Shown in pieces: positions 1 through 64,000 of a stretch of DNA of 64,000 bases. The position numbers and the translations under genes were made by a program. The stretch lies in the NCBI RefSeq assembly GCF_019972135.1, contig NZ_BPFI01000003.1, forward strand, positions 1 through 64,000. The letters run 5' to 3'. The stretch comes from Sulfurovum sp. TSL1 (GTDB taxonomy: Bacteria > Campylobacterota > Campylobacteria > Campylobacterales > Sulfurovaceae). The notes below the pieces were generated by a model, which saw nothing but the letters and a program-made list of their open reading frames with translations, ran no database searches and was not told the origin of the DNA. Each line of letters starts with the position of its first letter. The first letter of the stretch is position 1.

Positions 1-43
1 TGTACAGCTTTTTTCAATAGTAGATTACGGATTATTGAAGATT

Positions 44-76
44 AGCCACTTTTAGATATTTAATCTGCAAGTGGCT
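44..76 (+). terminator. Possible terminator hairpin at the left edge
   Basis: An 8-bp perfect inverted repeat (AGCCACTT at 44-51, AAGTGGCT at 69-76) encloses a 17-nt AT-rich loop and is followed by CTATTTTATAAG. It could end a plus-strand gene lying before the window. The tract after the stem is only moderately T-rich and the loop is long, so this is weak support. Confidence 0.35.
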
Positions 77-154
77 CTATTTTATAAGGTTTTGAAAAGA
101 AGACATTTCTGATATACTCTTCATACTAAAATATCATCGCCGAAGGATACCAAT

Positions 155-517
155 ATGACTATAGCTCGTTTAAAAATATTCTTCTTAGGCATGATATTTG
201 GTATGTTAGTATTGATTTTGTCTGTATGGAATTTTAGAGATAACATAATCAACAAATTGCAGACAATATCTTTTATGGGCTCATCTTTAAAGAATCAAGT
301 AGTAGTTATTCAGAAAGATGCCAAGCTATATCAAGGAAATTCAGAAATAGGATTTCTAAAAAAAGGTACTGTTTTGGAGTATACCCAACATGTGGATAAA
401 ATAGATCACTATAATTTAAGTATCATTTTTGAAGCCAGCGCTCATGAAGAACCATTAAATATCTTTAAGCATGCTACTAAAGATTATTCTATTACTACGG
501 ATTTGATACCAAAATGA
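155..517 (+). CDS. Unrecognised single-pass membrane protein
   Basis: I do not recognise this 120-residue protein. It has one N-terminal hydrophobic segment (about residues 7-25) after a short basic start, then a polar domain rich in beta-type residues. That layout suggests an inner-membrane anchored protein facing the periplasm. The start is preceded by GAAGGA at a suitable distance. The stop overlaps the start of the next gene by 4 bp (ATGA), so the two are probably co-translated. Base composition is clearly more AT-rich than the housekeeping genes to the right, which fits accessory DNA. No function can be assigned. Confidence 0.6.
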   Translation: MTIARLKIFFLGMIFGMLVLILSVWNFRDNIINKLQTISFMGSSLKNQVVVIQKDAKLYQGNSEIGFLKKGTVLEYTQHVDKIDHYNLSIIFEASAHEEPLNIFKHATKDYSITTDLIPK

Positions 518-891
518 AAAAATCTTTCAATGAATATTTCCGTCAAAAGTACAAAAAAGATCCTGATGGTGTTATTTCTTTTGTCTTTCTTTTTATTCTT
601 AGCCCAATTGCTTTATTCTACATCTTTGGCTTAATAAAAGGAACATTTGTCTTTTTGTCCTTATGGGTGGTTCTCGGAGCCATACCATATATCCTCCACT
701 ATTTGACAAGCTTGAAATTTGATATTACAGATATCATTTTACTGGGTGCAATTGGTATTTATTTGGTATGGATTTTTTGTATGTATTTATATCATGGTAA
801 CTTTGAATCTACTTTGTTTCTTACATCTATGGGGATGCTATTATATGTTATTCTTAGGATAGCAAGTTGGATAGGTTCATACATAAAGTAA
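514..891 (+). CDS. Unrecognised polytopic membrane protein
   Basis: This 125-residue protein carries about four hydrophobic segments (roughly 22-40, 44-63, 70-91 and 100-120) after a basic cytoplasmic N-terminus. It overlaps the preceding membrane-protein gene by 4 bp, so the two form a pair, possibly acting together at the inner membrane. I recognise no family. It ends shortly before a hairpin at 931-965 that probably stops transcription. Like its partner it is AT-rich and flanked by the ATTTTATAAGGTTTT repeat. Confidence 0.6.
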   Translation: MKKSFNEYFRQKYKKDPDGVISFVFLFILSPIALFYIFGLIKGTFVFLSLWVVLGAIPYILHYLTSLKFDITDIILLGAIGIYLVWIFCMYLYHGNFESTLFLTSMGMLLYVILRIASWIGSYIK

Positions 892-930
892 TTTAATCAA
901 TAACAAATACCAAAGCGCAAGAGAACACTC

Positions 931-965
931 AAAACCATATAAAGTTATATATTTTATAAGGTTTT
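931..965. terminator. Bidirectional hairpin terminator between convergent genes
   Basis: AAAACC-A-TATAAA (931-943) pairs with TTTATA-A-GGTTTT (953-965), giving two 6-bp helices with one internal A-A mismatch and a 9-nt loop. A-rich on the left arm and T-rich on the right arm, it lies between a plus-strand gene ending at 891 and a minus-strand gene ending at 966, the usual place for a shared terminator. The right arm is also a copy of the 15-bp repeat seen at 79-93. Confidence 0.5.
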
Positions 966-1499
966 CTATTTGTCTTTTAATGGTTTTAGAATACCATTTT
1001 CATCAAATTCACATTTTTCTTTCGCCATTCCGGATGATCCATAAACTCCTCCACTAAGTTCTCTATTAAATCGTTCATACACCATATGTCGTTTTCTTGT
1101 ATTGAATTGTATTTTATTAATTTCGCTACTTGTATCACGAAATGGGTCAAGTATATAAGTTTCATTATTCTCTTTTGAATAGTATTTCCAATACCCTATA
1201 CAACCAACAATATTACTTATATGATTTCTTGTTTCTTTGGCTTTACTAGGATCAACAATCACCATATTATAAGCTCTTGCACTCTGCATGAAGATACCTA
1301 TTTCTATGGGATGTTTATATGTCTTGTATATCCAACGCTCCACATCATCTCTTACACCATTATTGTTGGAGTCAATTCCAAGTAATGTAGAGTTGTTGAT
1401 TTTTGGGTTTGGTTCAGGTGGTAGAGTGTGTCCATTAATGGTTTCGGAATAAGTATTTGAAGTAAAAAATAATAATAGAGTCAATCCAAGTTTTTTCAT
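966..1499 (-). CDS. Secreted hypothetical protein with a calcium-loop-like motif
   Basis: The 177-residue product begins with a typical signal peptide (KK followed by LGLTLLLFF and a small-residue cleavage region near residue 18). Mature residues about 42-53 read GIDSNNNGVRDD, the acidic Asx-rich loop found in dockerin, thrombospondin type 3 and EF-hand-like calcium sites. Two cysteines (near residues 100 and 162) could form a periplasmic disulfide. I do not recognise the family beyond this loop. The gene stands alone, converges on the membrane-protein pair to its left, and shares their high AT content. Confidence 0.6.
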   Translation of the reverse strand: MKKLGLTLLLFFTSNTYSETINGHTLPPEPNPKINNSTLLGIDSNNNGVRDDVERWIYKTYKHPIEIGIFMQSARAYNMVIVDPSKAKETRNHISNIVGCIGYWKYYSKENNETYILDPFRDTSSEINKIQFNTRKRHMVYERFNRELSGGVYGSSGMAKEKCEFDENGILKPLKDK

Positions 1500-1743
1500 A
1501 TATAGCCTTTCTATTCAATCAACTATATACTATCTTAATTCCCTAAAAACCAAAACCTTATAATCTAACATATTTTATAACGTTATTCGCTATATCGACG
1601 TTTGAGAGCCATAAATTTACACCCATCCATAGAAAACCTTATAAAATGTTCCATATTGGTATGTTTTATAATGAAAACTGTAATAAACGGGTAATAGTGA
1701 TTTTTAGCATATTTTATTTGAAATAAAAATGGGGAGGTAAATA
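1500..1743. other. AT-rich spacer with repeat copies, no gene seen
   Basis: This stretch between a hypothetical gene and the hairpin array after rpsI contains two copies of the AAAACCTTATAA motif in the same orientation (1552-1563 and 1633-1644), which are the reverse complement of the repeat at 79-93 and 951-965. It also holds an AT-rich near-palindrome at 1712-1728 (TTTTATTT and AAATAAAA). Open frames here lack ribosome binding sites and family resemblance. Confidence 0.5.
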
Positions 1744-1747
1744 AATT

Positions 1748-1853
1748 TGCAAGGGGAAACCTTGCAGAAGATTCCAAGGGAAACCCTTGGAGAAAGCAGT
1801 CGAAATCTCTCGAAAGAGATTTTCCAAAGACAAACTTTGGGAAAAGATCGACT
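1748..1853 (-). repeat. Array of four hairpins immediately after rpsI
   Basis: Four short inverted repeats follow one another: 1748-1754/1760-1766 (TGCAAGG/CCTTGCA), 1773-1780/1784-1791 (TCCAAGGG/CCCTTGGA), 1803-1810/1815-1822 (AAATCTCT/AGAGATTT, with a TTCG loop on the minus strand) and 1824-1829/1835-1840 (CCAAAG/CTTTGG). A further pair, AGTCGA at 1798-1803 and TCGACT at 1848-1853, encloses the last two and touches the rpsI stop codon. Units 1, 2 and 4 look like diverged copies of one palindromic unit. In the rpsI transcript this would be a strongly folded 3' end, acting as terminator or as a barrier to 3' exonucleases. No long T-run follows. Confidence 0.6.
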
Positions 1854-2241
1854 ATCTTTTTGAGAACTGTGGAGATCTTCTCGCTTTTTTCTTTCCTGGT
1901 TTCTTTCTTTCAACAACTCTTGAGTCTCTAGTAAGAAGTCCCATTGGCTTAAGGATCGCTCTGAAAGATGGTTCAAACTCTACAAGTGCTTTCGTGATAC
2001 CATGCTTAAGTGCATCCGCTTGAGCAGCATAACCACCACCAAGTGTAGTAGCTCTGATGTTCATAGACTCAAGTTGTTTAGTTGCTTCAAGTGGAAGTCT
2101 TACTTTCATTTTAAGTGTTTCGTGTCCACCTAACCATTGGTCAAGTGTTTTACCGTTGATAAGCATTTCACCGTTACCTGGAGTCAACCAGACTTTAGCG
2201 ATCGCTGCTTTTCTTTTTCCTGTTGCGTACATAGTTGCCAT
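1852..2241 (-). CDS. rpsI: Small ribosomal subunit protein uS9
   Basis: This 129-residue protein is ribosomal protein S9, whose long C-terminal tail reaches the P-site tRNA in the 30S subunit. The N-terminal [15 protein letters not shown] and the extreme C-terminal RRSPQFSKR are characteristic, and the length is normal for bacteria. It lies directly downstream of rplM with a 2-nt spacer, the near-universal rplM-rpsI pair, so the two are co-transcribed and probably translationally coupled. The stop codon borders an unusual hairpin array. Confidence 0.97.
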
Positions 2242-2243
2242 GC

Positions 2244-2669
2244 TTACGCTCCCTTATTGATTTGAGCAGTGTGTGGATGTTCAGCACCTGCATATACTTT
2301 AAGCTTTTTCAGCATTGTTCTACCAAGAGTCGTCTTTGGAAGCATACCTCTAACAGCAAGCTTGTAAAGTTTCTCTGTATGGTTTTCTAACATATCACCA
2401 AGTTTTTTACTTTTAGTAGAACCGAAGTAACCACTGTGAGTAAAGTACTCTTTATCTTCAAGTTTCACACCTGAAAATTTTGCTTTTTCAGCATTGATGA
2501 TAACTACGTAGTCACCACAATCTACGTTTGGTGTAAATGATGGTTTGTGTTTACCTCTAAGAAGTGCCGCTACTTCAGTTAAGATACGACCAAAAGTTTT
2601 ACCTTCTGCATCGATCAAAACCCAGTCACGTTGTACTTCAGCAGGTTTAAGAACTGATGTCAATTTCAT
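2244..2669 (-). CDS. rplM: Large ribosomal subunit protein uL13
   Basis: The 141-residue product is ribosomal protein L13, an early assembly protein of the 50S subunit. Recognisable stretches are [25 protein letters not shown] near the N-terminus, [10 protein letters not shown], and [12 protein letters not shown] followed by [11 protein letters not shown] at the C-terminal side. AAGGAAA precedes the start. It heads the rplM-rpsI operon. The addA gene ends about 90 bases upstream, and in related genomes addB-addA-rplM-rpsI is a familiar order, so read-through from addA is possible. Confidence 0.97.
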
Positions 2670-2758
2670 GAATTTTCCTTGTTTAAATAGAACGATTTAC
2701 ACGGTAAATGCTCTTTTGTGAACGGATTCTACCCACTTAAACTTAAAATTTATTTAAA

Positions 2759-5497
2759 TTAAGACCAATTTAAGGTTTTAATTTCTATTTTGTCCTCTAA
2801 AAGATAAATGATCATCCCCTCCGTCCTTTTTCCGGTGATCCTCCCTATGGCCTTTTGATAATATCTTACCTGTTTTTCATGTTTCAGGGCATACTTTTTT
2901 GAACTTTTATAGTCTACGACCAGACAGTGATCCTCATATCCCAGCAAAAGGTCTATCTGTTTCAGTTCTCCCTCAAAACTGAGAGACTGCTCTTTTCTGA
3001 CCTTGGCCCCATCAAGTCTCTGTTGGAATGCTTTATCATGGATCAGATATCTGATACGCATTTCTATCTGTTTCATACTCGGATCAGGCAACTGCTGTCC
3101 ATAACGATTTTTCAATGAAAGCATGGCTACACCCAGACTCTTTTCATCAAATGAACCCAGCATCTCCAAGGTATAATGCAAGGCTGTACCGAACAAGATA
3201 GCCTCATAGTCCTTCTCTTCTTCCTCTTCAGCAGAAAGTACTTCTTGTGTACCATAGTTTGAGATCTTCAACGCTTTTACCGTCTCAGGTACACTCTTTT
3301 CACTCTCATGTATGGGCACTGCTTGAAGTTCACCCACAGTGAGTGGTGCCATGCTGATCTCATCAAAAATAGAGTCTTTGGGTTTTCTCAGAACGATAAG
3401 CCCTTCTACGGCGCGGGTCAAAGCCACATAAAGTATATTTTTTCTGTCTTTCAGTTCTGAGACCTTCCGTGCATCCATGATTCGTTGATATGCTTCATCA
3501 AAATGTTCCCTGCCTTTGATCCTGTAGAGTATCTTATCGATAGTAAGCTGATCATTGTAATGGTAGATCAGTGCCGATTTGTCACTGTTTTTACGCGTGA
3601 GTTTATCAAGCAGGATGACATACCCAAATTCAAGTCCTTTGGATCCGTGGATCGTCATGATCTTGGCTCCATGCGCTGTATTTGCCGCAACAGCAATGGA
3701 AGAAGTACGAAACTCTTCTATAAATGTAGGTATGTCTGAAAAATGCGACGCGAACTCCAAGAGTTTCAATATATTCATATCTCCATCAAAATACCCGAAC
3801 CCTCTTACCAGTCTGTCTATCACTTGCAAAGGAGACATAAATGCCGAGAACCAGGAAGTATCCATATCTTCCAATTTTTTACCCACTTTTAACACCAGTG
3901 CTTGTGCATCTATTTTCTCTCCATAGAACAGATATGCCACCATCGAGACCAGTGCTGCTATTTTAGGAATATTTTTGAGTGAACTGGAAGTCTGCAAAAG
4001 TGTATCGATACCTTCTGAGATACAGGCTTCCTGCAGACTCACCCCATCTTTGTTCGTACTGACCAAAAAAGCGATGTCATTGACATCAACCCCTAATGCC
4101 AACAATCTTTTGGCTTGTCCTACCGCTTCTTCTATCAGTGTTTCGGACTCAATGACCTCTACATACCCTGCAGGAGCCCTATCTTGACTCTTTTGAGGTA
4201 CATAGCCTTCCATCGCCGGTTCAAACCATCGGTTGACCTGTTCTACCACATTTTTGGAACTTCTGTAGTTGGTGTCCATCTGTTCTATGGTTACACCATA
4301 GTGTTCAGCGACTTTGTCGAACAGCTCTTCTACCCCACCGCGAAAACGGTACAGCGACTGTTTGGTATCTCCGACATAGAAAAAGCTCTTAAATTCACTC
4401 TGTCCCTGTCCTGAAAATATCTCATCTATAAGTGGTTTGAGCAGTAAGAACTGCAATGTAGAGGTATCTTGAAACTCATCCAGCAGTATATGTTTGAACT
4501 TGGAGTCTATCTTGAAATACAAAAACTCTTTGCTGAGACTCTCATGCAGGAGCCGGTAGGTAAAATAGGTCAGATCATCAAAACTCAGTACACCCGAAGA
4601 CTTCGCATTGGTGATCGTCGCATTTTTATAGTAATCGTAGATCTTAAAGAGATTATGTAATACGATCGCTTCTTTTGCTTGTGACCAAAGGGCCAACTCT
4701 TTTTTGAGCAAGGCATAAAGTCCTTCTATCTCATCATTGGCTACTTTTTTAAACCATGAGTGTTCACCCAAAGTCTCTTTTTCAAAAAGAGATTTACCAA
4801 ACAACGTTTTGATACTCTTTGTGTCAAACTGATTCATACAACGTGCCGGCGCCCCTGCATCTGTCAGTGCTTTTATAAGCTTGTTCCTCAAAGCTTCACA
4901 TCTCTCCTCCTGTCTGGATAGAGAAAAACTCTCCTCCTCTTGCTGAGGCAATAAAGGATCGACCTTATAAAAGTTTTGCATCAGGTCAAAGATCTTCATA
5001 AAACGTTTGTCTTCGATATCCATGGAGAGCTTCACAAGCGAAGAGAGCAACCCTGCTGCCTGGACCTCATCCAGGAAATGTTTTTCCAGTGCATCTTCAC
5101 CCTGCTCTTTGGTGACAAAGTCAGGTTCAAGCCCTATCTCCAAAGAGGCCGAACGCAAGATGGAAGAGAAAAAACTGTCAAGCGTGACAATGTAGGAACT
5201 GCTGGCCAGGAAGCGTGCCAAAACCTCAGGCTGTTTTTCTAAAAGTGCTTCACGTGAAAGTCCCGTCTGTACGCAGATCGCACTGGTGAACGCGTCATTG
5301 CGTTTATCGGCCAAACTACGCAGAGACTCTACGACCCTTTGACGCATCTCCGCTGCTGCCTTGTTGGTAAACGTGGCTGCCAGAATAGCGCCAGGAGATT
5401 CTCCCATAAAAAGCAGTGAAATGTACCGAACGGAAAGTGCGAATGTTTTGCCCGAACCTGCAGAAGCAGAGTAGGCTAAAAAAGGTTTGAAACTCAT
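2759..5497 (-). CDS. addA: AddA/RecB-like helicase-nuclease subunit
   Basis: This 912-residue UvrD-superfamily helicase with a C-terminal nuclease domain is the AddA-type subunit of the double-strand-break end-processing enzyme that prepares ends for RecA. Helicase motifs are visible in order: Walker A ASAGSGKT (about 11-18), motif Ia AATFTNKAAAEMR, Walker B LLDEFQDTS (about 338), motif III VGDTKQSLYRFRGG (about 376), motif V TIHGSKGLEFG (about 615) and motif VI LYVALTRA (about 690). A PD-(D/E)XK nuclease signature, VVDYKSSKKY, lies near residue 860. The start overlaps the addB stop as ATGA, so the subunits are translationally coupled. Confidence 0.9.
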   Translation of the reverse strand: MSFKPFLAYSASAGSGKTFALSVRYISLLFMGESPGAILAATFTNKAAAEMRQRVVESLRSLADKRNDAFTSAICVQTGLSREALLEKQPEVLARFLASSSYIVTLDSFFSSILRSASLEIGLEPDFVTKEQGEDALEKHFLDEVQAAGLLSSLVKLSMDIEDKRFMKIFDLMQNFYKVDPLLPQQEEESFSLSRQEERCEALRNKLIKALTDAGAPARCMNQFDTKSIKTLFGKSLFEKETLGEHSWFKKVANDEIEGLYALLKKELALWSQAKEAIVLHNLFKIYDYYKNATITNAKSSGVLSFDDLTYFTYRLLHESLSKEFLYFKIDSKFKHILLDEFQDTSTLQFLLLKPLIDEIFSGQGQSEFKSFFYVGDTKQSLYRFRGGVEELFDKVAEHYGVTIEQMDTNYRSSKNVVEQVNRWFEPAMEGYVPQKSQDRAPAGYVEVIESETLIEEAVGQAKRLLALGVDVNDIAFLVSTNKDGVSLQEACISEGIDTLLQTSSSLKNIPKIAALVSMVAYLFYGEKIDAQALVLKVGKKLEDMDTSWFSAFMSPLQVIDRLVRGFGYFDGDMNILKLLEFASHFSDIPTFIEEFRTSSIAVAANTAHGAKIMTIHGSKGLEFGYVILLDKLTRKNSDKSALIYHYNDQLTIDKILYRIKGREHFDEAYQRIMDARKVSELKDRKNILYVALTRAVEGLIVLRKPKDSIFDEISMAPLTVGELQAVPIHESEKSVPETVKALKISNYGTQEVLSAEEEEEKDYEAILFGTALHYTLEMLGSFDEKSLGVAMLSLKNRYGQQLPDPSMKQIEMRIRYLIHDKAFQQRLDGAKVRKEQSLSFEGELKQIDLLLGYEDHCLVVDYKSSKKYALKHEKQVRYYQKAIGRITGKRTEGMIIYLLEDKIEIKTLNWS

Positions 5498-7851
5498 AGA
5501 TACTCTCCTCTCTCACACATCAACGTAAATTCACAATACTTGCATTTTTGCAGATCCTCACACTTTTCAGCCGTAAAAGAGCTTGTTTGTTTGAGTGCTA
5601 TGATATGTTGTGCCAAAAGTGCGTTTTTCTCTTCAAGGGCTGTGATCTCTTCTATGGTGCCTCCTTCGAGTATCTTGACGAATGCCAAATGGACATTCTG
5701 GTATTTTCCTGTAAGCATTTGGTGGTAAATGCTCATTTGAAAATCGCTAAGCTTCTCCAGGTTCTTGGTTTTGTTGGCCTCTGCTGTTGAGCCGCTTTTA
5801 TAGTCAAGCACAAGTGTATCTGTTGCATTCTGGTCTATACGGTCTATGCGTCCCTTGAAGCGTAGACCCCCTATCTCCCCCTGTACTTCCACTTCTCTTT
5901 CCACCACGCTCCAGTCAGCCTGGAAATGCTCTATCTGAGAAGTGACAAACCCTTTTAATTTCTCTTTCCAAAGCAGTTTTTTATAGGCTGTTTGGGCATC
6001 ATCCAAAGGGAGTAACCGATCTAACAGAATATCTATGTTTTTTTTCATCTCCTCTTGACTGTCATACGATTCCTTTTCTCTATAGAGGTGATCCAAGAGC
6101 AGATGCAAGAATGCACCCTCATTCAGCTCCTCTTCTCTCTTTGCCTCTATCTTTTGTATATATCGATAGTAATACTTTCGCTTACACTCCAGATAGGTTT
6201 TTAGTCTTGAGGCTGACCATATCATATCCTGCGCATTAAATTGCTCTACGATCGGATCTTTCTCCTCGACAAACTGTGAAGGTTCATCATAAAGCAGAGT
6301 GGTCTGTGCCTGTGCCGGTACTGCACCTTTAAGTCCCAGTTCATAAAGGAACTTTGAGGGAAGTTTATTGTCACTGCTGCTGTAGAGTATAGTGACCTCC
6401 TTGGCTTGTTCCAGTAAGCGTTTATAATACTGCTTCTGCAACGCTTCTCTGTCATGTTTCGTAGGAAGATTGGCAAAGGCACGGACCGAGGAGTTTAGAA
6501 ACTGGTCTTTGCTTGAAGCTGCGGGGACAATACCTTCATTAAAATCGACAATGACCACGCCTTCAAAACATACGCCTCTGGTCTCCAGGACACCCATCAC
6601 CGTGACCAACCCGCCCCTTACATCATCGATCGTGATCTTGGAAAGCGCTTTAAGCCAGAAAAACAGCCACTCTTTTACACTCAGCTCCTCTTTTGCAAAG
6701 ATCTTCAGAAAATGCAGATACTTTTCATAGACGCGCTCATTCATCTTCTCTTTTTGTTCCCCCTCAAGCAGTGGGCACTCTAAGAGTCCTAATCCATCTA
6801 TCGCACTGAAAAACGCTTCTATGTTGCAGCGTTTGGATGAAGAGAGTTTCTCTACCGTTTCAAGATCAAATCCGTAACGTTCCAACAGCTGTCTGTGTTC
6901 GCTGTCAAAGCTCTGCCAATATCTATAGAGTGCTTCAAGCGATTTGTAGATACGGCCGTTGGCGTAGTCATATCCCATCGCAAAGTTCAGGTTGTTGTGG
7001 GTGTCAAAAAGCGTAAAGTGTTCTTTAAAGTCTTCATCAGGCAGTATAAGCACGATCTCTTCGGGAGGTATACCCGAACGTACCATCTTTTCTACCTCTA
7101 TGAATGCAACCGCTATCTGTTCCTGTCGTTCTTCCACGGAGAAGACATGGGCATGGATCTTTGCATCATTAGGCCGGGACGAAACTATTTTTTTCTCTGT
7201 CAGGTCAAAACTGACAGAGGCATGGTTTTCCAAGGTCATTCCCAGTGCTTCAAAACGTTCCTGCATCTTCACATTGAAGTGGCTGGTCGTATAGTGAATG
7301 ATGAGCTGCGTTCTCTTGGCTATTTTTTCTAGAAGTTCCAGCTCAAAGTGGCTCAGATATCCTTCCAGATGTATCTCTATACGTTCATACGCCTGTAAAA
7401 ATCCCTCATTGAGTCTATAGGAGTGAGGGATCAATGCTTTGTCTGTAAAACCCTGTGCCTCAAGCACTCTTCTATAATTCTCCAAAAGCTGTTCGAGGAT
7501 ACCCAGATGTGTCTCAAACTCTGCATAGGCATCCGCCTGTGCCAAAGCCTCAAAGCTTATCTGTTCGGCAGCCAACTCTTCAAAAAATTTGAACAGGGCG
7601 TCACTTTTGGTAAAGAACTTTACCAGCTCCAGATTGAGATTCAATGCCTCAAAAGCTTGAAAAGAGGCTGCTTCACGTAAAAGAAGGATACGCTGCAGCG
7701 GGTCTATCTGTACTTTGTCTTCCAAAAGGATAGCGCGCTGTTCAAACTCATCCATACGCATAAGTGCGGGTAAAAAACCATCCTGTTCTTTCTGGACAGC
7801 ACTGACTGTTCTTAAGGCTCGTGATGTGGGATAAATATGGAGTTGATTCAT
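5494..7851 (-). CDS. addB: AddB-like nuclease subunit with iron-sulfur cluster motif
   Basis: The 785-residue product is the AddB-type partner of AddA. Its C-terminal third carries the nuclease core: SRLKTYLECKRKYYYRYI (about 548-565), GAFLHLLLDHLY, FKGRIDRID and LVLDYKSGS (about 680). The cluster CEDLQKCKYCEFTLMC near the C-terminus, together with the Cys in YLECKRK, matches the four-cysteine iron-sulfur arrangement of AddB nuclease domains. The N-terminus (IYPTSRALRTV) has no Walker A motif, unlike Bacillus AddB, so only AddA should hydrolyse ATP. It is the first gene of the addB-addA pair. Confidence 0.88.
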   Translation of the reverse strand: MNQLHIYPTSRALRTVSAVQKEQDGFLPALMRMDEFEQRAILLEDKVQIDPLQRILLLREAASFQAFEALNLNLELVKFFTKSDALFKFFEELAAEQISFEALAQADAYAEFETHLGILEQLLENYRRVLEAQGFTDKALIPHSYRLNEGFLQAYERIEIHLEGYLSHFELELLEKIAKRTQLIIHYTTSHFNVKMQERFEALGMTLENHASVSFDLTEKKIVSSRPNDAKIHAHVFSVEERQEQIAVAFIEVEKMVRSGIPPEEIVLILPDEDFKEHFTLFDTHNNLNFAMGYDYANGRIYKSLEALYRYWQSFDSEHRQLLERYGFDLETVEKLSSSKRCNIEAFFSAIDGLGLLECPLLEGEQKEKMNERVYEKYLHFLKIFAKEELSVKEWLFFWLKALSKITIDDVRGGLVTVMGVLETRGVCFEGVVIVDFNEGIVPAASSKDQFLNSSVRAFANLPTKHDREALQKQYYKRLLEQAKEVTILYSSSDNKLPSKFLYELGLKGAVPAQAQTTLLYDEPSQFVEEKDPIVEQFNAQDMIWSASRLKTYLECKRKYYYRYIQKIEAKREEELNEGAFLHLLLDHLYREKESYDSQEEMKKNIDILLDRLLPLDDAQTAYKKLLWKEKLKGFVTSQIEHFQADWSVVEREVEVQGEIGGLRFKGRIDRIDQNATDTLVLDYKSGSTAEANKTKNLEKLSDFQMSIYHQMLTGKYQNVHLAFVKILEGGTIEEITALEEKNALLAQHIIALKQTSSFTAEKCEDLQKCKYCEFTLMCERGEYL

Positions 7852-7920
7852 GCTGAGTAGTATAGCATAGTGCAGAAGATAAAAACGAAAAATCTGTCAA
7901 TATGACAGATAAAGATGATA

Positions 7921-7937
7921 AGAGGGTGCATCCCTCT
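7921..7937 (-). terminator. Hairpin after the cco operon
   Basis: AGAGGG (7921-7926) and CCCTCT (7932-7937) form a 6-bp GC-rich stem with a 5-nt loop, 16 bases after the stop codon of the FixH-like gene. On the minus strand it is followed by TATCATCTTTATC, moderately T-rich. Its position suits termination of the ccoNOQP transcript before addB. Confidence 0.5.
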
Positions 7938-7952
7938 CATCAGAGTGATACC

Positions 7953-8501
7953 TTAGGGTTTGAGATAAGCGGATACTTCCGAATAACCCATCGTATCACC
8001 GACCTCTGCTCTAAGCTGCAAGGTGTATCTTCCTGCCTTGGTGATATTCACATCTGTCACCTGATATTTCCCGTTCACATAAGGAATATGATTGAAAAGT
8101 TGATCTTCATTCCTGCTGTGGGGCCGTGTCAGTAAAAAGGTGACATTCGCATCCGATACCTTTGAACCGTCTTTGGCAACCACCTCATAGGCGAAGGTAT
8201 TCATCCCCTGTGATAATTTGACAGGATTTGGCTGAGGACGGTTACTGTTCACATTGTCGGTCATGACCATCGTTTCCACATCCAAGAGATGGATCTCATA
8301 TGCTTGATCAAATGCTCTTCTTTTCTCCATGATCTGATTGATATTCATATCAGCCATCTGGTATTTGAGCATATACTGGTTGGACTCTTGTACCGGTATC
8401 GATGATGCTGACTTTACCGTCCAGTAACTTAACGTGATCCCAAGCACAAGAAAGCCGAGTATCATATGAGGCCAGTATGTTTTTCCGCTATTTTTTGCCA
8501 T
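7953..8501 (-). CDS. ccoH: FixH/CcoH-like cbb3 oxidase assembly protein
   Basis: This 182-residue protein has one N-terminal membrane segment (about residues 12-30, reached after MAKNSGKTYWPH) and a periplasmic beta-sandwich-like domain, the layout of FixH/CcoH proteins that help assemble cbb3 oxidase. The WP-H element before the membrane segment and the C-terminal pattern AGRYTLQLRAEVGD are consistent with that family, although the domain is longer than in Rhizobium FixH. It is the last gene of the ccoNOQP operon and overlaps its upstream neighbour by 14 bp. I am fairly sure of the family from sequence plus context. Confidence 0.72.
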   Translation of the reverse strand: MAKNSGKTYWPHMILGFLVLGITLSYWTVKSASSIPVQESNQYMLKYQMADMNINQIMEKRRAFDQAYEIHLLDVETMVMTDNVNSNRPQPNPVKLSQGMNTFAYEVVAKDGSKVSDANVTFLLTRPHSRNEDQLFNHIPYVNGKYQVTDVNITKAGRYTLQLRAEVGDTMGYSEVSAYLKP

Positions 8502-9117
8502 GTTTCATCCTTATATAGAGTGGTCTGATTGCAAACAACCAGAGTACCAACAGTGAACCGATGTAGATAAGCACACTTAATCCCCAGACCATATACCGTG
8601 TCTCATTGGGTATCGTTTTGCTCAGTTCAACCCCTTTTGAGCGCGCAATACCTTCTGCGAGCTCTGAAAAAGCCTGTAACACACCGATATTATGTTTATC
8701 TTCATCCGAGTTACTGTCTTTAGAAGCGACAATATTCACTGCGGCATCTCTTACATCATCATAGTCATAGAGACTGCGAAGATCATCGGAGGAGGGGATC
8801 AATCCTACCCTGCCCTTTGTTTCGATCTGATCAGTGATCCGTGCCTGTGGTGCAAAGATAAATAATACATAAGGCTTGCTCATCTGCGCTTCATACTTCT
8901 TGCTGTACTCTACCAGGTTGAAACCTACAGGAAAGTGTTCATTGGTCGCTATCACATATCCATTGATACCTGTTTTCGAAAAAAGTTCATCACCCATCTC
9001 ATTAATGAGTTGTGCAGCTTCAATTTTTAGAATGTCGTCTTTGAGTATGTGTGTGGCGTTGAGAAGAAGTGGAAGTACCAAAGCAAGCAAGGTTGCCCTT
9101 ACTTTTGCTTTGAACAT
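8488..9117 (-). CDS. TPM-domain-like membrane-anchored protein of the cco operon
   Basis: The 209-residue product has an N-terminal signal sequence, a soluble periplasmic domain (about 25-160) resembling the TPM fold (INEMGDELFSKTGINGYVIAT near the start of the domain is typical of its first helix and strand), and one C-terminal membrane segment (about 178-200) ending in basic residues. TPM-fold proteins act in folding or assembly of membrane complexes, for example psb32 in photosystem II repair. Its place between the cco structural genes and ccoH suggests, by inference, a role in cbb3 assembly. AGGAT precedes the start codon. Confidence 0.6.
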   Translation of the reverse strand: MFKAKVRATLLALVLPLLLNATHILKDDILKIEAAQLINEMGDELFSKTGINGYVIATNEHFPVGFNLVEYSKKYEAQMSKPYVLFIFAPQARITDQIETKGRVGLIPSSDDLRSLYDYDDVRDAAVNIVASKDSNSDEDKHNIGVLQAFSELAEGIARSKGVELSKTIPNETRYMVWGLSVLIYIGSLLVLWLFAIRPLYIRMKHGKK

Positions 9118-9121
9118 ATGT

Positions 9122-9223
9122 TTATCCTACGTATAGAAGATTGCCACTGAGTGACAAATAGAGTGCCGCTGCCGCTGCAAATGCCATACACGCGATAAGT
9201 ACTTTATCCATATATTTAATCAT
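9122..9223 (-). CDS. 33-residue single-pass membrane protein in the cco operon
   Basis: A short frame between the DUF4006 gene and the TPM gene encodes MIKYMDKVLIACMAFAAA and continues to about residue 33 with one hydrophobic helix (about 8-26). Its start overlaps the upstream stop as TAATG, and AAAAAGGA lies 8 bases before it within the upstream gene's last codons. It ends 5 bases before the TPM gene start. The perfect fit in a tight operon, good ribosome binding site and membrane helix support a real microprotein, possibly a small oxidase subunit or assembly factor. Function unknown. Confidence 0.6.
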   Translation of the reverse strand: MIKYMDKVLIACMAFAAAAALYLSLSGNLLYVG

Positions 9224-9462
9224 TATTTATCCTTTTTCTCTGCATCTATAAATGAATACTGTTTATTCTCTACATCGATCATTTTAACATTCTGGATATC
9301 TCTGATCTTGGTTGGATCATAAGGCTTTACCGCTGCATGTCTTTGTACAACGACTACCATGAGCATCAATGTAACCAGAATTGCAAGCAAACCCACGATC
9401 GAGATCAAGACCCCAAATATTCCATGTAGTCCAAATAGACTTCGTTTTGTATTTTCTGCCAT
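9223..9462 (-). CDS. DUF4006 family small membrane protein
   Basis: This 79-residue protein has one transmembrane helix (about residues 14-40, GIFGVLISIVGLLAILVTLM) followed by a charged tail containing KPYDPTKIRD. It matches the DUF4006 family, known to me from Campylobacterota where it follows ccoP. A single-pass protein encoded inside the operon could be a lineage-specific accessory subunit of the cbb3 oxidase. The start has GGAG upstream, and the stop overlaps the next small gene. No biochemical function is established. Confidence 0.75.
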   Translation of the reverse strand: MAENTKRSLFGLHGIFGVLISIVGLLAILVTLMLMVVVVQRHAAVKPYDPTKIRDIQNVKMIDVENKQYSFIDAEKKDK

Positions 9463-9472
9463 ATGAAACTCC

Positions 9473-10363
9473 TTACTTTGACAATGACTGGATATATACA
9501 GTCAAAGCTTTCTCTTGTATAGGTGTAATAAGGGTCTTAAATGATGGCATTTTACCGATCATACCCTTTTTACCGTTTTGCACTACATGATTCATCAATG
9601 TTGCATCATACGATACAAGATTCGGTGACATACCGTTGTTGCCTTTACCATCCATTCCATGGCAAGAACCACATGCTGCATATGCTGCAGGCTGTTCACC
9701 TTTCATACCTCCGGCAACATAGGCTGCGATCGCTTCAGCGTCTGCACCTTGTGCCATACCTGCAGGCATTGCACCCATAGGATACCCCAATTGGTTTTGA
9801 CCATTATTGATCACATCCAATACTTGTTCTTTACTCATTCTGGCAGTAAAGTCATGTGCTTTACCTGAAAGACCATCACCTGTCACACCGTGACATTGCT
9901 GACACTGTACCAAAAAGATAGACTCACCCATCTCTTTCAGTGTTGCTTCATCGGCATTTTTGTGGATCTCTTCAAACTTCGCATTGTAAGCCAAAACATC
10001 TTCATTGTACTCACCGATCTGGCTATATGCATTCACAGGATACCCTATGAGTCCATACCACATAGACCAAAGGAAAACTGCCAAGAATGAATAGGCCCAA
10101 CCTGAAGGAAGTTCATTCTCATATTCACCGATCCCATCCCAGTTATCCTCTGCAAGCTCACCAGATGGTATGTCTGTTTTCATCTGATTGACATACTTCA
10201 CCGCAACCGCTGCAGTGATCGTTGCAACCGCTATTGCTCCCCCCATTGTGATCGCATTGACAGAGTCTGCAAAGATATCAATATCCAGACTCGTTACAAC
10301 GGCAATCGTTGCTATGATCAATACCGCTGCAAACGCCAGCGCTTTTATCATTAATGAATTCAT
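9473..10363 (-). CDS. ccoP: cbb3-type cytochrome c oxidase subunit III, diheme
   Basis: CcoP (296 residues) is the diheme c subunit that delivers electrons toward the cbb3 oxidase. Two N-terminal hydrophobic segments (about 6-25 and 36-58) precede a third (about 88-112). The two heme-c sites are CQQCH (153-157) and CGSCH (about 230-234), with methionine-containing motifs YPMGAMPAGM and KGMIGKMP as likely axial ligand regions. Its start overlaps ccoQ by 4 bp. Residues 179-273 are 84% identical to a block in CoxB of the neighbouring oxidase operon, which is unexpected for proteins of different oxidase families. Confidence 0.95.
   Translation of the reverse strand: MNSLMIKALAFAAVLIIATIAVVTSLDIDIFADSVNAITMGGAIAVATITAAVAVKYVNQMKTDIPSGELAEDNWDGIGEYENELPSGWAYSFLAVFLWSMWYGLIGYPVNAYSQIGEYNEDVLAYNAKFEEIHKNADEATLKEMGESIFLVQCQQCHGVTGDGLSGKAHDFTARMSKEQVLDVINNGQNQLGYPMGAMPAGMAQGADAEAIAAYVAGGMKGEQPAAYAACGSCHGMDGKGNNGMSPNLVSYDATLMNHVVQNGKKGMIGKMPSFKTLITPIQEKALTVYIQSLSK
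9545..9829 (-). repeat. Heme-c block shared with coxB, copy in ccoP
   Basis: This 285-bp segment encodes CcoP residues 179-273, beginning EQVLDVINNG and ending IGKMP. It aligns without gaps to coxB 15158-15442, with 80 of 95 residues identical by hand count, and the DNA is also visibly similar over long runs. The surrounding parts of the two proteins are not alike to this degree. It is a diverged direct repeat about 5.6 kb apart. Confidence 0.85.
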
Positions 10364-10578
10364 TTATTCTCCTCCTTATATTCTCTTTCTGATGCGGGTT
10401 TATCTTCTACGGGTGTACTTGTCACTTCATCATCAAGTGCAATATTCCCGTATTTTTCATAATCACGCTCACCTTTCTTCTCACTTCTGTACAGGTGTAT
10501 AATATACCCGTACAGCATCACTACCAAAAAAATGGTCATAAAGAAACTGGCATAGCCTTGAAGATCCCTGATGTCCAT
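10360..10578 (-). CDS. ccoQ: cbb3-type oxidase subunit CcoQ
   Basis: This 72-residue protein has one transmembrane helix (about 10-30, YASFFMTIFLVVMLYGYIIH) followed by a charged tail with the YRSEKKGERDYEKYG pattern typical of CcoQ/FixQ. CcoQ stabilises the cbb3 complex. It lies in the standard place between ccoO and ccoP, overlapping ccoP by 4 bp. It is longer than many CcoQ proteins because of the acidic and basic tail, as seen in other Campylobacterota. Confidence 0.88.
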   Translation of the reverse strand: MDIRDLQGYASFFMTIFLVVMLYGYIIHLYRSEKKGERDYEKYGNIALDDEVTSTPVEDKPASEREYKEENK

Positions 10579-10588
10579 CTTCGTCTCT

Positions 10589-11257
10589 CTATTTCAAGCT
10601 GTTAAGGTAAGCAATCAGTGCTACGATCTCAGGTACTTCACCTCTCGCAACTGCTTCTTTAACATCTTTGTTTTTCATATCATCTGCAATCGCTTTTGCG
10701 TCCGCAAGAACTTTTGGTCTGTGTGCTTCCCATGCAGCTCTGGTTTTTTGGAACTCAGGTCCGTATGGTGTGTGAAATGCATTTTTAACGGTGACTGCTT
10801 CTGCATAGGCAGTTTCGATGTCAGCCAGGTTTGTGAACTGATGTTTATAGGCCGGCATAATTGAACCCGGAACGATCTCAGCAGGATTCAGCATGTGATT
10901 TTCATGCCAATCTGTTGTTCTGTAGTTCCCTACACGGTGAAGATCCGGACCTGTTCTTTTAGAACCCCAAAGAAATGGTCTGTCATAGGCATACTCACCT
11001 GAAAGTGAATAATCACCGTAACGATCCGTCTCAGATTTAAATGGACGGATAAGCTGTGAGTGACAAGACATACAGTTGTCTTTAATATAGACATTTTTAC
11101 CTGCAAGTTCAAGAACAGTACGAGGTTTAAGATCGACTACCGGTCTTGCCGCTTTCGCAAAGTTCGGTACGATCTCAATAAGCCCTGCAAATGCAATAAC
11201 GATCGAGACCCCCGAAGCGAAGAAAAACGGATTTTTTTCTAACCAATGAAAAAACAT
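10589..11257 (-). CDS. ccoO: cbb3-type oxidase monoheme subunit II
   Basis: CcoO (222 residues) is the membrane-anchored monoheme cytochrome c of the cbb3 oxidase. An N-terminal membrane helix (about 10-30) is followed by the heme site DNCMSCHSQ (about 57-65) and the family signature LWGSKRTGPDLHRVG. The motif PGSIMPAY near residue 133 supplies the likely methionine ligand. It starts 15 bases after the ccoN stop codon. Confidence 0.96.
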   Translation of the reverse strand: MFFHWLEKNPFFFASGVSIVIAFAGLIEIVPNFAKAARPVVDLKPRTVLELAGKNVYIKDNCMSCHSQLIRPFKSETDRYGDYSLSGEYAYDRPFLWGSKRTGPDLHRVGNYRTTDWHENHMLNPAEIVPGSIMPAYKHQFTNLADIETAYAEAVTVKNAFHTPYGPEFQKTRAAWEAHRPKVLADAKAIADDMKNKDVKEAVARGEVPEIVALIAYLNSLK

Positions 11258-11272
11258 AATAACCTACCTCCC

Positions 11273-12739
11273 TTATGCCATAGGTGTTCTAAACTGTGGT
11301 TCTTCTGTAATCTCTTTCGCAGAAGTCATAGTTTTATACATATTGTAAGCGAACATAATGAAACCAGTAAGGTACATTACACCTGCAAGCGCTCTGATCG
11401 TGTAGTAAGGGTGAAGTACATTGACCGTATCAATAAAGCTGTACATCAAGTTACCGTACTCATCTACCGCTCTCCACATCATACCTTGTGTAATACCTGC
11501 GATCCACATAGATGTAAAGTAAAGCACAACCGCTGTTGTCTGAAGCCAGAACTGTGTCTCCATAAGTTTTCGAGAGTAAATTTCTCTTTTGAACATACGC
11601 GGAGCCATGTGGAACAACGAAGCCATGATCATAAATGTTACCCAACCAAGTACACCATCATGCACGTGTCCAGGGATCCAGTCAGTAAAGTGTGCAATAG
11701 CATTGACCGATTTGATCGCTTGGATAGGACCTTCGATCGTTGATAACATATAGAATGTAGATGCAAGCACCATGAATTTGATCAGTGGGTTGTCTGTTAA
11801 CTGATTCCATTCACCTTTCATCGTAAGAAGCATGTTGATCGCCGAACCCCATGATGGCAAGATAAGCACTATAGAGAACGCAGAACCCATTGTTTGCATC
11901 CAATCAGGAACCGTTGACCATAAAAGGTGGTGAGAACCCGCCCAAAGGTAAACGAACATCAAACCCCAGAAAGAAAGCAAAGAGAGCTTATAAGAGTAGA
12001 TCGCCTGTCCGGACTCTTTTGGCAGGAAGTAATAGATCATACCAACGATTGGCACAGTAAACCCGAATGCAACGGCATTATGACCATACCACCACTGGAC
12101 CAGTGCATCATTGGTACCAGAATACATAGATACCGAGTGAGTGATCGCACCAAGGCCTTCCGTTGCGAAATACGTAGGGATAGACATATTGTTGAAAAGA
12201 TACAACATAGCAATACCAAGGAAACATGCAAGATAGTACCATATAGAGATATAAAGTGCTTTCTCTCTTCTGATTCCTATAAGACCCATCATACCAACAC
12301 CCCAAAGTACCCAAACAACCACAACCACAAGGTCAAATGGCCACTCATATTGAGCATACTCTTTAGAGCTTGAGATACCTAATAGTAAAGAGACTGTCGC
12401 TGCAAGTGCCCCTACAAAGTAGATCCAGAATTGAAGGTTTCCGATCACCATTAAAAGCTTCGATTCTGCCATAGATACCTTAAGTACTCTTTGTCCCAGG
12501 TAAAACCAGGTAGCAAAAATTCCAGAAACTGTAAATCCAAATACCACGGTATTTGTATGAAGTGGTCTGAGTCTTGAGAATGTCCCATACTCACCCAATA
12601 GATAGTTTAATTCAGGAAATGCCATTTGCGCGGCAATAATTGTACCGATCAACATTCCTAAAAATCCAAACAAAATAGTTAAAAATGTAAACTTTTTTGC
12701 CAATGAATAATCATATTCCAATGCTGCGTTTGATTGCAT
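11273..12739 (-). CDS. ccoN: cbb3-type cytochrome c oxidase catalytic subunit
   Basis: CcoN (488 residues) holds the b heme and the heme b3-CuB site where oxygen is reduced with high affinity. Twelve membrane segments are expected. QWWYGHNAVAF (about 214-224), GSHHLLWSTVPDW (about 268) and IPGHVHDGVLGW (about 354) carry the conserved copper and heme ligand histidines, and RPLHTNTVVFGF near the N-terminus carries the low-spin heme ligand. GGGGG lies just before the start. It opens the operon ccoN-ccoO-ccoQ-ccoP-DUF4006-small ORF-TPM-ccoH. Confidence 0.97.
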   Translation of the reverse strand: MQSNAALEYDYSLAKKFTFLTILFGFLGMLIGTIIAAQMAFPELNYLLGEYGTFSRLRPLHTNTVVFGFTVSGIFATWFYLGQRVLKVSMAESKLLMVIGNLQFWIYFVGALAATVSLLLGISSSKEYAQYEWPFDLVVVVVWVLWGVGMMGLIGIRREKALYISIWYYLACFLGIAMLYLFNNMSIPTYFATEGLGAITHSVSMYSGTNDALVQWWYGHNAVAFGFTVPIVGMIYYFLPKESGQAIYSYKLSLLSFWGLMFVYLWAGSHHLLWSTVPDWMQTMGSAFSIVLILPSWGSAINMLLTMKGEWNQLTDNPLIKFMVLASTFYMLSTIEGPIQAIKSVNAIAHFTDWIPGHVHDGVLGWVTFMIMASLFHMAPRMFKREIYSRKLMETQFWLQTTAVVLYFTSMWIAGITQGMMWRAVDEYGNLMYSFIDTVNVLHPYYTIRALAGVMYLTGFIMFAYNMYKTMTSAKEITEEPQFRTPMA

Positions 12740-12990
12740 ACATACCCCCTTGAATAATTTCTATGTTATAAAATTACAACACTCAATAATAATTATAATC
12801 TTATTTGATTATATCTGTACTTAAAAAATTATTGAATGTATATATATGGGAGGAAAGGTTACATTTGACGTAATTTCGGAGTGAATTAAGACACCAAAAG
12901 AGAAATTAACTCTTCTTTAATCTATCAATTTTATTGATTTTTTTAGGAGTATATTACTCCTAAATATGCTTTTGAGGGGCTAAAGGGAAT
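12740..12990 (-). promoter_or_regulatory. ccoN upstream region with candidate -10 boxes and a hairpin
   Basis: This 251-bp AT-rich spacer must hold the ccoN promoter. Two TATAAT hexamers occur on the minus strand (12797-12792 and 12813-12808); neither has a convincing -35 box, as is usual in Campylobacterota. At 12942-12951/12955-12964 there is a 10-bp perfect inverted repeat (TTTAGGAGTA/TACTCCTAAA, loop TAT), 26 bases after the upstream gene's stop codon. It could stop transcription from the cox operon or be an operator. No FNR-type half-site pair is evident. Confidence 0.45.
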
Positions 12991-13605
12991 TTATTGAAAC
13001 CAGCTTTTTATCGTAGCCCAGATCCCGGTTTCTATCCCTTTGTCTTCATTATCTAACTCAACAAATCGGTCACACCCGGCTTTCAATCCGGCATCACAAC
13101 CTTTTTTGTAAAATGCTTTTTCTTTTGTTCTGTTTTTTTCGACACCGAAACCGCCACGATAGATGATAGCTACATTAAAGCAGGCATCACCGCTTTTGAG
13201 TGCACACGCCTTTTCATAGAACTCTCTGGATCTGACATCATCAGGTCTTACGTCATGGCCGTCACGATAGATCGTTCCCATCGCCTCACATGCAGACTTT
13301 ATGCCTCTGCTGCATGATTTTTCAAGATAGGGTATAGCTGCACCGTAATTTGCATTCTTATAGTAGTTATCGCCCATAATATCACAGGCTCTATTCTCAC
13401 CAAGTGTACAGGCTTTACGGATATAGCTCAACCCCTCCTCTTTGATATCCTGTACCTTCGCATTATCTCCGGTGACCATAGGGAGTCCATGCTCATAACA
13501 GGCTGTTGCATTATTCTCACTGCACAAAACCTGTAGCGAGGTACTCTGTGATGCTGAGAGCGCCGATAAGATGAATACGCTGATTACTATAAGATGCTTT
13601 AACAT
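12991..13605 (-). CDS. Secreted Sel1-repeat (cysteine-rich) protein
   Basis: The 204-residue protein has a signal peptide (about 1-20) and four Sel1-like repeats with paired cysteines, for example KACTLGENRACDIMG, KSCSRGIKSACEAMG and KACALKSGDACFNVA. This pattern is that of the Helicobacter cysteine-rich Hcp family: periplasmic or secreted alpha/alpha repeat proteins with a disulfide in each repeat. These bind partners rather than catalyse. It follows the next upstream gene by 1 base at the end of the cox operon, so it might act in cytochrome or oxidase maturation, but that is inference. Confidence 0.75.
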   Translation of the reverse strand: MLKHLIVISVFILSALSASQSTSLQVLCSENNATACYEHGLPMVTGDNAKVQDIKEEGLSYIRKACTLGENRACDIMGDNYYKNANYGAAIPYLEKSCSRGIKSACEAMGTIYRDGHDVRPDDVRSREFYEKACALKSGDACFNVAIIYRGGFGVEKNRTKEKAFYKKGCDAGLKAGCDRFVELDNEDKGIETGIWATIKSWFQ

Positions 13606-13606
13606 A

Positions 13607-14140
13607 CTATTTACCTGCTCTTTTCTCTTTATCCTTTTTCATCGCCTCTACAAGGTGAGTGTTTTCAGCTTCCATCTGCTGGAACGCTTCACTCATTTTA
13701 GCCTTTAGTGCATCTTCTGCCAGACCATCAGCAAGTGCCGCTTCATAATATTTTTTAAAATCAGCGTAAGGTGTCACACCTGAAGAGAGAATCATTTTAA
13801 AATCAATACCGGGAAAATAGTCCTCCCATGCTTTAGTCGCTGTTTTTAATACCTTTTTGTTGTTAAAGTAAGAGACTGCCACAACGATCTGCATCGCAAA
13901 CACAAGCAGTATGATATAAAATACAATGGCCTGTGCTATACCCAACTCTTTAAAAGAGAGGGGGTTGAATATAGCAGCATACATCGCAAACGGTAAAATT
14001 AGAAATGCCAATTTGATCCATGTGTTGCTCAGTCCTCCAAACTGTGCATTATCATAAATAAGCCTTTTGTCTATTTTGTGATTTTTTTCTTTAAACACAC
14101 TCTGTATGATCGTTTGGATCGTGTATTGGTTCTCTTGCAT
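13607..14140 (-). CDS. Unrecognised membrane protein of the cox operon
   Basis: This 177-residue protein has two hydrophobic segments (about 43-60 and 68-92), a polar N-terminal part of about 40 residues, and a long charged, probably helical C-terminus rich in Ala, Glu and Lys. I recognise no family. It starts about 90 bases after cyoE and ends 1 base before the Sel1-repeat gene, so it is probably transcribed with the caa3-type oxidase genes. Confidence 0.6.
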   Translation of the reverse strand: MQENQYTIQTIIQSVFKEKNHKIDKRLIYDNAQFGGLSNTWIKLAFLILPFAMYAAIFNPLSFKELGIAQAIVFYIILLVFAMQIVVAVSYFNNKKVLKTATKAWEDYFPGIDFKMILSSGVTPYADFKKYYEAALADGLAEDALKAKMSEAFQQMEAENTHLVEAMKKDKEKRAGK

Positions 14141-14231
14141 GGTTGTTCCTTAAAATGTCATTCATATAAGTGTAATAGGTTTAAATAAAGTAAAGATTAA
14201 TAGCAGAAAAAATCTGCTATTGTATCTATCG

Positions 14232-15095
14232 TTAGAGATGATGTTTTACATACTCATCAATACTAAGGAGTATGATGATACCTAAAAATGCCGCATTGAT
14301 CTTCCAGAAGATCGCACGTGCATCTGTAAGTTTAAACTCTTTTTTGAGCAGTTGCAGGGATGTAATAAACGCCCATAGCCCAAGCGCTGCAGAGAGCACA
14401 ACCGTAACCGTTAAATAGACATTAAACGTATAGACCAGATAGATACCTGCATGTATGGTCAGTATGAGCCAGACAAATGTGAGTCTTTGCAGTGTACCTT
14501 CACCAAACAGACGCATGGCCGTAGGATACCCGCCGTCTTTGTAATCTCCATGAAAGAGCATCACCAAAAGCCAAAAGTGTGGTACCTGCCAGATAAAATA
14601 ATAGACTGCCAAAGCAATGAACTCTAACTCAAAGAGTGTATGGCCTGCCGCAAGCCACCCGATGGCCGGCGGGATAACGCCCAGTATTGCTCCAGGAACC
14701 ACTGCTACAGCCGATCTCTTTTTCAAAGGTGTATACATCAGGTTATACCAAATGAATGCAAAAGCAAAAAAGTTGATACCTGTAAGCCCTAAGAGTGAAT
14801 AGATCATCACAAATGAAACAAGGATCAATACCACTGCAATGATGATCCCTGTACGAGGGGACATACGACCCGCTGCGATAGGGCGATTTTTCGTTCTTTC
14901 CATCTTGGAATCTTCTTTGTACTCTTGTACTTGATTGAGGGTCGAAACCCCCATAGCTACTAAAAGTACAGAGAAGGTAGCAATAAACATATCTACACCA
15001 ATCTCTCCCTTTGCCATAATATAGGCAAAGAGTGCAGATAAACTGACTGCAAAGGAGAGAATAAACTTGGTGACTACAAAAAAGTCTTTTATCAT
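14232..15095 (-). CDS. cyoE: Protoheme IX farnesyltransferase (heme O synthase)
   Basis: The 287-residue protein belongs to the UbiA prenyltransferase family. The motif NQVQEYKEDSKMERTKNRPI (about 54-73) has the aspartate-rich pattern and MxRTxxRP that mark heme O synthases, and several hydrophobic helices follow. The enzyme adds farnesyl to heme b, giving heme O. Its start overlaps the coxB stop by 4 bp. No heme A synthase gene (ctaA) is in this window, so whether the oxidase receives heme O or heme A cannot be told here. It may also be called ctaB. Confidence 0.93.
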   Translation of the reverse strand: MIKDFFVVTKFILSFAVSLSALFAYIMAKGEIGVDMFIATFSVLLVAMGVSTLNQVQEYKEDSKMERTKNRPIAAGRMSPRTGIIIAVVLILVSFVMIYSLLGLTGINFFAFAFIWYNLMYTPLKKRSAVAVVPGAILGVIPPAIGWLAAGHTLFELEFIALAVYYFIWQVPHFWLLVMLFHGDYKDGGYPTAMRLFGEGTLQRLTFVWLILTIHAGIYLVYTFNVYLTVTVVLSAALGLWAFITSLQLLKKEFKLTDARAIFWKINAAFLGIIILLSIDEYVKHHL

Positions 15096-16303
15096 TTGGC
15101 GTTTTCGAGATATTCAGCAATTGTTGAAATCTCTTCTTCTGTCATATCAGGGTATGCTGGCATTTGACCTATCATACCTTTTTTACCATTATGCAATACA
15201 TGACCTATAAGTGGTGCATCGTATTCTACAAGATTTGGAGACATACCGTTCATACCTTTACCATCCATTCCATGGCAAGAACTACATGCTGCAAATGATG
15301 CAGGTTGTTCACCTTTCATGCCACCAGCTACATACGCAGCGATCTCTTCAGCATCTGCACCTGTAGCCATACCAGCTGGCATTGCTCCCATAGGATAACC
15401 AAGTTGATCTTGACCATGATTGATGACATCCAATACTTGTTCTTCAGTTAATCTTCTAGTTTTAAGAGAAGGTCCAACTAATACTTTATCTGTTTTAATT
15501 GCATGACATTGTGTACATCCATGTCGTTGTACGAGTGCATCACCACCTTTAGCATAATTACCTTTTGGTGTATTATCTGTACCGTTAAACCATGCATCAT
15601 ACTCCTTTTTTGGAAGTACTACTACTCTAGAGTACATATATGAGTGGTCTGTACCACAGTACTCCGCACATTCCACATCATACTCACCTACTTTAGATAC
15701 ATTAAACCATTGTTTTGTTGTACGTCCTGGTACTACATCCTCTTTCATACGGAACGCAGGGATATAAAATGAGTGGATCACATCATCCACCGGTGCTGTC
15801 ATCTCCAAGATAACATCTGTATTTACCGGTACATAGAGTGCAGAGATACCCATTGTACCCTCTTCGATCACTTTACCTTTCTCATCCATAACAGGTTTTT
15901 TGAAAGCGCCACCGACTTTATGTACATATCCGCTTTTATTTGCAGGATACTCATATTCCCACTTCCATTTAGAACCCTCAACCTTGACCACAACAGTGTC
16001 ATCTGTGACTGTTGGAAGTGTTCTGAACATTTGCAGTGTCGTATTACCGTAATAAAAGAAAACCATTACTGCAATGATAGGAATGATCGTCCATGCCAAT
16101 TCCAATCCAGTATGATGGGTTAATGTACCAATCTCTTCATCTTTAACCTTATCTGCACGATACTTCCATGCAAAGTAGAACATCGGTGCAACCACTGATA
16201 AAAATAGTGCAACTGAAATCCATACGTGCAGCCAAAACGCAAAATCAACATCTGCGTTAAAACTTGATGCACTTGTACTAAATCCTTCTAATGTATTACT
16301 CAT
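15092..16303 (-). CDS. coxB: caa3-type oxidase subunit II fused to two cytochrome c sites
   Basis: CoxB (403 residues) receives electrons for the heme-copper oxidase. Two N-terminal helices (about 22-45 and 70-92) precede the cupredoxin domain, whose CuA ligands are intact: IHSFYIP supplies the His and CAEYCGTDHSYM (about 210-221) supplies Cys, Cys, His and Met. A C-terminal extension holds two heme-c sites, CTQCH (about 263) and CSSCH (about 339). Ordinary caa3 subunits have one. Residues 288-382 are nearly the same as part of CcoP from the adjacent cbb3 operon. It lies after coxD and overlaps cyoE. Confidence 0.94.
   Translation of the reverse strand: MSNTLEGFSTSASSFNADVDFAFWLHVWISVALFLSVVAPMFYFAWKYRADKVKDEEIGTLTHHTGLELAWTIIPIIAVMVFFYYGNTTLQMFRTLPTVTDDTVVVKVEGSKWKWEYEYPANKSGYVHKVGGAFKKPVMDEKGKVIEEGTMGISALYVPVNTDVILEMTAPVDDVIHSFYIPAFRMKEDVVPGRTTKQWFNVSKVGEYDVECAEYCGTDHSYMYSRVVVLPKKEYDAWFNGTDNTPKGNYAKGGDALVQRHGCTQCHAIKTDKVLVGPSLKTRRLTEEQVLDVINHGQDQLGYPMGAMPAGMATGADAEEIAAYVAGGMKGEQPASFAACSSCHGMDGKGMNGMSPNLVEYDAPLIGHVLHNGKKGMIGQMPAYPDMTEEEISTIAEYLENAK
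15158..15442 (-). repeat. Heme-c block shared with ccoP, copy in coxB
   Basis: This 285-bp segment encodes CoxB residues 288-382, beginning EQVLDVINHG and ending IGQMP. It matches ccoP 9545-9829 without gaps, 80 of 95 residues identical by hand count. It includes the second heme-c site (CSSCH) and both likely methionine ligand motifs, so a complete functional cytochrome module appears to have been shared between the two oxidases. Confidence 0.85.
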
Positions 16304-16318
16304 ATAATAAAACCCCTC

Positions 16319-16648
16319 TTAGTGTGCTGCAGGAGCAGTAATATGACTTTCAGCTCCAAATTGGAAATTGGCAACATCAATACCAATGACGATAATAAAG
16401 AAAACTGTCACTAATGCTAATGCAAACCATACCATAGCTGCAATCAGTTTCTCACCTTTTAAGTGCATGTAGTAGATTACGATCAACCAAGCTTTAACAA
16501 CTGCAATGAGCATTTGTGCCAGAAATGTTGAATGTGTCATAAACATATGCGGTTGAATAAATGTAATCGCTGTTAACAACAATAGTCCTACAAGTACTTT
16601 ATAATATATTTTTTTCTCTTCTTGATAATTTACTGTATTAGTGTCCAC
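16319..16648 (-). CDS. coxD: Cytochrome c oxidase subunit IV-like protein
   Basis: This 109-residue protein has three hydrophobic helices (about 14-30, 38-60 and 68-92) and the LKGEKL element between the second and third, as in prokaryotic subunit IV (CoxD/CtaF family). The subunit is thought to assist CuB insertion and complex stability. It overlaps coxC by 11 bp and precedes coxB by 15 bases. Assignment rests on size, topology and place. Confidence 0.82.
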   Translation of the reverse strand: MDTNTVNYQEEKKIYYKVLVGLLLLTAITFIQPHMFMTHSTFLAQMLIAVVKAWLIVIYYMHLKGEKLIAAMVWFALALVTVFFIIVIGIDVANFQFGAESHITAPAAH

Positions 16649-17327
16649 CTGTAGCTCCTCCTGCTCCGATCATATAGTAGTAAGGAAACACGAATACCCA
16701 AATAAGGTGTACGATATCCCAGTATAGTGCGATGTTCCAGTGTAATATGTGATGCTCTGGGCTCACTTTACCCGCATTGATTCTTTTCAGTAACCAAAGC
16801 ATCAAACCAATACCAATGATAATGTGGAATCCGTGGAGTCCAGTCATTGAAAAGTAAAGACCAAAGAATAATTTTTGACCAAATGGTAAAGATGACTCAG
16901 GTAATAGCTTGTCATGCATCAAGAAGATACCGTGATGGTATTCAGCTGTCCATTCAAATCCTTTGATCACCAAGAAAGCAACCGCTAAAATGATAGTCGC
17001 CCAGATCATAAGCTTGGCACCTTTCACATCACCCGCTCTCATTCTAAGGAGTCCTAGACCCATTGTAAGTGCCGATACAAGCAGGATCACTGTATTGGTA
17101 CCACCCAATAGTCTATTTAAAGATGCAGATGCATCCAAAAAATCTTGTGGGTGCAGTGTATTATAATAAGCAAGGGCAAGGAACATGGCCCCAAACATCA
17201 TTACTTCTGTAAGCATGAACAGCCAGAAACCTAGTTTCCCGCCGTAAAAATCACCTTGCCAACCTTGTACTTCATGTTGATTCCCATCACGATCTATCGC
17301 GATCTCAGGTACGTATTCGTGTCCCAT
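16638..17327 (-). CDS. coxC: Cytochrome c oxidase subunit III
   Basis: The 229-residue protein is subunit III, a seven-helix (here about five to seven) membrane protein that stabilises proton uptake in the oxidase. Characteristic stretches are GFWLFMLTEVMMFGAMFLA near the N-terminus, YFSMTGLHGFHIIIG in the middle and WNIALYWDIVHLIWVFVFPYYY at the end. Its start overlaps the coxA stop by one base. Confidence 0.94.
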   Translation of the reverse strand: MGHEYVPEIAIDRDGNQHEVQGWQGDFYGGKLGFWLFMLTEVMMFGAMFLALAYYNTLHPQDFLDASASLNRLLGGTNTVILLVSALTMGLGLLRMRAGDVKGAKLMIWATIILAVAFLVIKGFEWTAEYHHGIFLMHDKLLPESSLPFGQKLFFGLYFSMTGLHGFHIIIGIGLMLWLLKRINAGKVSPEHHILHWNIALYWDIVHLIWVFVFPYYYMIGAGGATGGH

Positions 17328-18982
17328 TAGTCTATCCTTTGCATCGTTTCATAATTAAATTTAACCACTGGCTCACCATGCTTATATTCATATGGATCAA
17401 AATCAACATATGGCACTTTAGAGTGGTTATCTAGTGGTGGAGGTGATGTTGGTAAGTGCCACTCAAGTGTTGTAGCATGCCATGGGTTAGGCGTCGTTGG
17501 TTCACCTTTTGTCCAACCTTTAAAGAATACCCAGAACATATAGATAAGACCCGTAATAAAGATCACTGCTCCTATAAATGAGATCTGGTGGTAAATTTGA
17601 AATTCTGGCAAGTAGTCAAAATAACGTCTTGGCATACCGTAGTAACCAGCGATGAACATTGGGAACCATAGTAGGTTGAATCCAATAAAATTCAAATAGA
17701 AAGCGATTTTTGCTTTTGTTTCATTATACATTTTACCTGTAATAAGCGGGAACCAATAGTGCATACCGGCAAACATCAAGAATACAACCCCACCAAGAAT
17801 TGCATAATGGAAGTGTGCAACCGTGTAATACGTATCTTGTAAGTGTACGTCCATACCGATCATTGTAATAGTAATACCGGTAATACCCCCGATCGCAAAT
17901 GTGATAATTGTTCCTAATGCCCAGATCATTGGTGTAGAAAGAACGATTTTACCTTGATACATTGTAGCAACCCAGTCATAGAACTTTACACCTGTCGGGA
18001 TAGCAACAAAGAAAGTGAGGAATGAGAATACTGTTTTAGCAATATCCGACATACCTGATGTATAAAGGTGGTGACCCCATACAAGGTAACCGATACCTGC
18101 AATAGATGCCGAAGAAAGAGCGATTGTTCTGTATCCGAATACCTCTTTTCTTGAGAATGTAGGAATGATTTCAGACATAATACCGAATGCCGGAAGGATC
18201 ATAAGATAAACAGCCGGGTGAGAATAGATCCAGAATAAGTGTTGGAACAATACAGGGTCTCCCCCTTTAGCCGGATCAAAGATACCGATACCGAAATATT
18301 TTTCCAAAATAGCCAATACAAGCGTAATACCGACAACCGGTGTCGCAAGAAGCTGGATCCATGCCGTTGCATAGATACCCCATACAAAAAGTGGCATTTT
18401 AAAGAAAGTCATACCTGGTGCTCTAAGTCTGTGAATCGTCACAAGGAAGTTAAGCCCAGTAAGAATAGATGCAAAACCAAGAACAAATGCAGCCACAAGC
18501 GCCATAATAACGTTTGTTCCTGTATTCATTGAGTATGGTGCATAGAATGTCCAACCTGTATCCGCTACACCTTCACCTATAAATAGTGATGCAAGTGCAA
18601 TACAACAACCCGCAATATAGAGCCAGAATGTAAACCAGTTCAATCTTGGGAAAGATACATCCTTCGCACCGATCATCAATGGCATAACAATGTTTCCAAA
18701 TATCGCAGGGATCCCCGGGATAATAAACAGGAAGATCATGATCACACCATGTAGCGTAAATGCCTGGTTAAACGTGTCTCCATCCATATATTGTCCCCCT
18801 GGTGCAAACAGTTCAAGTCTCATTGCAAATGCTGTAAATACAGCTACAAAAAAGAATACAAACATTACAGCTGCATACATAATACCAATTCTTTTATGGT
18901 CGATAGTAAGCATCCACTGCATGAATGTACTCTTAGGGTGCCCGATGGCACAGTGTGTTTCGTCGAAATAAGTTTTACTCAT
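17327..18982 (-). CDS. coxA: Heme-copper oxidase subunit I, A2 type
   Basis: CoxA (551 residues) is the catalytic subunit with low-spin heme, high-spin heme and CuB. Ligand motifs are FTLHGVIMIF, IYSHPAVYLMILPAFG (about 252-267), GHHLYTSGM (about 301) and VAHFHYAILGG (about 386). PTGVKFYDW (about 328) contains the K-channel Thr and Lys. The D-channel glutamate of HPEVY is replaced by Ala and the motif reads YSHPAV, which defines the A2 subclass (as in Rhodothermus caa3), where Tyr and Ser take over. The start overlaps the SCO1 gene by 8 bp. Confidence 0.95.
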   Translation of the reverse strand: MSKTYFDETHCAIGHPKSTFMQWMLTIDHKRIGIMYAAVMFVFFFVAVFTAFAMRLELFAPGGQYMDGDTFNQAFTLHGVIMIFLFIIPGIPAIFGNIVMPLMIGAKDVSFPRLNWFTFWLYIAGCCIALASLFIGEGVADTGWTFYAPYSMNTGTNVIMALVAAFVLGFASILTGLNFLVTIHRLRAPGMTFFKMPLFVWGIYATAWIQLLATPVVGITLVLAILEKYFGIGIFDPAKGGDPVLFQHLFWIYSHPAVYLMILPAFGIMSEIIPTFSRKEVFGYRTIALSSASIAGIGYLVWGHHLYTSGMSDIAKTVFSFLTFFVAIPTGVKFYDWVATMYQGKIVLSTPMIWALGTIITFAIGGITGITITMIGMDVHLQDTYYTVAHFHYAILGGVVFLMFAGMHYWFPLITGKMYNETKAKIAFYLNFIGFNLLWFPMFIAGYYGMPRRYFDYLPEFQIYHQISFIGAVIFITGLIYMFWVFFKGWTKGEPTTPNPWHATTLEWHLPTSPPPLDNHSKVPYVDFDPYEYKHGEPVVKFNYETMQRID

Positions 18983-19769
18983 CTATGTCTCTCCTTTGGT
19001 TTAGATGTTCCTCTTGATCTCTTCTCCCTGCCTTGATAAGCCAGATAAAAAAGATAATCGTAATCGTTAATATTACTGTTGCTGCTATCTTCTCCCAGGC
19101 AAAAACATAAGTTTTGCCTTTTGGATCGTATGCGAAACAGTAAAGTAAGGTTTTAGCTATGGTCGGTCCAACCTTTCCTTGTGCTGACTCCAACACTGCC
19201 ATTTTCACATCAAAAGGAAGCTGTTCGATACCGTTAAGGTAACGTGTGATCTTCCCTTCCGGTGAAATAATGATCAATGTTGCAGCATGAATCCACTCAA
19301 CCACACCTGCTTTGGATACTTCCTTTTTATATGTAAATCCAACTTTGTCGGCCAAAATAGCCGAAGAGTTGTTTTCACTGAGTAAAAAGTGCCATGCATC
19401 CTTCACGTAAGGTCTGGTCATCGCGTCGAACATCGTTTTTCTTTTCGCTTTTGCTAAAGGCGGCGTTTCATCCGGTGCAAAACTGATGGTCAACGCTTTG
19501 TAGTCAGTATTTTCAGCCAAGTCAAGTTTAGACAGCATTTTTGCCATATCTTCTAGTTGTGGTGTACAGATACCTGCACATCTAAAGTAGTTCAAAGAGA
19601 TGATCGTTGGTTTCCCGTCCATATACTCTTTGAGGGTTCTACTTTTGCCGTCTTCGTCTATAAATGTCAAATCAAGTGGAACATATTCACCTAACTTTTC
19701 ATTTACGCCTAAAGACTCTGCTTGTAGTACAGTTAGAAACAGTAATACAAGCATCACAATTTTTTTCAT
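18975..19769 (-). CDS. SCO1/SenC-type copper chaperone
   Basis: This 264-residue protein has a signal sequence, a thioredoxin-like SCO domain with the copper-binding pair FRCAGICTPQ (about 67-76) and distal histidine WIHAATLIII (about 163), and an extra C-terminal membrane helix (about 228-248). SCO proteins load or reduce the CuA site of subunit II. It is the first gene of the cox cluster and overlaps coxA, fitting a dedicated chaperone for CoxB. GGGGGGAG lies upstream of the start. The C-terminal anchor is an unusual addition. Confidence 0.9.
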   Translation of the reverse strand: MKKIVMLVLLFLTVLQAESLGVNEKLGEYVPLDLTFIDEDGKSRTLKEYMDGKPTIISLNYFRCAGICTPQLEDMAKMLSKLDLAENTDYKALTISFAPDETPPLAKAKRKTMFDAMTRPYVKDAWHFLLSENNSSAILADKVGFTYKKEVSKAGVVEWIHAATLIIISPEGKITRYLNGIEQLPFDVKMAVLESAQGKVGPTIAKTLLYCFAYDPKGKTYVFAWEKIAATVILTITIIFFIWLIKAGRRDQEEHLNQRRDIDE

Positions 19770-19983
19770 CTACACTCCCCCCGTTTTGTCTATATTTGTA
19801 AAAATACGAACAATTCTATGGCACAATCACTTAAATGGCAATGAAAAAATATTGATTAAAGTATATTTAATTGATAAATAAGACTTTTAAGTTACAGAAA
19901 GTAATTTTTTTAATTATATATAATATTTTATAATTTTTAATATTATCTGAGGTGAAGTAATTTTGTAGAAGGCTTAGATATAA

Positions 19984-20003
19984 GGAAAAGTTTACACTTT
20001 TCC
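19984..20003 (-). terminator. Hairpin after ddl
   Basis: GGAAAAGT (19984-19991) and ACTTTTCC (19996-20003) form an 8-bp perfect stem with a TTAC loop, 57 bases after the ddl stop codon. On the minus strand it is followed by TTATATC. The rest of 19770-20059 is AT-rich and must contain the promoter of the SCO1-cox operon; I see no convincing -35/-10 pair. Confidence 0.5.
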
Positions 20004-20059
20004 CTTACGTATTTTGATAGTGTGGAGAATGAGACTAGAAGACGTATCGTCAGAAAAGT

Positions 20060-21100
20060 TTAGGCTTTGCCTTTTGCACTTTGGATGGAATGGATATATT
20101 GGTAATCTACCGCTATATGTTGTTCTTTAGGCAGATGTTTTGAGAGTCTCTCTACCATGCCTTCAAAATCTTCGAACAGGTAGTTGGCCATGGAACCCGG
20201 AATAGGGTTGATCTCATTGAGAAAGACTTCATCCTCTACAACAAAAAAATCACAACGGATGATACTTCCTCTGAACAGAGGATCATAGATCTTTTTGAAA
20301 CTCTCTTGGATCTTTGCTTTTAGCGCATCTGAAATATCCGCTGCCAAGACTTGTGAATCTCTGGAAAAGTCCATGTATTTTTTTTCAAAATCCAGGAACT
20401 CCTCTTTGTGCGGCTCTTCTATGATGGAAAGTTCCCACTCATCCGTGTATGTCCCTGCCTGGTTAAACTCTTTTACCCCTTCGATAAAAGGTTCAATGAT
20501 CACATCTGTGTCAAATTCAAATGCCACATCAAGCGCATAGTCAAGTTCTGAAGCTTCTTTTACGATACTCACACCAATACTGGAGCCCAAACGGACCGGT
20601 TTGATGATCACAGGATAATCCATCGATATCTTTCTCTCGTCATTTTTAGAAAGATACTCATAGGCTACTGTTTTGACGCCTAGACTCTGAGCTAAGAACT
20701 TGGTATAGAGTTTGTTGTAAGAGAGAGCCGACGCTTCTATCCGAGGAGAGATGAAAGGAATAGAATAGAATTCCATCAGTGATGCTATCTTCCCATCTTC
20801 TCCGTCTCTTCCATGGATAAGATTCAATGCCACATCAAACTCTACAGGCTTGCTTCCGAACATACCGTCTATCTGGAAACCGCCGTTTTTAAGTGTCAAT
20901 GCTTTTGATTTTTTATACTCACCCGATGAAAAGAGTTTGGAATTGATCTTCTGCGTATCCATAAGATAGAATTTTCTGTTGCTGCTCACAAAGATATAGA
21001 GAAGCGTAGCGTTTTTTAAGACTTTTTTCATTGTAATGGCGGAGACGATACTTATCTCATGTTCAAAACTGGACCCACCAAACAATATCGCTATTTTCAT
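20060..21100 (-). CDS. ddl: D-alanine--D-alanine ligase
   Basis: The 346-residue ATP-grasp enzyme makes D-Ala-D-Ala for peptidoglycan. MKIAILFGGSSFEHEISI at the N-terminus is the family signature. LIHGRDGEDG (about 92), KPVRLGSSIGVS (about 178) and the C-terminal FLNEINPIPGSM with metal-binding Glu and Asn are all present. It starts 10 bases after the carA stop, in a run of minus-strand housekeeping genes. Confidence 0.95.
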   Translation of the reverse strand: MKIAILFGGSSFEHEISIVSAITMKKVLKNATLLYIFVSSNRKFYLMDTQKINSKLFSSGEYKKSKALTLKNGGFQIDGMFGSKPVEFDVALNLIHGRDGEDGKIASLMEFYSIPFISPRIEASALSYNKLYTKFLAQSLGVKTVAYEYLSKNDERKISMDYPVIIKPVRLGSSIGVSIVKEASELDYALDVAFEFDTDVIIEPFIEGVKEFNQAGTYTDEWELSIIEEPHKEEFLDFEKKYMDFSRDSQVLAADISDALKAKIQESFKKIYDPLFRGSIIRCDFFVVEDEVFLNEINPIPGSMANYLFEDFEGMVERLSKHLPKEQHIAVDYQYIHSIQSAKGKA

Positions 21101-21109
21101 CTCTCTTCC

Positions 21110-22228
21110 TTAAAGCATTTTGGCAAATTCGCCAAAGATATAGGCACTCTCATGCGGTCCGGGGCTTGCTTCCGGGTGATGCTGTACCGACATGGTCGGA
21201 GAATCATTGTATTTAAGCCCTTCTATCGTATTGTCAAAAAGATTCATATGTGTGACAGTCGCCACTTCCGTAATGTCGTCAGGTACATTATAGTTATGGT
21301 TCTGTGCCGTGATCTCTATGGAACCTGTAACTACGTTTTTCACAGGGTGGTTACCGCCATGGTGTCCGAACTTCAGCTTGAACGTATCATAGCCGTGAGC
21401 AATAGAAAGCAACTGGTGTCCAAGACAGATACCGAAGATCGGTATTTTGCGAGCAATAAGTTTTTTGATCTTCTCATGTTCGTCTGTTAAAATGATCGGG
21501 TCGCCAGGTCCATTTGAAAGAAATACACCATCGCACTCTTTTGCATCAACCTTGGCAATGACCTCTTCGGCTGACATAGAGTTGGGTACAACCGTGACTT
21601 CCATACCTGCATGCGTCAGTTCATTGAGGATATTTCTTTTGACCCCGAAATCAAATGCAATGATCTTTTTTGTGGTATTGGGTGTATCATACTGGAATGT
21701 CGTGGTGTTGTAACGTCCTTCAGGATGGAGATAACTCTCTTTAGTGCTCACCTGTTCAATGTAATTCACCTCTTCGATACGGGGTGAAGATTCCAACACT
21801 TTTTTCAGTGCATCCTCATCATGTATCTCAGTGGAGGCTACCATCATCATCGCACCTTCATCTCTGAGCATTTTTGTTAAAAAACGCGTATCTATCTCTG
21901 TGATGCCCAGTACATTCTCTCTTTTGAGCAACGCTGCCAAGGTCTCTTCACATCTAAAGTTAGAGGGACGGTCCTGATAACTGCGTACGATGATGCCTTT
22001 ACAGTGAGCATTTCTACTCTCCATATCTTGTGCATTACACCCTACATTGCCTATCTCAGGTGTCGTGAATGTCACAAATTGTCCTGCATAAGAAGGGTCT
22101 GTCGTGATCTCCTGGTATCCTGTAATGGATGTATTAAATACGATCTCTCCTACAGCTGTACCCTCTGCACCAAAACTTTTTGCTTCAAGCATCAATCCGT
22201 TTTCAAAATACAAAGATATCTTATTCAT
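21110..22228 (-). CDS. carA: Carbamoyl-phosphate synthase small subunit
   Basis: CarA (372 residues) is the glutaminase subunit supplying ammonia to CarB for arginine and pyrimidine synthesis. The N-terminal domain has NTSITGYQEITTDPSYAGQ. The class I amidotransferase domain has SNGPGDP, the nucleophile in FGICLGHQLL and the His/Glu pair in VQHHPEASPGP. Its start overlaps the DUF507 gene stop as TAATG. carB is not in the window. Confidence 0.96.
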   Translation of the reverse strand: MNKISLYFENGLMLEAKSFGAEGTAVGEIVFNTSITGYQEITTDPSYAGQFVTFTTPEIGNVGCNAQDMESRNAHCKGIIVRSYQDRPSNFRCEETLAALLKRENVLGITEIDTRFLTKMLRDEGAMMMVASTEIHDEDALKKVLESSPRIEEVNYIEQVSTKESYLHPEGRYNTTTFQYDTPNTTKKIIAFDFGVKRNILNELTHAGMEVTVVPNSMSAEEVIAKVDAKECDGVFLSNGPGDPIILTDEHEKIKKLIARKIPIFGICLGHQLLSIAHGYDTFKLKFGHHGGNHPVKNVVTGSIEITAQNHNYNVPDDITEVATVTHMNLFDNTIEGLKYNDSPTMSVQHHPEASPGPHESAYIFGEFAKML

Positions 22229-22779
22229 TACAGCATACCTCTCTTGGAAAGTTCTTCCTGATACAATCTTTCATAGAGCAGCTCATAGTCCTGGGAACCT
22301 GGGACCACTTCTCTCTCCATCCCTTTGATCTTTGTATAGACAATATCATCTATCTCATCATAGGCATCTGCAAAGGCTTTGAAAGATTTAAAGATCACAT
22401 TCTTCACCTGGTTTTCATTCACAGTATATTCCGCAAGGTAGTTTTCATACAATTCATCCAGGATAAGGTGTGCCAGGTCATTATATCGGTCATCATAGTT
22501 CATGATCACACCATATTCAGGAGCCATTTTCTTTTTGATCATAAAAAAGAGCTGTCTCTCATCGGCATGTTGAAACTCTATCTCATCATAATTCTCATCA
22601 AGGATCTTTTTGACCTTTTCATCAAGAGCACGTTCTTTTTCAAGGTTTTCGTCTATGATCTTTTTTGCTGCAGCAACCACTGCTTCTCTTCCTTTTGGCA
22701 GAGCGATAAAAGGTGCATTGGCTAGATCTATCCCTATTTTTGTTGCTACATACCCAGTCTGTTGTGGTTTTAATCTCAT
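22228..22779 (-). CDS. DUF507 family protein
   Basis: This 183-residue soluble protein is very rich in Glu, Lys and Asp and predicted mostly helical. It fits the DUF507 family, which I know from Campylobacterota and Aquificae next to carA; two related halves (each with DxxxxDLAxxIL-like stretches) are typical. Function is not established. It is coupled to carA by a one-base overlap and follows purA by 16 bases, so it belongs to a nucleotide-biosynthesis operon. Confidence 0.75.
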   Translation of the reverse strand: MRLKPQQTGYVATKIGIDLANAPFIALPKGREAVVAAAKKIIDENLEKERALDEKVKKILDENYDEIEFQHADERQLFFMIKKKMAPEYGVIMNYDDRYNDLAHLILDELYENYLAEYTVNENQVKNVIFKSFKAFADAYDEIDDIVYTKIKGMEREVVPGSQDYELLYERLYQEELSKRGML

Positions 22780-22795
22780 TGCTACCCCTTATTTA

Positions 22796-24046
<1,251 letters not shown>

Positions 24047-24051
24047 CTACC

Positions 24052-24897
24052 TTATCCTCTGTTCATTTTATTACTGATACACTCATCTGTATAGAGTGCA
24101 AATCCTGCTGCTTCTACGCCGTCTATGGTGTATATCCCGCCCATTGCCAAAAGACTGTTGCCTTCAAACATTCTGAATGTCAAAGAGTCATAGTATCTCA
24201 TCTTCGCATAAAAGAGCGGGGAGATCACCATGTTGTTATACGCTACTTTATCTGTTGCCTCTTTGATCTTTTCAAGTTCCGCTTTAATGTCATCAGGGAA
24301 CGGGCTCAGATCTTCAAGATCACTGACTGCATTGATTCTTACAAGCTGTTCGATCCAAGGCAGATCTGCCGCCATGATCTGTTCCACATGCATTGATTTC
24401 AATACGTCCAAAGAGACCCCGTATTTTTCATTTAAAAGATGAGGGATACGTATATTGGCTATCTGCATCACCGGTGCTGACCCTATCTGTTTTAAAAGCG
24501 TTGTTGTGGTTTCCGCGATCTCTTCAAAGCGCCCGTCGATCACTTCTGCCCCGATCTGATACTGCTCTTTTGTCGGGAATGTGACCGTGGGCTGGATATA
24601 AAACCACTTTTTAGACTCTGTACTGCGCCCCAGTCTTTTTGTCACGATACGTACCACATCTGCCGTTGAATCTGCACGTAGGGTGACTTCGTGATTTTCT
24701 GCATCATTGAGTCTGACCAGGAGCTTTTGATCCTCGAAACATTCATGCTGGTGGTAAGAGAAGAGCGGTGTAACGATCTCTTCAAATCCAAGCCCCTCCA
24801 AGGTTTCACTTGCGATACGTTCTATCTCTCTTTTTACTTTGGCACTTTGGCCAAAATAAAGCCTGCTCCCACTGGGGATCTCATGTTCAAATATCAT
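24052..24897 (-). CDS. hisZ: ATP phosphoribosyltransferase regulatory subunit
   Basis: The 281-residue protein resembles histidyl-tRNA synthetase catalytic cores but is much shorter and lacks the anticodon domain, as HisZ does. Motif-like stretches are VTPLFSYHQHE, VTLRADSTADVVRI and KKWFYIQPTV. HisZ activates the short form of HisG, the first enzyme of histidine synthesis. It directly follows the aminotransferase gene with no spacer. hisG is outside the window, so the name depends on a short-form HisG elsewhere. Confidence 0.82.
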   Translation of the reverse strand: MIFEHEIPSGSRLYFGQSAKVKREIERIASETLEGLGFEEIVTPLFSYHQHECFEDQKLLVRLNDAENHEVTLRADSTADVVRIVTKRLGRSTESKKWFYIQPTVTFPTKEQYQIGAEVIDGRFEEIAETTTTLLKQIGSAPVMQIANIRIPHLLNEKYGVSLDVLKSMHVEQIMAADLPWIEQLVRINAVSDLEDLSPFPDDIKAELEKIKEATDKVAYNNMVISPLFYAKMRYYDSLTFRMFEGNSLLAMGGIYTIDGVEAAGFALYTDECISNKMNRG

Positions 24898-26007
24898 CTA
24901 GTTACTCTTCTTAAAATACGTTTCGTTAAAGACACGGCTTGCCGTACCGTCAAACGCTCTTCTGCCCAGATCGGCCAATGCCAACTCAATGGCATTCACT
25001 ACCCATGCAGACTCATAGACAGGAATAAGCCCCATCTGGTTGATACGGAATATTTTACCTTTGAGGTGGTCCTGGCCTCCTGCCATATTTACCCCGTACT
25101 TCGTTTTAAGGAGTTTTCTGATTGGCTCTGCATCTTCATCGAACACCGTACTCATAGACGGTGCCGGTGTTTGCGGATACATAGAAAAACCTATCGCTTC
25201 AAGCGCAGCCTGTGTTGCTGCTGCTCTTGCTGCCGTATTTGCATATAAGGCATCGATCCCCTCTTCATCGATCGCATCAAAGATGGCATTGAGCCCAATG
25301 ATCAGTGTCGTAGCTGCCGTCCATGCTGTAGTATTTTGCTGCTGCTTTTTGATCTCTGTAGCAATATTAAAATAATAATCTGTCCCTGAACCTATCTTCT
25401 CAACTGCTGCATTTGAAAGACCGATCATAGCAAGTCCAGGAGGAAGCATCAATGCTTTTTGACTTCCCGTGACCAGTGCATCGATATTCGAGACATCGAT
25501 AGGCTCTACACCCACCGCTGTGATACCATCCGCTACGATCATGATATCAGGGTTGATCTCTTTGGCTCTTTTCGCGATCGCTTCTACAGGATGGCGAAGT
25601 CCGCCGGCACTTTCACATACCTGGATGAAGATCGCATCGATATCTGCATTCTCATGCAAAGCATTTTCAACGTCAGTGACGGAACAAGGCGTATTCCACT
25701 CATAGCTGAGTTCCACTTTATCTCTTCCCATTGCATCAGCGATCTTGCCGAAACGCTCACCGAACTTCCCGGCGTTTACCGTCAATGCTTTTGTCTTACA
25801 GAGGTTCAACATACATGCCTGCATCGCACCTGTACCCGAAGAGGCTATCATCACACACTCATCCATGCCGAAAAGTTTTAAAAGTCTTTCACGGGCCTCT
25901 TTAAAGATAGCCTCGAACTCTGGTGTTCTGTGGTGTAACGTAGGTGTTGCCATAGCTTGGCGTACAGACTCCGGTACTGGTGTAGGTCCTGGGGTAAAAA
26001 GTAGCAT
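24898..26007 (-). CDS. Class V aminotransferase (serine/alanine-glyoxylate type)
   Basis: This PLP enzyme of fold type I belongs to the alanine-glyoxylate/serine-pyruvate aminotransferase group. LLFTPGPTPVPESVR opens it, ASSGTGAMQA is the phosphate-binding turn, DGITAVGVEP holds the PLP-ring Asp and VTGSQKALMLPPG (about 190) holds the Schiff-base Lys. The frame is open from a GTG at 26025, but GAGG lies 6 bases before the ATG at 26007, so I start there (369 residues). Substrate is uncertain: serine-glyoxylate, alanine-glyoxylate or phosphoserine-related. Confidence 0.85.
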   Translation of the reverse strand: MLLFTPGPTPVPESVRQAMATPTLHHRTPEFEAIFKEARERLLKLFGMDECVMIASSGTGAMQACMLNLCKTKALTVNAGKFGERFGKIADAMGRDKVELSYEWNTPCSVTDVENALHENADIDAIFIQVCESAGGLRHPVEAIAKRAKEINPDIMIVADGITAVGVEPIDVSNIDALVTGSQKALMLPPGLAMIGLSNAAVEKIGSGTDYYFNIATEIKKQQQNTTAWTAATTLIIGLNAIFDAIDEEGIDALYANTAARAAATQAALEAIGFSMYPQTPAPSMSTVFDEDAEPIRKLLKTKYGVNMAGGQDHLKGKIFRINQMGLIPVYESAWVVNAIELALADLGRRAFDGTASRVFNETYFKKSN

Positions 26008-26104
26008 AATCATCCTCGTTTTCACCGTTCAAAAGACGGCATAATTACGTGGATTATAGCGAAAATGAGGTTAGAGAATGGTGAAGGAAAATAATTAAAT
26101 AATC

Positions 26105-26130
26105 GCAGAAGAGAAGGAACTCCCCTCTGC
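26105..26130 (-). terminator. Imperfect hairpin after ciaB
   Basis: GCAGA (26105-26109) pairs with TCTGC (26126-26130), extended by GAG/CTC around bulges, directly after the ciaB stop codon. On the minus strand GATTATTTAATTATTTT follows, giving a T-rich tail. It would separate ciaB from the downstream aminotransferase gene. Confidence 0.45.
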
Positions 26131-26137
26131 CGTGTTT

Positions 26138-27967
26138 TTACGAAAGTACGACAGTTTGCTGACCTATCTCTTTATATCTTGCATAATAGTGCTCTACAAA
26201 CGCTCTGATCTCCTCTTTTACCGGTAAAAATACGCCATTTTCTTTACGTGCATAGGTACTCAAATAGAGCATTGCATCCACTTTTGAAAGATAATTTTCT
26301 GCCAAATTTCTATAGGCATTCTGATAGGCTTCTTTCATCTGCTCATACTTGCCGTAGTCGATGTGTATCACTCTGTCATAGGTGATGATACCCGAGCTGA
26401 AGAGGATATCAAGATGGATCAACCCTTCACAATAATACGGCAGGACTTCACCGACTTCACGCCATGCCATCAGCCCTACTGCGCGGGAGACAAGGTCATC
26501 GACAATGTGATCTTTAAGTGCTTCACGTTCATTATGGAAAAACGCCATCAAACCGCCTGAAGTGGCTTTAAACTCTTCGATATTTTTAAACTGCCCCGAG
26601 CAGTTCATCTTTTTTTCCGTATCTTCATCTATCCAGAGGATATGACCGTATTCATGTCCTACCGTAGAGATATCGTATATCTCCTGCCAAAGATCAGGAT
26701 CTGTATCAATAAGCTCTCTTTGCGCCTTCACAAAATCCTCACCCATTGTTTCAACTGAAAGTTTCATGATGGGTTTGGATTTTTTAGACGCCATAACAAA
26801 GTCGGCATACGCAAAGATCTTTTTCCCAAGTTCTGAGGAAACCTGTTCATCGTTCGGTACGACCTGTGCCGAGAAAAGACCATTGAACTCTGCTCCGTAA
26901 TAAAGGACGGGCTGACCTATATAGAGTTGGGTTTGATCCACCTGTAAAAGATTCTTGCTCATCGTATGCAGGGCTTCTTCACCGAAATCTTTTGCCATTT
27001 CATAGGCAAAAAGCTTAATGTTGTTACGGGTACTTGAGCCTTCTTGTAATTTGGGATTGACGATACGCAGATCCCATTCCAACGCAACAGCTTTTCTATA
27101 ATGATCTTCATAATACTCTAACGGATGTCCTACCTGCAATGGTGTCGTAACCGCCATCCAGCGTCTGTCCACATCTGCCCATTTACCTATGAGTTCATCG
27201 GTTTTGGTATGCGTAAAAGCGATTTTGAGCGCTGTAAAATAGGCTATCCATTCTGCTTTCTGGTCAAATACATCATCTTCCTGTTGATTCAAAAGTGCAA
27301 TGAGCTGTTCAAGTGCTGTCGTCACTTTTGCCACCTCTTCAGGAAATGCTTCCGCATAGGCAATGCTTTTATACCCCCCATCCTCTTTTTTAAGTACAGA
27401 GTAAGACCTGTCACCTACAGAACCGCTCTCGTCCGTATCTAACAGAGACTCGTTCTGAAGCATCTCAAAGACTTTTGCATCATCCCCATGAAACATTTCA
27501 CTGAGCTCAAGGTTCACAGAATAAAGAATATGGTGTGTCCAGTGGCTTTGCCAGACGCTCATAGCAAGACCAACATGGTGTACACCCAACATCAATGAAC
27601 GGTAAAAAGGGGTAAGAAGCTGCTTCTCCTCTACCCATGCAATGAAATTTTCATGCCGTGCGATATGCATCGTACTGACAAAACCGTATGCCAACTCTTT
27701 TTTCACTCTGATCTCATCTTCAGAACAACCATGTTTTTCCAATACCTGTTCCAGCGCATCTTCACGAAGATTAACGATACGTGTCAGTGCAGCCATCGTA
27801 GCATCATCATCTCTGGGTATATCGATGAGAGTTAAAAAAGCATCCACAACCTCGTTGGCTTTGTCATGTCCCTTATCTAAAAGTTCATAGTAGGCATTAA
27901 GACTTGCCTGTCTGCTTTGTAATTCGTCATAAATGACCTGCAGATCTTCCATAAATTGTTTTTTCAT
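26138..27967 (-). CDS. ciaB: CiaB-like protein with a metallopeptidase signature
   Basis: The 609-residue protein is similar in length and character to Campylobacter invasion antigen B, a protein conserved also in non-pathogenic Campylobacterota. There is no signal peptide or membrane segment. Residues 438-442 are HEYGH, a zinc-binding HExxH motif within [10 protein letters not shown], and 22 residues later comes EEFKATSGG (E464/E465), resembling the third ligand region of M49-type dipeptidyl peptidases. A peptidase role is inference from these motifs. It overlaps rdgB by 4 bp, which suggests a housekeeping function rather than virulence. Confidence 0.8.
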
Positions 27968-28557
27968 GCTTTCCCCTTTAACATTTGTATGATCGGTTGT
28001 GCCAACTTCAATGCTTGTGCCCTGTGTGATATCTTTTTCTTCACATCATCATCCAGCTCACCCAGCGTTCTGTCATATCCTGAAGGGATAAAGATGGGGT
28101 CATACCCAAACCCTTTGTCCCCTCTCACTTCATCTATGACATCCCCATGCATCCATCCATGCACCACATACTCTCCATATTTGGAGACGATGGCGATGGC
28201 TGCCGTATAGTATGCCGGTGTGGACTTGACCCCTTTTTGCTTAAGTGTTTCTATAAGTTTATGGAGGTTCTCTTTATCTGTGGCACCTTCTCCTGCATAG
28301 CGTGCTGAATAAATACCCGGAGCTCCGTCAAGTAGTGGCAGAGAGATACCGCTGTCATCGGATATTACCAGATATTCTTCCCCAAGCTTCTCGTAGATCG
28401 CACGTGCTTTTATGAGTGCATTGGCCGCAAAGGTATCACCGTCCTCTACGATATCGAATTCACCTAAAAGTTCGGAAAAAGCGACCACTTCATCTTCACA
28501 CATCTGTTTGAATTCACGCAGTTTCCCCTTGTTTCCTGTCGCTAGAACGATACGCAT
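27964..28557 (-). CDS. rdgB: Non-canonical purine NTP pyrophosphatase (Ham1/RdgB)
   Basis: This 197-residue enzyme hydrolyses ITP, dITP and XTP to keep them out of nucleic acids. [13 protein letters not shown] at the start, [22 protein letters not shown] (shown only in part: SDDSG and [12 protein letters not shown]), FGYDPIFIP and SHRAQAL near the end are the Ham1 signatures. AAAGGAG precedes the start. Its stop overlaps the ciaB start by 4 bp. Confidence 0.95.
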
Positions 28558-28672
28558 TTCAGTCTCCTTTGCAAAGCGTGAAACCGTGTGGACATTCCTT
28601 CCACTCCGGCTTCCTCGTTTTCGAGAGATGAGAGATCTTTACCTTTATCATCTACTCTTAAATATTTCGTTA

Positions 28673-28678
28673 TATAAT
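28673..28678 (+). promoter_or_regulatory. Candidate -10 box for the MFS gene
   Basis: TATAAT lies 33 bases before the start codon of the plus-strand transporter in the 153-bp divergent spacer to rdgB. No clear -35 hexamer is present. AGAGG at 28699-28703 is the likely ribosome binding site. Confidence 0.45.
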
Positions 28679-28710
28679 GAGAGAAATTTTATCTAAATAG
28701 AGGTATCACT

Positions 28711-30042
28711 ATGATTAAACAGATCATGCCGCTCAGTCTGATCGTGGGACTGAGATTTTTTGGACTCTTTATCGTCCTTCCTGTTCTTTCCATCTATGCA
28801 CTTGATATGGAAGGTGCGACACCTTTCCTTGCAGGCCTTGTTGTAGGGGGTTATGCACTGACACAGGCAGCTTTTCAAGTCCCTTTCGGACTGGCAAGTG
28901 ACAAACTGGGACGTAAAAAGACCCTGCTTTTTGGTCTGATCATCTTCATTATCGGTTCCGTGATCGCTGCGATGAGTGACAATATTTACATGCTGCTTAT
29001 CGGGCGTTTTCTTCAGGGGGCAGGCGCCATCGGTTCTGTGGTCTCAGCGATGGTTGCAGACCTGGTTAAAGAAGAGCAGCGGGCACATGCCATGGCGATC
29101 ATGGGCGGGACGATCGCACTGAGCTTTGCCGCAGCGATGATCATCGCGCCTGTCGTGGGCGGCCACTGGGGGATAGACAAACTCTTTTGGCTTACCGCTG
29201 TGCTTTCAGTGATGGCGATAGGTATTTTATTTACTGCCGTGCCCCAGCCTCCAAAGATCGTACACAGCTATGCAGAAGAAGAGTCCAAGATGCTAGAGGT
29301 CTTTAAGGACAAGTCTCTGACACGTATGTATATTACTTTTCTTTTCCATTCGTCTATTATGACCATGGCATTTTTTATCATTCCGGTGGTAATGACACAG
29401 GGGCTCACGGATGGTGGCTTTGGCTGGGAAAAATCTGAACTCTGGAAAGTCTATTTCCCTGCGATGATCTTTGGTTTCTTTGCTATGGCACCTGCAGCCA
29501 TATTCGGAGAGAAGTACGGCAAAGGGAAACAGGTCTTTATGATCTCGGTTTCTGTAATTTTCTTAGGTTTTCTTGCGATGGGATTTGCCAGTGCTGCATG
29601 GGTCTTTGTTGTGGGTGTGGTACTTTTCTTCATCGGATTCAATATGTTTGAACCCCTCTTACAGAGTTTCGTGGCCAAGTTTGCCAAGGTCCATCAAAAA
29701 GGTGCGGCACTCGGTGTAGCCAATACCTTTGCCTATGTGGGTATCTTCCTGGGTGGCCTGCTTGCAGGTTGGCTCATGCAGCACTATGACAGAGCAACCC
29801 TGGCCGTTGTAGTAGCCATGATCTCTGTCGTATGGTTCATCTGGGTAGCGACCATGCCAAACCCGAACAACAGAGGAAATGTCTACCTCCCATTAGACAT
29901 TTTTGACCGTGAAAGGGTTGCTTCTCTGACAAGTCATGAAGCGATCGTAGAGAGTTATGTGAACGAAACAGAAAACATCGCTGTCGTCAAATATGAAAAA
30001 GACCTCATAGATGAAGACGAGATCAGAGGGATGTTGAGCTGA
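28711..30042 (+). CDS. YajR-like major facilitator transporter
   Basis: The 443-residue protein has twelve membrane segments and the MFS loop 2-3 motif GLASDKLGRKKTLL (about 70-83); GRFLQGAGAIGSV is the motif of helix 4 found in drug-proton antiporters. After helix 12 a soluble tail of about 60 residues (from NVYLPLDIFDRE to the end) has a beta-alpha-beta look, like the ferredoxin-fold YAM domain of E. coli YajR. The substrate is unknown; efflux is likely. Its stop overlaps the following gene as TGATG. Confidence 0.82.
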   Translation: MIKQIMPLSLIVGLRFFGLFIVLPVLSIYALDMEGATPFLAGLVVGGYALTQAAFQVPFGLASDKLGRKKTLLFGLIIFIIGSVIAAMSDNIYMLLIGRFLQGAGAIGSVVSAMVADLVKEEQRAHAMAIMGGTIALSFAAAMIIAPVVGGHWGIDKLFWLTAVLSVMAIGILFTAVPQPPKIVHSYAEEESKMLEVFKDKSLTRMYITFLFHSSIMTMAFFIIPVVMTQGLTDGGFGWEKSELWKVYFPAMIFGFFAMAPAAIFGEKYGKGKQVFMISVSVIFLGFLAMGFASAAWVFVVGVVLFFIGFNMFEPLLQSFVAKFAKVHQKGAALGVANTFAYVGIFLGGLLAGWLMQHYDRATLAVVVAMISVVWFIWVATMPNPNNRGNVYLPLDIFDRERVASLTSHEAIVESYVNETENIAVVKYEKDLIDEDEIRGMLS

Positions 30043-30719
30043 TGCTTATACCTCTCATCAAAGAGCTCCAAGAGGCACTGCAGCATAGCGCTTCACATAT
30101 ACAGATACAAGAGTCCTTGCATCTTCTCTTTAATGAGAGTACTTTTGGCTGTCAAAAAGAGTATCCTGTCGCTGTGGTCCATGAAAAAACCAGGCTCACA
30201 GAAACCTCATCCCTTGCATTTTTCACACAGAACGACCTGATAGATACAGAGGGGTTTACGCCTGGTGCCTATGATGATACACAGATCGAACAGATCGTTG
30301 CACACGCACCTGAGTACATCCAAAGGGTAAACTTTATCGTAGCCAAAAACAAAACCATTCCTCAACCGACATTTTTCAATAAATTCAAACATGACTACTG
30401 GAAAAAAATCCAAAGTGTTGATGGATTGGAAGCGCTTATCGATGTCACTGTGTTTCATAAAGAAGCTACCGATTGTGAAGTTGAAGCCTCGTTACGTGCC
30501 ATTATCCGTAAACGTAAAGAAGTGCATCAGTTAAAAAAACTGACCTTTGTCTGGATCGCAGAGACAGAAGGCCAAAGTCCCTCTATAGAAACCGTACTGC
30601 AACACTATTTTCAAGAAGACCATACCGTTATAAAAAATGCAGAAAAAAACTACTACATAGGATGGAGTTCTCCACTGCAAAGTATCAATATGCGATACTT
30701 TGTCTGTCCCCCTGAATAA
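30042..30719 (+). CDS. Unrecognised soluble protein coupled to the transporter
   Basis: I do not recognise this 225-residue protein. It has no signal peptide or membrane segment. It contains an acidic, mixed alpha/beta-looking N-terminal half and a basic run KRKEVHQLKK followed by LTFVWIAETEG in the second half. The start codon shares a base with the transporter stop, so the two are translated together. It converges on tkt with a 21-base spacer. Confidence 0.65.
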   Translation: MLIPLIKELQEALQHSASHIQIQESLHLLFNESTFGCQKEYPVAVVHEKTRLTETSSLAFFTQNDLIDTEGFTPGAYDDTQIEQIVAHAPEYIQRVNFIVAKNKTIPQPTFFNKFKHDYWKKIQSVDGLEALIDVTVFHKEATDCEVEASLRAIIRKRKEVHQLKKLTFVWIAETEGQSPSIETVLQHYFQEDHTVIKNAEKNYYIGWSSPLQSINMRYFVCPPE

Positions 30720-30740
30720 TGAAGACATAAAGCATAAAAC

Positions 30741-32729
30741 TTAAAGCTTACACTCTCCAAGTTCTACTTCTCTATACGCTACATCCATTAGTGCACATGC
30801 ACGTTTCATGATACCCTCTTGGGTAAATCCGAACTTCTCAAAGAGCTGTTCTGCCGGCGCCGAAGCTCCGAAACTTTCCATACCAAGGACATCATCTGCA
30901 TATCGGTAGTACTCTGTTCCTGTCGCTGCTTCAACGGCAAGTACTTTGGTATTTTGATCGATCACTGCCGCTTTATACTCTGCATCCTGCTCATTGAAAA
31001 GATCAAGACACGGTACAGAAACCACATTCGCTTTGATACCCAGTACAGCCAGGTGGCATGCTGCCTTCAGACAAGGCATCAACTCAGAACCTGAAGCCAT
31101 CAGTGTCATGTTCGCATCTTTTCTTTTTTTGACAATGTAGGCGCCTCTGCTTACATCTCCGAAATCTCTCTTTGGCTTCAGTGTTTGAAGTTTTTGACGG
31201 CTCAGTACAAAACCGTGCGGTGCCTGTATGGTCAATGCAGTTTTCCATGCTTCCACATTCTCCGTTGCATCTGCCGGTCTCCATACATAGAAGTTAGGCA
31301 ATGCTCTGAAATGAGACATATGCTCGATAGGTTGATGTGTAGGGCCATCTTCCCCTACACCGATACTGTCATGCGTCCATACGAAGAAGTTTTGGATCTT
31401 TGTCAATGCTGCGATACGTGCTGCCGGTTTAAGGTAATCAGCGAATATAAAGAATGTTGCATTGAACGGGATCGTCGTACCATACAGTGCCATGGCATTC
31501 GTAATCGCTGCCATAGCGTGCTCACGGATACCAAAGTGCAGGTTTCTTCCTTTAGGGAAATCTCCCAGATCTTTGAGCTCTGTTTTGTTCGACGGTGCCA
31601 AGTCTGCCGACCCCCCAAGGAAAGAAGGGACCGCTGTTGCAATGGCATTGAGGATCTTACCGTTTGAGTCTCTTGTTGCCATCGCAGCCTCTCCAGAAAA
31701 ATCCGGGAATTCGATCGCTGAAAAATCAGGGTTAAGAAGTCTAGCCAACGCTTCGTTCTGCTCGATAAGCGGTGCCTCTTTTTGTCTGTGTATCCACTCT
31801 TTTTCCGCAAGTTCACCCTGCTCCAATGCACATCTGAATCTCAGCAGCACATCTTCGGGAATCTGGAAGAATGCTTCAGGGTCAAACCCTTCTTTGGCTT
31901 TTGACTCAGCGATAATATCTGCACCTAGAGGTGCCCCATGTGTATGATGAGACCCTTCCATCTCACCTGCACCCTTACCGATGATCGTGTTGGCGATGAT
32001 AATGGTAGGTTTAGTGGCTGTTTGCACCTCTTCCAACGCTTTTTCGATCTCATCATAACAGTGCCCGTTGATCTTCATCACGTTCCAGTTCTGCGCTTCA
32101 AAACGTTTTGCGACATCTTCACTCCATGCAAGGCTTGTGTCACCCTCGATCGTGATCTCATTGTTGTCATAGATAAGCACCATATCCTTAAGTCCCAAGT
32201 GTCCGGCAAGTGCACAGGCTTCGTAAGAGATACCTTCCTGCAAATCACCGTCACCACAAAAACAATAAACTTTATGGTCTATCAGTTCACAGGTCTCTGA
32301 GTTTACCTGGTTCGCCGTATAGGCTTCTGCCATCGTAAAACCTACTGCATTGGCGATACCTTGCCCTAAAGGACCTGTCGTGATCTCTACACCATCCGTA
32401 TGCCCGTATTCCGGATGTCCCGGTGTTCTGGAGTCTAATTGACGGAAATTTTTCAGATCATCAAGCGTCACATCGTAACCCCAAAGGTGTAAAAGAGAGT
32501 AGATCAGTGCCGATGCATGTCCCCCTGAGAAAACCAATCGGTCACGGTTGAGCCATTTTGGGTTTTTAGGGTTATGGCTCAGTTTTTCACTCAAAACCAC
32601 TGCGATATCTGCAAGCCCCATAGGTGCACCCGGGTGTCCTGAATTTGCTTTTTGTACCATATCAGCGGCTAAAAATCTGATCGTATTTGCCATCTTTCTG
32701 CGCATCTTGTTCTGCTCTGTCATTGCCAT
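30741..32729 (-). CDS. tkt: Transketolase
   Basis: Transketolase (662 residues) moves two-carbon units in the pentose phosphate and Calvin-type pathways using thiamine diphosphate. The ThDP motif starts GDGDLQEGISYEACALAG (about 155). GHPGAPMG near the N-terminus, DSIGVGEDGPTHQPIEH (about 455) and the C-terminal ketolase domain are complete. The gene precedes ispA downstream and is separated from it by 10 bases in transcription order ispA then tkt, so both supply or use central carbon precursors. Confidence 0.96.
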   Translation of the reverse strand: MAMTEQNKMRRKMANTIRFLAADMVQKANSGHPGAPMGLADIAVVLSEKLSHNPKNPKWLNRDRLVFSGGHASALIYSLLHLWGYDVTLDDLKNFRQLDSRTPGHPEYGHTDGVEITTGPLGQGIANAVGFTMAEAYTANQVNSETCELIDHKVYCFCGDGDLQEGISYEACALAGHLGLKDMVLIYDNNEITIEGDTSLAWSEDVAKRFEAQNWNVMKINGHCYDEIEKALEEVQTATKPTIIIANTIIGKGAGEMEGSHHTHGAPLGADIIAESKAKEGFDPEAFFQIPEDVLLRFRCALEQGELAEKEWIHRQKEAPLIEQNEALARLLNPDFSAIEFPDFSGEAAMATRDSNGKILNAIATAVPSFLGGSADLAPSNKTELKDLGDFPKGRNLHFGIREHAMAAITNAMALYGTTIPFNATFFIFADYLKPAARIAALTKIQNFFVWTHDSIGVGEDGPTHQPIEHMSHFRALPNFYVWRPADATENVEAWKTALTIQAPHGFVLSRQKLQTLKPKRDFGDVSRGAYIVKKRKDANMTLMASGSELMPCLKAACHLAVLGIKANVVSVPCLDLFNEQDAEYKAAVIDQNTKVLAVEAATGTEYYRYADDVLGMESFGASAPAEQLFEKFGFTQEGIMKRACALMDVAYREVELGECKL

Positions 32730-32739
32730 AGTTATTCCT

Positions 32740-33588
32740 TTAGTTGTGTCTGTATAGGTATGTGTTCATTAAGGGTTGTAAAGCTGTCTGTAGCTTCTTA
32801 TCGAAGTCTTCAAATCGTCTTTGCAAATCTTTTGCCAGAGTGTCTGCCTCTTCAAGCGTCTTCTCCAGTCCTAAAAGATTTACAAAGCTATTTTTATCGC
32901 TGTCGTTTCCTGTGGGTTTTCCCGCCTCTTCTTCACTCTGCGTTTCATCTATGATATCATCTTGTATCTGGAACAGCAGTCCCAGATCGATACCGAAATC
33001 ATAGAGCGCATCCTGGACTCTCTTCTCAAGTCCTACGATCACCGCTCCCATCTGCATAGAGGTGGCGATGAGTTTGGCCGTTTTGTTTTTATGGAGTGTC
33101 TTGACCTGTTCTAACTCCAATGGCTGGTTTTCAAAATAACAGTCTATGGCCTGTCCAAGTACCATACCGCGCCCGCCTCCGTCACGTGCAAGCAGCTCGA
33201 CCAGTTTTATTTTCACATCTGCACGCAGCGGTGCCTTGGCGATGAGATAAAAAGCATCGGTGTTGAGTGCATCTCCTGCAAGTATCGCGGTCACTTCATC
33301 GAAACGTTTATGCAGCGTCTCATGTCCACGGCGAAGGTCCGCATCATCCATCGCAGGCAGATCATCATGTATAAGCGAATAGGTATGGAACATTTCAAGT
33401 GCAAGAGCAACGGGCAATGCACCGTTATAAAGCATAGGCTCATAGGCATCAACGATATTGAGAAGCAACATAGGACGGAAACGTTTTCCCCCGGCAGTCA
33501 GCATCACACCGAGTGCTTCTTCATACACGGGATGGAAACTTGGTACTTTTGGTAAGTTTTCATTTAGATACGTTTCAAATCGTTGCAT
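32740..33588 (-). CDS. ispA: Polyprenyl synthetase (farnesyl/geranylgeranyl type)
   Basis: The 282-residue enzyme condenses isopentenyl diphosphate with allylic diphosphates. The first aspartate-rich motif is HDDLPAMDDADLRRG (about 80-94) and the second is QIQDDIIDETQSEEE (about 207-221), with GKPTGNDSDKNSF after it. The six-residue spacing of the first motif (DDxxxxD) is typical of bacterial farnesyl diphosphate synthases, but chain length cannot be set from sequence alone. tkt follows 10 bases downstream. Confidence 0.9.
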   Translation of the reverse strand: MQRFETYLNENLPKVPSFHPVYEEALGVMLTAGGKRFRPMLLLNIVDAYEPMLYNGALPVALALEMFHTYSLIHDDLPAMDDADLRRGHETLHKRFDEVTAILAGDALNTDAFYLIAKAPLRADVKIKLVELLARDGGGRGMVLGQAIDCYFENQPLELEQVKTLHKNKTAKLIATSMQMGAVIVGLEKRVQDALYDFGIDLGLLFQIQDDIIDETQSEEEAGKPTGNDSDKNSFVNLLGLEKTLEEADTLAKDLQRRFEDFDKKLQTALQPLMNTYLYRHN

Positions 33589-33644
33589 TTATACTCTCGA
33601 AGTTTATTTGTTGAAATTATATCAAATTTGGATAAAATAAGCTT

Positions 33645-33863
33645 ATGAAAAAAGAAATATCACTCTTACTTATCACATGGACCAAACGGCTGCTGGGCTT
33701 GACCGCTTTTTTCGTGTGGGGATATGTTATTTTTACCATCTCCCGATCACCGGCCCCATTTATGGAACAGGCACCCTACTGCATGGGTAGTACCATACTG
33801 ATATTCGGCTTGCTGACCGCTGCCTATAAAGGGTTGGATCACTGGAGTCTACAAAATAAGTAA
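33645..33863 (+). CDS. Small two-helix membrane protein, unrecognised
   Basis: This 72-residue protein has two hydrophobic segments (about 15-32 and 44-62) joined by a loop with RSPAPFMEQAPYCMG. It starts 56 bases from the divergent ispA start and is followed by a two-stage hairpin terminator. I recognise no family. Length, a clean start and a terminator support a real gene. Confidence 0.5.
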   Translation: MKKEISLLLITWTKRLLGLTAFFVWGYVIFTISRSPAPFMEQAPYCMGSTILIFGLLTAAYKGLDHWSLQNK

Positions 33864-33890
33864 GTAGCAACCTCATTATGTATAAATTCT

Positions 33891-34000
33891 GTTGTGGCGA
33901 ACGCCCTTTGTAAGCAAAGCGATTCGAGAGCCACGACGCTTTTTTCTAACGAAGTTTTCACTACGTGAACCGCATTTGCTAACTTTGCTTCGTTTTTTTT
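33891..34000 (+). terminator. Two successive hairpins with T-tracts between convergent genes
   Basis: GTTGTGGC (33891-33898) pairs with GCCACGAC (33930-33937) with one G-T pair, encloses an inner CTTTG/CAAAG hairpin (33906-33919), and is followed by GCTTTTTT. A second pair, AACGAAG (33948-33954) and CTTCGTT (33988-33994), is followed by six T then seven A. Both arrangements suit rho-independent termination of the 72-residue gene; the A-run makes the second one usable for aroK on the minus strand as well. Confidence 0.65.
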
Positions 34001-34067
34001 AAAAAAATGAAGAGAAAAACAACGCCATAGATTGAATAAAAAGGCAATTGAGTCAATCAAATAAAAT

Positions 34068-34580
34068 TTAAACCTTACATTTCTTAGCAATTTGCTTGAT
34101 CTGTTCCTCTAACGTAAGATTTTCCACATCTATGACCACATCCGCCACTTTTCTATAGGCTTTTTCACGTTCATGATAGAGTTTCTTAGCCTTTTTTTCA
34201 TCTGAAAAAAGTGGCCGTTTTGCCAGTTTTGATTCAGAGTTCTTCGCTGTTTTCAAACGGTTGTGTATCCATTCAAACGAAGCATCAAGCAACACGACCG
34301 TACCCAGTTTCTTAAGGTTGTCCACTTTGTAGAAACCGCCGCCGCAAGAGATCAGTGTACCTGTCACACATTTCTCTATCCAGTCGGCAGTCTCCTGTTC
34401 CAGTGTCCTGAAATACGCTTCACCTTTTTTATCAAATATTTTTTTGACCTCTTTGTTCTCTTTGGATTCTATAAGGTCATCTGTATCTATAATATAGGTA
34501 CCGTATTTTTTTGTAAATGCACGGGCTGTCGTACCTTTACCCACGCCCATGAAACCTATAAGGATAATATTCTTTTTCAA
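34068..34580 (-). CDS. aroK: Shikimate kinase
   Basis: The 170-residue P-loop kinase phosphorylates shikimate for aromatic amino acid synthesis. GFMGVGKGTTARAF (about 9-22) is the Walker A region; it reads GVGKGT rather than the usual GSGKST or GVGKST. IIDTDDLIE supplies the shikimate-binding Asp pair, GEAYFRTLE the Arg, and ISCGGGFY the glycine-rich loop. It follows an unrecognised 80-residue gene by 3 bases. Confidence 0.92.
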   Translation of the reverse strand: MKKNIILIGFMGVGKGTTARAFTKKYGTYIIDTDDLIESKENKEVKKIFDKKGEAYFRTLEQETADWIEKCVTGTLISCGGGFYKVDNLKKLGTVVLLDASFEWIHNRLKTAKNSESKLAKRPLFSDEKKAKKLYHEREKAYRKVADVVIDVENLTLEEQIKQIAKKCKV

Positions 34581-34583
34581 AGC

Positions 34584-34826
34584 TTATACCATGTTGTAGC
34601 GGTCAATGATTCTTGACAGACGTTTACGTAGATTTTTCAATGCCTCTACCGCATTTTCACCTTCAGCAACAAGAGATTCAAACTCATCGAACTGTATCTT
34701 GGCAACCCAACCTATCTTTGTATGTTTTTTGATCCCTACAAATCGTACTTCACCAAAATGTTCTTTTGCCATTTTATAAATTCGCTCAATTCTTTGGTCT
34801 AAAGTTTTTACTTCCTTATTACTCAT
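34584..34826 (-). CDS. Unrecognised 80-residue soluble protein upstream of aroK
   Basis: This small protein has a charged helical N-terminus (QRIERIYKMAKEHFGE), a beta-rich centre (VRFVGIKKHTKIGWVAKIQFDEFES) that would fit a small sheet, given here only in part, and a helical C-terminus. GGAAAG lies before the start and it ends 3 bases before aroK, so it is translated with aroK. I recognise no family; the size and fold pattern resemble HicB-like or DUF-type small domains but no claim is made. Confidence 0.6.
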   Translation of the reverse strand: MSNKEVKTLDQRIERIYKMAKEHFGEVRFVGIKKHTKIGWVAKIQFDEFESLVAEGENAVEALKNLRKRLSRIIDRYNMV

Positions 34827-34944
34827 TGCTTTCCTTTTTGAATGAAATATATCCCGTTAAAACATCATGTTTTATGAGACTTTTACTTTCTGATATAATT
34901 ATATCATATCAAGATGGCAAATATATTACAAAAGGATGAGAGTG

Positions 34945-35637
34945 ATGAAAAACGTACTGATCACAGGTGTGAGTTCGGGGCTTGGTGAAGCTTTGGCTGA
35001 AAAATATTTGAAAAACGGTGACAGTGTCTATGCCATAGGCAGAACTTTATCCAAAAAACTTGATCATTATCCCCATTTCTTCTTTTTCCCTTATGATCTG
35101 AGTGATACTTTCATGATCCAATCGACACTCAAAGAGTTTTTACAGCATCGTTCATTTGACATGGTGATCCTCAATGCCGGGGTGTTAGGTGACATCAAGG
35201 CACTCTCCCAGACTGACCTCATGGATGCCAAGGAAGTCATGGAAATCAATGTCTGGGCGAATAAAGAGCTCATAGACACCCTCCATGCACATGCACAGGT
35301 CAAACAGATCGTAGGTATCAGTTCAGGTGCTGCAGTGAACGGTTCCAAGGGCTGGGGAGCCTACGCACTCTCCAAAGCAGGTCTCAACATGTTACTCAGT
35401 GTCTACGCCAAAGAGTTACCGGAGATCCATTTTACCGCACTGGCACCCGGCGTCATCCGTACCCCTATGGTCGAGCATATCATAGAAGAAGTGGATGATA
35501 CCCTCTTCCCTTCAGCCAAAAGGCTCAAAGAGAACCCTATCCAAACAGCGGAGGAAGCCGCCGAAAACCTTATCGCAACTTTTCCCAAACTTCTAGCGTA
35601 TGAGAGCGGAAGTTTTTTGGATGTAAGAACGATGTAA
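34945..35637 (+). CDS. Short-chain dehydrogenase/reductase
   Basis: The protein has the classical SDR features: cofactor motif TGVSSGLGEA (about 6-15), NAGVLG (about 76), catalytic Ser in GISSGAAV and the YALSK catalytic Tyr-Lys pair (about 146-150). The frame is open from an ATG at 34936, but the AAAGG sits right against it, so the ATG at 34945 is the better start (230 residues). TATAAT within a GATATAATTATATC palindrome (about 34898) is a likely -10 region. Substrate is unknown. Confidence 0.85.
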   Translation: MKNVLITGVSSGLGEALAEKYLKNGDSVYAIGRTLSKKLDHYPHFFFFPYDLSDTFMIQSTLKEFLQHRSFDMVILNAGVLGDIKALSQTDLMDAKEVMEINVWANKELIDTLHAHAQVKQIVGISSGAAVNGSKGWGAYALSKAGLNMLLSVYAKELPEIHFTALAPGVIRTPMVEHIIEEVDDTLFPSAKRLKENPIQTAEEAAENLIATFPKLLAYESGSFLDVRTM

Positions 35638-35650
35638 AGCAAGATTGAGC

Positions 35651-35750
35651 AATGATCTAATGTGCAGTAGATTTTGTCTTTGAGTCTTGAAGGACTGGTA
35701 AATCTAGTTCGAAAGGCATAAAGATTAAAGATGCTATGCAGTAGATCATT
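35651..35750. repeat. Multi-arm inverted repeat between convergent genes
   Basis: AATGATCTA (35651-35659) and TAGATCATT (35742-35750) form a 9-bp perfect outer stem that fills the gap between the SDR and MATE genes and touches the MATE stop codon. Inside lie TAGATTT/AAATCTA (35668-35674 and 35700-35706), which itself encloses AGTC/GACT, and GCAT/ATGC (35716-35734). The 10-mer TGCAGTAGAT also occurs twice (35663 and 35737). The result is cloverleaf-like. There is no T-tract, so a structural terminator or processed RNA end is possible. Confidence 0.55.
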
Positions 35751-37075
35751 TAGACTTTGATCTTTTGCCATTCACCTTTATCGAAGGTCCTCCAGAGCCA
35801 TGTGGCTTTGACAAACGTATCTGATATCATGGCGATATAGACCAGCAAGATGGACTCAAAATACCAGCTTAACACAAACGCAGGAATGATGCGGACCAGC
35901 CACACGGAGACAAGATTGATCTTCAATGTCCGCTTGGTATCTCCCGCACCTCGCAGAGCACCGGAAAGGACAAAATTATAGGCCAACGGGATCTGTGAAA
36001 ATCCTACGATACGCAAATAGAGACTCGCTTCTTCAATGGTCTGTGCATCATCGGTAAAGAGCCATACGATCTTCTCTGGCATAAAGATCATAAAGAAAGA
36101 GAGGAAGAACATGAAGCCCACCGTATACTTGAGCACGAGAATGACATCCTCCCTGGACTGTTCAGGCTTTTTTGCACCCAAACCCTGCCCCATGAGTGCC
36201 ATCGCAGCAATGGTAAATCCAACGCCCGGCATGAAAGCCAGTCCTTCCACACGAAGCCCTATCTGATATCCTGCCAGTACCTCTGTGCCATACTGTGCAA
36301 TGATCACCGTGCACAGCATAAAACTTCCAAATGTGAGGGAACGTTCAAACGAAGCAGGGATGCCCACTTTCAGTGCACGCTTCAAAAGTGATCTGGAGTA
36401 ATGCCAGGCAGGGATATAGGGTGTTTTATATCGAAGGTAGAGAACCAGATAGACGAGCATCTCCAGGATGTTGACGATCACGGTACCTACCGCTGCACCC
36501 ATCACACCCAGTTGTGGAAACCCATGGTTACCGAAGATCAACAGGTAGTTTAAAAATACATTGAGTGCAATGGACGCTATCTTGATCTGCATAGGTGTTT
36601 TGGTATCCCCTGCAGCATTGAGCGCAGTGACAAATACCAGTTTAGCCAGGACAAACGGCAACATCCATGTCAACGTTTGTACATACTCTTCACCTAATGT
36701 GACAACTTCGGGTGCGGTGCCAAACCATACATAGACATTGGATGCAAAAAAGTACCAGAACCCCATCACAGGCAAAGAGAGAAAGAGAGCAAATTGAAGC
36801 AAAGTTGAAAGCCCCGTGGAGGCACGCCTGAGCTGCCCCGCTCCCACAAAACGTGAAAGCAGTGCAGAAGTACCTATATGGAGCAAAGAAAGTATAGCAA
36901 ACAAGAACATCAGCGACTGCAAGCCCAATCCTACGGCTGCCACGGCAAATGCAGAGATCCGTCCCACCATGATAAGATCCGTGATCACTTGAAGCATATC
37001 GAGCAGTGAATTCACTGCCGCGGGGAGCGAAAGCTTGAGTATCTTTTGGTGTTTTTTAGGAAAAAATCGTATCAA
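35750..37075 (-). CDS. MATE family efflux transporter
   Basis: The 441-residue protein has about twelve membrane helices in two six-helix halves. Typical MATE stretches are SLPAAVNSLLDMLQVITDLIMVG near the N-terminus (given in part), ALNAAGDTKTPMQI (about 152) and its counterpart GALRGAGDTKRTLKIN (about 384), the paired AGDTKT loops of the family. It exports cationic compounds in exchange for sodium or protons. A small membrane protein gene lies 10 bases upstream. Confidence 0.9.
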   Translation of the reverse strand: MIRFFPKKHQKILKLSLPAAVNSLLDMLQVITDLIMVGRISAFAVAAVGLGLQSLMFLFAILSLLHIGTSALLSRFVGAGQLRRASTGLSTLLQFALFLSLPVMGFWYFFASNVYVWFGTAPEVVTLGEEYVQTLTWMLPFVLAKLVFVTALNAAGDTKTPMQIKIASIALNVFLNYLLIFGNHGFPQLGVMGAAVGTVIVNILEMLVYLVLYLRYKTPYIPAWHYSRSLLKRALKVGIPASFERSLTFGSFMLCTVIIAQYGTEVLAGYQIGLRVEGLAFMPGVGFTIAAMALMGQGLGAKKPEQSREDVILVLKYTVGFMFFLSFFMIFMPEKIVWLFTDDAQTIEEASLYLRIVGFSQIPLAYNFVLSGALRGAGDTKRTLKINLVSVWLVRIIPAFVLSWYFESILLVYIAMISDTFVKATWLWRTFDKGEWQKIKV

Positions 37076-37084
37076 GAAAAACCA

Positions 37085-37405
37085 TTACCCTACGATCTGT
37101 GCGACATAGATATAAAGCAGTACAATGATCAGCGATGCGGTGGCCATCGTCCATATAAAGGCGCCCATCATCCTGCCTGCATTGAACATTTGTCTATATT
37201 TGTAAAGGAGAATAGGGAAAATGACCAGTGCCACAAACACGGGGAAATACATCACAGAACTTAGACTATACTCTTCTATAGCATACCCTACCGCCACAAA
37301 AGAGGTATAGATGATGATGTACACCATAGTGAGCACGACCATTTGCACGATCATAAAGAGCACTTTGGCGCCTGCTTTGTTTTGTTCATCGTCGTAGTAC
37401 TGCAT
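37085..37405 (-). CDS. Unrecognised three-helix membrane protein
   Basis: This 106-residue protein has about three hydrophobic segments (about 14-38, 48-62 and 78-102). It ends 10 bases before the MATE gene start and is probably in the same transcript. No family recognised. Confidence 0.55.
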   Translation of the reverse strand: MQYYDDEQNKAGAKVLFMIVQMVVLTMVYIIIYTSFVAVGYAIEEYSLSSVMYFPVFVALVIFPILLYKYRQMFNAGRMMGAFIWTMATASLIIVLLYIYVAQIVG

Positions 37406-37543
37406 ATCTCTATTCCTCTATGGTATCTTTGCGGCATTATAGCACACCGTTCGCTTCATGAAAGAGAGAGCCGGAAATTTTATAGGATTACGCTTTCTTT
37501 TCATAATGATTTTAAAGATTAAGCCATTTCAATCACTCTTCTT

Positions 37544-37663
37544 CTATGTATATAACATACATGCAAGAGTAAGCATTGCAATATTGATGATCAATACAAG
37601 CCAAACAAATACCTTATCTTCCTTTTTGTACCAATGACAAATACTTTTTACTATCTTTTGCAT
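37544..37663 (-). CDS. Possible 39-residue membrane microprotein
   Basis: A short frame encodes MQKIVKSICHWYKKED followed by a hydrophobic helix (about 18-38, VFVWLVLIINIAMLTLACML) and stops. Basic N-terminus and single helix are typical of small inner-membrane proteins. The ribosome binding site is weak (AATAAAG) and no neighbour overlaps it, so the call is tentative. It is the only coding candidate in the gap 37406-37869. Confidence 0.35.
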   Translation of the reverse strand: MQKIVKSICHWYKKEDKVFVWLVLIINIAMLTLACMLYT

Positions 37664-37869
37664 CTTTATTAATCCCTGGAAACAGTATTGACAATATTAG
37701 ATGAAGTAGATGTCACATTTATGTCACACGAAGGCGTCCACTTGGTTTTACGAAGTTTCAGTAGATCAAAAAAAAGCATATAAATCTATCACTTTATAGG
37801 GTTGTATTTGGCTAGGCAGCCGCAAAAACTAGCGTGCTGCCATCCTAAGAAGAAAGTATAAACTTATAT
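37664..37869. other. Spacer with direct repeat and a strong hairpin
   Basis: ATGTCACA occurs twice, 11 bp apart (37710 and 37721). GGCAGC-CGC (37815-37823) pairs with GCG-T-GCTGCC (37832-37841), a 9-bp GC-rich stem with one bulged T, just after the DUF4389 gene on the minus strand; it is the best terminator candidate although no T-tract follows. AAGTTT (37754) and AAACTT (37859) could close a larger structure. A 29-codon frame at 37710-37799 lacks a ribosome binding site. Confidence 0.45.
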
Positions 37870-38142
37870 TTAGACATCCGGCCAGTCACCGAATGGCCAT
37901 GGTTTCTCGTCTGTATTGAAACCTACATAAGAGACCAGCTGTTTTGCGTACTCTGACAAACCTTCTGTAAAGTGCAAGATCTTCTCATTGGGTTCGCCTG
38001 TCAGCCAATAGTAAATATATTGCGTAATGGCTATCACAAAAAGCACCATCGAGATAAATCTGCCTATGACCAGATATAAAAGAATATAAAGCGCTCTTAC
38101 GATACCCGGTTTTTCACGTTCATTCGTTTCGATCTCTTCCAT
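37870..38142 (-). CDS. DUF4389 family membrane protein
   Basis: The 90-residue protein has two closely spaced hydrophobic segments (about 14-28 and 30-47) and ends in the aromatic-proline tail KPWPFGDWPDV, which is characteristic of DUF4389 proteins, where the motif PxPFxxWP recurs. Function is not known. It stands alone, 80 bases after the S2P-CBS gene start region on the same strand, with GGGAG before its start. Confidence 0.72.
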   Translation of the reverse strand: MEEIETNEREKPGIVRALYILLYLVIGRFISMVLFVIAITQYIYYWLTGEPNEKILHFTEGLSEYAKQLVSYVGFNTDEKPWPFGDWPDV

Positions 38143-38221
38143 TTTGACTCCCTTTTTGATTTGATTATATCAAATTTCTTCCTCTTCCTGCAAATACGAT
38201 CTGTCTATAAAACAAGCACTT

Positions 38222-39355
38222 CTAAGGAATGGTTTCCAATTCCATTTTCAGTGCGATATACTCAAGCAGGTCCTTGAGTGTGAGGATACCGATAATTCTA
38301 TCATCTTCAACGACCAGAATACGAGTGTATCCGCTTTCGTTCATTCTGTTCAGGGCATCATCGATAGGCGTATTGGATGCGATTGAATTGGATGGATTGG
38401 GTTCTTCCATGACCTGTCCGACAAAAAGATGTTTCCACTCTTCATGTGTATGCTGTTTTAGCAACTGAACTGTGATAAGTCCGGAGATCTTACCCCCTTT
38501 GACCACGGGGAACATTTTATAGTGATAGTGATAGAGATACCTGTCAACAAATGCTTGCAATGTGATATCAAAAGGCACGGTCACGGGTGTCGTGTTCATA
38601 AAATGGCGTACGGTTTTTCCTTCAAATGACTCCTTGATCAATAATCTTTGATACGAAGCATTCGCTGCGAAGAAAAGAAAAGATCCGATAAGTATCCACC
38701 ATAATCCTCCTATGGCGTTACCTCCTATCATATGCATAAATCCCATAAAGATAATCACAACGGCAAACATCAGACTGATACGTGAAGCGAGCTGCGTCGC
38801 CCAATGGATATCCCCCTTTATCCACCACAAAAGAGAACGAAGCACCCGTCCCCCATCGGTTGGGAATGCGGGTATCAGATTGAAAACCGCAACCAAGAGA
38901 TTGATCATACTCAAATAGCTCAAAATTGCTATCACAGGTAGGGAGAACTTCATGGTCTCTGCGACTTGCGCCAATCCGCCAAAGAGTATAGAGAGTGTAA
39001 AGCTGGCTATCGGTCCTGCGATCGCCATCAAAAATTCACTTTTAGGCGTGCTGGGTTCATCCTGCATCTCAGCCACACCCCCAAAGATAAAGAGTGTGAT
39101 ACCCTTGATCTTCATGCCGTATTTACGGGCGATCAAGGCATGGGAAAACTCATGGATGATGATGGAAACAAAAAGCCCTATGGCTCCGATAACCCCCATC
39201 CACCAGTAGGTTTGCATGCCAAGTCCCGGGAAATAGCTCGGGAAGAAACCCTTAGCGAGCGACCATACCACCAAAAAAAGGATAATACCCCAGCTCACAT
39301 CGAGCGATACGGTAAAACCAAGCAGTTTGAATAGTGCTATTTTTCTTTTTAACAT
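38222..39355 (-). CDS. Site-2 protease family protein with CBS domains
   Basis: The 377-residue protein is an intramembrane zinc metalloprotease of the S2P/SpoIVFB type. HEFSH (68-72) is the HExxH zinc motif inside a membrane helix, and NLIPAFPTDGGRVLRSLLWW (about 160-179) is the third-ligand NxxPxxxxDGG motif. After six membrane segments, the C-terminal part from about residue 250 holds a pair of CBS domains that usually sense adenine nucleotides. Substrate unknown. The pattern is common in bacteria lacking sporulation. Confidence 0.88.
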   Translation of the reverse strand: MLKRKIALFKLLGFTVSLDVSWGIILFLVVWSLAKGFFPSYFPGLGMQTYWWMGVIGAIGLFVSIIIHEFSHALIARKYGMKIKGITLFIFGGVAEMQDEPSTPKSEFLMAIAGPIASFTLSILFGGLAQVAETMKFSLPVIAILSYLSMINLLVAVFNLIPAFPTDGGRVLRSLLWWIKGDIHWATQLASRISLMFAVVIIFMGFMHMIGGNAIGGLWWILIGSFLFFAANASYQRLLIKESFEGKTVRHFMNTTPVTVPFDITLQAFVDRYLYHYHYKMFPVVKGGKISGLITVQLLKQHTHEEWKHLFVGQVMEEPNPSNSIASNTPIDDALNRMNESGYTRILVVEDDRIIGILTLKDLLEYIALKMELETIP

Positions 39356-39528
39356 GCCGTACCTTTACAACTTTTATAAGATCATTTTTTAATTATAGCG
39401 ATTTTTTATGCTATCTTCTTTTCCTTTTCACCTTCAGCGTATTCCTCGACAGAATCAGTTTACATCTAAAGGAAAAAGTAAAAAAGTATGTCAAAATGTC
39501 ATAATGCATTATAAAAAAGGCAACTTCC

Positions 39529-40029
39529 ATGAGACTCTTCATCGCTTCACCTGTCATCCTTAATGATTATACTTCTATCAAAGAGGACTTCAAAGAGATT
39601 ATTGAAGGAAAGTGGGTAGAAGAGGAAAGTCTGCATCTGACCTGGGTATTTCTAGGGGAGGTGAAAGAGGTAAACACCGTCATTGATAAACTCAAAGAGC
39701 TCTCTCCTTTGGAACATCAAACCACTATGAAAGCATTAGGATATTTTGGACGGCCGCCGAAAATATTTTTTGCCCAATCAAAAGAGACAGTACTCTATAA
39801 TAAAGCGAGGGAGTTCAGAGATGCGGGTTTTGATCTTTACCGTTTCAAACCGCATATTACACTGTGTCGTATCCAAACCATACATGACTACAAAGCCTAC
39901 AAAGAGAAACTCAAGGCCTATCGTGAAAGATCTTTAGGGGTGATACTCCCTGAGATATACCTTTATGAGAGCAAACTCACTTCTAAAGGCGCACAATACA
40001 GTCGCAGATATACCGTCAAAAAAACTTAG
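39529..40029 (+). CDS. thpR: RNA 2',3'-cyclic phosphodiesterase (ThpR/LigT)
   Basis: The 166-residue protein is a 2H phosphoesterase. The two catalytic HxT motifs are HLTWVFLG (from residue 36) and HITLCRI (about residue 120). RLFIASPV opens the protein as usual. The family opens 2',3'-cyclic phosphates on RNA. It converges on purN with a 4-bp overlap of the ends. Confidence 0.88.
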   Translation: MRLFIASPVILNDYTSIKEDFKEIIEGKWVEEESLHLTWVFLGEVKEVNTVIDKLKELSPLEHQTTMKALGYFGRPPKIFFAQSKETVLYNKAREFRDAGFDLYRFKPHITLCRIQTIHDYKAYKEKLKAYRERSLGVILPEIYLYESKLTSKGAQYSRRYTVKKT

Positions 40030-40583
40030 CCGAGCACCTTTTGAATGGCTTCCACCAGTGCCTCTTTTTCAATACTCCGTACCTTCTTGTCAAAAGCTTC
40101 AAAGCTCAGCCCCTCTTTGGCCACCTCTTTTTGCAGGATCACCTCTCCTCCATCAAGTTCGGAAGTGACATAATGCACCGATGCACCGCCATGGGTATAT
40201 GCATCTTTATAACTCTTCTCTATGGCATTCATCCCTTTGTGTCTTGGGAGCAGAGAGGGATGCAGGTTGATACTTTTGACCTGCTCTGTAAAGATAGGGG
40301 TCAAGATACGCATAAAGCCTGCAAGTACCGTGAGGTCGGGTGTGTACTTTTGCAGGCATTCCACCACTGCAGAATCAAAGGCTTCTCTGCTCTCATACGT
40401 TTTTGAGTCGATGATCTCAAGAGGGATGAATGCTTCTTTGGCTATGTTTATCCCCTCTGCATCGGGATTATTTGTCAAGGCAACAACCACTTCATACCCT
40501 TTATGGTGTAAAGTCTTGACAATATACGCGAAGTTGCTTCCTTTACCGCTAAAAAGTACAGCTATTTTTTTACCCTTTGCCAT
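40026..40583 (-). CDS. purN: Phosphoribosylglycinamide formyltransferase, folate-dependent
   Basis: PurN (185 residues) transfers formyl from 10-formyl-tetrahydrofolate to GAR in purine synthesis. IAVLFSGKGSNF is the phosphate-binding start, INLHPSLLPRHKG holds catalytic Asn/His, and VHYVTSELDGGEVILQ the catalytic Asp. The formate-dependent enzyme purT, which does the same step, lies 2 kb away. It follows nnr in transcription by 54 bases. Confidence 0.95.
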   Translation of the reverse strand: MAKGKKIAVLFSGKGSNFAYIVKTLHHKGYEVVVALTNNPDAEGINIAKEAFIPLEIIDSKTYESREAFDSAVVECLQKYTPDLTVLAGFMRILTPIFTEQVKSINLHPSLLPRHKGMNAIEKSYKDAYTHGGASVHYVTSELDGGEVILQKEVAKEGLSFEAFDKKVRSIEKEALVEAIQKVLG

Positions 40584-40637
40584 TCAATGCTTTCCTGCCT
40601 TGGTCTATCATGCTTATGTTCGTCGAATTGTAGCGTT

Positions 40638-42056
40638 TTAGCCCTTAACTGTACACTCTAGTTTTCCTATCTCTTCTACCAGGTCCGTAGAGAGCATCGC
40701 ATATGAAGAGCCCTCATACTGATGTGCAGCGATCACTAAGGCCAAAGAAGCCTGAATGGCTGCATCAATAGCCGTATATCCTTGTGCAAGCAGTGCAACA
40801 ATGAGACCCGAAAGCACATCTCCGCTCCCTCCTTTACTGAGTTTGGAACATCCCAAAGGGTTGATGTAGAGTCTCTCTTCCTGCATGATCAGGGTATTGG
40901 CCCCTTTCAGCAGAAGCGTAATATGCGGATACCTGGCGTTGAACTTTCGCACCATTTCAAAACGTTTGTCTTGTACCTGGGTCACTGTCAACTGTTCCCC
41001 TGTCAATGTTTTCCACAGTACGACAAACTCTTTAGGGTGCGGGGTGATAACGATCTCCCTCTCTTTTTGTTCCAAGACAGCCAAGATCTCTGTATTATAG
41101 AAACTGTCTGCATCCAAGACGATAGGCAAGTGGCTTTTGACCACATACTTCTGCAAAAATTCACTCTCAAAGTGACACCCCAGCCCCATACCTATGGCCA
41201 TGGCCGATGCATTGTCAGGCACAACCGTGGTGTGCATCAGATAAGGAGGCGGTGTGATCCTTTCATGGACCACCAGTGTCGTAAGCCCTGCACCAAATGT
41301 AGCCGCAGCCATGCCAGAGATGATCCCCGCACCCTCCTTTTCTCCACAAAATACCGCGGCATGTCCGAAGCTGCCTTTATGCGTGGATTGTGCCGTTCTG
41401 CTGGGAAGTTTCAGATCAGACTTCTCAAGCAGAAAGGTGTGACTCTCTCCTTCATAGAACAGTGAACTGACGCCAAGATCAACACGTAAGAGTTCACCTA
41501 CCACATCTTTACAGGCATCCAAAAACAATGCTTCCTTATAGGCTCCCATGGTCAAGGTCACATCTGCATGAAATGCCATAGACATGAGTGTGCCTTTCTC
41601 TCCTACACCTGTAGGGATATCACAGGCGATCTTGTGTGCTTTGAGTGCATTGAGCTGATGCAGTAGATGTTCTGTATTCTCATCGATGTTCCGATTGAGG
41701 CCTGCACCAAAAAGCGCATCCACCACTATATCTGACTGGCTTACCTCATCGACTGTTTTAAGACCTAAAAGCGTGGCGCGTTCCAACTGCACTTTTGCCA
41801 TCTCCGAATGCAAGCCAAAAGGGATAAAGAGTTTGATCTTGTAATCTCCATGAAGCTGACGTCCCAATGCAATACCGTCTGCGCCATTGTTCCCGGTGCC
41901 TGCTACGATCAATACAGAGGCACCCTTGGGGAAATATTCACGGATATAGTCAGCCATACCTGCAGCTGCGTGCTCCATAAGTATGTCTTCATTCAGCCCA
42001 TAGCTTTCATAACATCTTTTATCCAAGGCATAACAATTTTCAAATACTTTTTGCAT
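40638..42056 (-). CDS. nnr: Bifunctional NAD(P)H-hydrate epimerase/dehydratase
   Basis: The 472-residue fusion repairs hydrated NADH and NADPH. The N-terminal YjeF-type epimerase domain (about 1-210) has VAGTGNNGADGIALGRQL; the C-terminal ADP-dependent dehydratase domain of the ribokinase-like fold has ITPHPKEFVVL (about 325) and LSKGGSGDVLSGLIVALLAQG (given in part, about 425). It is divergent from rpsU. Confidence 0.93.
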   Translation of the reverse strand: MQKVFENCYALDKRCYESYGLNEDILMEHAAAGMADYIREYFPKGASVLIVAGTGNNGADGIALGRQLHGDYKIKLFIPFGLHSEMAKVQLERATLLGLKTVDEVSQSDIVVDALFGAGLNRNIDENTEHLLHQLNALKAHKIACDIPTGVGEKGTLMSMAFHADVTLTMGAYKEALFLDACKDVVGELLRVDLGVSSLFYEGESHTFLLEKSDLKLPSRTAQSTHKGSFGHAAVFCGEKEGAGIISGMAAATFGAGLTTLVVHERITPPPYLMHTTVVPDNASAMAIGMGLGCHFESEFLQKYVVKSHLPIVLDADSFYNTEILAVLEQKEREIVITPHPKEFVVLWKTLTGEQLTVTQVQDKRFEMVRKFNARYPHITLLLKGANTLIMQEERLYINPLGCSKLSKGGSGDVLSGLIVALLAQGYTAIDAAIQASLALVIAAHQYEGSSYAMLSTDLVEEIGKLECTVKG

Positions 42057-42114
42057 CCTGACTCCTTCGATTACTTATATTTTCCCATTTTATCACAAAT
42101 TAATACTAACTCGA

Positions 42115-42120
42115 TATAAT
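42115..42120 (+). promoter_or_regulatory. rpsU: Candidate -10 box of rpsU
   Basis: TATAAT lies 68 bases before the rpsU start. Between them is an 8-bp hairpin (TTTTGGTT 42140-42147, AACCAAAA 42151-42158) in the presumed 5' leader and the strong ribosome binding site AAGGAAGGGGG. No clear -35 box. Confidence 0.5.
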
Positions 42121-42187
42121 CCCATTCATAATTTATCTATTTTGGTTCAGAACCAAAAAATCTTGATAAGGAAGGGGGTGCTTTTCG

Positions 42188-42400
42188 ATGCCAGGAATTA
42201 TACTATCACAACGTGACTCTTTTGATGATGCTTACAGAAAATTCAAAAGACAATGCGACAGAAACCTTATCGTGACAGAAGCTAGAGCTAGACAATATCA
42301 CGAAACTGAGACTGAAAAGAGAAAAAAAGAGAAGATTGCAACACGCAAGAAAATCCTTAAAAAACTCTTCATGCTTAGAAGATACGAGTCAAGACTGTAA
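42188..42400 (+). CDS. rpsU: Small ribosomal subunit protein bS21
   Basis: The 70-residue protein is ribosomal protein S21, which helps initiation on the 30S subunit. [17 protein letters not shown] and the strongly basic [19 protein letters not shown] (in part) are typical. It is monocistronic here, with its own promoter candidate and a GC-rich terminator hairpin. Confidence 0.95.
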
Positions 42401-42411
42401 TTTTTACAGCA

Positions 42412-42429
42412 GCAGGGCCTTTGCCCTGC
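42412..42429 (+). terminator. rpsU terminator hairpin
   Basis: GCAGGGC (42412-42418) and GCCCTGC (42423-42429) form a 7-bp GC stem with a CTTT loop, 11 bases after the rpsU stop. TTTTTT follows after a 12-base gap, so it is a slightly loose but credible intrinsic terminator. Confidence 0.65.
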
Positions 42430-42535
42430 GACTCATCTCACTTTTTTACTTAAACCACACAAATTTTCCGTTAACTCATTACACATTATTTAACTTTTCG
42501 CTAGAATAATCTCATATTTTTTCGAAGGTTTTCTT

Positions 42536-43699
42536 ATGACATTTACGACCACATTACAAAAAGACGCTATTAAAATCATGCTCCTGGGTTCAGGTGAACT
42601 GGGTAAAGAAGTGGCTATTGAAGCACAACGACTTGGTATAGAAGTTATCGCAGTAGATAAATATGAGAATGCCCCTGCGCACCTTGTTGCCAACCGCTCT
42701 TATGCCATAGATATGCAGGACAAAGAAACCGTACTCGCACTGATAGAAAAAGAGCAGCCGAGTTTTATCCTGCCTGAGGTTGAAGCGATCAGCATCGCAG
42801 CGCTCTTTGAAGCAGAAGCCAGAGGTTTTCATGTGATCCCAAATGCCGAAGCGGTCAATAAAACAATGAACCGTAAGAACATCCGTGTGTTTGCAGCCGA
42901 AGAGCTGGGACTGAAAACAAGTAACTATGAGTTCGTCACGACACTCGATGGGCTCAAAGCAGCAGGTGAACGTATAGGTTTCCCTTGTGTCATCAAACCG
43001 GTGATGAGTTCCTCAGGTCATGGACAGAGCATTGCAAGAACCCCGGATGATATAGAAAGATCCTGGGAGATGGCAAAAGAAGCACGGGGAGATGCCTCTG
43101 AACTGATCGTAGAAGAGTTCGTACCTTTTGACTATGAGATCACGCTTTTGACCGTACGTAACGAAACAGGTACCACCTTCTGTGAACCCATAGGACACGT
43201 CCAAAAGGATGGAGATTTCATCCTCTCATGGCAGCCGATGCAAATGACTCCGGCATCACTTCAAAAAGCGCAAGAGATCGCAAAAGCAGTGACTGACGGC
43301 CTGGGTGGTCGCGGTATCTTCGGCGTGGAATTCTTCGTGAAAGATGATGAAGTCTACTTCTCCGAACTCAGTCCGCGTCCTCATGATACAGGCATGGTCA
43401 CACTCGTGACACAAAGCCAAAGTGAATTTGCACTGCATGTAAGAGCAGTACTTGGACTCCCTCTTGACTTTACCTTCTACGGTTCTGGTGCCTGTGGTGC
43501 CTACAAAGCCAAACATGAAAGCCATACTCCTACACTTGAAGTACCGGACACTGCCTTTACCAAAGACAGTTTTGTCAGGGTCTTTGGTAAACCCGAATCA
43601 CATGTAGGCCGTCGTATGGCAGTCAGTCTCGTACTTGATGAAGTAGAAGAAGCCAAAAGAAGAGCCGCACAGATCGTAGAATCCATTTCAGACAACTAG
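42536..43699 (+). CDS. purT: Formate-dependent phosphoribosylglycinamide formyltransferase
   Basis: PurT (387 residues) is an ATP-grasp enzyme that formylates GAR using formate and [24 protein letters not shown] near the start (in part), [12 protein letters not shown] (about 160) and [28 protein letters not shown] (in part, about 268) are diagnostic. purN, the folate-dependent isozyme, is also in the window. Confidence 0.96.
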
Positions 43700-43710
43700 G
43701 GGGAGCACTG

Positions 43711-44586
43711 ATGCATTTTTTTGCCAGGGTGTTTTTACCCTTTTTACTCTTTGTCTACATTGCTATTGAAACCTATCTAAGGTTACAACATACCTCTCTT
43801 TGCGGAGAAGTCGGTTGTGCACTGGCAGGAGAACTCCTTAGATTTGACCATGTCTATCTCAATTATTTTGGTTTGGCCGGCGTATTCTCTTTGATCATTG
43901 CCGGCTACCTTTCACGCAAAATCCGTTTTTTTGACACACTCTTTTTCATAATGCTTTATGCGGGTATAGCCTTTGAAGCAACCATCATTGGCTACCAGTT
44001 CATAGCCAACCCTGAACCCTGTCTCTTTTGCCTCAGTGTCTTCTCCTCTCTGCTTCTCATTGCACTCTTCAGTCAAATAAGGCATTTTGCTGTTGTTCTG
44101 GCTACCGTGCTTTTCATTTTTTTAGGTTTGAATACACTGACCATTCCCAAAAATAGATCTTTTGTGACCACACCCGGTCTCTACCTCATACAGTCAGAGA
44201 CATGCAGCCATTGTAAAAGAGTCAAAGCGTATTTTTCTGAACATGATATAGCCTATACCCCTATCGCTTCAAAAGAGATCAATGCCAGAGGATTTTTAAA
44301 ATTTGTGGATATCGGTACTATACCTGTGCTCATTATCAAAGAGGCCTCAAGCATGACCATTTTAAAGGGTGATAGAAAGATCATTGCATATTTTGATGCA
44401 CAGCATAAAGCAGAGATGGTTAAAGACGCGACAGAATCTACACCGGTACAAAGCAGTACACTGGAACTCTCTTCTGATTTCCTGGGGGCAGGAGGGGATG
44501 CAGGTTGTGCCCTGACCATCACAGAAACACCCTCCTGTGCAGACACGAATGCTACACCCATACCTCAACACCAAGGCAATAGATGA
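43711..44586 (+). CDS. VKOR-like membrane protein fused to a thioredoxin-like domain
   Basis: The 291-residue protein has about four to five membrane helices followed by a soluble domain. Cysteines C31 and C36 in the first loop and C104-L-F-C107 at the end of a helix form the two pairs expected of vitamin K epoxide reductase/DsbB-type quinone-linked oxidases. From about residue 150 a thioredoxin or glutaredoxin-like domain has C165-S-H-C168. Such fusions form periplasmic disulfides. The tail adds two more cysteines (about 269 and 279). It lies between purT and a dehydrogenase, overlapping the latter by 4 bp. Confidence 0.75.
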   Translation: MHFFARVFLPFLLFVYIAIETYLRLQHTSLCGEVGCALAGELLRFDHVYLNYFGLAGVFSLIIAGYLSRKIRFFDTLFFIMLYAGIAFEATIIGYQFIANPEPCLFCLSVFSSLLLIALFSQIRHFAVVLATVLFIFLGLNTLTIPKNRSFVTTPGLYLIQSETCSHCKRVKAYFSEHDIAYTPIASKEINARGFLKFVDIGTIPVLIIKEASSMTILKGDRKIIAYFDAQHKAEMVKDATESTPVQSSTLELSSDFLGAGGDAGCALTITETPSCADTNATPIPQHQGNR

Positions 44587-45518
44587 ATATCGTATTACTA
44601 GACGCTAAAACACTGGGTGGTGACCTGGACATCACTGCACTTAAGTCTTTTGGCGCACTGACCGTGTACCAGACCACTTCCAAAGAAGAGACACTTGAAC
44701 GCATCCAAAATGCAGATATCATTATCACCAATAAAGTGGTCATCACTGCAGATATGATGGAAGCAACCCCTTCAGTGAAACTCATCTGCATCGCTGCCAC
44801 AGGCATGAACAATGTAGACCTGGAGGCTGCCGGATCAAAAGGGATAGAGGTCAAGAATGTTTCGGGATACTCAACCAAGAGTGTGGTACAGCATACGTTT
44901 GCCATGGGGCTTTATCTCCTTGAAAAAATGGCATATTATGATACCGTGGTAAAAGATGGATCATGGAGTGCATCAGGGCTTTTTACCGATGTCAGTCAAC
45001 CCTTTTATGAGATCTCAGGGAAAAAATGGGGGATTATCGGGTTTGGAACCATAGGCCAGGAGGTTGCCAAGGTCGCCACAGCATTCGGGGCAGAGGTCTC
45101 TTACCACTCCACAAGCGGGAAGAATCTTCATCATGCCTACCCGCATCAAAGTTTAGAATCTCTGCTCAAATCATGTGATATCATCTCTATTCATGCACCG
45201 CTCAATGAGGATACCTATAACCTCATCAATAAAAACAACCTTCCTTTTATCAAAGAGGGAGCGATCCTTCTCAACCTCGGACGGGGAGGCATCATCAATG
45301 AAACAGACCTGGCCTTGGAGCTTGACAGACGAACCTTGTATGCCGGACTGGACGTGCTTGAACAAGAGCCGCTCATACTCAACAACAGACTCAATGAAAT
45401 CAAACACAAAGAGAGGCTCCTGATCACACCGCATATGGCGTGGGCAAGTATCGAAGCGAGAAAAAAGCTTCTTGAAGGTATTGTAGAAAATATTCAACTA
45501 TTTATGGAGCGCATATGA
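44583..45518 (+). CDS. D-2-hydroxyacid dehydrogenase
   Basis: The 311-residue protein is an NAD-dependent D-isomer 2-hydroxyacid dehydrogenase, near hydroxypyruvate or glycerate dehydrogenases. GFGTIGQEVAKVATAFG (about 150) is the NAD site, LNLGRGGIINE holds the catalytic Arg region, LDVLEQEP the Glu and ITPHMAWAS the His. It overlaps its neighbours by 4 bp on both sides. Substrate not certain; glycerate or hydroxypyruvate would link with the serine-glyoxylate type aminotransferase in the window. Confidence 0.88.
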   Translation: MNIVLLDAKTLGGDLDITALKSFGALTVYQTTSKEETLERIQNADIIITNKVVITADMMEATPSVKLICIAATGMNNVDLEAAGSKGIEVKNVSGYSTKSVVQHTFAMGLYLLEKMAYYDTVVKDGSWSASGLFTDVSQPFYEISGKKWGIIGFGTIGQEVAKVATAFGAEVSYHSTSGKNLHHAYPHQSLESLLKSCDIISIHAPLNEDTYNLINKNNLPFIKEGAILLNLGRGGIINETDLALELDRRTLYAGLDVLEQEPLILNNRLNEIKHKERLLITPHMAWASIEARKKLLEGIVENIQLFMERI

Positions 45519-47119
45519 TAGATGTACTGATCATCGGTTCTGGCGGTGCCGGACTCACAGCGGCACTTGCAGCAAAACATGCCGGGGCTTCGGTCGCTGT
45601 AGCGGGGAAAGCCTATCCTACCAATTCACAGACCTCTATGGCTCAAGGTGGTATGAACGCTGCCCTTGGCAATGTCGGTGAGGATGATATCGATTCACAC
45701 ATTGCAGATACCGTCAAGTCGGCAAAGGGACTTTGTGATGAAGCAATGGTCAGATATATGTGTGAAAATGCGCCCGGGACCATCGCATGGCTAGAGCGTT
45801 TGGGTGTACCTTTTTCAAGACTTGACAACGGAAAATCCGGTACCCAAACCATCGCCCAGCGTCAAATGGGTGGAGCCTCGGCAAAACGTGCCTGTTATGC
45901 CCAGGACTACACCGGACTCAAGATACTCCATACCCTTTATGACACCTGTTTAAAAGAAGAGATCGACTTTTTGGATGAACACTATCTACTCAATCTCGTT
46001 ACCAATGAAGGAACTGTCAAAGGTGCCACCTTTTTGGATATACGTACAGGTGAGGTGAAACAGATCAGCGCAAGATCTGTGATCATCGCCACAGGCGGAT
46101 ATGGCGCACTCTATCATGGATTTACGACCAATGCCTACGGTTCTACCGGAGATGGTGTAGCAGCCGTACTGCGTGCAGGCGGGGCAGTCTCTGACATGGA
46201 ATTCATCCAATTCCACCCTACAGCGCTCAAACACTCCTCCATTCTGGTCTCTGAATCTGCCAGAGGAGAAGGCGGCTATCTGGTCAATGAGAAGGGTGAG
46301 CGTTTTGTGGATGAACTCAAACCGCGTGATGAAGTGGCCCGTGCCATCTTCAGTCAGATCCAAGAGGGGCAGCGTGTCTTTTTGGATGTACGTCATTTGG
46401 GAGAGGAGAAGCTCATGGAACTGCTTCCGCAGGAGGTGGAACTCTGTAAATTGCATGAACATGTGGACCCTGCAAAAGAGCTTATCCCCATCCAACCCGT
46501 TGCCCACTACACGATGGGTGGGATAGAGGTAGATCAGGCGTTGGAGGTCCAGGGGATCAAGGGATGCTTTGCCGTGGGTGAATGCTCCAATGTAAAAGTA
46601 CATGGTGCCAACCGCCTTGGCGGGAACTCCCTGCTTGAGATCACAGCGTTTGGAAAACTGGCAGGAGAACATGCCTATCAATATGCGCTTGATGCAAGTT
46701 CACAACCTGTTGATGACACACAACAACAAAAAGATGCAGAAGCGATTGAAGCACTCTATACACAAAAAGCGGGTGTCAACTTTTACCCTTACAGAGAGAA
46801 GCTGGGGAACCTTTTTTATAACAAGGTTGGTATCGTCAGGGACAATGCGCATCTCCATGACGCACTGAACGAAGTGTCCGCTATGCAAGAGATGCAAAAA
46901 GAGATGGGGATTTCCGATAAAAGCCGCTCGAACAACCAGAACCTCATAGACTTTTTGGAGTTTCAAAATGCCCTGATTTTAGCCCCTATGATCATCACTT
47001 CGGCCATTGCCAGAGATGAAAGCCGTGGGGCTCACTACAAGGTCGGGTTTGAACAGGAAGATGAAGCACTGAAAAAACATACTGTCATCCAGTGGAAAAA
47101 GGAAACAACATGCAAATAA
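45515..47119 (+). CDS. Fumarate reductase/succinate dehydrogenase flavoprotein subunit
   Basis: The 534-residue FAD protein belongs to the SdhA/FrdA family. GSGGAGLTAALAAKHAG is the FAD site (about 8-24), HPTALKHSSILVSESARGEG the substrate region (about 233), HYTMGGIEVD and GANRLGGNSLLE the later signatures. At the place of the usual covalent FAD-linking His (SHTVAAxGG) the sequence reads SQTSMAQGG, so FAD may be non-covalent. It is followed by an iron-sulfur subunit with a 10-bp overlap. Methylmenaquinol:fumarate reductase is an alternative. Confidence 0.85.
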   Translation: MIDVLIIGSGGAGLTAALAAKHAGASVAVAGKAYPTNSQTSMAQGGMNAALGNVGEDDIDSHIADTVKSAKGLCDEAMVRYMCENAPGTIAWLERLGVPFSRLDNGKSGTQTIAQRQMGGASAKRACYAQDYTGLKILHTLYDTCLKEEIDFLDEHYLLNLVTNEGTVKGATFLDIRTGEVKQISARSVIIATGGYGALYHGFTTNAYGSTGDGVAAVLRAGGAVSDMEFIQFHPTALKHSSILVSESARGEGGYLVNEKGERFVDELKPRDEVARAIFSQIQEGQRVFLDVRHLGEEKLMELLPQEVELCKLHEHVDPAKELIPIQPVAHYTMGGIEVDQALEVQGIKGCFAVGECSNVKVHGANRLGGNSLLEITAFGKLAGEHAYQYALDASSQPVDDTQQQKDAEAIEALYTQKAGVNFYPYREKLGNLFYNKVGIVRDNAHLHDALNEVSAMQEMQKEMGISDKSRSNNQNLIDFLEFQNALILAPMIITSAIARDESRGAHYKVGFEQEDEALKKHTVIQWKKETTCK

Positions 47120-47841
47120 AGATCCTTCGCTCTGAAACCAATACCCACCAATCCTATACACTGCCTGCAGGTGAGATCCCTCTTTTGAATGCCTTGAGCT
47201 ATATCAAAGAGACACAAGATGCCACACTGACCTTTTCTGCAGGATGCCGTGCTTCGGTCTGCGGTACGTGCGCCGTACGTGTGAACGGTAGAGAGGAACT
47301 TGCCTGTGCCTACAAAGTAAAACCCGGAGATATCATAGAACCGCTACAGTACCATCCCGTACTGCGTGACCTCAAAGTAGACAAACACAGAGCCAAGGAG
47401 ACCCTCCTAAAAAGTACTGCATGGCTGCACACTTCACAGGAAGCTTCACTCACACATCGTGATGAAAAACTTTCTGAAAGACAAACCGACTGTATACTCT
47501 GCGACTCCTGCTACTCTGCCTGCCCTGTCTATGCAGTCAACCCTGACTTTCTCGGACCTTTCGCACTGACGCGCGCGTATCGTTACACTACGGACAAACG
47601 TGAAAGCAATGCAAAAAACATTATAGATAATGTTCAGAGTAATGGGGTATGGGATTGTATCTTATGTGGAGAGTGTACGGCTGTGTGTCCTAAGAGCATA
47701 GACCCAAAAATGGACATTACGATGTTAAGAGGACTCTCTGTACAGGAGGGATATCAGGATCCCTCTTTTACCACACAGAGTTTTGGCACGCCGGATTTTG
47801 GCGGCGGAGGATTTGGGTTCGACCCCAATGCAGGATTTTAG
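47110..47841 (+). CDS. Succinate dehydrogenase/fumarate reductase iron-sulfur subunit
   Basis: This protein carries the [2Fe-2S] motif CRASVCGTCAVRVNGREELAC in the N-terminal plant-type ferredoxin domain and two further clusters, CILCDSCYSACPV and CILCGECTAVCPK, in the C-terminal domain. The frame is open from a GTG at 47092, but AAAGGAAA lies 6 bases before the ATG at 47110, which I take (243 residues). The C-terminus is glycine-rich (FGGGGFGFDPNAGF-like). No membrane anchor gene follows; leuC lies on the opposite strand with overlapping ends. Confidence 0.88.
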   Translation: MQIKILRSETNTHQSYTLPAGEIPLLNALSYIKETQDATLTFSAGCRASVCGTCAVRVNGREELACAYKVKPGDIIEPLQYHPVLRDLKVDKHRAKETLLKSTAWLHTSQEASLTHRDEKLSERQTDCILCDSCYSACPVYAVNPDFLGPFALTRAYRYTTDKRESNAKNIIDNVQSNGVWDCILCGECTAVCPKSIDPKMDITMLRGLSVQEGYQDPSFTTQSFGTPDFGGGGFGFDPNAGF

Positions 47842-49118
47842 AGGTCTCTAGGATCCACGATCTTCCCTGCTATGGCTGAAGCTGCAGCTACCGCTGAGTT
47901 CGCCAAGTAGATCTCTGAGGTTCTTGCACCCATACGGCCTACGAAGTTACGGTTGGTGGTAGCCACACAACGCTCACCGTCTCCGAGTATTCCCATATAT
48001 CCACCCAAACATGCACCACAAGTAGGGTTAGAGACCACGGCACCTGCTTCGATAAGGATATCCATCAAACCTTCATGCTGTGCCTGAAGAAGTATCTTCT
48101 GTGTAGCTGGCGTTACGATCATACGTGTATGGCGTGCCACCCTTTTGCCTTTCATGATCTCCGCTGCGATACGAAGATCCTCGATACGTCCGTTCGTACA
48201 AGATCCTATCATCACCTGGTCTACCTTTAAGTCATCCGCAACCGCTTGCTCAATAGGCTTACCGTTTGACGGCAGGAAAGGATAAGCGACCACCGGTGAA
48301 AGTGCTCCAGTATCTATCGTGATCACTTGACAATACTCGGCATCTGCATCAGAAACATGGATCTTGGGTTCGGCTCTTAAACCACCATTGATCTCTTTTC
48401 TCTCTTCAAGGTACGCCAAAGTGATATCATCCACGGCAAAGATACCATTTTTAGCCCCCGCTTCGATCACCATATTCGCGATAGAAAACCTGTCTGCCAT
48501 ACCAAGGTGCTGGATCGCTTCACCTGTAAATTCGATGGCTTTATACAAAGCACCGTCCACACCTATCTGTCGGATCAGTTCCAGGATGATATCTTTCCCG
48601 TAAATGTGTTCACCCGGTATACCTGTCAACTCCACTTTGATCGTCTCAGGTACCTTGAACCAGTTACCGCCCGTGATCATCCCGAATGAAAGGTCTGTAC
48701 TTCCCATACCTGTTGAAAATGCACCCAGGGCACCATGGGTACAGGTGTGGCTGTCTGCGCCGATGATCACATCACCAGGAACAACCAACCCTTTTTCCGG
48801 AAGCAGTGCATGTTCGATACCCATATCTTTTTCATCGAAAAAGTATTTCAAATCATGTTTATAGGCAAAATCTCTGGAAATTTTTGCCTGGTTCGCTGAA
48901 GCAATATCTTTTGCCGGAATATAGTGATCCATTACGATACAAAAATTGTCCGGTCTTGCCAATTTTTCCGCACCTGACTCTTCAAATGCTCTAATGGAGA
49001 TAGGTGTGGTAATGTCATTTCCGATGATCATATCGATATCTACTCTAACGATCTCTCCTGCATGCACTTCACGCCCTGCATGCTCCGAGAAGATCTTTTC
49101 TGTCATAGTTTGTCCCAT
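47838..49118 (-). CDS. leuC: 3-isopropylmalate dehydratase large subunit
   Basis: LeuC (426 residues) is the aconitase-family subunit for leucine synthesis. GADSHTCTHGALGAFSTGMG, IGSCTNGRIEDLR and NPTCGACLGGYMG hold the three cluster-ligand cysteines. The frame is open to 49169 but AAAAGGA (49125-49131, minus strand) directs the start to 49118. Homoaconitase or a related dehydratase cannot be fully excluded, and leuD is not adjacent. The end overlaps the convergent iron-sulfur subunit gene by 4 bp. Confidence 0.9.
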   Translation of the reverse strand: MGQTMTEKIFSEHAGREVHAGEIVRVDIDMIIGNDITTPISIRAFEESGAEKLARPDNFCIVMDHYIPAKDIASANQAKISRDFAYKHDLKYFFDEKDMGIEHALLPEKGLVVPGDVIIGADSHTCTHGALGAFSTGMGSTDLSFGMITGGNWFKVPETIKVELTGIPGEHIYGKDIILELIRQIGVDGALYKAIEFTGEAIQHLGMADRFSIANMVIEAGAKNGIFAVDDITLAYLEERKEINGGLRAEPKIHVSDADAEYCQVITIDTGALSPVVAYPFLPSNGKPIEQAVADDLKVDQVMIGSCTNGRIEDLRIAAEIMKGKRVARHTRMIVTPATQKILLQAQHEGLMDILIEAGAVVSNPTCGACLGGYMGILGDGERCVATTNRNFVGRMGARTSEIYLANSAVAAASAIAGKIVDPRDL

Positions 49119-49129
49119 AGGTTGTCCTT

Positions 49130-49180
49130 TTATTCTAGAACGTTTTTTGAACACAGTCCAAAAAACCATGCTGCCGCCAT
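49130..49180 (-). other. Possible leader ORF and hairpin before leuC
   Basis: A 16-codon frame (MAAAWFFGLCSKNVLE) ends in TAA that overlaps the leuC ribosome binding site, 11 bases before the leuC start. Inside it, GTTTTTTGGA and TTCAAAAAAC (minus strand; plus coordinates 49157-49166 and 49142-49151) form a 10-bp stem with a 5-nt loop; its G-T pair exists only on the leuC strand. Start signals for the short frame are poor, so translation is uncertain. Confidence 0.35.
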
Positions 49181-49279
49181 GGCAACTTACTTGATCGTTC
49201 TAATTATGATAATATTACGCGAATTATAGCGAAAAAAAATTATGCTAGAATTTCACTACAATTATGAAGAAAGACCCAC

Positions 49280-50623
49280 ATGAAATTATACGAACTCAAA
49301 GCCATCGCCGAACGTCTGAATGACTTCTCTTTTATCAGTCGGGCCAGACGTGTTGAGGACAATACGATAGAGTTGGTATTTGACAAATATGACAGCTACT
49401 TTTTCAATATGACCAGAGGGCACAGTTTCATCTACAAAGCCCCGTCACAAAGGCCGATCCAAGGCTATAATGCACCTTTTGACACCCTGCTTCATACCCT
49501 TCTCTCCGCCAGCAGGATACTCTCCGTGGAGGTACCGAACGAAGACCGGATCCTGCGTTTGACACTCGCGCCCAAAAGTTCCTATAAGGACAAGATCATC
49601 TATCTGCAGTTGGAATTTACAGGTAAAAATACCAATGCGATCCTCATCGATGACAATGAAGTCGTTATCGAGGCGCTGAGACATATTGATGCGGACAGCT
49701 CTTTCCGTGTCATCCGTCCAGGTATGGAGCTTCTTGCCATACCCCCTTTCAGACGCACAGAAGAGAGCAAAAAGATACCCGATGTTGATACGTATCTTGA
49801 AGAGCAATATCGTCAGGTACATGCGAAAAAACTTTCCGAGTTAAAAAAACAGAAACTCTCACTGACCGATAAAAAGATCCAAAAACTGAACCAGGTTTTA
49901 GAGAAACTTCCCGATGAAGCGCAATTGAATGATGAAGCGCAGATGTACAAAGCGTATGCCAACCTCATCTTGGCCAATCTCTATCAGATAAAGCCCTATG
50001 ACACAAAGCTTCAGACCTATGATTTTGAAGGCAATGAAATTACCATAAAGTTGCCTAAAGATACGAAGGTCAACCGTATGAGTGATCACTTTTTCAAGCT
50101 CTCCAAACGTGCTAAGAACAAGGCCAAGAATGTGCATATAGAAAAAGAGAACCTGCAAAGCAAAAAAACGTTCTATGAGAATATCTACTATGCGATCGAA
50201 CAGGCAAAAGACCCGTATGAACTTGAACTTCTTGTACCCAAACGGGGAAAGTCCAAACGTAAGAAAGAGCGTCTGAAAGAGGGAGAACTCTTCTGGATAG
50301 AAGACTATAAAGTTCTGGTAGGACGTAACAGTCATGAAAATCAAAAACTCCTGGAAATGGCAAAAGCCAACGACCTTTGGATGCATATACGTGATGTACC
50401 GTCAAGCCATGTCATCATCAGGACCGATAAACAAAATCTGCCCGATTCCGTACTCAAAGCTGCCGCAAAGCTCTGTGTAGATTTTTCTGTCAAAAATCCC
50501 GGGGATTATGAGGTCGATTACACCAAACGTAAATTTGTCAAAGTCCAAGAAGGGTCCAATGTACTTTACAACAAATACGACACGATCTCTGTCACAAAAG
50601 AAGGCGTTGAGATCAGAGTCTAG
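49280..50623 (+). CDS. NFACT/RqcH-type ribosome quality control protein
   Basis: The 447-residue protein has the NFACT-N domain at the start, a charged coiled-coil stretch (about 175-220 and 255-300) and the NFACT-R (DUF814) domain at the end, with WIEDYKVLVGRNSHENQKLL and LWMHIRDVPSSHVIIR. Such proteins (RqcH, formerly annotated as fibronectin-binding) bind stalled 50S-peptidyl-tRNA complexes and recruit tRNA-Ala to add alanine tails. It is shorter than Bacillus RqcH (about 570), mainly in the middle. Divergent from leuC. Confidence 0.85.
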   Translation: MKLYELKAIAERLNDFSFISRARRVEDNTIELVFDKYDSYFFNMTRGHSFIYKAPSQRPIQGYNAPFDTLLHTLLSASRILSVEVPNEDRILRLTLAPKSSYKDKIIYLQLEFTGKNTNAILIDDNEVVIEALRHIDADSSFRVIRPGMELLAIPPFRRTEESKKIPDVDTYLEEQYRQVHAKKLSELKKQKLSLTDKKIQKLNQVLEKLPDEAQLNDEAQMYKAYANLILANLYQIKPYDTKLQTYDFEGNEITIKLPKDTKVNRMSDHFFKLSKRAKNKAKNVHIEKENLQSKKTFYENIYYAIEQAKDPYELELLVPKRGKSKRKKERLKEGELFWIEDYKVLVGRNSHENQKLLEMAKANDLWMHIRDVPSSHVIIRTDKQNLPDSVLKAAAKLCVDFSVKNPGDYEVDYTKRKFVKVQEGSNVLYNKYDTISVTKEGVEIRV

Positions 50624-50681
50624 TACCTTCTAACCCAAAGCGTGCTATAATATTCTTCATTTAAAAAACGAGGGTATCGCC

Positions 50682-51440
50682 ATGACAAAAATATTTACAG
50701 ATTATCAAGAACGATGGCTTACGGGTATTGGACTATTGGCAGTTGTTGGATTGATCGGTTGGATAGATAGCTTTTTTATTATGTGGGCTTTTTTAGGTCT
50801 TATCTATATGTTCGCCTTTTATGAAGCGATGAAACTTTTCAAACTTACCGGTCCCTCTATGTATGTATGGGCTTCTCTTTTATGGCTGGTTGCCTATTTT
50901 TACCCTAATCCGGATGACCTGTTCTTCTTCATGGCCGTCATATTTGCTTCTTCTCTTGCCTATTTTCATAATTTTGACAAAAGGCTGCTCCTTCCTTTCC
51001 TTTACCCGGTGAGCGGCATACTCTTCTTCCTGATCCTCTACCAGGATTTTGGTATCGCGTCTATGTTCTGGCTCCTTGTCACCGTAGCACTTACGGATGT
51101 CGGTGCATTTTTTACAGGCAAAACCATAGGCAAAACAAAATTTTCAGATACCTCTCCAAACAAAACACTCGAAGGTGTTTTTGGCGGAATTATCATAGCC
51201 ACCCTTGCAGGTAGTTTTGCCGGACTTTTTGTCGTAGAATGGAAGATCGCGATCATTGTTACGGTTGTGACTTCCGTAGCCTCAGTATTTGGAGATCTTT
51301 TTGAGTCATATCTTAAACGTGAAGCGGGAGTAAAAGACTCCGGAGATCTGCTCCCCGGACATGGCGGTATACTGGACCGAATAGACGGTTACCTCTTTGG
51401 TGCAGTCATCATGGTCATCGCACTCAGATCCCTGCTCTAA
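50682..51440 (+). CDS. cdsA: Phosphatidate cytidylyltransferase
   Basis: CdsA (252 residues) makes CDP-diacylglycerol for phospholipids. It is a multi-helix membrane protein ending with the family signature SVFGDLFESYLKREAGVKDSG and LLPGHGGILDRIDGYLFG (each partly given). DVGAFFTGKTIGKTKFS in the centre is also typical. It is followed by dxr after 3 bases, a common pair in this phylum. Confidence 0.94.
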   Translation: MTKIFTDYQERWLTGIGLLAVVGLIGWIDSFFIMWAFLGLIYMFAFYEAMKLFKLTGPSMYVWASLLWLVAYFYPNPDDLFFFMAVIFASSLAYFHNFDKRLLLPFLYPVSGILFFLILYQDFGIASMFWLLVTVALTDVGAFFTGKTIGKTKFSDTSPNKTLEGVFGGIIIATLAGSFAGLFVVEWKIAIIVTVVTSVASVFGDLFESYLKREAGVKDSGDLLPGHGGILDRIDGYLFGAVIMVIALRSLL

Positions 51441-51443
51441 TCT

Positions 51444-52523
51444 ATGTCCAGCATCGTTTTACTCGGTTCTACCGGCTCCATTGGGGTCAATACCCTCATC
51501 ATCGCAGAACGCTATAACATTGCCATAGAAGCGCTTGCCGCAGGCAACAATATCGACCTGCTGAATGCCCAGATCAAAAAACACCGACCCAGAGTGGTGG
51601 CTATCGCCAACGAAGCAGACAAAGCCAAAGTGGATCATCCCCATGTACTCTGCGGGGCACAAGGTATTTTGGATCTGATAGAGATGTCTTATAGCGACAC
51701 GGTGGTGAATGCGCTCGTAGGCTATGCCGGTCTTGCTCCAACCCTCAAAGCCACCGGTCTTGGCAAACGCGTTGCATTGGCGAACAAAGAGTCTCTGGTG
51801 GTTGCAGGAGAATTCATAGATATGTCACTTATCACGCCGATAGACTCTGAGCACTTTGGACTCTGGTACCTCATGAATGAACGGCCTATCTCTAAACTCT
51901 ATATCACTGCAAGCGGCGGTGCATTTAGAGACTGGGAACTGGACAAAATGAAAGAGGCTACCTTTTCAGATGCCCTCAAACACCCTAACTGGTCCATGGG
52001 GAACAAGATCACCATCGATTCAGCCACGATGACCAATAAACTGTTCGAACTGCTAGAAGCAAAATGGCTCTTTGATACCACAAAGGTAGATGCAGTGATA
52101 GAAAAGAAGTCGATCATCCATGCACTGGCAGAATTCACAGACGGTTCTACCACAGCACACTTTGCGGGGGTGGACATGAAACTCCCTATTGCCTTTGCAC
52201 TCAGAGGAGAGGTAGAAGAAGCCATCCTGCCTCCCACAGACCTGCTCAGCATAGGTGCCTTGGAATTCCTGCCGATCGAAACGGAACGTTACCCTATCTG
52301 GAGTATCAAAGAACACATCCTGGAGCATGCCCATTTGGGTGTCGTGGTCAATGCAGCCAATGAAGAAGCGATACAGGCATTTCAGGAAGATCAATGCTCT
52401 TTCTTTGGTATGAGTGAAATGGTTTTAGATGCCTATAAGAAGTTTGAAGCGGTGAAAGCATCGAACATCGATGACATTATCCAAATAGATCAAGAGGTAA
52501 GAGCGTATGTCAAACAACGATAA
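51444..52523 (+). CDS. dxr: 1-deoxy-D-xylulose 5-phosphate reductoisomerase
   Basis: Dxr (359 residues) makes methylerythritol phosphate in the non-mevalonate isoprenoid pathway. VLLGSTGSIGVNTL is the NADPH site (about 5-18), ALANKESLVVAGE (about 110), DSEHFGLW (about 133) and TASGGAFRDW (about 153) are the substrate/metal region, and NWSMGNKITIDSATMTNK the next signature. Its end overlaps the RBBP9-like gene by 17 bp. ispA elsewhere in the window uses the products. Confidence 0.96.
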   Translation: MSSIVLLGSTGSIGVNTLIIAERYNIAIEALAAGNNIDLLNAQIKKHRPRVVAIANEADKAKVDHPHVLCGAQGILDLIEMSYSDTVVNALVGYAGLAPTLKATGLGKRVALANKESLVVAGEFIDMSLITPIDSEHFGLWYLMNERPISKLYITASGGAFRDWELDKMKEATFSDALKHPNWSMGNKITIDSATMTNKLFELLEAKWLFDTTKVDAVIEKKSIIHALAEFTDGSTTAHFAGVDMKLPIAFALRGEVEEAILPPTDLLSIGALEFLPIETERYPIWSIKEHILEHAHLGVVVNAANEEAIQAFQEDQCSFFGMSEMVLDAYKKFEAVKASNIDDIIQIDQEVRAYVKQR

Positions 52524-53049
52524 AGTACTCATCCTGCATGGCTGGGGAGGCAGCGATGCACCGCACTGGCAAGCAGAACTGGCTGCTGCCATCGCCAAAA
52601 ACTATGGGACAGTCTCTTTCCCTCTGCTTGACAACTGTCACTTTCCCAGCAAGAACAGGTGGATCAAGCAACTCAAAGAGATACTTAAAGATTTTAAACC
52701 AGATACTGTTGTGTGTCATTCTTTGGCCAATACACTTTGGTTTTGGCTCTGCCAGGAAGAAGTACCTTATATAAAAAGACTTTTTATGGTCTCTCCACCG
52801 AGCCTCACAACTGAAGTTGATACCATCAAAACCTTTTTCCCTTGCCAACTGCCGGAAAAGCTCTATGCCAAAGAGGTACAGATGATCGTTTCGGACAATG
52901 ACCCGTATATCCAGGTGGGAGAGGCCACAAGTATCGCACAACAGTATGATATCCCCCTCACTGTGATCAAGGATGCGGGCCATATCAATGCTGACAGCGG
53001 CTACGGTAAATGGAACCTTATAGAAAAACTTGTATTGGACAGAGCATGA
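52507..53049 (+). CDS. RBBP9/YdeN family alpha/beta hydrolase
   Basis: This 180-residue small serine hydrolase has [17 protein letters not shown] at the start, the nucleophile in [11 protein letters not shown] (about 73), and [14 protein letters not shown] at the C-terminus with the catalytic His. The elbow reads C-H-S-L-A rather than G-H-S-L-G. Substrate unknown. It overlaps dxr and, by ATGA, tsaD, so it is co-translated with them. Confidence 0.82.
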
Positions 53050-54059
53050 TCTTAAGTATTGAATCCAGCTGCGATGACAGCTCCATAGCTATCACTGAAA
53101 TAGCCACCAAAAAAGTCCTCTATCATAAGAAGATCTCCCAGGAGGCACAACACTCCTGTTACGGAGGTGTGGTCCCTGAACTTGCATCGAGACTACATGC
53201 TGTTGCATTGCCTGAGATCCTGAAAGAGACCCAGCCCTACTTTGAAAAGCTCAAAGCCATAGCGGTCACCAACCAACCCGGACTGGGAGTCACGCTGCTT
53301 GAGGGTATAGCGATGGCGAAAACCTTAAGTACGCTGCTTGAGATACCGCTTATCCCTGTACATCACCTCAAAGGGCACATCTACTCACTTTTTATCGAAA
53401 AAGAACCTATTATGCCCCTGCTTGTACTTCTCATCTCAGGAGGGCATACACAGGTCATCAGGGTTGAAAGTTTTGAGCATATGGAGATCCTTGCTACCAG
53501 TATGGATGACTCAGTGGGGGAAAGTTTTGACAAATGTGCCAAAATGATGGGCTTGGGCTACCCCGGAGGACCCCTCATAGAAGCATTGGCTCTTAAAGGA
53601 GATGAAAACCGTTTCGATCTGCCTGTACCGTTACGCAACTCTCCCCTTATTTCCTTTTCACTCTCGGGACTGAAAAATGCCGTCAGACTTCAAGTAGAAG
53701 CACTTGGCGGCAGTGAAGGTATGAGCGAACAGGATAAGGCAGATCTCTCTGCATCCTTTCAAAAAGCGGTCAAGCTTCACCTGCTTCAAAAAAGCAAAAA
53801 GATCTTTGCCAAAGAGAAGATCAGAGACTTCGCCATTGTCGGCGGAGCCTCCGCAAATAAATACCTGCGGAATGCCTATCAAGACCTGTGTGATGAATTC
53901 GGGAAAACGATGCATGTGGCACCCCTTGAATATTGTGCAGACAATGCGGCCATGATAGGAAGATATGCACTTGAAGCCTATCAAAGAAATCTCTTCATTG
54001 ATCCCAATGAGATAGATATTGTAAGCAACAAAAAACAACAAAACGGGATGCTTCTTTGA
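53046..54059 (+). CDS. tsaD: tRNA N6-threonylcarbamoyladenosine synthase subunit TsaD
   Basis: TsaD transfers threonylcarbamoyl to A37 of ANN-reading tRNAs, with TsaB and Tsa[17 protein letters not shown] is the start, HHLKGHIYS (about 99) supplies the iron-binding histidines, and [18 protein letters not shown] and [10 protein letters not shown] follow. The frame is open from 53010, but the start at 53046 overlaps the previous stop as ATGA and matches the family N-terminus (337 residues). Confidence 0.95.
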
Positions 54060-54151
54060 TTGTCACTGTAATCCCCGTTTGATAACGAAATATCTAAGCT
54101 AGTTTTAGCTAAAATATATATACTTATACCCCCACAAAATGGAGTCTTAAC

Positions 54152-56467
54152 ATGTCAGAATATGGTGCTAGTAATATTAAAGTTCTTAAAGGACTAGAAG
54201 CGGTAAGAAAAAGACCTGGTATGTACATTGGTGATACATCGACAAAAGGTCTTCATCACCTTGTATACGAAGTCGTAGATAACTCTATCGATGAAGCGAT
54301 GGCAGGGTTCTGTGATACGATCAAGGTCACACTTACTAAAGAGGGTTCCGCCATCATTGAAGATAATGGCCGTGGTATCCCTGTCAAAGAGCACCCAACC
54401 GAAAAAATATCAGCAGCAACAGTCGTACTGACCGTCCTACATGCCGGTGGTAAATTCGATAAAGATACCTACAAGGTTTCAGGTGGACTTCATGGTGTGG
54501 GTGTCTCTGTTGTAAATGCCCTTTCCAAAGACTTAAGCCTTACCATCTTTAAAGACGGTGAGATCCATGAGCAGTCATTTAAAGCAGGTATCCCGCAGGA
54601 GGTACTGAAAGCAACAGGCACAACAAGAAAACATGGTACTAAAGTAGAGTTCTGGCCGGATGAGACCATCTTTCAAGACAGTGTCACTTTCCAAAAAGAG
54701 ATCTTGATGAAAAGATTCAAAGAACTCTGTTACCTGAATCCAAAGATCACTATCGAATTTAAAGATGACCGTGATGGTACGAAAGAAATGTATCATTTTG
54801 AAGGTGGTATCAAGCAATTCGTTGAAGATATGAATACAAAGACACCTCTTTCAACGGCACAGTTCTTCCAAGGTAAAATGGATGATATCGAAATCGATAT
54901 CGCACTCATGTATTGTGATTCAGACTCAGAAAAATCACTCTCTTTTGTCAACAACATTAAAACAGCGGAGGGCGGTACCCACGAGGCAGGTTTTAGAGCG
55001 GGTCTTACACGTTCTATGGCAACATATATCGCTAAAAATGCCAATGCAAAAGAAAAAGGGACCAAAATCACAGGTGATGACTGTAAAGAAGGTCTGATAT
55101 CCATCGTTTCTGTACGTGTCCCTGAACCACAATTCGAAGGACAGACCAAAGGGAAACTGGGATCTTCTTATGTACGTCCTTTGGTACAGAAATTCTTCTC
55201 TGAACACTTTAACAAATACCTTGAAGAGACCCCTTTGGAAGCAAAAGAGATCATGGGACAGATACTTCTTGCCGCGAGAGGTAGAGATGCAGCGAAACGT
55301 GCAAAAGACTTGGTAAAACGTAAAGACTCTATGAGCGTGGGAACACTCCCGGGTAAACTTGCAGACTGCCAAAGCAAAGACCCTGAGATCTCTGAGATCT
55401 ACCTGGTGGAAGGGGATTCTGCCGGTGGTTCTGCCAAGCAGGGGCGTGACAGGGTTTTCCAGGCGATCCTGCCGCTCAAAGGTAAGATCCTTAACGTAGA
55501 GAAAGCACGTTTGGAAAAGATCCTCAAATCTGACGAGATCAAAAATATGATCACGGCACTGGGTTGCGGTATCGGTGACGAGTTTGATGAAGAGAAATTA
55601 AGATACCACAAGATCATTATCATGACCGATGCCGACGTGGATGGTTCTCACATTCAGACACTGCTTATGACCTTCTTCTTTAGATTCCTGAAACCGATCA
55701 TTGAAAAAGGGTATCTCTATCTTGCACAGCCACCGCTTTACCGTTACAAAAAAGGTAAAAATGAAGTCTACCTGAAAGATGAAAAAGCGCTCAATGATTA
55801 TCTGATAGAGAACGGTATCTCTGCGATTGAAAGCAGTACTATGGGGCAAGCAGACCTTGTGGACCTCTTTAAACTGGTAGCATACTACCGCATGACACTC
55901 AAAGAGATAGAAAAACGTTTTGCATTGCCTGAAGTACTTCGTTATATGATCGAAAACCCTGATGTGATAGGCACAAATAACCAAGAACTTGCAAAAACAA
56001 TAGAAGCCTACATTGGTAAACTGGGTTATAACATCCTCAACAAAACCATCACTGAAGATACGATCCATCTCTTTGTACAAACCAATGATGGACTCGAAGA
56101 ACTCATCGTGGATGAGCTACTCTTTACAAACCCTCATTATAATGAAGCGATACATATACACCAAAAGATCAATGACCACATTACCGATGAATTTAAAGAC
56201 CAGGACCTTCTTACGCTCTTTACCGAGGTTGAAAGTTCAGCAAAAAAAGGTGCCTATATCCAGCGCTATAAAGGTTTGGGGGAAATGAACCCCGAACAAC
56301 TTTGGGAAACAACCATGACGCCGGAGAACAGAAGACTGTTACAGGTGACCATAGAGGACGATGAGAGTGCCAGTGATACCTTCACACTCTTCATGGGAGA
56401 TGAAGTAGAACCTAGAAGAAACTACATTGAAAGCCATGCCAAAGATGTAAAACACTTGGATGTTTAA
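54152..56467 (+). CDS. gyrB: DNA gyrase subunit B
   Basis: GyrB (771 residues) is the ATPase subunit that negatively supercoils DNA with GyrA. The GHKL ATPase has VDNSIDEAMAG and DNGRGIPV; VSGGLHGVGVSVVNALS closes the lid region; the TOPRIM domain has LVEGDSAGGSAKQGRDR, PLKGKILNVEKA and MTDADVDGSHI; the C-terminal RYKGLGEMNPEQLWETTM is normal. GGAG lies before the start. Its stop overlaps the following GGDEF-EAL-like gene by one base. Confidence 0.98.
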   Translation: MSEYGASNIKVLKGLEAVRKRPGMYIGDTSTKGLHHLVYEVVDNSIDEAMAGFCDTIKVTLTKEGSAIIEDNGRGIPVKEHPTEKISAATVVLTVLHAGGKFDKDTYKVSGGLHGVGVSVVNALSKDLSLTIFKDGEIHEQSFKAGIPQEVLKATGTTRKHGTKVEFWPDETIFQDSVTFQKEILMKRFKELCYLNPKITIEFKDDRDGTKEMYHFEGGIKQFVEDMNTKTPLSTAQFFQGKMDDIEIDIALMYCDSDSEKSLSFVNNIKTAEGGTHEAGFRAGLTRSMATYIAKNANAKEKGTKITGDDCKEGLISIVSVRVPEPQFEGQTKGKLGSSYVRPLVQKFFSEHFNKYLEETPLEAKEIMGQILLAARGRDAAKRAKDLVKRKDSMSVGTLPGKLADCQSKDPEISEIYLVEGDSAGGSAKQGRDRVFQAILPLKGKILNVEKARLEKILKSDEIKNMITALGCGIGDEFDEEKLRYHKIIIMTDADVDGSHIQTLLMTFFFRFLKPIIEKGYLYLAQPPLYRYKKGKNEVYLKDEKALNDYLIENGISAIESSTMGQADLVDLFKLVAYYRMTLKEIEKRFALPEVLRYMIENPDVIGTNNQELAKTIEAYIGKLGYNILNKTITEDTIHLFVQTNDGLEELIVDELLFTNPHYNEAIHIHQKINDHITDEFKDQDLLTLFTEVESSAKKGAYIQRYKGLGEMNPEQLWETTMTPENRRLLQVTIEDDESASDTFTLFMGDEVEPRRNYIESHAKDVKHLDV

Positions 56468-57894
56468 TGCTCTACTCACAAAAAGAAGAAAGAGGACGAC
56501 GTTTTATACTGGCGCTTAGAGCCGGTATGCCCATACTCATTCTTGTTTTTCTTGTTTTTTACACAACACTGGATCATGAAAATACGATCAACATTGGGCT
56601 GAAAGATGGGGTACTGCTTGCTGCCATCACTTTTATTGCCATCTACTACATTTATTTTTTAATGAATCTCAGTGTGCAGGAAACGTTCCTCGACCAAACC
56701 ACACAGGGGTTCAATAAAAAAACATTTGTCAAAAAACTTCAAGCGTATAAACCAAAATCTCTGGCATGCCTAAGTATTGAAAACCTTCCTTTGTTAAGTG
56801 AAAATTACAGCAGCGACCAAATAGATAATCTTCTTTATACCGTATCCAGGAAATTGAACCTCATATTCAAACAAAACGGTTTAGAAAAGGTACTGATAGG
56901 CCGGGGACGCGGTTCAGAATTTTTGATCGCACTGAATGACAACTATACCCATATAGAAACGATCTTGGAAACGCTGATACAAGAGAACGGCAGTATCAAC
57001 GATATTGACGTGGAGTTTAAATTTGCGATTATCACGAATCCCCATGGAGACTTTACGAAAGCCATACTGCAACTTCGGGATATCCTCGCAAGCCAATCTG
57101 AAGAGGACAGTCAAGAGAAAGATAACCCTAAGACAAAAGATGCCCAGGAACTTTCGGGTATAGAAAAAGAGGTGATTGCTACGATCCAAAAGAAAAAATT
57201 ACTTTTATCGTTCAGGCCTCTCATGAACACATCCAGCCATAAGATCGATACCTACGAAATCTCGGTCAAGCTGAAGTCAGAAACCCATAAGGACATCCTG
57301 CCGCGTGTATTTCTACCTATTATTAACCGCTTGGGTCTGGGAAGAGAGTATGACTTCACATTGATCACACATGTCATAGACCTCTTGCCCCTTGTGGATG
57401 AGACGATCTCCTTTACCTTTAATCTCTCACCTTTTTCACTCAGAGACCACTCTTTTCAGGCAAAACTCTTTGCCTACCTAGAGGCAAAAAAGGTCGACCC
57501 GTCTCGTCTCATTATCCAGCTCTATGAACGTAAAACACACCATGACCTTAGCGGATACCTTAAAACCCTCAAGAATTTTAGATCCCTTGGGATACGTATC
57601 TGCATCGATAATTTTGGTTCCTCCAATGCTTCCATGGAATATATGAAGCATTTTAAATTTGACATGATACAGTTTGATAGGAGTTATGTGACAAACTTGG
57701 AAGATGAAACCACGTATGCTATGCTACACTCTTTAATCAATATGGCAAAAGAGTTACACGTACAGACGGTGGCCAAGTGGGTCGACAATGAAACCCAGGA
57801 GAACAAACTCAAAACGCTGGGTATTGACTACATACAGGGATTTGGGGTAAGCAAATCCATCAATGAAGAAACATTAATCAATAGATACAACTAA
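56467..57894 (+). CDS. Membrane-anchored degenerate GGDEF-EAL protein
   Basis: The 475-residue protein has two N-terminal membrane helices (about 15-36 and 46-66), a remnant GGDEF domain (GRGSEF where GGDEF is expected, about 148) and an EAL-like domain from about 235. Key phosphodiesterase residues are altered: EAL reads EIS (264-266), DDFG reads DNFG (381-384), and the catalytic VAEGVE reads VAKWVD (K437). It therefore probably binds or signals rather than cleaves c-di-GMP. Its start shares a base with the gyrB stop. Confidence 0.82.
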   Translation: MLYSQKEERGRRFILALRAGMPILILVFLVFYTTLDHENTINIGLKDGVLLAAITFIAIYYIYFLMNLSVQETFLDQTTQGFNKKTFVKKLQAYKPKSLACLSIENLPLLSENYSSDQIDNLLYTVSRKLNLIFKQNGLEKVLIGRGRGSEFLIALNDNYTHIETILETLIQENGSINDIDVEFKFAIITNPHGDFTKAILQLRDILASQSEEDSQEKDNPKTKDAQELSGIEKEVIATIQKKKLLLSFRPLMNTSSHKIDTYEISVKLKSETHKDILPRVFLPIINRLGLGREYDFTLITHVIDLLPLVDETISFTFNLSPFSLRDHSFQAKLFAYLEAKKVDPSRLIIQLYERKTHHDLSGYLKTLKNFRSLGIRICIDNFGSSNASMEYMKHFKFDMIQFDRSYVTNLEDETTYAMLHSLINMAKELHVQTVAKWVDNETQENKLKTLGIDYIQGFGVSKSINEETLINRYN

Positions 57895-57904
57895 AGGAAA
57901 AACA

Positions 57905-58282
57905 ATGAAATACGGTGAAAAAGAGATACTGGAATTTGATATTCACAGTGAAGAGAATTACTGGCCTAATGAGCATCAAAAAAATTATACGATCAATATT
58001 GAACTGCCTGAGTTCATGTGTATGTGCCCCCGCTCAGGATATCCTGATTTTGCTACGATCAAACTCAGCTATCAACCAGATCAGAAGGTGATAGAGCTGA
58101 AAGCACTCAAACTCTACATCAATTCATTTATGAGAAGATATATCTCTCATGAAAACTCTGCCAATGAGATCTATGATACTCTTTACAGCAAGCTGAAGCC
58201 TAAATCTATGAAACTTATCGCAGACTTTAACCCCAGAGGGAATGTGCATACCGTCATAGAGATAGACAGTACAAAAAACTAA
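57905..58282 (+). CDS. queF: NADPH-dependent 7-cyano-7-deazaguanine reductase
   Basis: QueF (125 residues, short unimodular form) reduces preQ0 to preQ1 for queuosine. The catalytic Cys is C41 in CMCPRSGYPDFATI; ELKALKLYINSFMRRYISHE is the QueF signature region, and ADFNPRGNVHT the C-terminal one. It lies 10 bases after the EAL-like gene with AAAGGAAA before the start. Confidence 0.95.
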   Translation: MKYGEKEILEFDIHSEENYWPNEHQKNYTINIELPEFMCMCPRSGYPDFATIKLSYQPDQKVIELKALKLYINSFMRRYISHENSANEIYDTLYSKLKPKSMKLIADFNPRGNVHTVIEIDSTKN

Positions 58283-58361
58283 AACATTACAATTTGACAT
58301 ACATTTAAATTCTCTTCAAAAAATCTATTATGATACGCTTATATGAACAGTAAGGACACCC

Positions 58362-58598
58362 ATGATAGATTTTCATGAAGTGATGCAAAGAGTCAAACAG
58401 ATCCTCTCTGCACAGACCAAGAAAGAAAAAATACTAGACCGAGATATAGCTGACTCTCTGAAACTCGATCCCCAATACTTTGCGGTCATCAAAAGACGCA
58501 AAAAGATCCCCTATGAATCACTGGCCCATTTCTGTGAGAAGCATAAGATCAGTCTGAATTGGATACTACTGGCACAAAAACCTCAGTATTTGACCTAA
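58362..58598 (+). CDS. Small helix-turn-helix DNA-binding protein
   Basis: The 78-residue protein is almost all helix-turn-helix: DRDIADSLKLDPQYFAVIKR (about 27-46) has the layout of phage CI/Xre repressor domains, followed by helix residues with ESLAHFCEKHKISLNWIL. There is no second domain, so it may act as a dimer or as an accessory. TTGACA at 58296-58301 precedes it but spacing to a possible TATGAT is too long. Target unknown. Confidence 0.72.
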   Translation: MIDFHEVMQRVKQILSAQTKKEKILDRDIADSLKLDPQYFAVIKRRKKIPYESLAHFCEKHKISLNWILLAQKPQYLT

Positions 58599-58618
58599 AG
58601 GGTATTTATAGCTATAAT
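58590..58618 (+). promoter_or_regulatory. Promoter before the DUF2853 gene
   Basis: TTGACC (58590-58595) and TATAAT (58613-58618) are separated by exactly 17 bases, a near-consensus sigma-70 promoter. It overlaps the end of the HTH gene and lies 35 bases before the next start codon. This is the clearest -35/-10 pair in the window. Confidence 0.7.
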
Positions 58619-58652
58619 AAAAAGCGTTATAAAATCTTATTAAAGGGACATC

Positions 58653-58994
58653 ATGAGTAAATTAGATGAAAAAATTGAACACTATGTGGCTGTTTCCAAA
58701 GAATTAGGTTTAGGTCTCCCAGAAGACCTCATTGCCAAAGTTACGGCTGGATTAGGGCCATCTATCTATCAACAGGATGCGGAAACGGTATCCTGTTCGG
58801 ACCGCGCAGAACTTGACACCGTCAAAAAGAATTTTTTAGGGAATAAATTAGGGGTTGATGCAGATGATGTCACATTAGATGCTGCGATCACAAAAGTATG
58901 TGAAGCGATGGGCACATCGAACAGACATAAATACAGAGCGCTCTTCTATGCACTCCTTACCAAAGAGTTTGGCAAAGAATCTCTCTATGATTAA
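58653..58994 (+). CDS. DUF2853 family protein
   Basis: The 113-residue soluble protein fits DUF2853: it opens with a charged helix (KLDEKIEHYVAVSKELG), contains DLIAKVTAGLGPSIYQ and the central DRAELDTVKKNFLGNKLG, and ends RHKYRALFYALLTKEFGK. The family is small and mostly helical with no known function. A strong promoter and AAAGGGA ribosome site suggest abundant expression. Confidence 0.85.
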   Translation: MSKLDEKIEHYVAVSKELGLGLPEDLIAKVTAGLGPSIYQQDAETVSCSDRAELDTVKKNFLGNKLGVDADDVTLDAAITKVCEAMGTSNRHKYRALFYALLTKEFGKESLYD

Positions 58995-59009
58995 GTACTA
59001 AAAGAAGTT

Positions 59010-59375
59010 TTATATCTTGATGAACAAGATATATCTCTTCTGCGCATCATTTTTACCAAATCCAACGATCTCCATATCTTTATATTGGGCATTAACATCC
59101 ATTTTAAGCTCAAATAGCATTGCCTCCATATCCAGTATCAAGATCGAGGGGATAAGCTCTCCTATCGTCAATTTCTTATCACTGCCGTCTATCTTGAATC
59201 TCAGTTGTCTTTTTTCTCTCTCTAGATCCACAGTGTTTAAAGGTGCTTCTCCCGCATAGATAAGTTTTTCACTATCGCGCGCATCTGTTTTAAGCAGGCC
59301 GGCCATCACCTCATAGGTTTCATGGTTACCTATCTGCTCTCTTACATCTTCTATAAGGTCAATAATTACTCTCAT
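59010..59375 (-). CDS. Unrecognised 121-residue soluble protein
   Basis: This protein opens with MRVIIDLIEDVREQIGNHET and continues with a mixed alpha/beta pattern; the second half has KLTIGELIPSILILDMEAMLF and an alternating hydrophobic C-terminus (MEIVGFGKNDAQKRYILFIKI, in part). I know similar genes of unknown role in Campylobacterota but no name. It converges on the DUF2853 gene with a 15-base spacer. No membrane segment or signal. Confidence 0.62.
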   Translation of the reverse strand: MRVIIDLIEDVREQIGNHETYEVMAGLLKTDARDSEKLIYAGEAPLNTVDLEREKRQLRFKIDGSDKKLTIGELIPSILILDMEAMLFELKMDVNAQYKDMEIVGFGKNDAQKRYILFIKI

Positions 59376-59472
59376 GGATATCCTTTAAATACTATGCTAT
59401 GCCAATGCAAAAGATTAAAATAGAATAATATTTAGATAAAGTTTAAATTTGGTGTTAATTTGCTGTAGATTC

Positions 59473-59545
59473 GATTGAATGGATTTTGTGTAGTGAGGGA
59501 GCTTACAGATAGTAAGTGACCGAACGGAGTAAAATCCATTCGGTC
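59473..59545. repeat. Long inverted repeat with inner hairpin after fusA
   Basis: GAATGGATTTT (59477-59487) and AAAATCCATTC (59531-59541) are an 11-bp perfect inverted repeat, extendable to 15 bp on the plus strand with two G-T pairs. CTTAC/GTAAG (59502-59506 and 59512-59516) forms an inner hairpin. The element lies 26 bases after the fusA stop codon in an otherwise empty 195-bp spacer. It could terminate or protect the fusA transcript. Confidence 0.55.
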
Positions 59546-59570
59546 AAAGATATCGTAAAGAAACGCTAAA

Positions 59571-61661
59571 TTAGCTGTTTCTTTTTTCGATGATCTCTTT
59601 AGCTACGTTAGACGGAACCTCTTCATAGTGATCGAATTCCATAGCATACGTTGCACGACCTTGAGTCATTGAACGTAGGTCTGTTGAGTAACCGAACATT
59701 TCAGAAAGTGGCACGAAGGCATTCACGATCTTGTTACCAGCTCTGTCATCCATACCCGATACTTGACCACGTCTTTTAGCAACATCCCCGATAACATCAC
59801 CCATATAGTCTTCAGGTACTTCAACTTCAACTTTCATCAATGGCTCAAGGATGACTGGATTCGCTACTTTACAACCCTCTCTGAATCCCATAGAACCAGC
59901 AAGTTTAAACGCCATTTCAGATGAGTCAACATCATGGTAAGAACCATCATATAGAGTTACTTTTACATCCTCAACAGGGTATCCTGCCTGAATACCTCTT
60001 GCCATCGCTTCCTGGATACCTTTGTTAACCGGCTGGATAAATTCTTTTGGAATAGCCCCTCCTTTAACTTCATCAATAAACTCATACCCTGCCCCTGCCT
60101 CTTGAGGCTCGATTCTAAGGTAAACATGACCGAACTGCCCACGACCACCAGACTGTTTCGCATACTTGTATTCTTTTTCCACAGATTTTCTAATAGTCTC
60201 ACGGTATGCAACTTGCGGTGCACCAACTTCCGCTTCAACTTTAAATTCTCTTTTCATTCTGTCTACAAGGATCTCAAGGTGAAGTTCACCCATTCCAGAG
60301 ATAATTGTTTGACCAGACTCTTCATCCGTATTCACACGGAAAGATGGATCTTCTGCAGCAAGTTTACCAAGTGCAAGTCCCATTTTTTCCTGGTCAGCTT
60401 TTGTCTTAGGTTCAACAGCGACAGAGATAACCGGCTCAGGGAAATCCATTCTCTCAAGTACTACTTTATCTTTATCAGAACAAAGTGTATCACCTGTTGT
60501 TGTATTCTTAAGTCCAACAACAGCACCGATCTCACCCGCATAGATCTCAGATACTTCTTCACGTTTGATCGCGTGCATTTTCATGATACGACCAATACGC
60601 TCTTTTTTCTCTTTTGTAGAGTTGAGTACATAAGAACCTGATTCTAAAGAACCACGGTATACACGGATAAATGTCAATTGACCAACAAATGGGTCTGTCA
60701 TGATTTTAAACGCAAGTGAAGCAAATGGGCCATTATCAGTTGAATCAACAATGACCTCTTTCTCCTCATCTTCCATCATAGTACCCTTGATCGCAGGTGC
60801 TTCAACAGGAGATGGAAGGTAAGCAACAACAGCGTCAAGTAGTGTTTGAACACCTTTGTTTTTAAATGCTGTACCTGGGAGCATTGGTACGACATGCATA
60901 CCGATCGTTGCAGCTTTGATACCAGCAATGATCTCATCTTGAGTAAGCTCTTCACCCTCCATGTATTTTTCCATAAGCGCTTCATTACCGTCTACTGAAG
61001 AGATCTCTTCGATCATCTTTTCACGGTACTCTTCAGCTTGTTCCTGAAGCTCAGGACGAATCTCTTGCTCACTGTATGCAGAACCCATTGCAGCTTCTGC
61101 ATCCCATACAACTTCTTTCATCTTTACAAGGTCAACAACACCTTCGAAGTTCTCTTCAGCACCGATAGGAAGCTGGATAACCAATGGGTTACCTTTAAGT
61201 CTTTCACGGATCTGTCTCTCAACTTCAAGGAAGTCTGCACCTGTTCTGTCCATTTTGTTTACAAACACAAGTGAAGGTACACCATAACGGTTTCTTTGTC
61301 TCCATACTGTTTCTGATTGCGGTTGAACCCCGCCAACAGCACAGAATACTGAAACAGCACCGTCAAGTACTCTCATAGAACGTTCAACTTCAATAGTAAA
61401 GTCAACGTGACCCGGAGTGTCGATAATGTTGATCTGTTTACCTAGCCACTCACAAGTTGTAGCCGCAGAAGTGATCGTAATACCTCTTTCCTGCTCTTGT
61501 TCCATCCAGTCCATAGTCGCAGCACCATCATGTACTTCACCAATCTTGTGTTCAACACCTGTATAGAAAAGAATTCTTTCCGTTGTTGTCGTTTTTCCTG
61601 CATCAATGTGAGCAGCAATACCGATGTTTCTTACGTCTTCAAGTTTGTGCGTTCTTGCCAT
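59571..61661 (-). CDS. fusA: Translation elongation factor G
   Basis: EF-G (696 residues) moves tRNAs and mRNA through the ribosome. GTPase motifs are [14 protein letters not shown] (G1), [13 protein letters not shown] (G2), [12 protein letters not shown] (G3) and [10 protein letters not shown] (G4). Domain IV and V regions are complete, with [18 protein letters not shown] and [16 protein letters not shown]. It follows rpsG by 11 bases as the last gene of the str cluster. tuf does not follow; an inverted repeat and spacer do. Confidence 0.98.
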
Positions 61662-61672
61662 AACTTAGTTCC

Positions 61673-62269
<597 letters not shown>

Positions 62270-62641
62270 TTATTTAGGTCTTTTAGTACCGTATTTAGAT
62301 CTTGCAACTGTTCTTCCAGTTACACCTGAAGCATCTAGTGCACCACGTACAATGTGATACTTAACACCAGGTAAATCTTTAATTCTTCCGCCTCTTACAA
62401 GTACGATAGAGTGTTCTTGAAGGTTGTGACCTTCACCACCGATGTATGAGATCACTTCAAAACCGCTTGTCAATCTTACTTTAGCAACTTTTCTAAGTGC
62501 TGAGTTAGGTTTCTTTGGTGTTGTAGTATATACTCTAGTACATACGCCTCTTCTCTGAGGACATTTTACGAGTGCAGGTGATTTTGATTTTTTCACTTGC
62601 TTTTTACGTTCTTTACGAATCAATTGATTAATTGTAGGCAA
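62270..62641 (-). CDS. rpsL: Small ribosomal subunit protein uS12
   Basis: S12 (123 residues) is part of the decoding centre. [13 protein letters not shown] opens it and [19 protein letters not shown] and [14 protein letters not shown] contain the conserved Lys residues linked with streptomycin sensitivity, both wild type. The frame is open to 62719, but the protein must start at PTINQL, where the codon is TTG (62641) with AAAGGAAA 6 bases before it. A TTG start is therefore chosen. Confidence 0.92.
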
Positions 62642-62764
62642 ATCGTTTCCTTTCTGGTTAGTTTGAATTGAGATCATATCTCTTGAATCTGGGTTCTTAC
62701 ACCACATCAAAGCACTCACTGCAAATGCTTTGATCTAGCTGTCCGCACAGATTTTTGGAGGCAT

Positions 62765-62770
62765 ATTATA
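62765..62770 (-). promoter_or_regulatory. -10 box of the rpsL-rpsG-fusA operon
   Basis: TATAAT on the minus strand at 62770-62765 lies about 124 bases before the rpsL start, in the spacer between rpoC and rpsL. A T- and A-rich region precedes it but no clear -35 hexamer, as common in Campylobacterota. Confidence 0.55.
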
Positions 62771-62827
62771 CTGAAATATTCTTTAGAAATTCTTATATAA
62801 AAAGAAATAGAGGAAGAAGAAAGTGTT

Positions 62828-62855
62828 ACTGCTTCTAGTCTAAACTAGAAACAGT
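62828..62855 (-). terminator. Hairpin after rpoC
   Basis: ACTGCTTCTAG (62828-62838) and CTAGAAACAGT (62845-62855) form an 11-bp stem with one mismatch on the plus strand that becomes a G-U pair in the rpoC transcript; the loop is six bases. CACTTTCTTCTTCC, pyrimidine-rich, follows on the minus strand, 8 bases after the rpoC stop codon. It would end or attenuate rpoBC transcription before rpsL. Confidence 0.55.
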
Positions 62856-62863
62856 ATGGAAAA

Positions 62864-64000
<1,137 letters not shown>

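Follow-up and report, generated by a model that had tools for sequence, protein, structure and literature searches.

A hybrid two-haem CoxB in Sulfurovum carries a CcoP-derived segment and a 3′ end probably exchanged among coxB genes

Subunit II (CoxB) of the caa3-type oxidase in Sulfurovum sp. TSL1 is a hybrid with two c-type haem sites, in which a piece of the cbb3 oxidase subunit CcoP, running from the middle of the first cytochrome domain to the methionine of the second, has added one haem period of 77 residues in register. The gene lies in the first 64,000 nucleotides of contig NZ_BPFI01000003.1, hereafter the window, to which all feature coordinates refer. Its history is very likely one of an ancient fusion between coxB and ccoP, after which the 3′ end of the hybrid was swapped among coxB backbones and later, with less certainty, underwent a short conversion. 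The genome under study is designated G000; other G and L labels denote genomes and loci of the relatives compared, which comprise Sulfurovum and allied Campylobacterota.

The caa3 and cbb3 operons occupy a single stretch, in the order sco-coxA-coxC-coxD-coxB-ctaB-(two ORFs)-ccoN-ccoO-small ORF-ccoP, with the following genes:

9473..10363, reverse strand: ccoP, 296 aa, dihaem subunit of the cbb3 oxidase (Pfam FixP_N, Cytochrome_CBB3)
10360..10578, reverse strand: small ORF in the ccoQ position, 72 aa (position and sequence)
10589..11257, reverse strand: ccoO (Pfam FixO)
11273..12739, reverse strand: ccoN (Pfam COX1 and position upstream of ccoO)
14232..15095, reverse strand: ctaB-like haem O synthase gene (Pfam UbiA)
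15092..16303, reverse strand: coxB, 403 aa, CuA domain and two c-type haem sites (Pfam COX2, COX2_TM, Cytochrome_CBB3)
16319..16648, reverse strand: coxD (Pfam COX4_pro)
16638..17327, reverse strand: coxC (operon position and sequence)
17327..18982, reverse strand: coxA (Pfam COX1)
18975..19769, reverse strand: sco (Pfam SCO1-SenC)

CoxB has the COX2 and COX2_TM domains and CuA ligands of an A-family caa3 subunit II, and it stands among the corresponding genes, of which coxA, coxD and sco are identified by Pfam and coxC by position and sequence only. CcoP combines FixP_N with a dihaem cytochrome and adjoins ccoNO. Between ctaB and ccoN (12991-14140) are two ORFs, one for a protein with Sel1 repeats and one for a 177-aa protein that has no Pfam match; both align in near relatives, except that the Sel1 ORF is mostly missing in G203, in which the interval between coxB and ccoP is about 0.7 kb shorter. 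Wherever both genes were seen in loci of the genus, single-haem ends included, coxB and ccoP are 4.0-4.8 kb apart on the same strand. An assembly artefact is unlikely, as the gene recurs at the same distance and in the same order in G230 (a single contig, 99% complete), G270 and G271. No plasmid record covered 80% of CoxB.

Within coxB and ccoP, the shared block and the segments that flank it in the hybrid are located as follows:

9545..9829, reverse strand: shared block, CcoP copy (ccoP codons 179-273), identical to CoxB 288-382 at 80 of 95 residues
15158..15442, reverse strand: CcoP-derived segment of CoxB (coxB codons 288-382), grouping with the other 15 hybrid CoxBs in a single clade inside the CcoPs
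15443..15616, reverse strand: CoxB-type first half of the haem-1 domain (coxB codons 230-287, CxxCH at 263), score 77 against single-haem CoxB and 13 against CcoP
15095..15157, reverse strand: CoxB-type C-terminal helix (coxB codons 383-403), nearer single-haem CoxB than CcoP in 16 of 16 hybrids

The first-pass annotation of this DNA had noted the match of 80 residues in 95, and an ungapped, codon-by-codon alignment bears it out, including a single CxxCH (CcoP 231, CoxB 340) and two MP motifs (CcoP 199 and 272, CoxB 308 and 381). Its remark that the flanks are far less alike also holds, since identity between the two proteins collapses to 7 of 25 aligned residues ahead of the block and 2 of 19 behind it. 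In CcoP the block extends from the second half of the haem-1 domain through the linker and the haem-2 CxxCH as far as the Met-Pro of that domain. The DNA of the two copies is about 84-87% identical over the first two thirds of the block and 80% over the last third, and a genome-wide search with the CoxB block retrieved CcoP at an E value of 9e-51, far past chance. The CcoPs of close relatives match this CoxB block at 83-84%, the CcoP of the same genome tying for best at 84%, and thus the high identity is not peculiar to the pair found here.

The sequences on either side of the block are of CoxB type. The scores listed for the region around the first CxxCH are means over the hybrids, and the final helix past the last Met-Pro scores 23 against single-haem CoxB and 10.6 against CcoP, compared with about -7 for shuffled tails. 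The two CxxCH motifs are separated by 77 residues both in CcoP and in the hybrid CoxB. Given these flanks and the equal spacing, the CcoP piece must have taken the place of the central part of a single cytochrome domain. The recombination path, as we infer it in detail, would begin long ago in a Sulfurovum-type ancestor, in which recombination between coxB and ccoP swapped the middle of the cytochrome domain of a single-haem CoxB for the CcoP stretch; the closeness of the two genes on one strand would ease recombination between their cytochrome domains. The 3′ end of the hybrid gene, from about codon 230 to the stop, would then have moved among coxB backbones by homologous recombination, with the lineage of this genome trading its single-haem end for the hybrid one, and about 24 bases of its own ccoP would later have been copied into coxB.

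Several kinds of subunit II end occur in the genus sample, which consists of 78 genomes besides G000. Single-haem ends are present in G224, G252, G205 and G208, for example, and CcoP-type hybrid ends in G000, G230, G270, G271, G249, G203, G213, G226, G215, G239 and G243. Beyond this sample, hybrids were found in Sulfuricurvum (L064), Sulfurimonas (L065-L067) and G170, a member of another family, which brings the hybrids to 16 in at least three genera (Sulfurovum, Sulfurimonas, Sulfuricurvum); a strong match spanning the junction of the hybrid was found in only three of 397 genomes sampled across the phylum. In a tree of 94 block sequences, the 16 hybrid CoxBs make up a single clade (99/94) that falls within Sulfurovum-type CcoPs, and the G000 CcoP is placed with those of G224, G230, G270 and G271, so that each G000 copy is found with its own family. 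Segment 288-382 of CoxB is therefore nested within CcoP, whereas the flanks, 230-287 and 383-403, are CoxB-type. The block is short, at 95 residues, and its tree narrows the donor no further than to Sulfurovum-type CcoPs. The blocks of the Sulfurimonas hybrids are 69-75% identical to Sulfurovum CcoPs and just 42-49% identical to the CcoP of their own genomes.

Related arrangements were encountered in the same survey. Tandem copies of the single-haem domain in the CoxBs of G206, G233, G234 and G222 (L121, L122, L123, L124) give the genus a further way of arriving at a two-haem subunit II. G000 itself has a second subunit II of 435 aa (G000:C1:1367674-1368411; L129:5672-6976), belonging to another lineage, in which two haem domains of the canonical CoxB type are arranged in tandem. 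The CoxB at L068:6437-7630 has a dihaem tail that is entirely CcoP-like and falls elsewhere in the block tree, and is probably an independent fusion. In the Sulfurimonas loci L065, L066 and L067, a Sulfurimonas-type ccoP is found about 4 kb downstream of the hybrid coxB, an arrangement shared with Sulfurovum; here a transferred caa3 operon seems to have landed next to a resident cbb3 operon.

Recent duplication, gene conversion or domain fusion within this genome had been put forward in the first-pass annotation as the source of the shared block. Domain fusion stands, albeit as an old event that did not take place in this genome, and gene conversion is moderately supported for a short CcoP-to-CoxB tract at about CoxB 342-349 but not for the block as a whole. 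Recent copying of the entire block would be in keeping with the rank of the genome's own CcoP as joint best CcoP match to the CoxB block, at 84%. Yet the CoxB block is 95% identical to the CoxB of G230, CcoP is 95-96% identical to the CcoPs of G224, G230, G270 and G271, and G224 is without any hybrid CoxB. In addition, synonymous divergence between ccoP and coxB across the block (dS 0.59) exceeds that between the CoxB backbones of G000 and G230 (dS 0.34). The family tree proposed in the annotation as a check came out against recent exchange, with the result that the annotation had said would refute it, because the two copies do not group together to the exclusion of their orthologues but join their respective families, with the hybrid segments in their 99/94 clade. 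The trees and the relatives' sequences thus lead us to reject recent whole-block duplication or conversion, which is highly improbable. Conservation alone, with all small cytochrome c domains being alike, has even less to recommend it: both CcoP and CoxB match Pfam Cytochrome_CBB3, but the single-haem CoxB tails of near relatives are only about 33-41% identical to this CoxB tail, and the hybrids are nested within one CcoP group. Since the segment nests inside CcoPs, chance or general conservation is rejected, its probability being close to nil.

The backbone and the tail of the hybrid genes have different histories. In a tree of CoxB residues 1-225, which include the CuA domain, the hybrid label changes five times and a single hybrid clade is rejected (AU p 4e-10), whereas a tree of the first-haem half recovers the hybrids as one clade (91/95). 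The tail of the G000 lineage (codons 230-287) groups with G203-type hybrids in the left-half tree (98/85), while the backbone is G224-like. The G224 locus is about 90% identical to that of G000 at the DNA level, but its coxB has an end of the single-haem kind, and the match between the two loci breaks off near codon 230 and resumes in ctaB. The conflict with the CuA tree, together with the single-haem end of G224 in so similar a locus, argues that the tail was swapped between coxB genes after one fusion. Relative to G249, G203, G213, G226, G215 and G243, the backbone shows 42-54% synonymous differences and codons 230-341 show 21-30%. Single-haem tails, too, resemble one another somewhat more closely than their backbones do, with a milder drop, and part of the lower synonymous divergence in hybrid tails may therefore reflect constraint. 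The alternative that one ancient hybrid descended vertically, with several later reversions to the single-haem form and no spread of the hybrid tail, draws on the fact that label changes in the tree do not separate gain from loss. It is nonetheless improbable, because the single-haem ends of G224, G252, G208 and G205 have diverged about as much as their backbones, as if inherited, because the G000-lineage tail joins G203-type tails in conflict with its backbone, and because reversions would themselves require tail swapping. Divergence of these four single-haem ends in step with their backbones instead suggests that it was the G000 lineage that probably replaced a single-haem coxB end with a hybrid one.

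A small part of the CcoP-derived segment may have been renewed more recently. Two intervals are involved:

15257..15280, reverse strand: probable CcoP-to-CoxB conversion tract (coxB codons 342-349, may extend to 357), six consecutive diagnostic sites
9644..9667, reverse strand: putative donor counterpart (ccoP codons 233-240), by codon comparison

Diagnostic sites are those that separate the CcoPs of this lineage from other hybrid CoxBs. At CoxB codons 342-349, six of them form an unbroken CcoP-like run that is confined to G000 and G230 (p 0.0013 and 0.0029 by permutation); the run is absent from the CoxBs of G270 and G271, which differ little from that of G000 at codons 230-341 and 383-403 and strongly at 342-382. 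Over 24 bases, the G000 coxB tract (TCT TGC CAT GGA ATG GAT GGT AAA) is the same as its own ccoP. Most of the other CoxBs listed in the comparison read TCA TGT CAT GGT GAA, and the ATG, a three-base change from the usual GAA, is found at that codon in no other CoxB compared. In a tree of 96 bases of DNA, the CoxBs of G000 and G230 join the CcoPs of this lineage (87/87), although the AU test does not reject one CoxB clade (p 0.31); the 57 bases at the core of the tract offer too little sequence for a tree to discriminate. A short conversion from CcoP to CoxB at about codons 342-349 is, on these patterns, the explanation that we somewhat favor. It is possible, though less probable, that G000 and G230 keep the original hybrid sequence and that G270 and G271 received the tract of another hybrid, as could be read from the closer match of G271 CoxB to Sulfurimonas L065 at codons 342-360 (91%) than at 288-330 (84%), and from the protein tree, which sets G000 and G230 outside the other 14 hybrids. 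Conversion is favored over such retention by the GGA-ATG pair, which is common to this lineage's CcoPs and missing in the 15 other CoxBs, by the occurrence of ATG at this position in 7 of 77 CcoPs, 5 of them from this clade, and by dS to the genome's own CcoP, which is 0.31 at codons 331-360 and 0.91 in the adjoining part. Within ccoP, codons 179-221 (9701-9829) exhibit lower synonymous divergence among the hybrid holders G000, G230, G270 and G271 than against G224, with its single-haem CoxB; the counts are small, and the low divergence is possibly a trace of further exchange.

CoxB has CxxCH motifs at 263 and 340, both downstream of CuA as in ccaa3 oxidases, and MP at 308 and 381. Across 17 sequences there is no variation in the CuA ligands (His177, Cys212, Glu214, Cys216, His220, Met223) or in either pair of motifs, CxxCH and Met-Pro, and an active CuA and two haems c are therefore expected. 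The AlphaFold model of CoxB is moderate (pLDDT 69.5), and the fold comparison spanned residues 2-260 and is thus uninformative on the two haem domains. On the model of caa3 and CcoP, we would expect electrons to enter at the CcoP-derived outer haem and to move through the hybrid inner haem to CuA, and on to haem a/a3. The CcoP-like character of the outer haem domain makes it plausible that the caa3 and cbb3 oxidases share one electron donor. Conceivably, although we think it rather unlikely, the coxB 3′ end behaves as a set of recombining alleles in which single-haem, tandem and CcoP-type ends are swapped on stable backbones, the CcoP-type end allowing the low-affinity A-family oxidase to use the same donor as the neighboring high-affinity C-family oxidase and staying matched to ccoP through occasional conversion.

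Heme-copper oxidases of families A and C have little sequence in common even in the core subunit, and the subunits through which electrons enter them are usually regarded as separate inventions. A defined piece of CcoP, built into CoxB at junctions that respect the domain register and then spread, represents a natural exchange of parts between oxidase families. The single-haem allele of G224 and the hybrid alleles of G000 and G230, in loci that are about 90% identical, are near-isogenic natural variants that allow a direct test of what a second entry haem contributes to rate, donor choice and oxygen use.

Two-haem subunits II are already known, dihaem (ccaa3) forms having been reported for Desulfovibrio vulgaris, Shewanella oneidensis CoxB and Pseudomonas pseudoalcaligenes CoxM (PMC3899249, PMC5492768). 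A limited literature search turned up no account of a CcoP segment lying inside CoxB, of gene conversion by ccoP or of a dihaem subunit II fusion in Campylobacterota, nor was the CcoP origin or tail swapping found described. In a 2011 survey, similarity among subunits II, cytochrome c domains included, was unrelated to enzyme type (PMC3084760). The caa3 oxidase of Sulfurimonas pluma, 70% identical to that of Sulfurovum sp. AR, has been described as horizontally gained (PMC10066037); it is likewise a Campylobacterota caa3, and the Sulfurimonas MAG loci L065-L067 studied here carry the hybrid tail. The parts of that account consulted treat the oxidase as a whole, and in them neither a CcoP-type tail nor tail swapping was found. 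Among structures in the PDB, the best sequence match to CoxB is subunit IIc of the Thermus caa3 oxidase (2yev_B), which likewise joins CuA to a fused cytochrome c but has a single haem c. CcoP/FixP of cbb3 oxidases (3mk7_C, 8snh_G) provides a dihaem module matching the second haem domain of CoxB, and differs in having the N-terminal FixP membrane part and in lacking CuA. Like the ccaa3 oxidases, here compared by description, the hybrid is an A-family subunit II with CuA and two C-terminal CxxCH haem c sites; the second half of its haem-1 domain, and all of haem 2 as far as the Met ligand, derive from CcoP, an origin for which no account was found.
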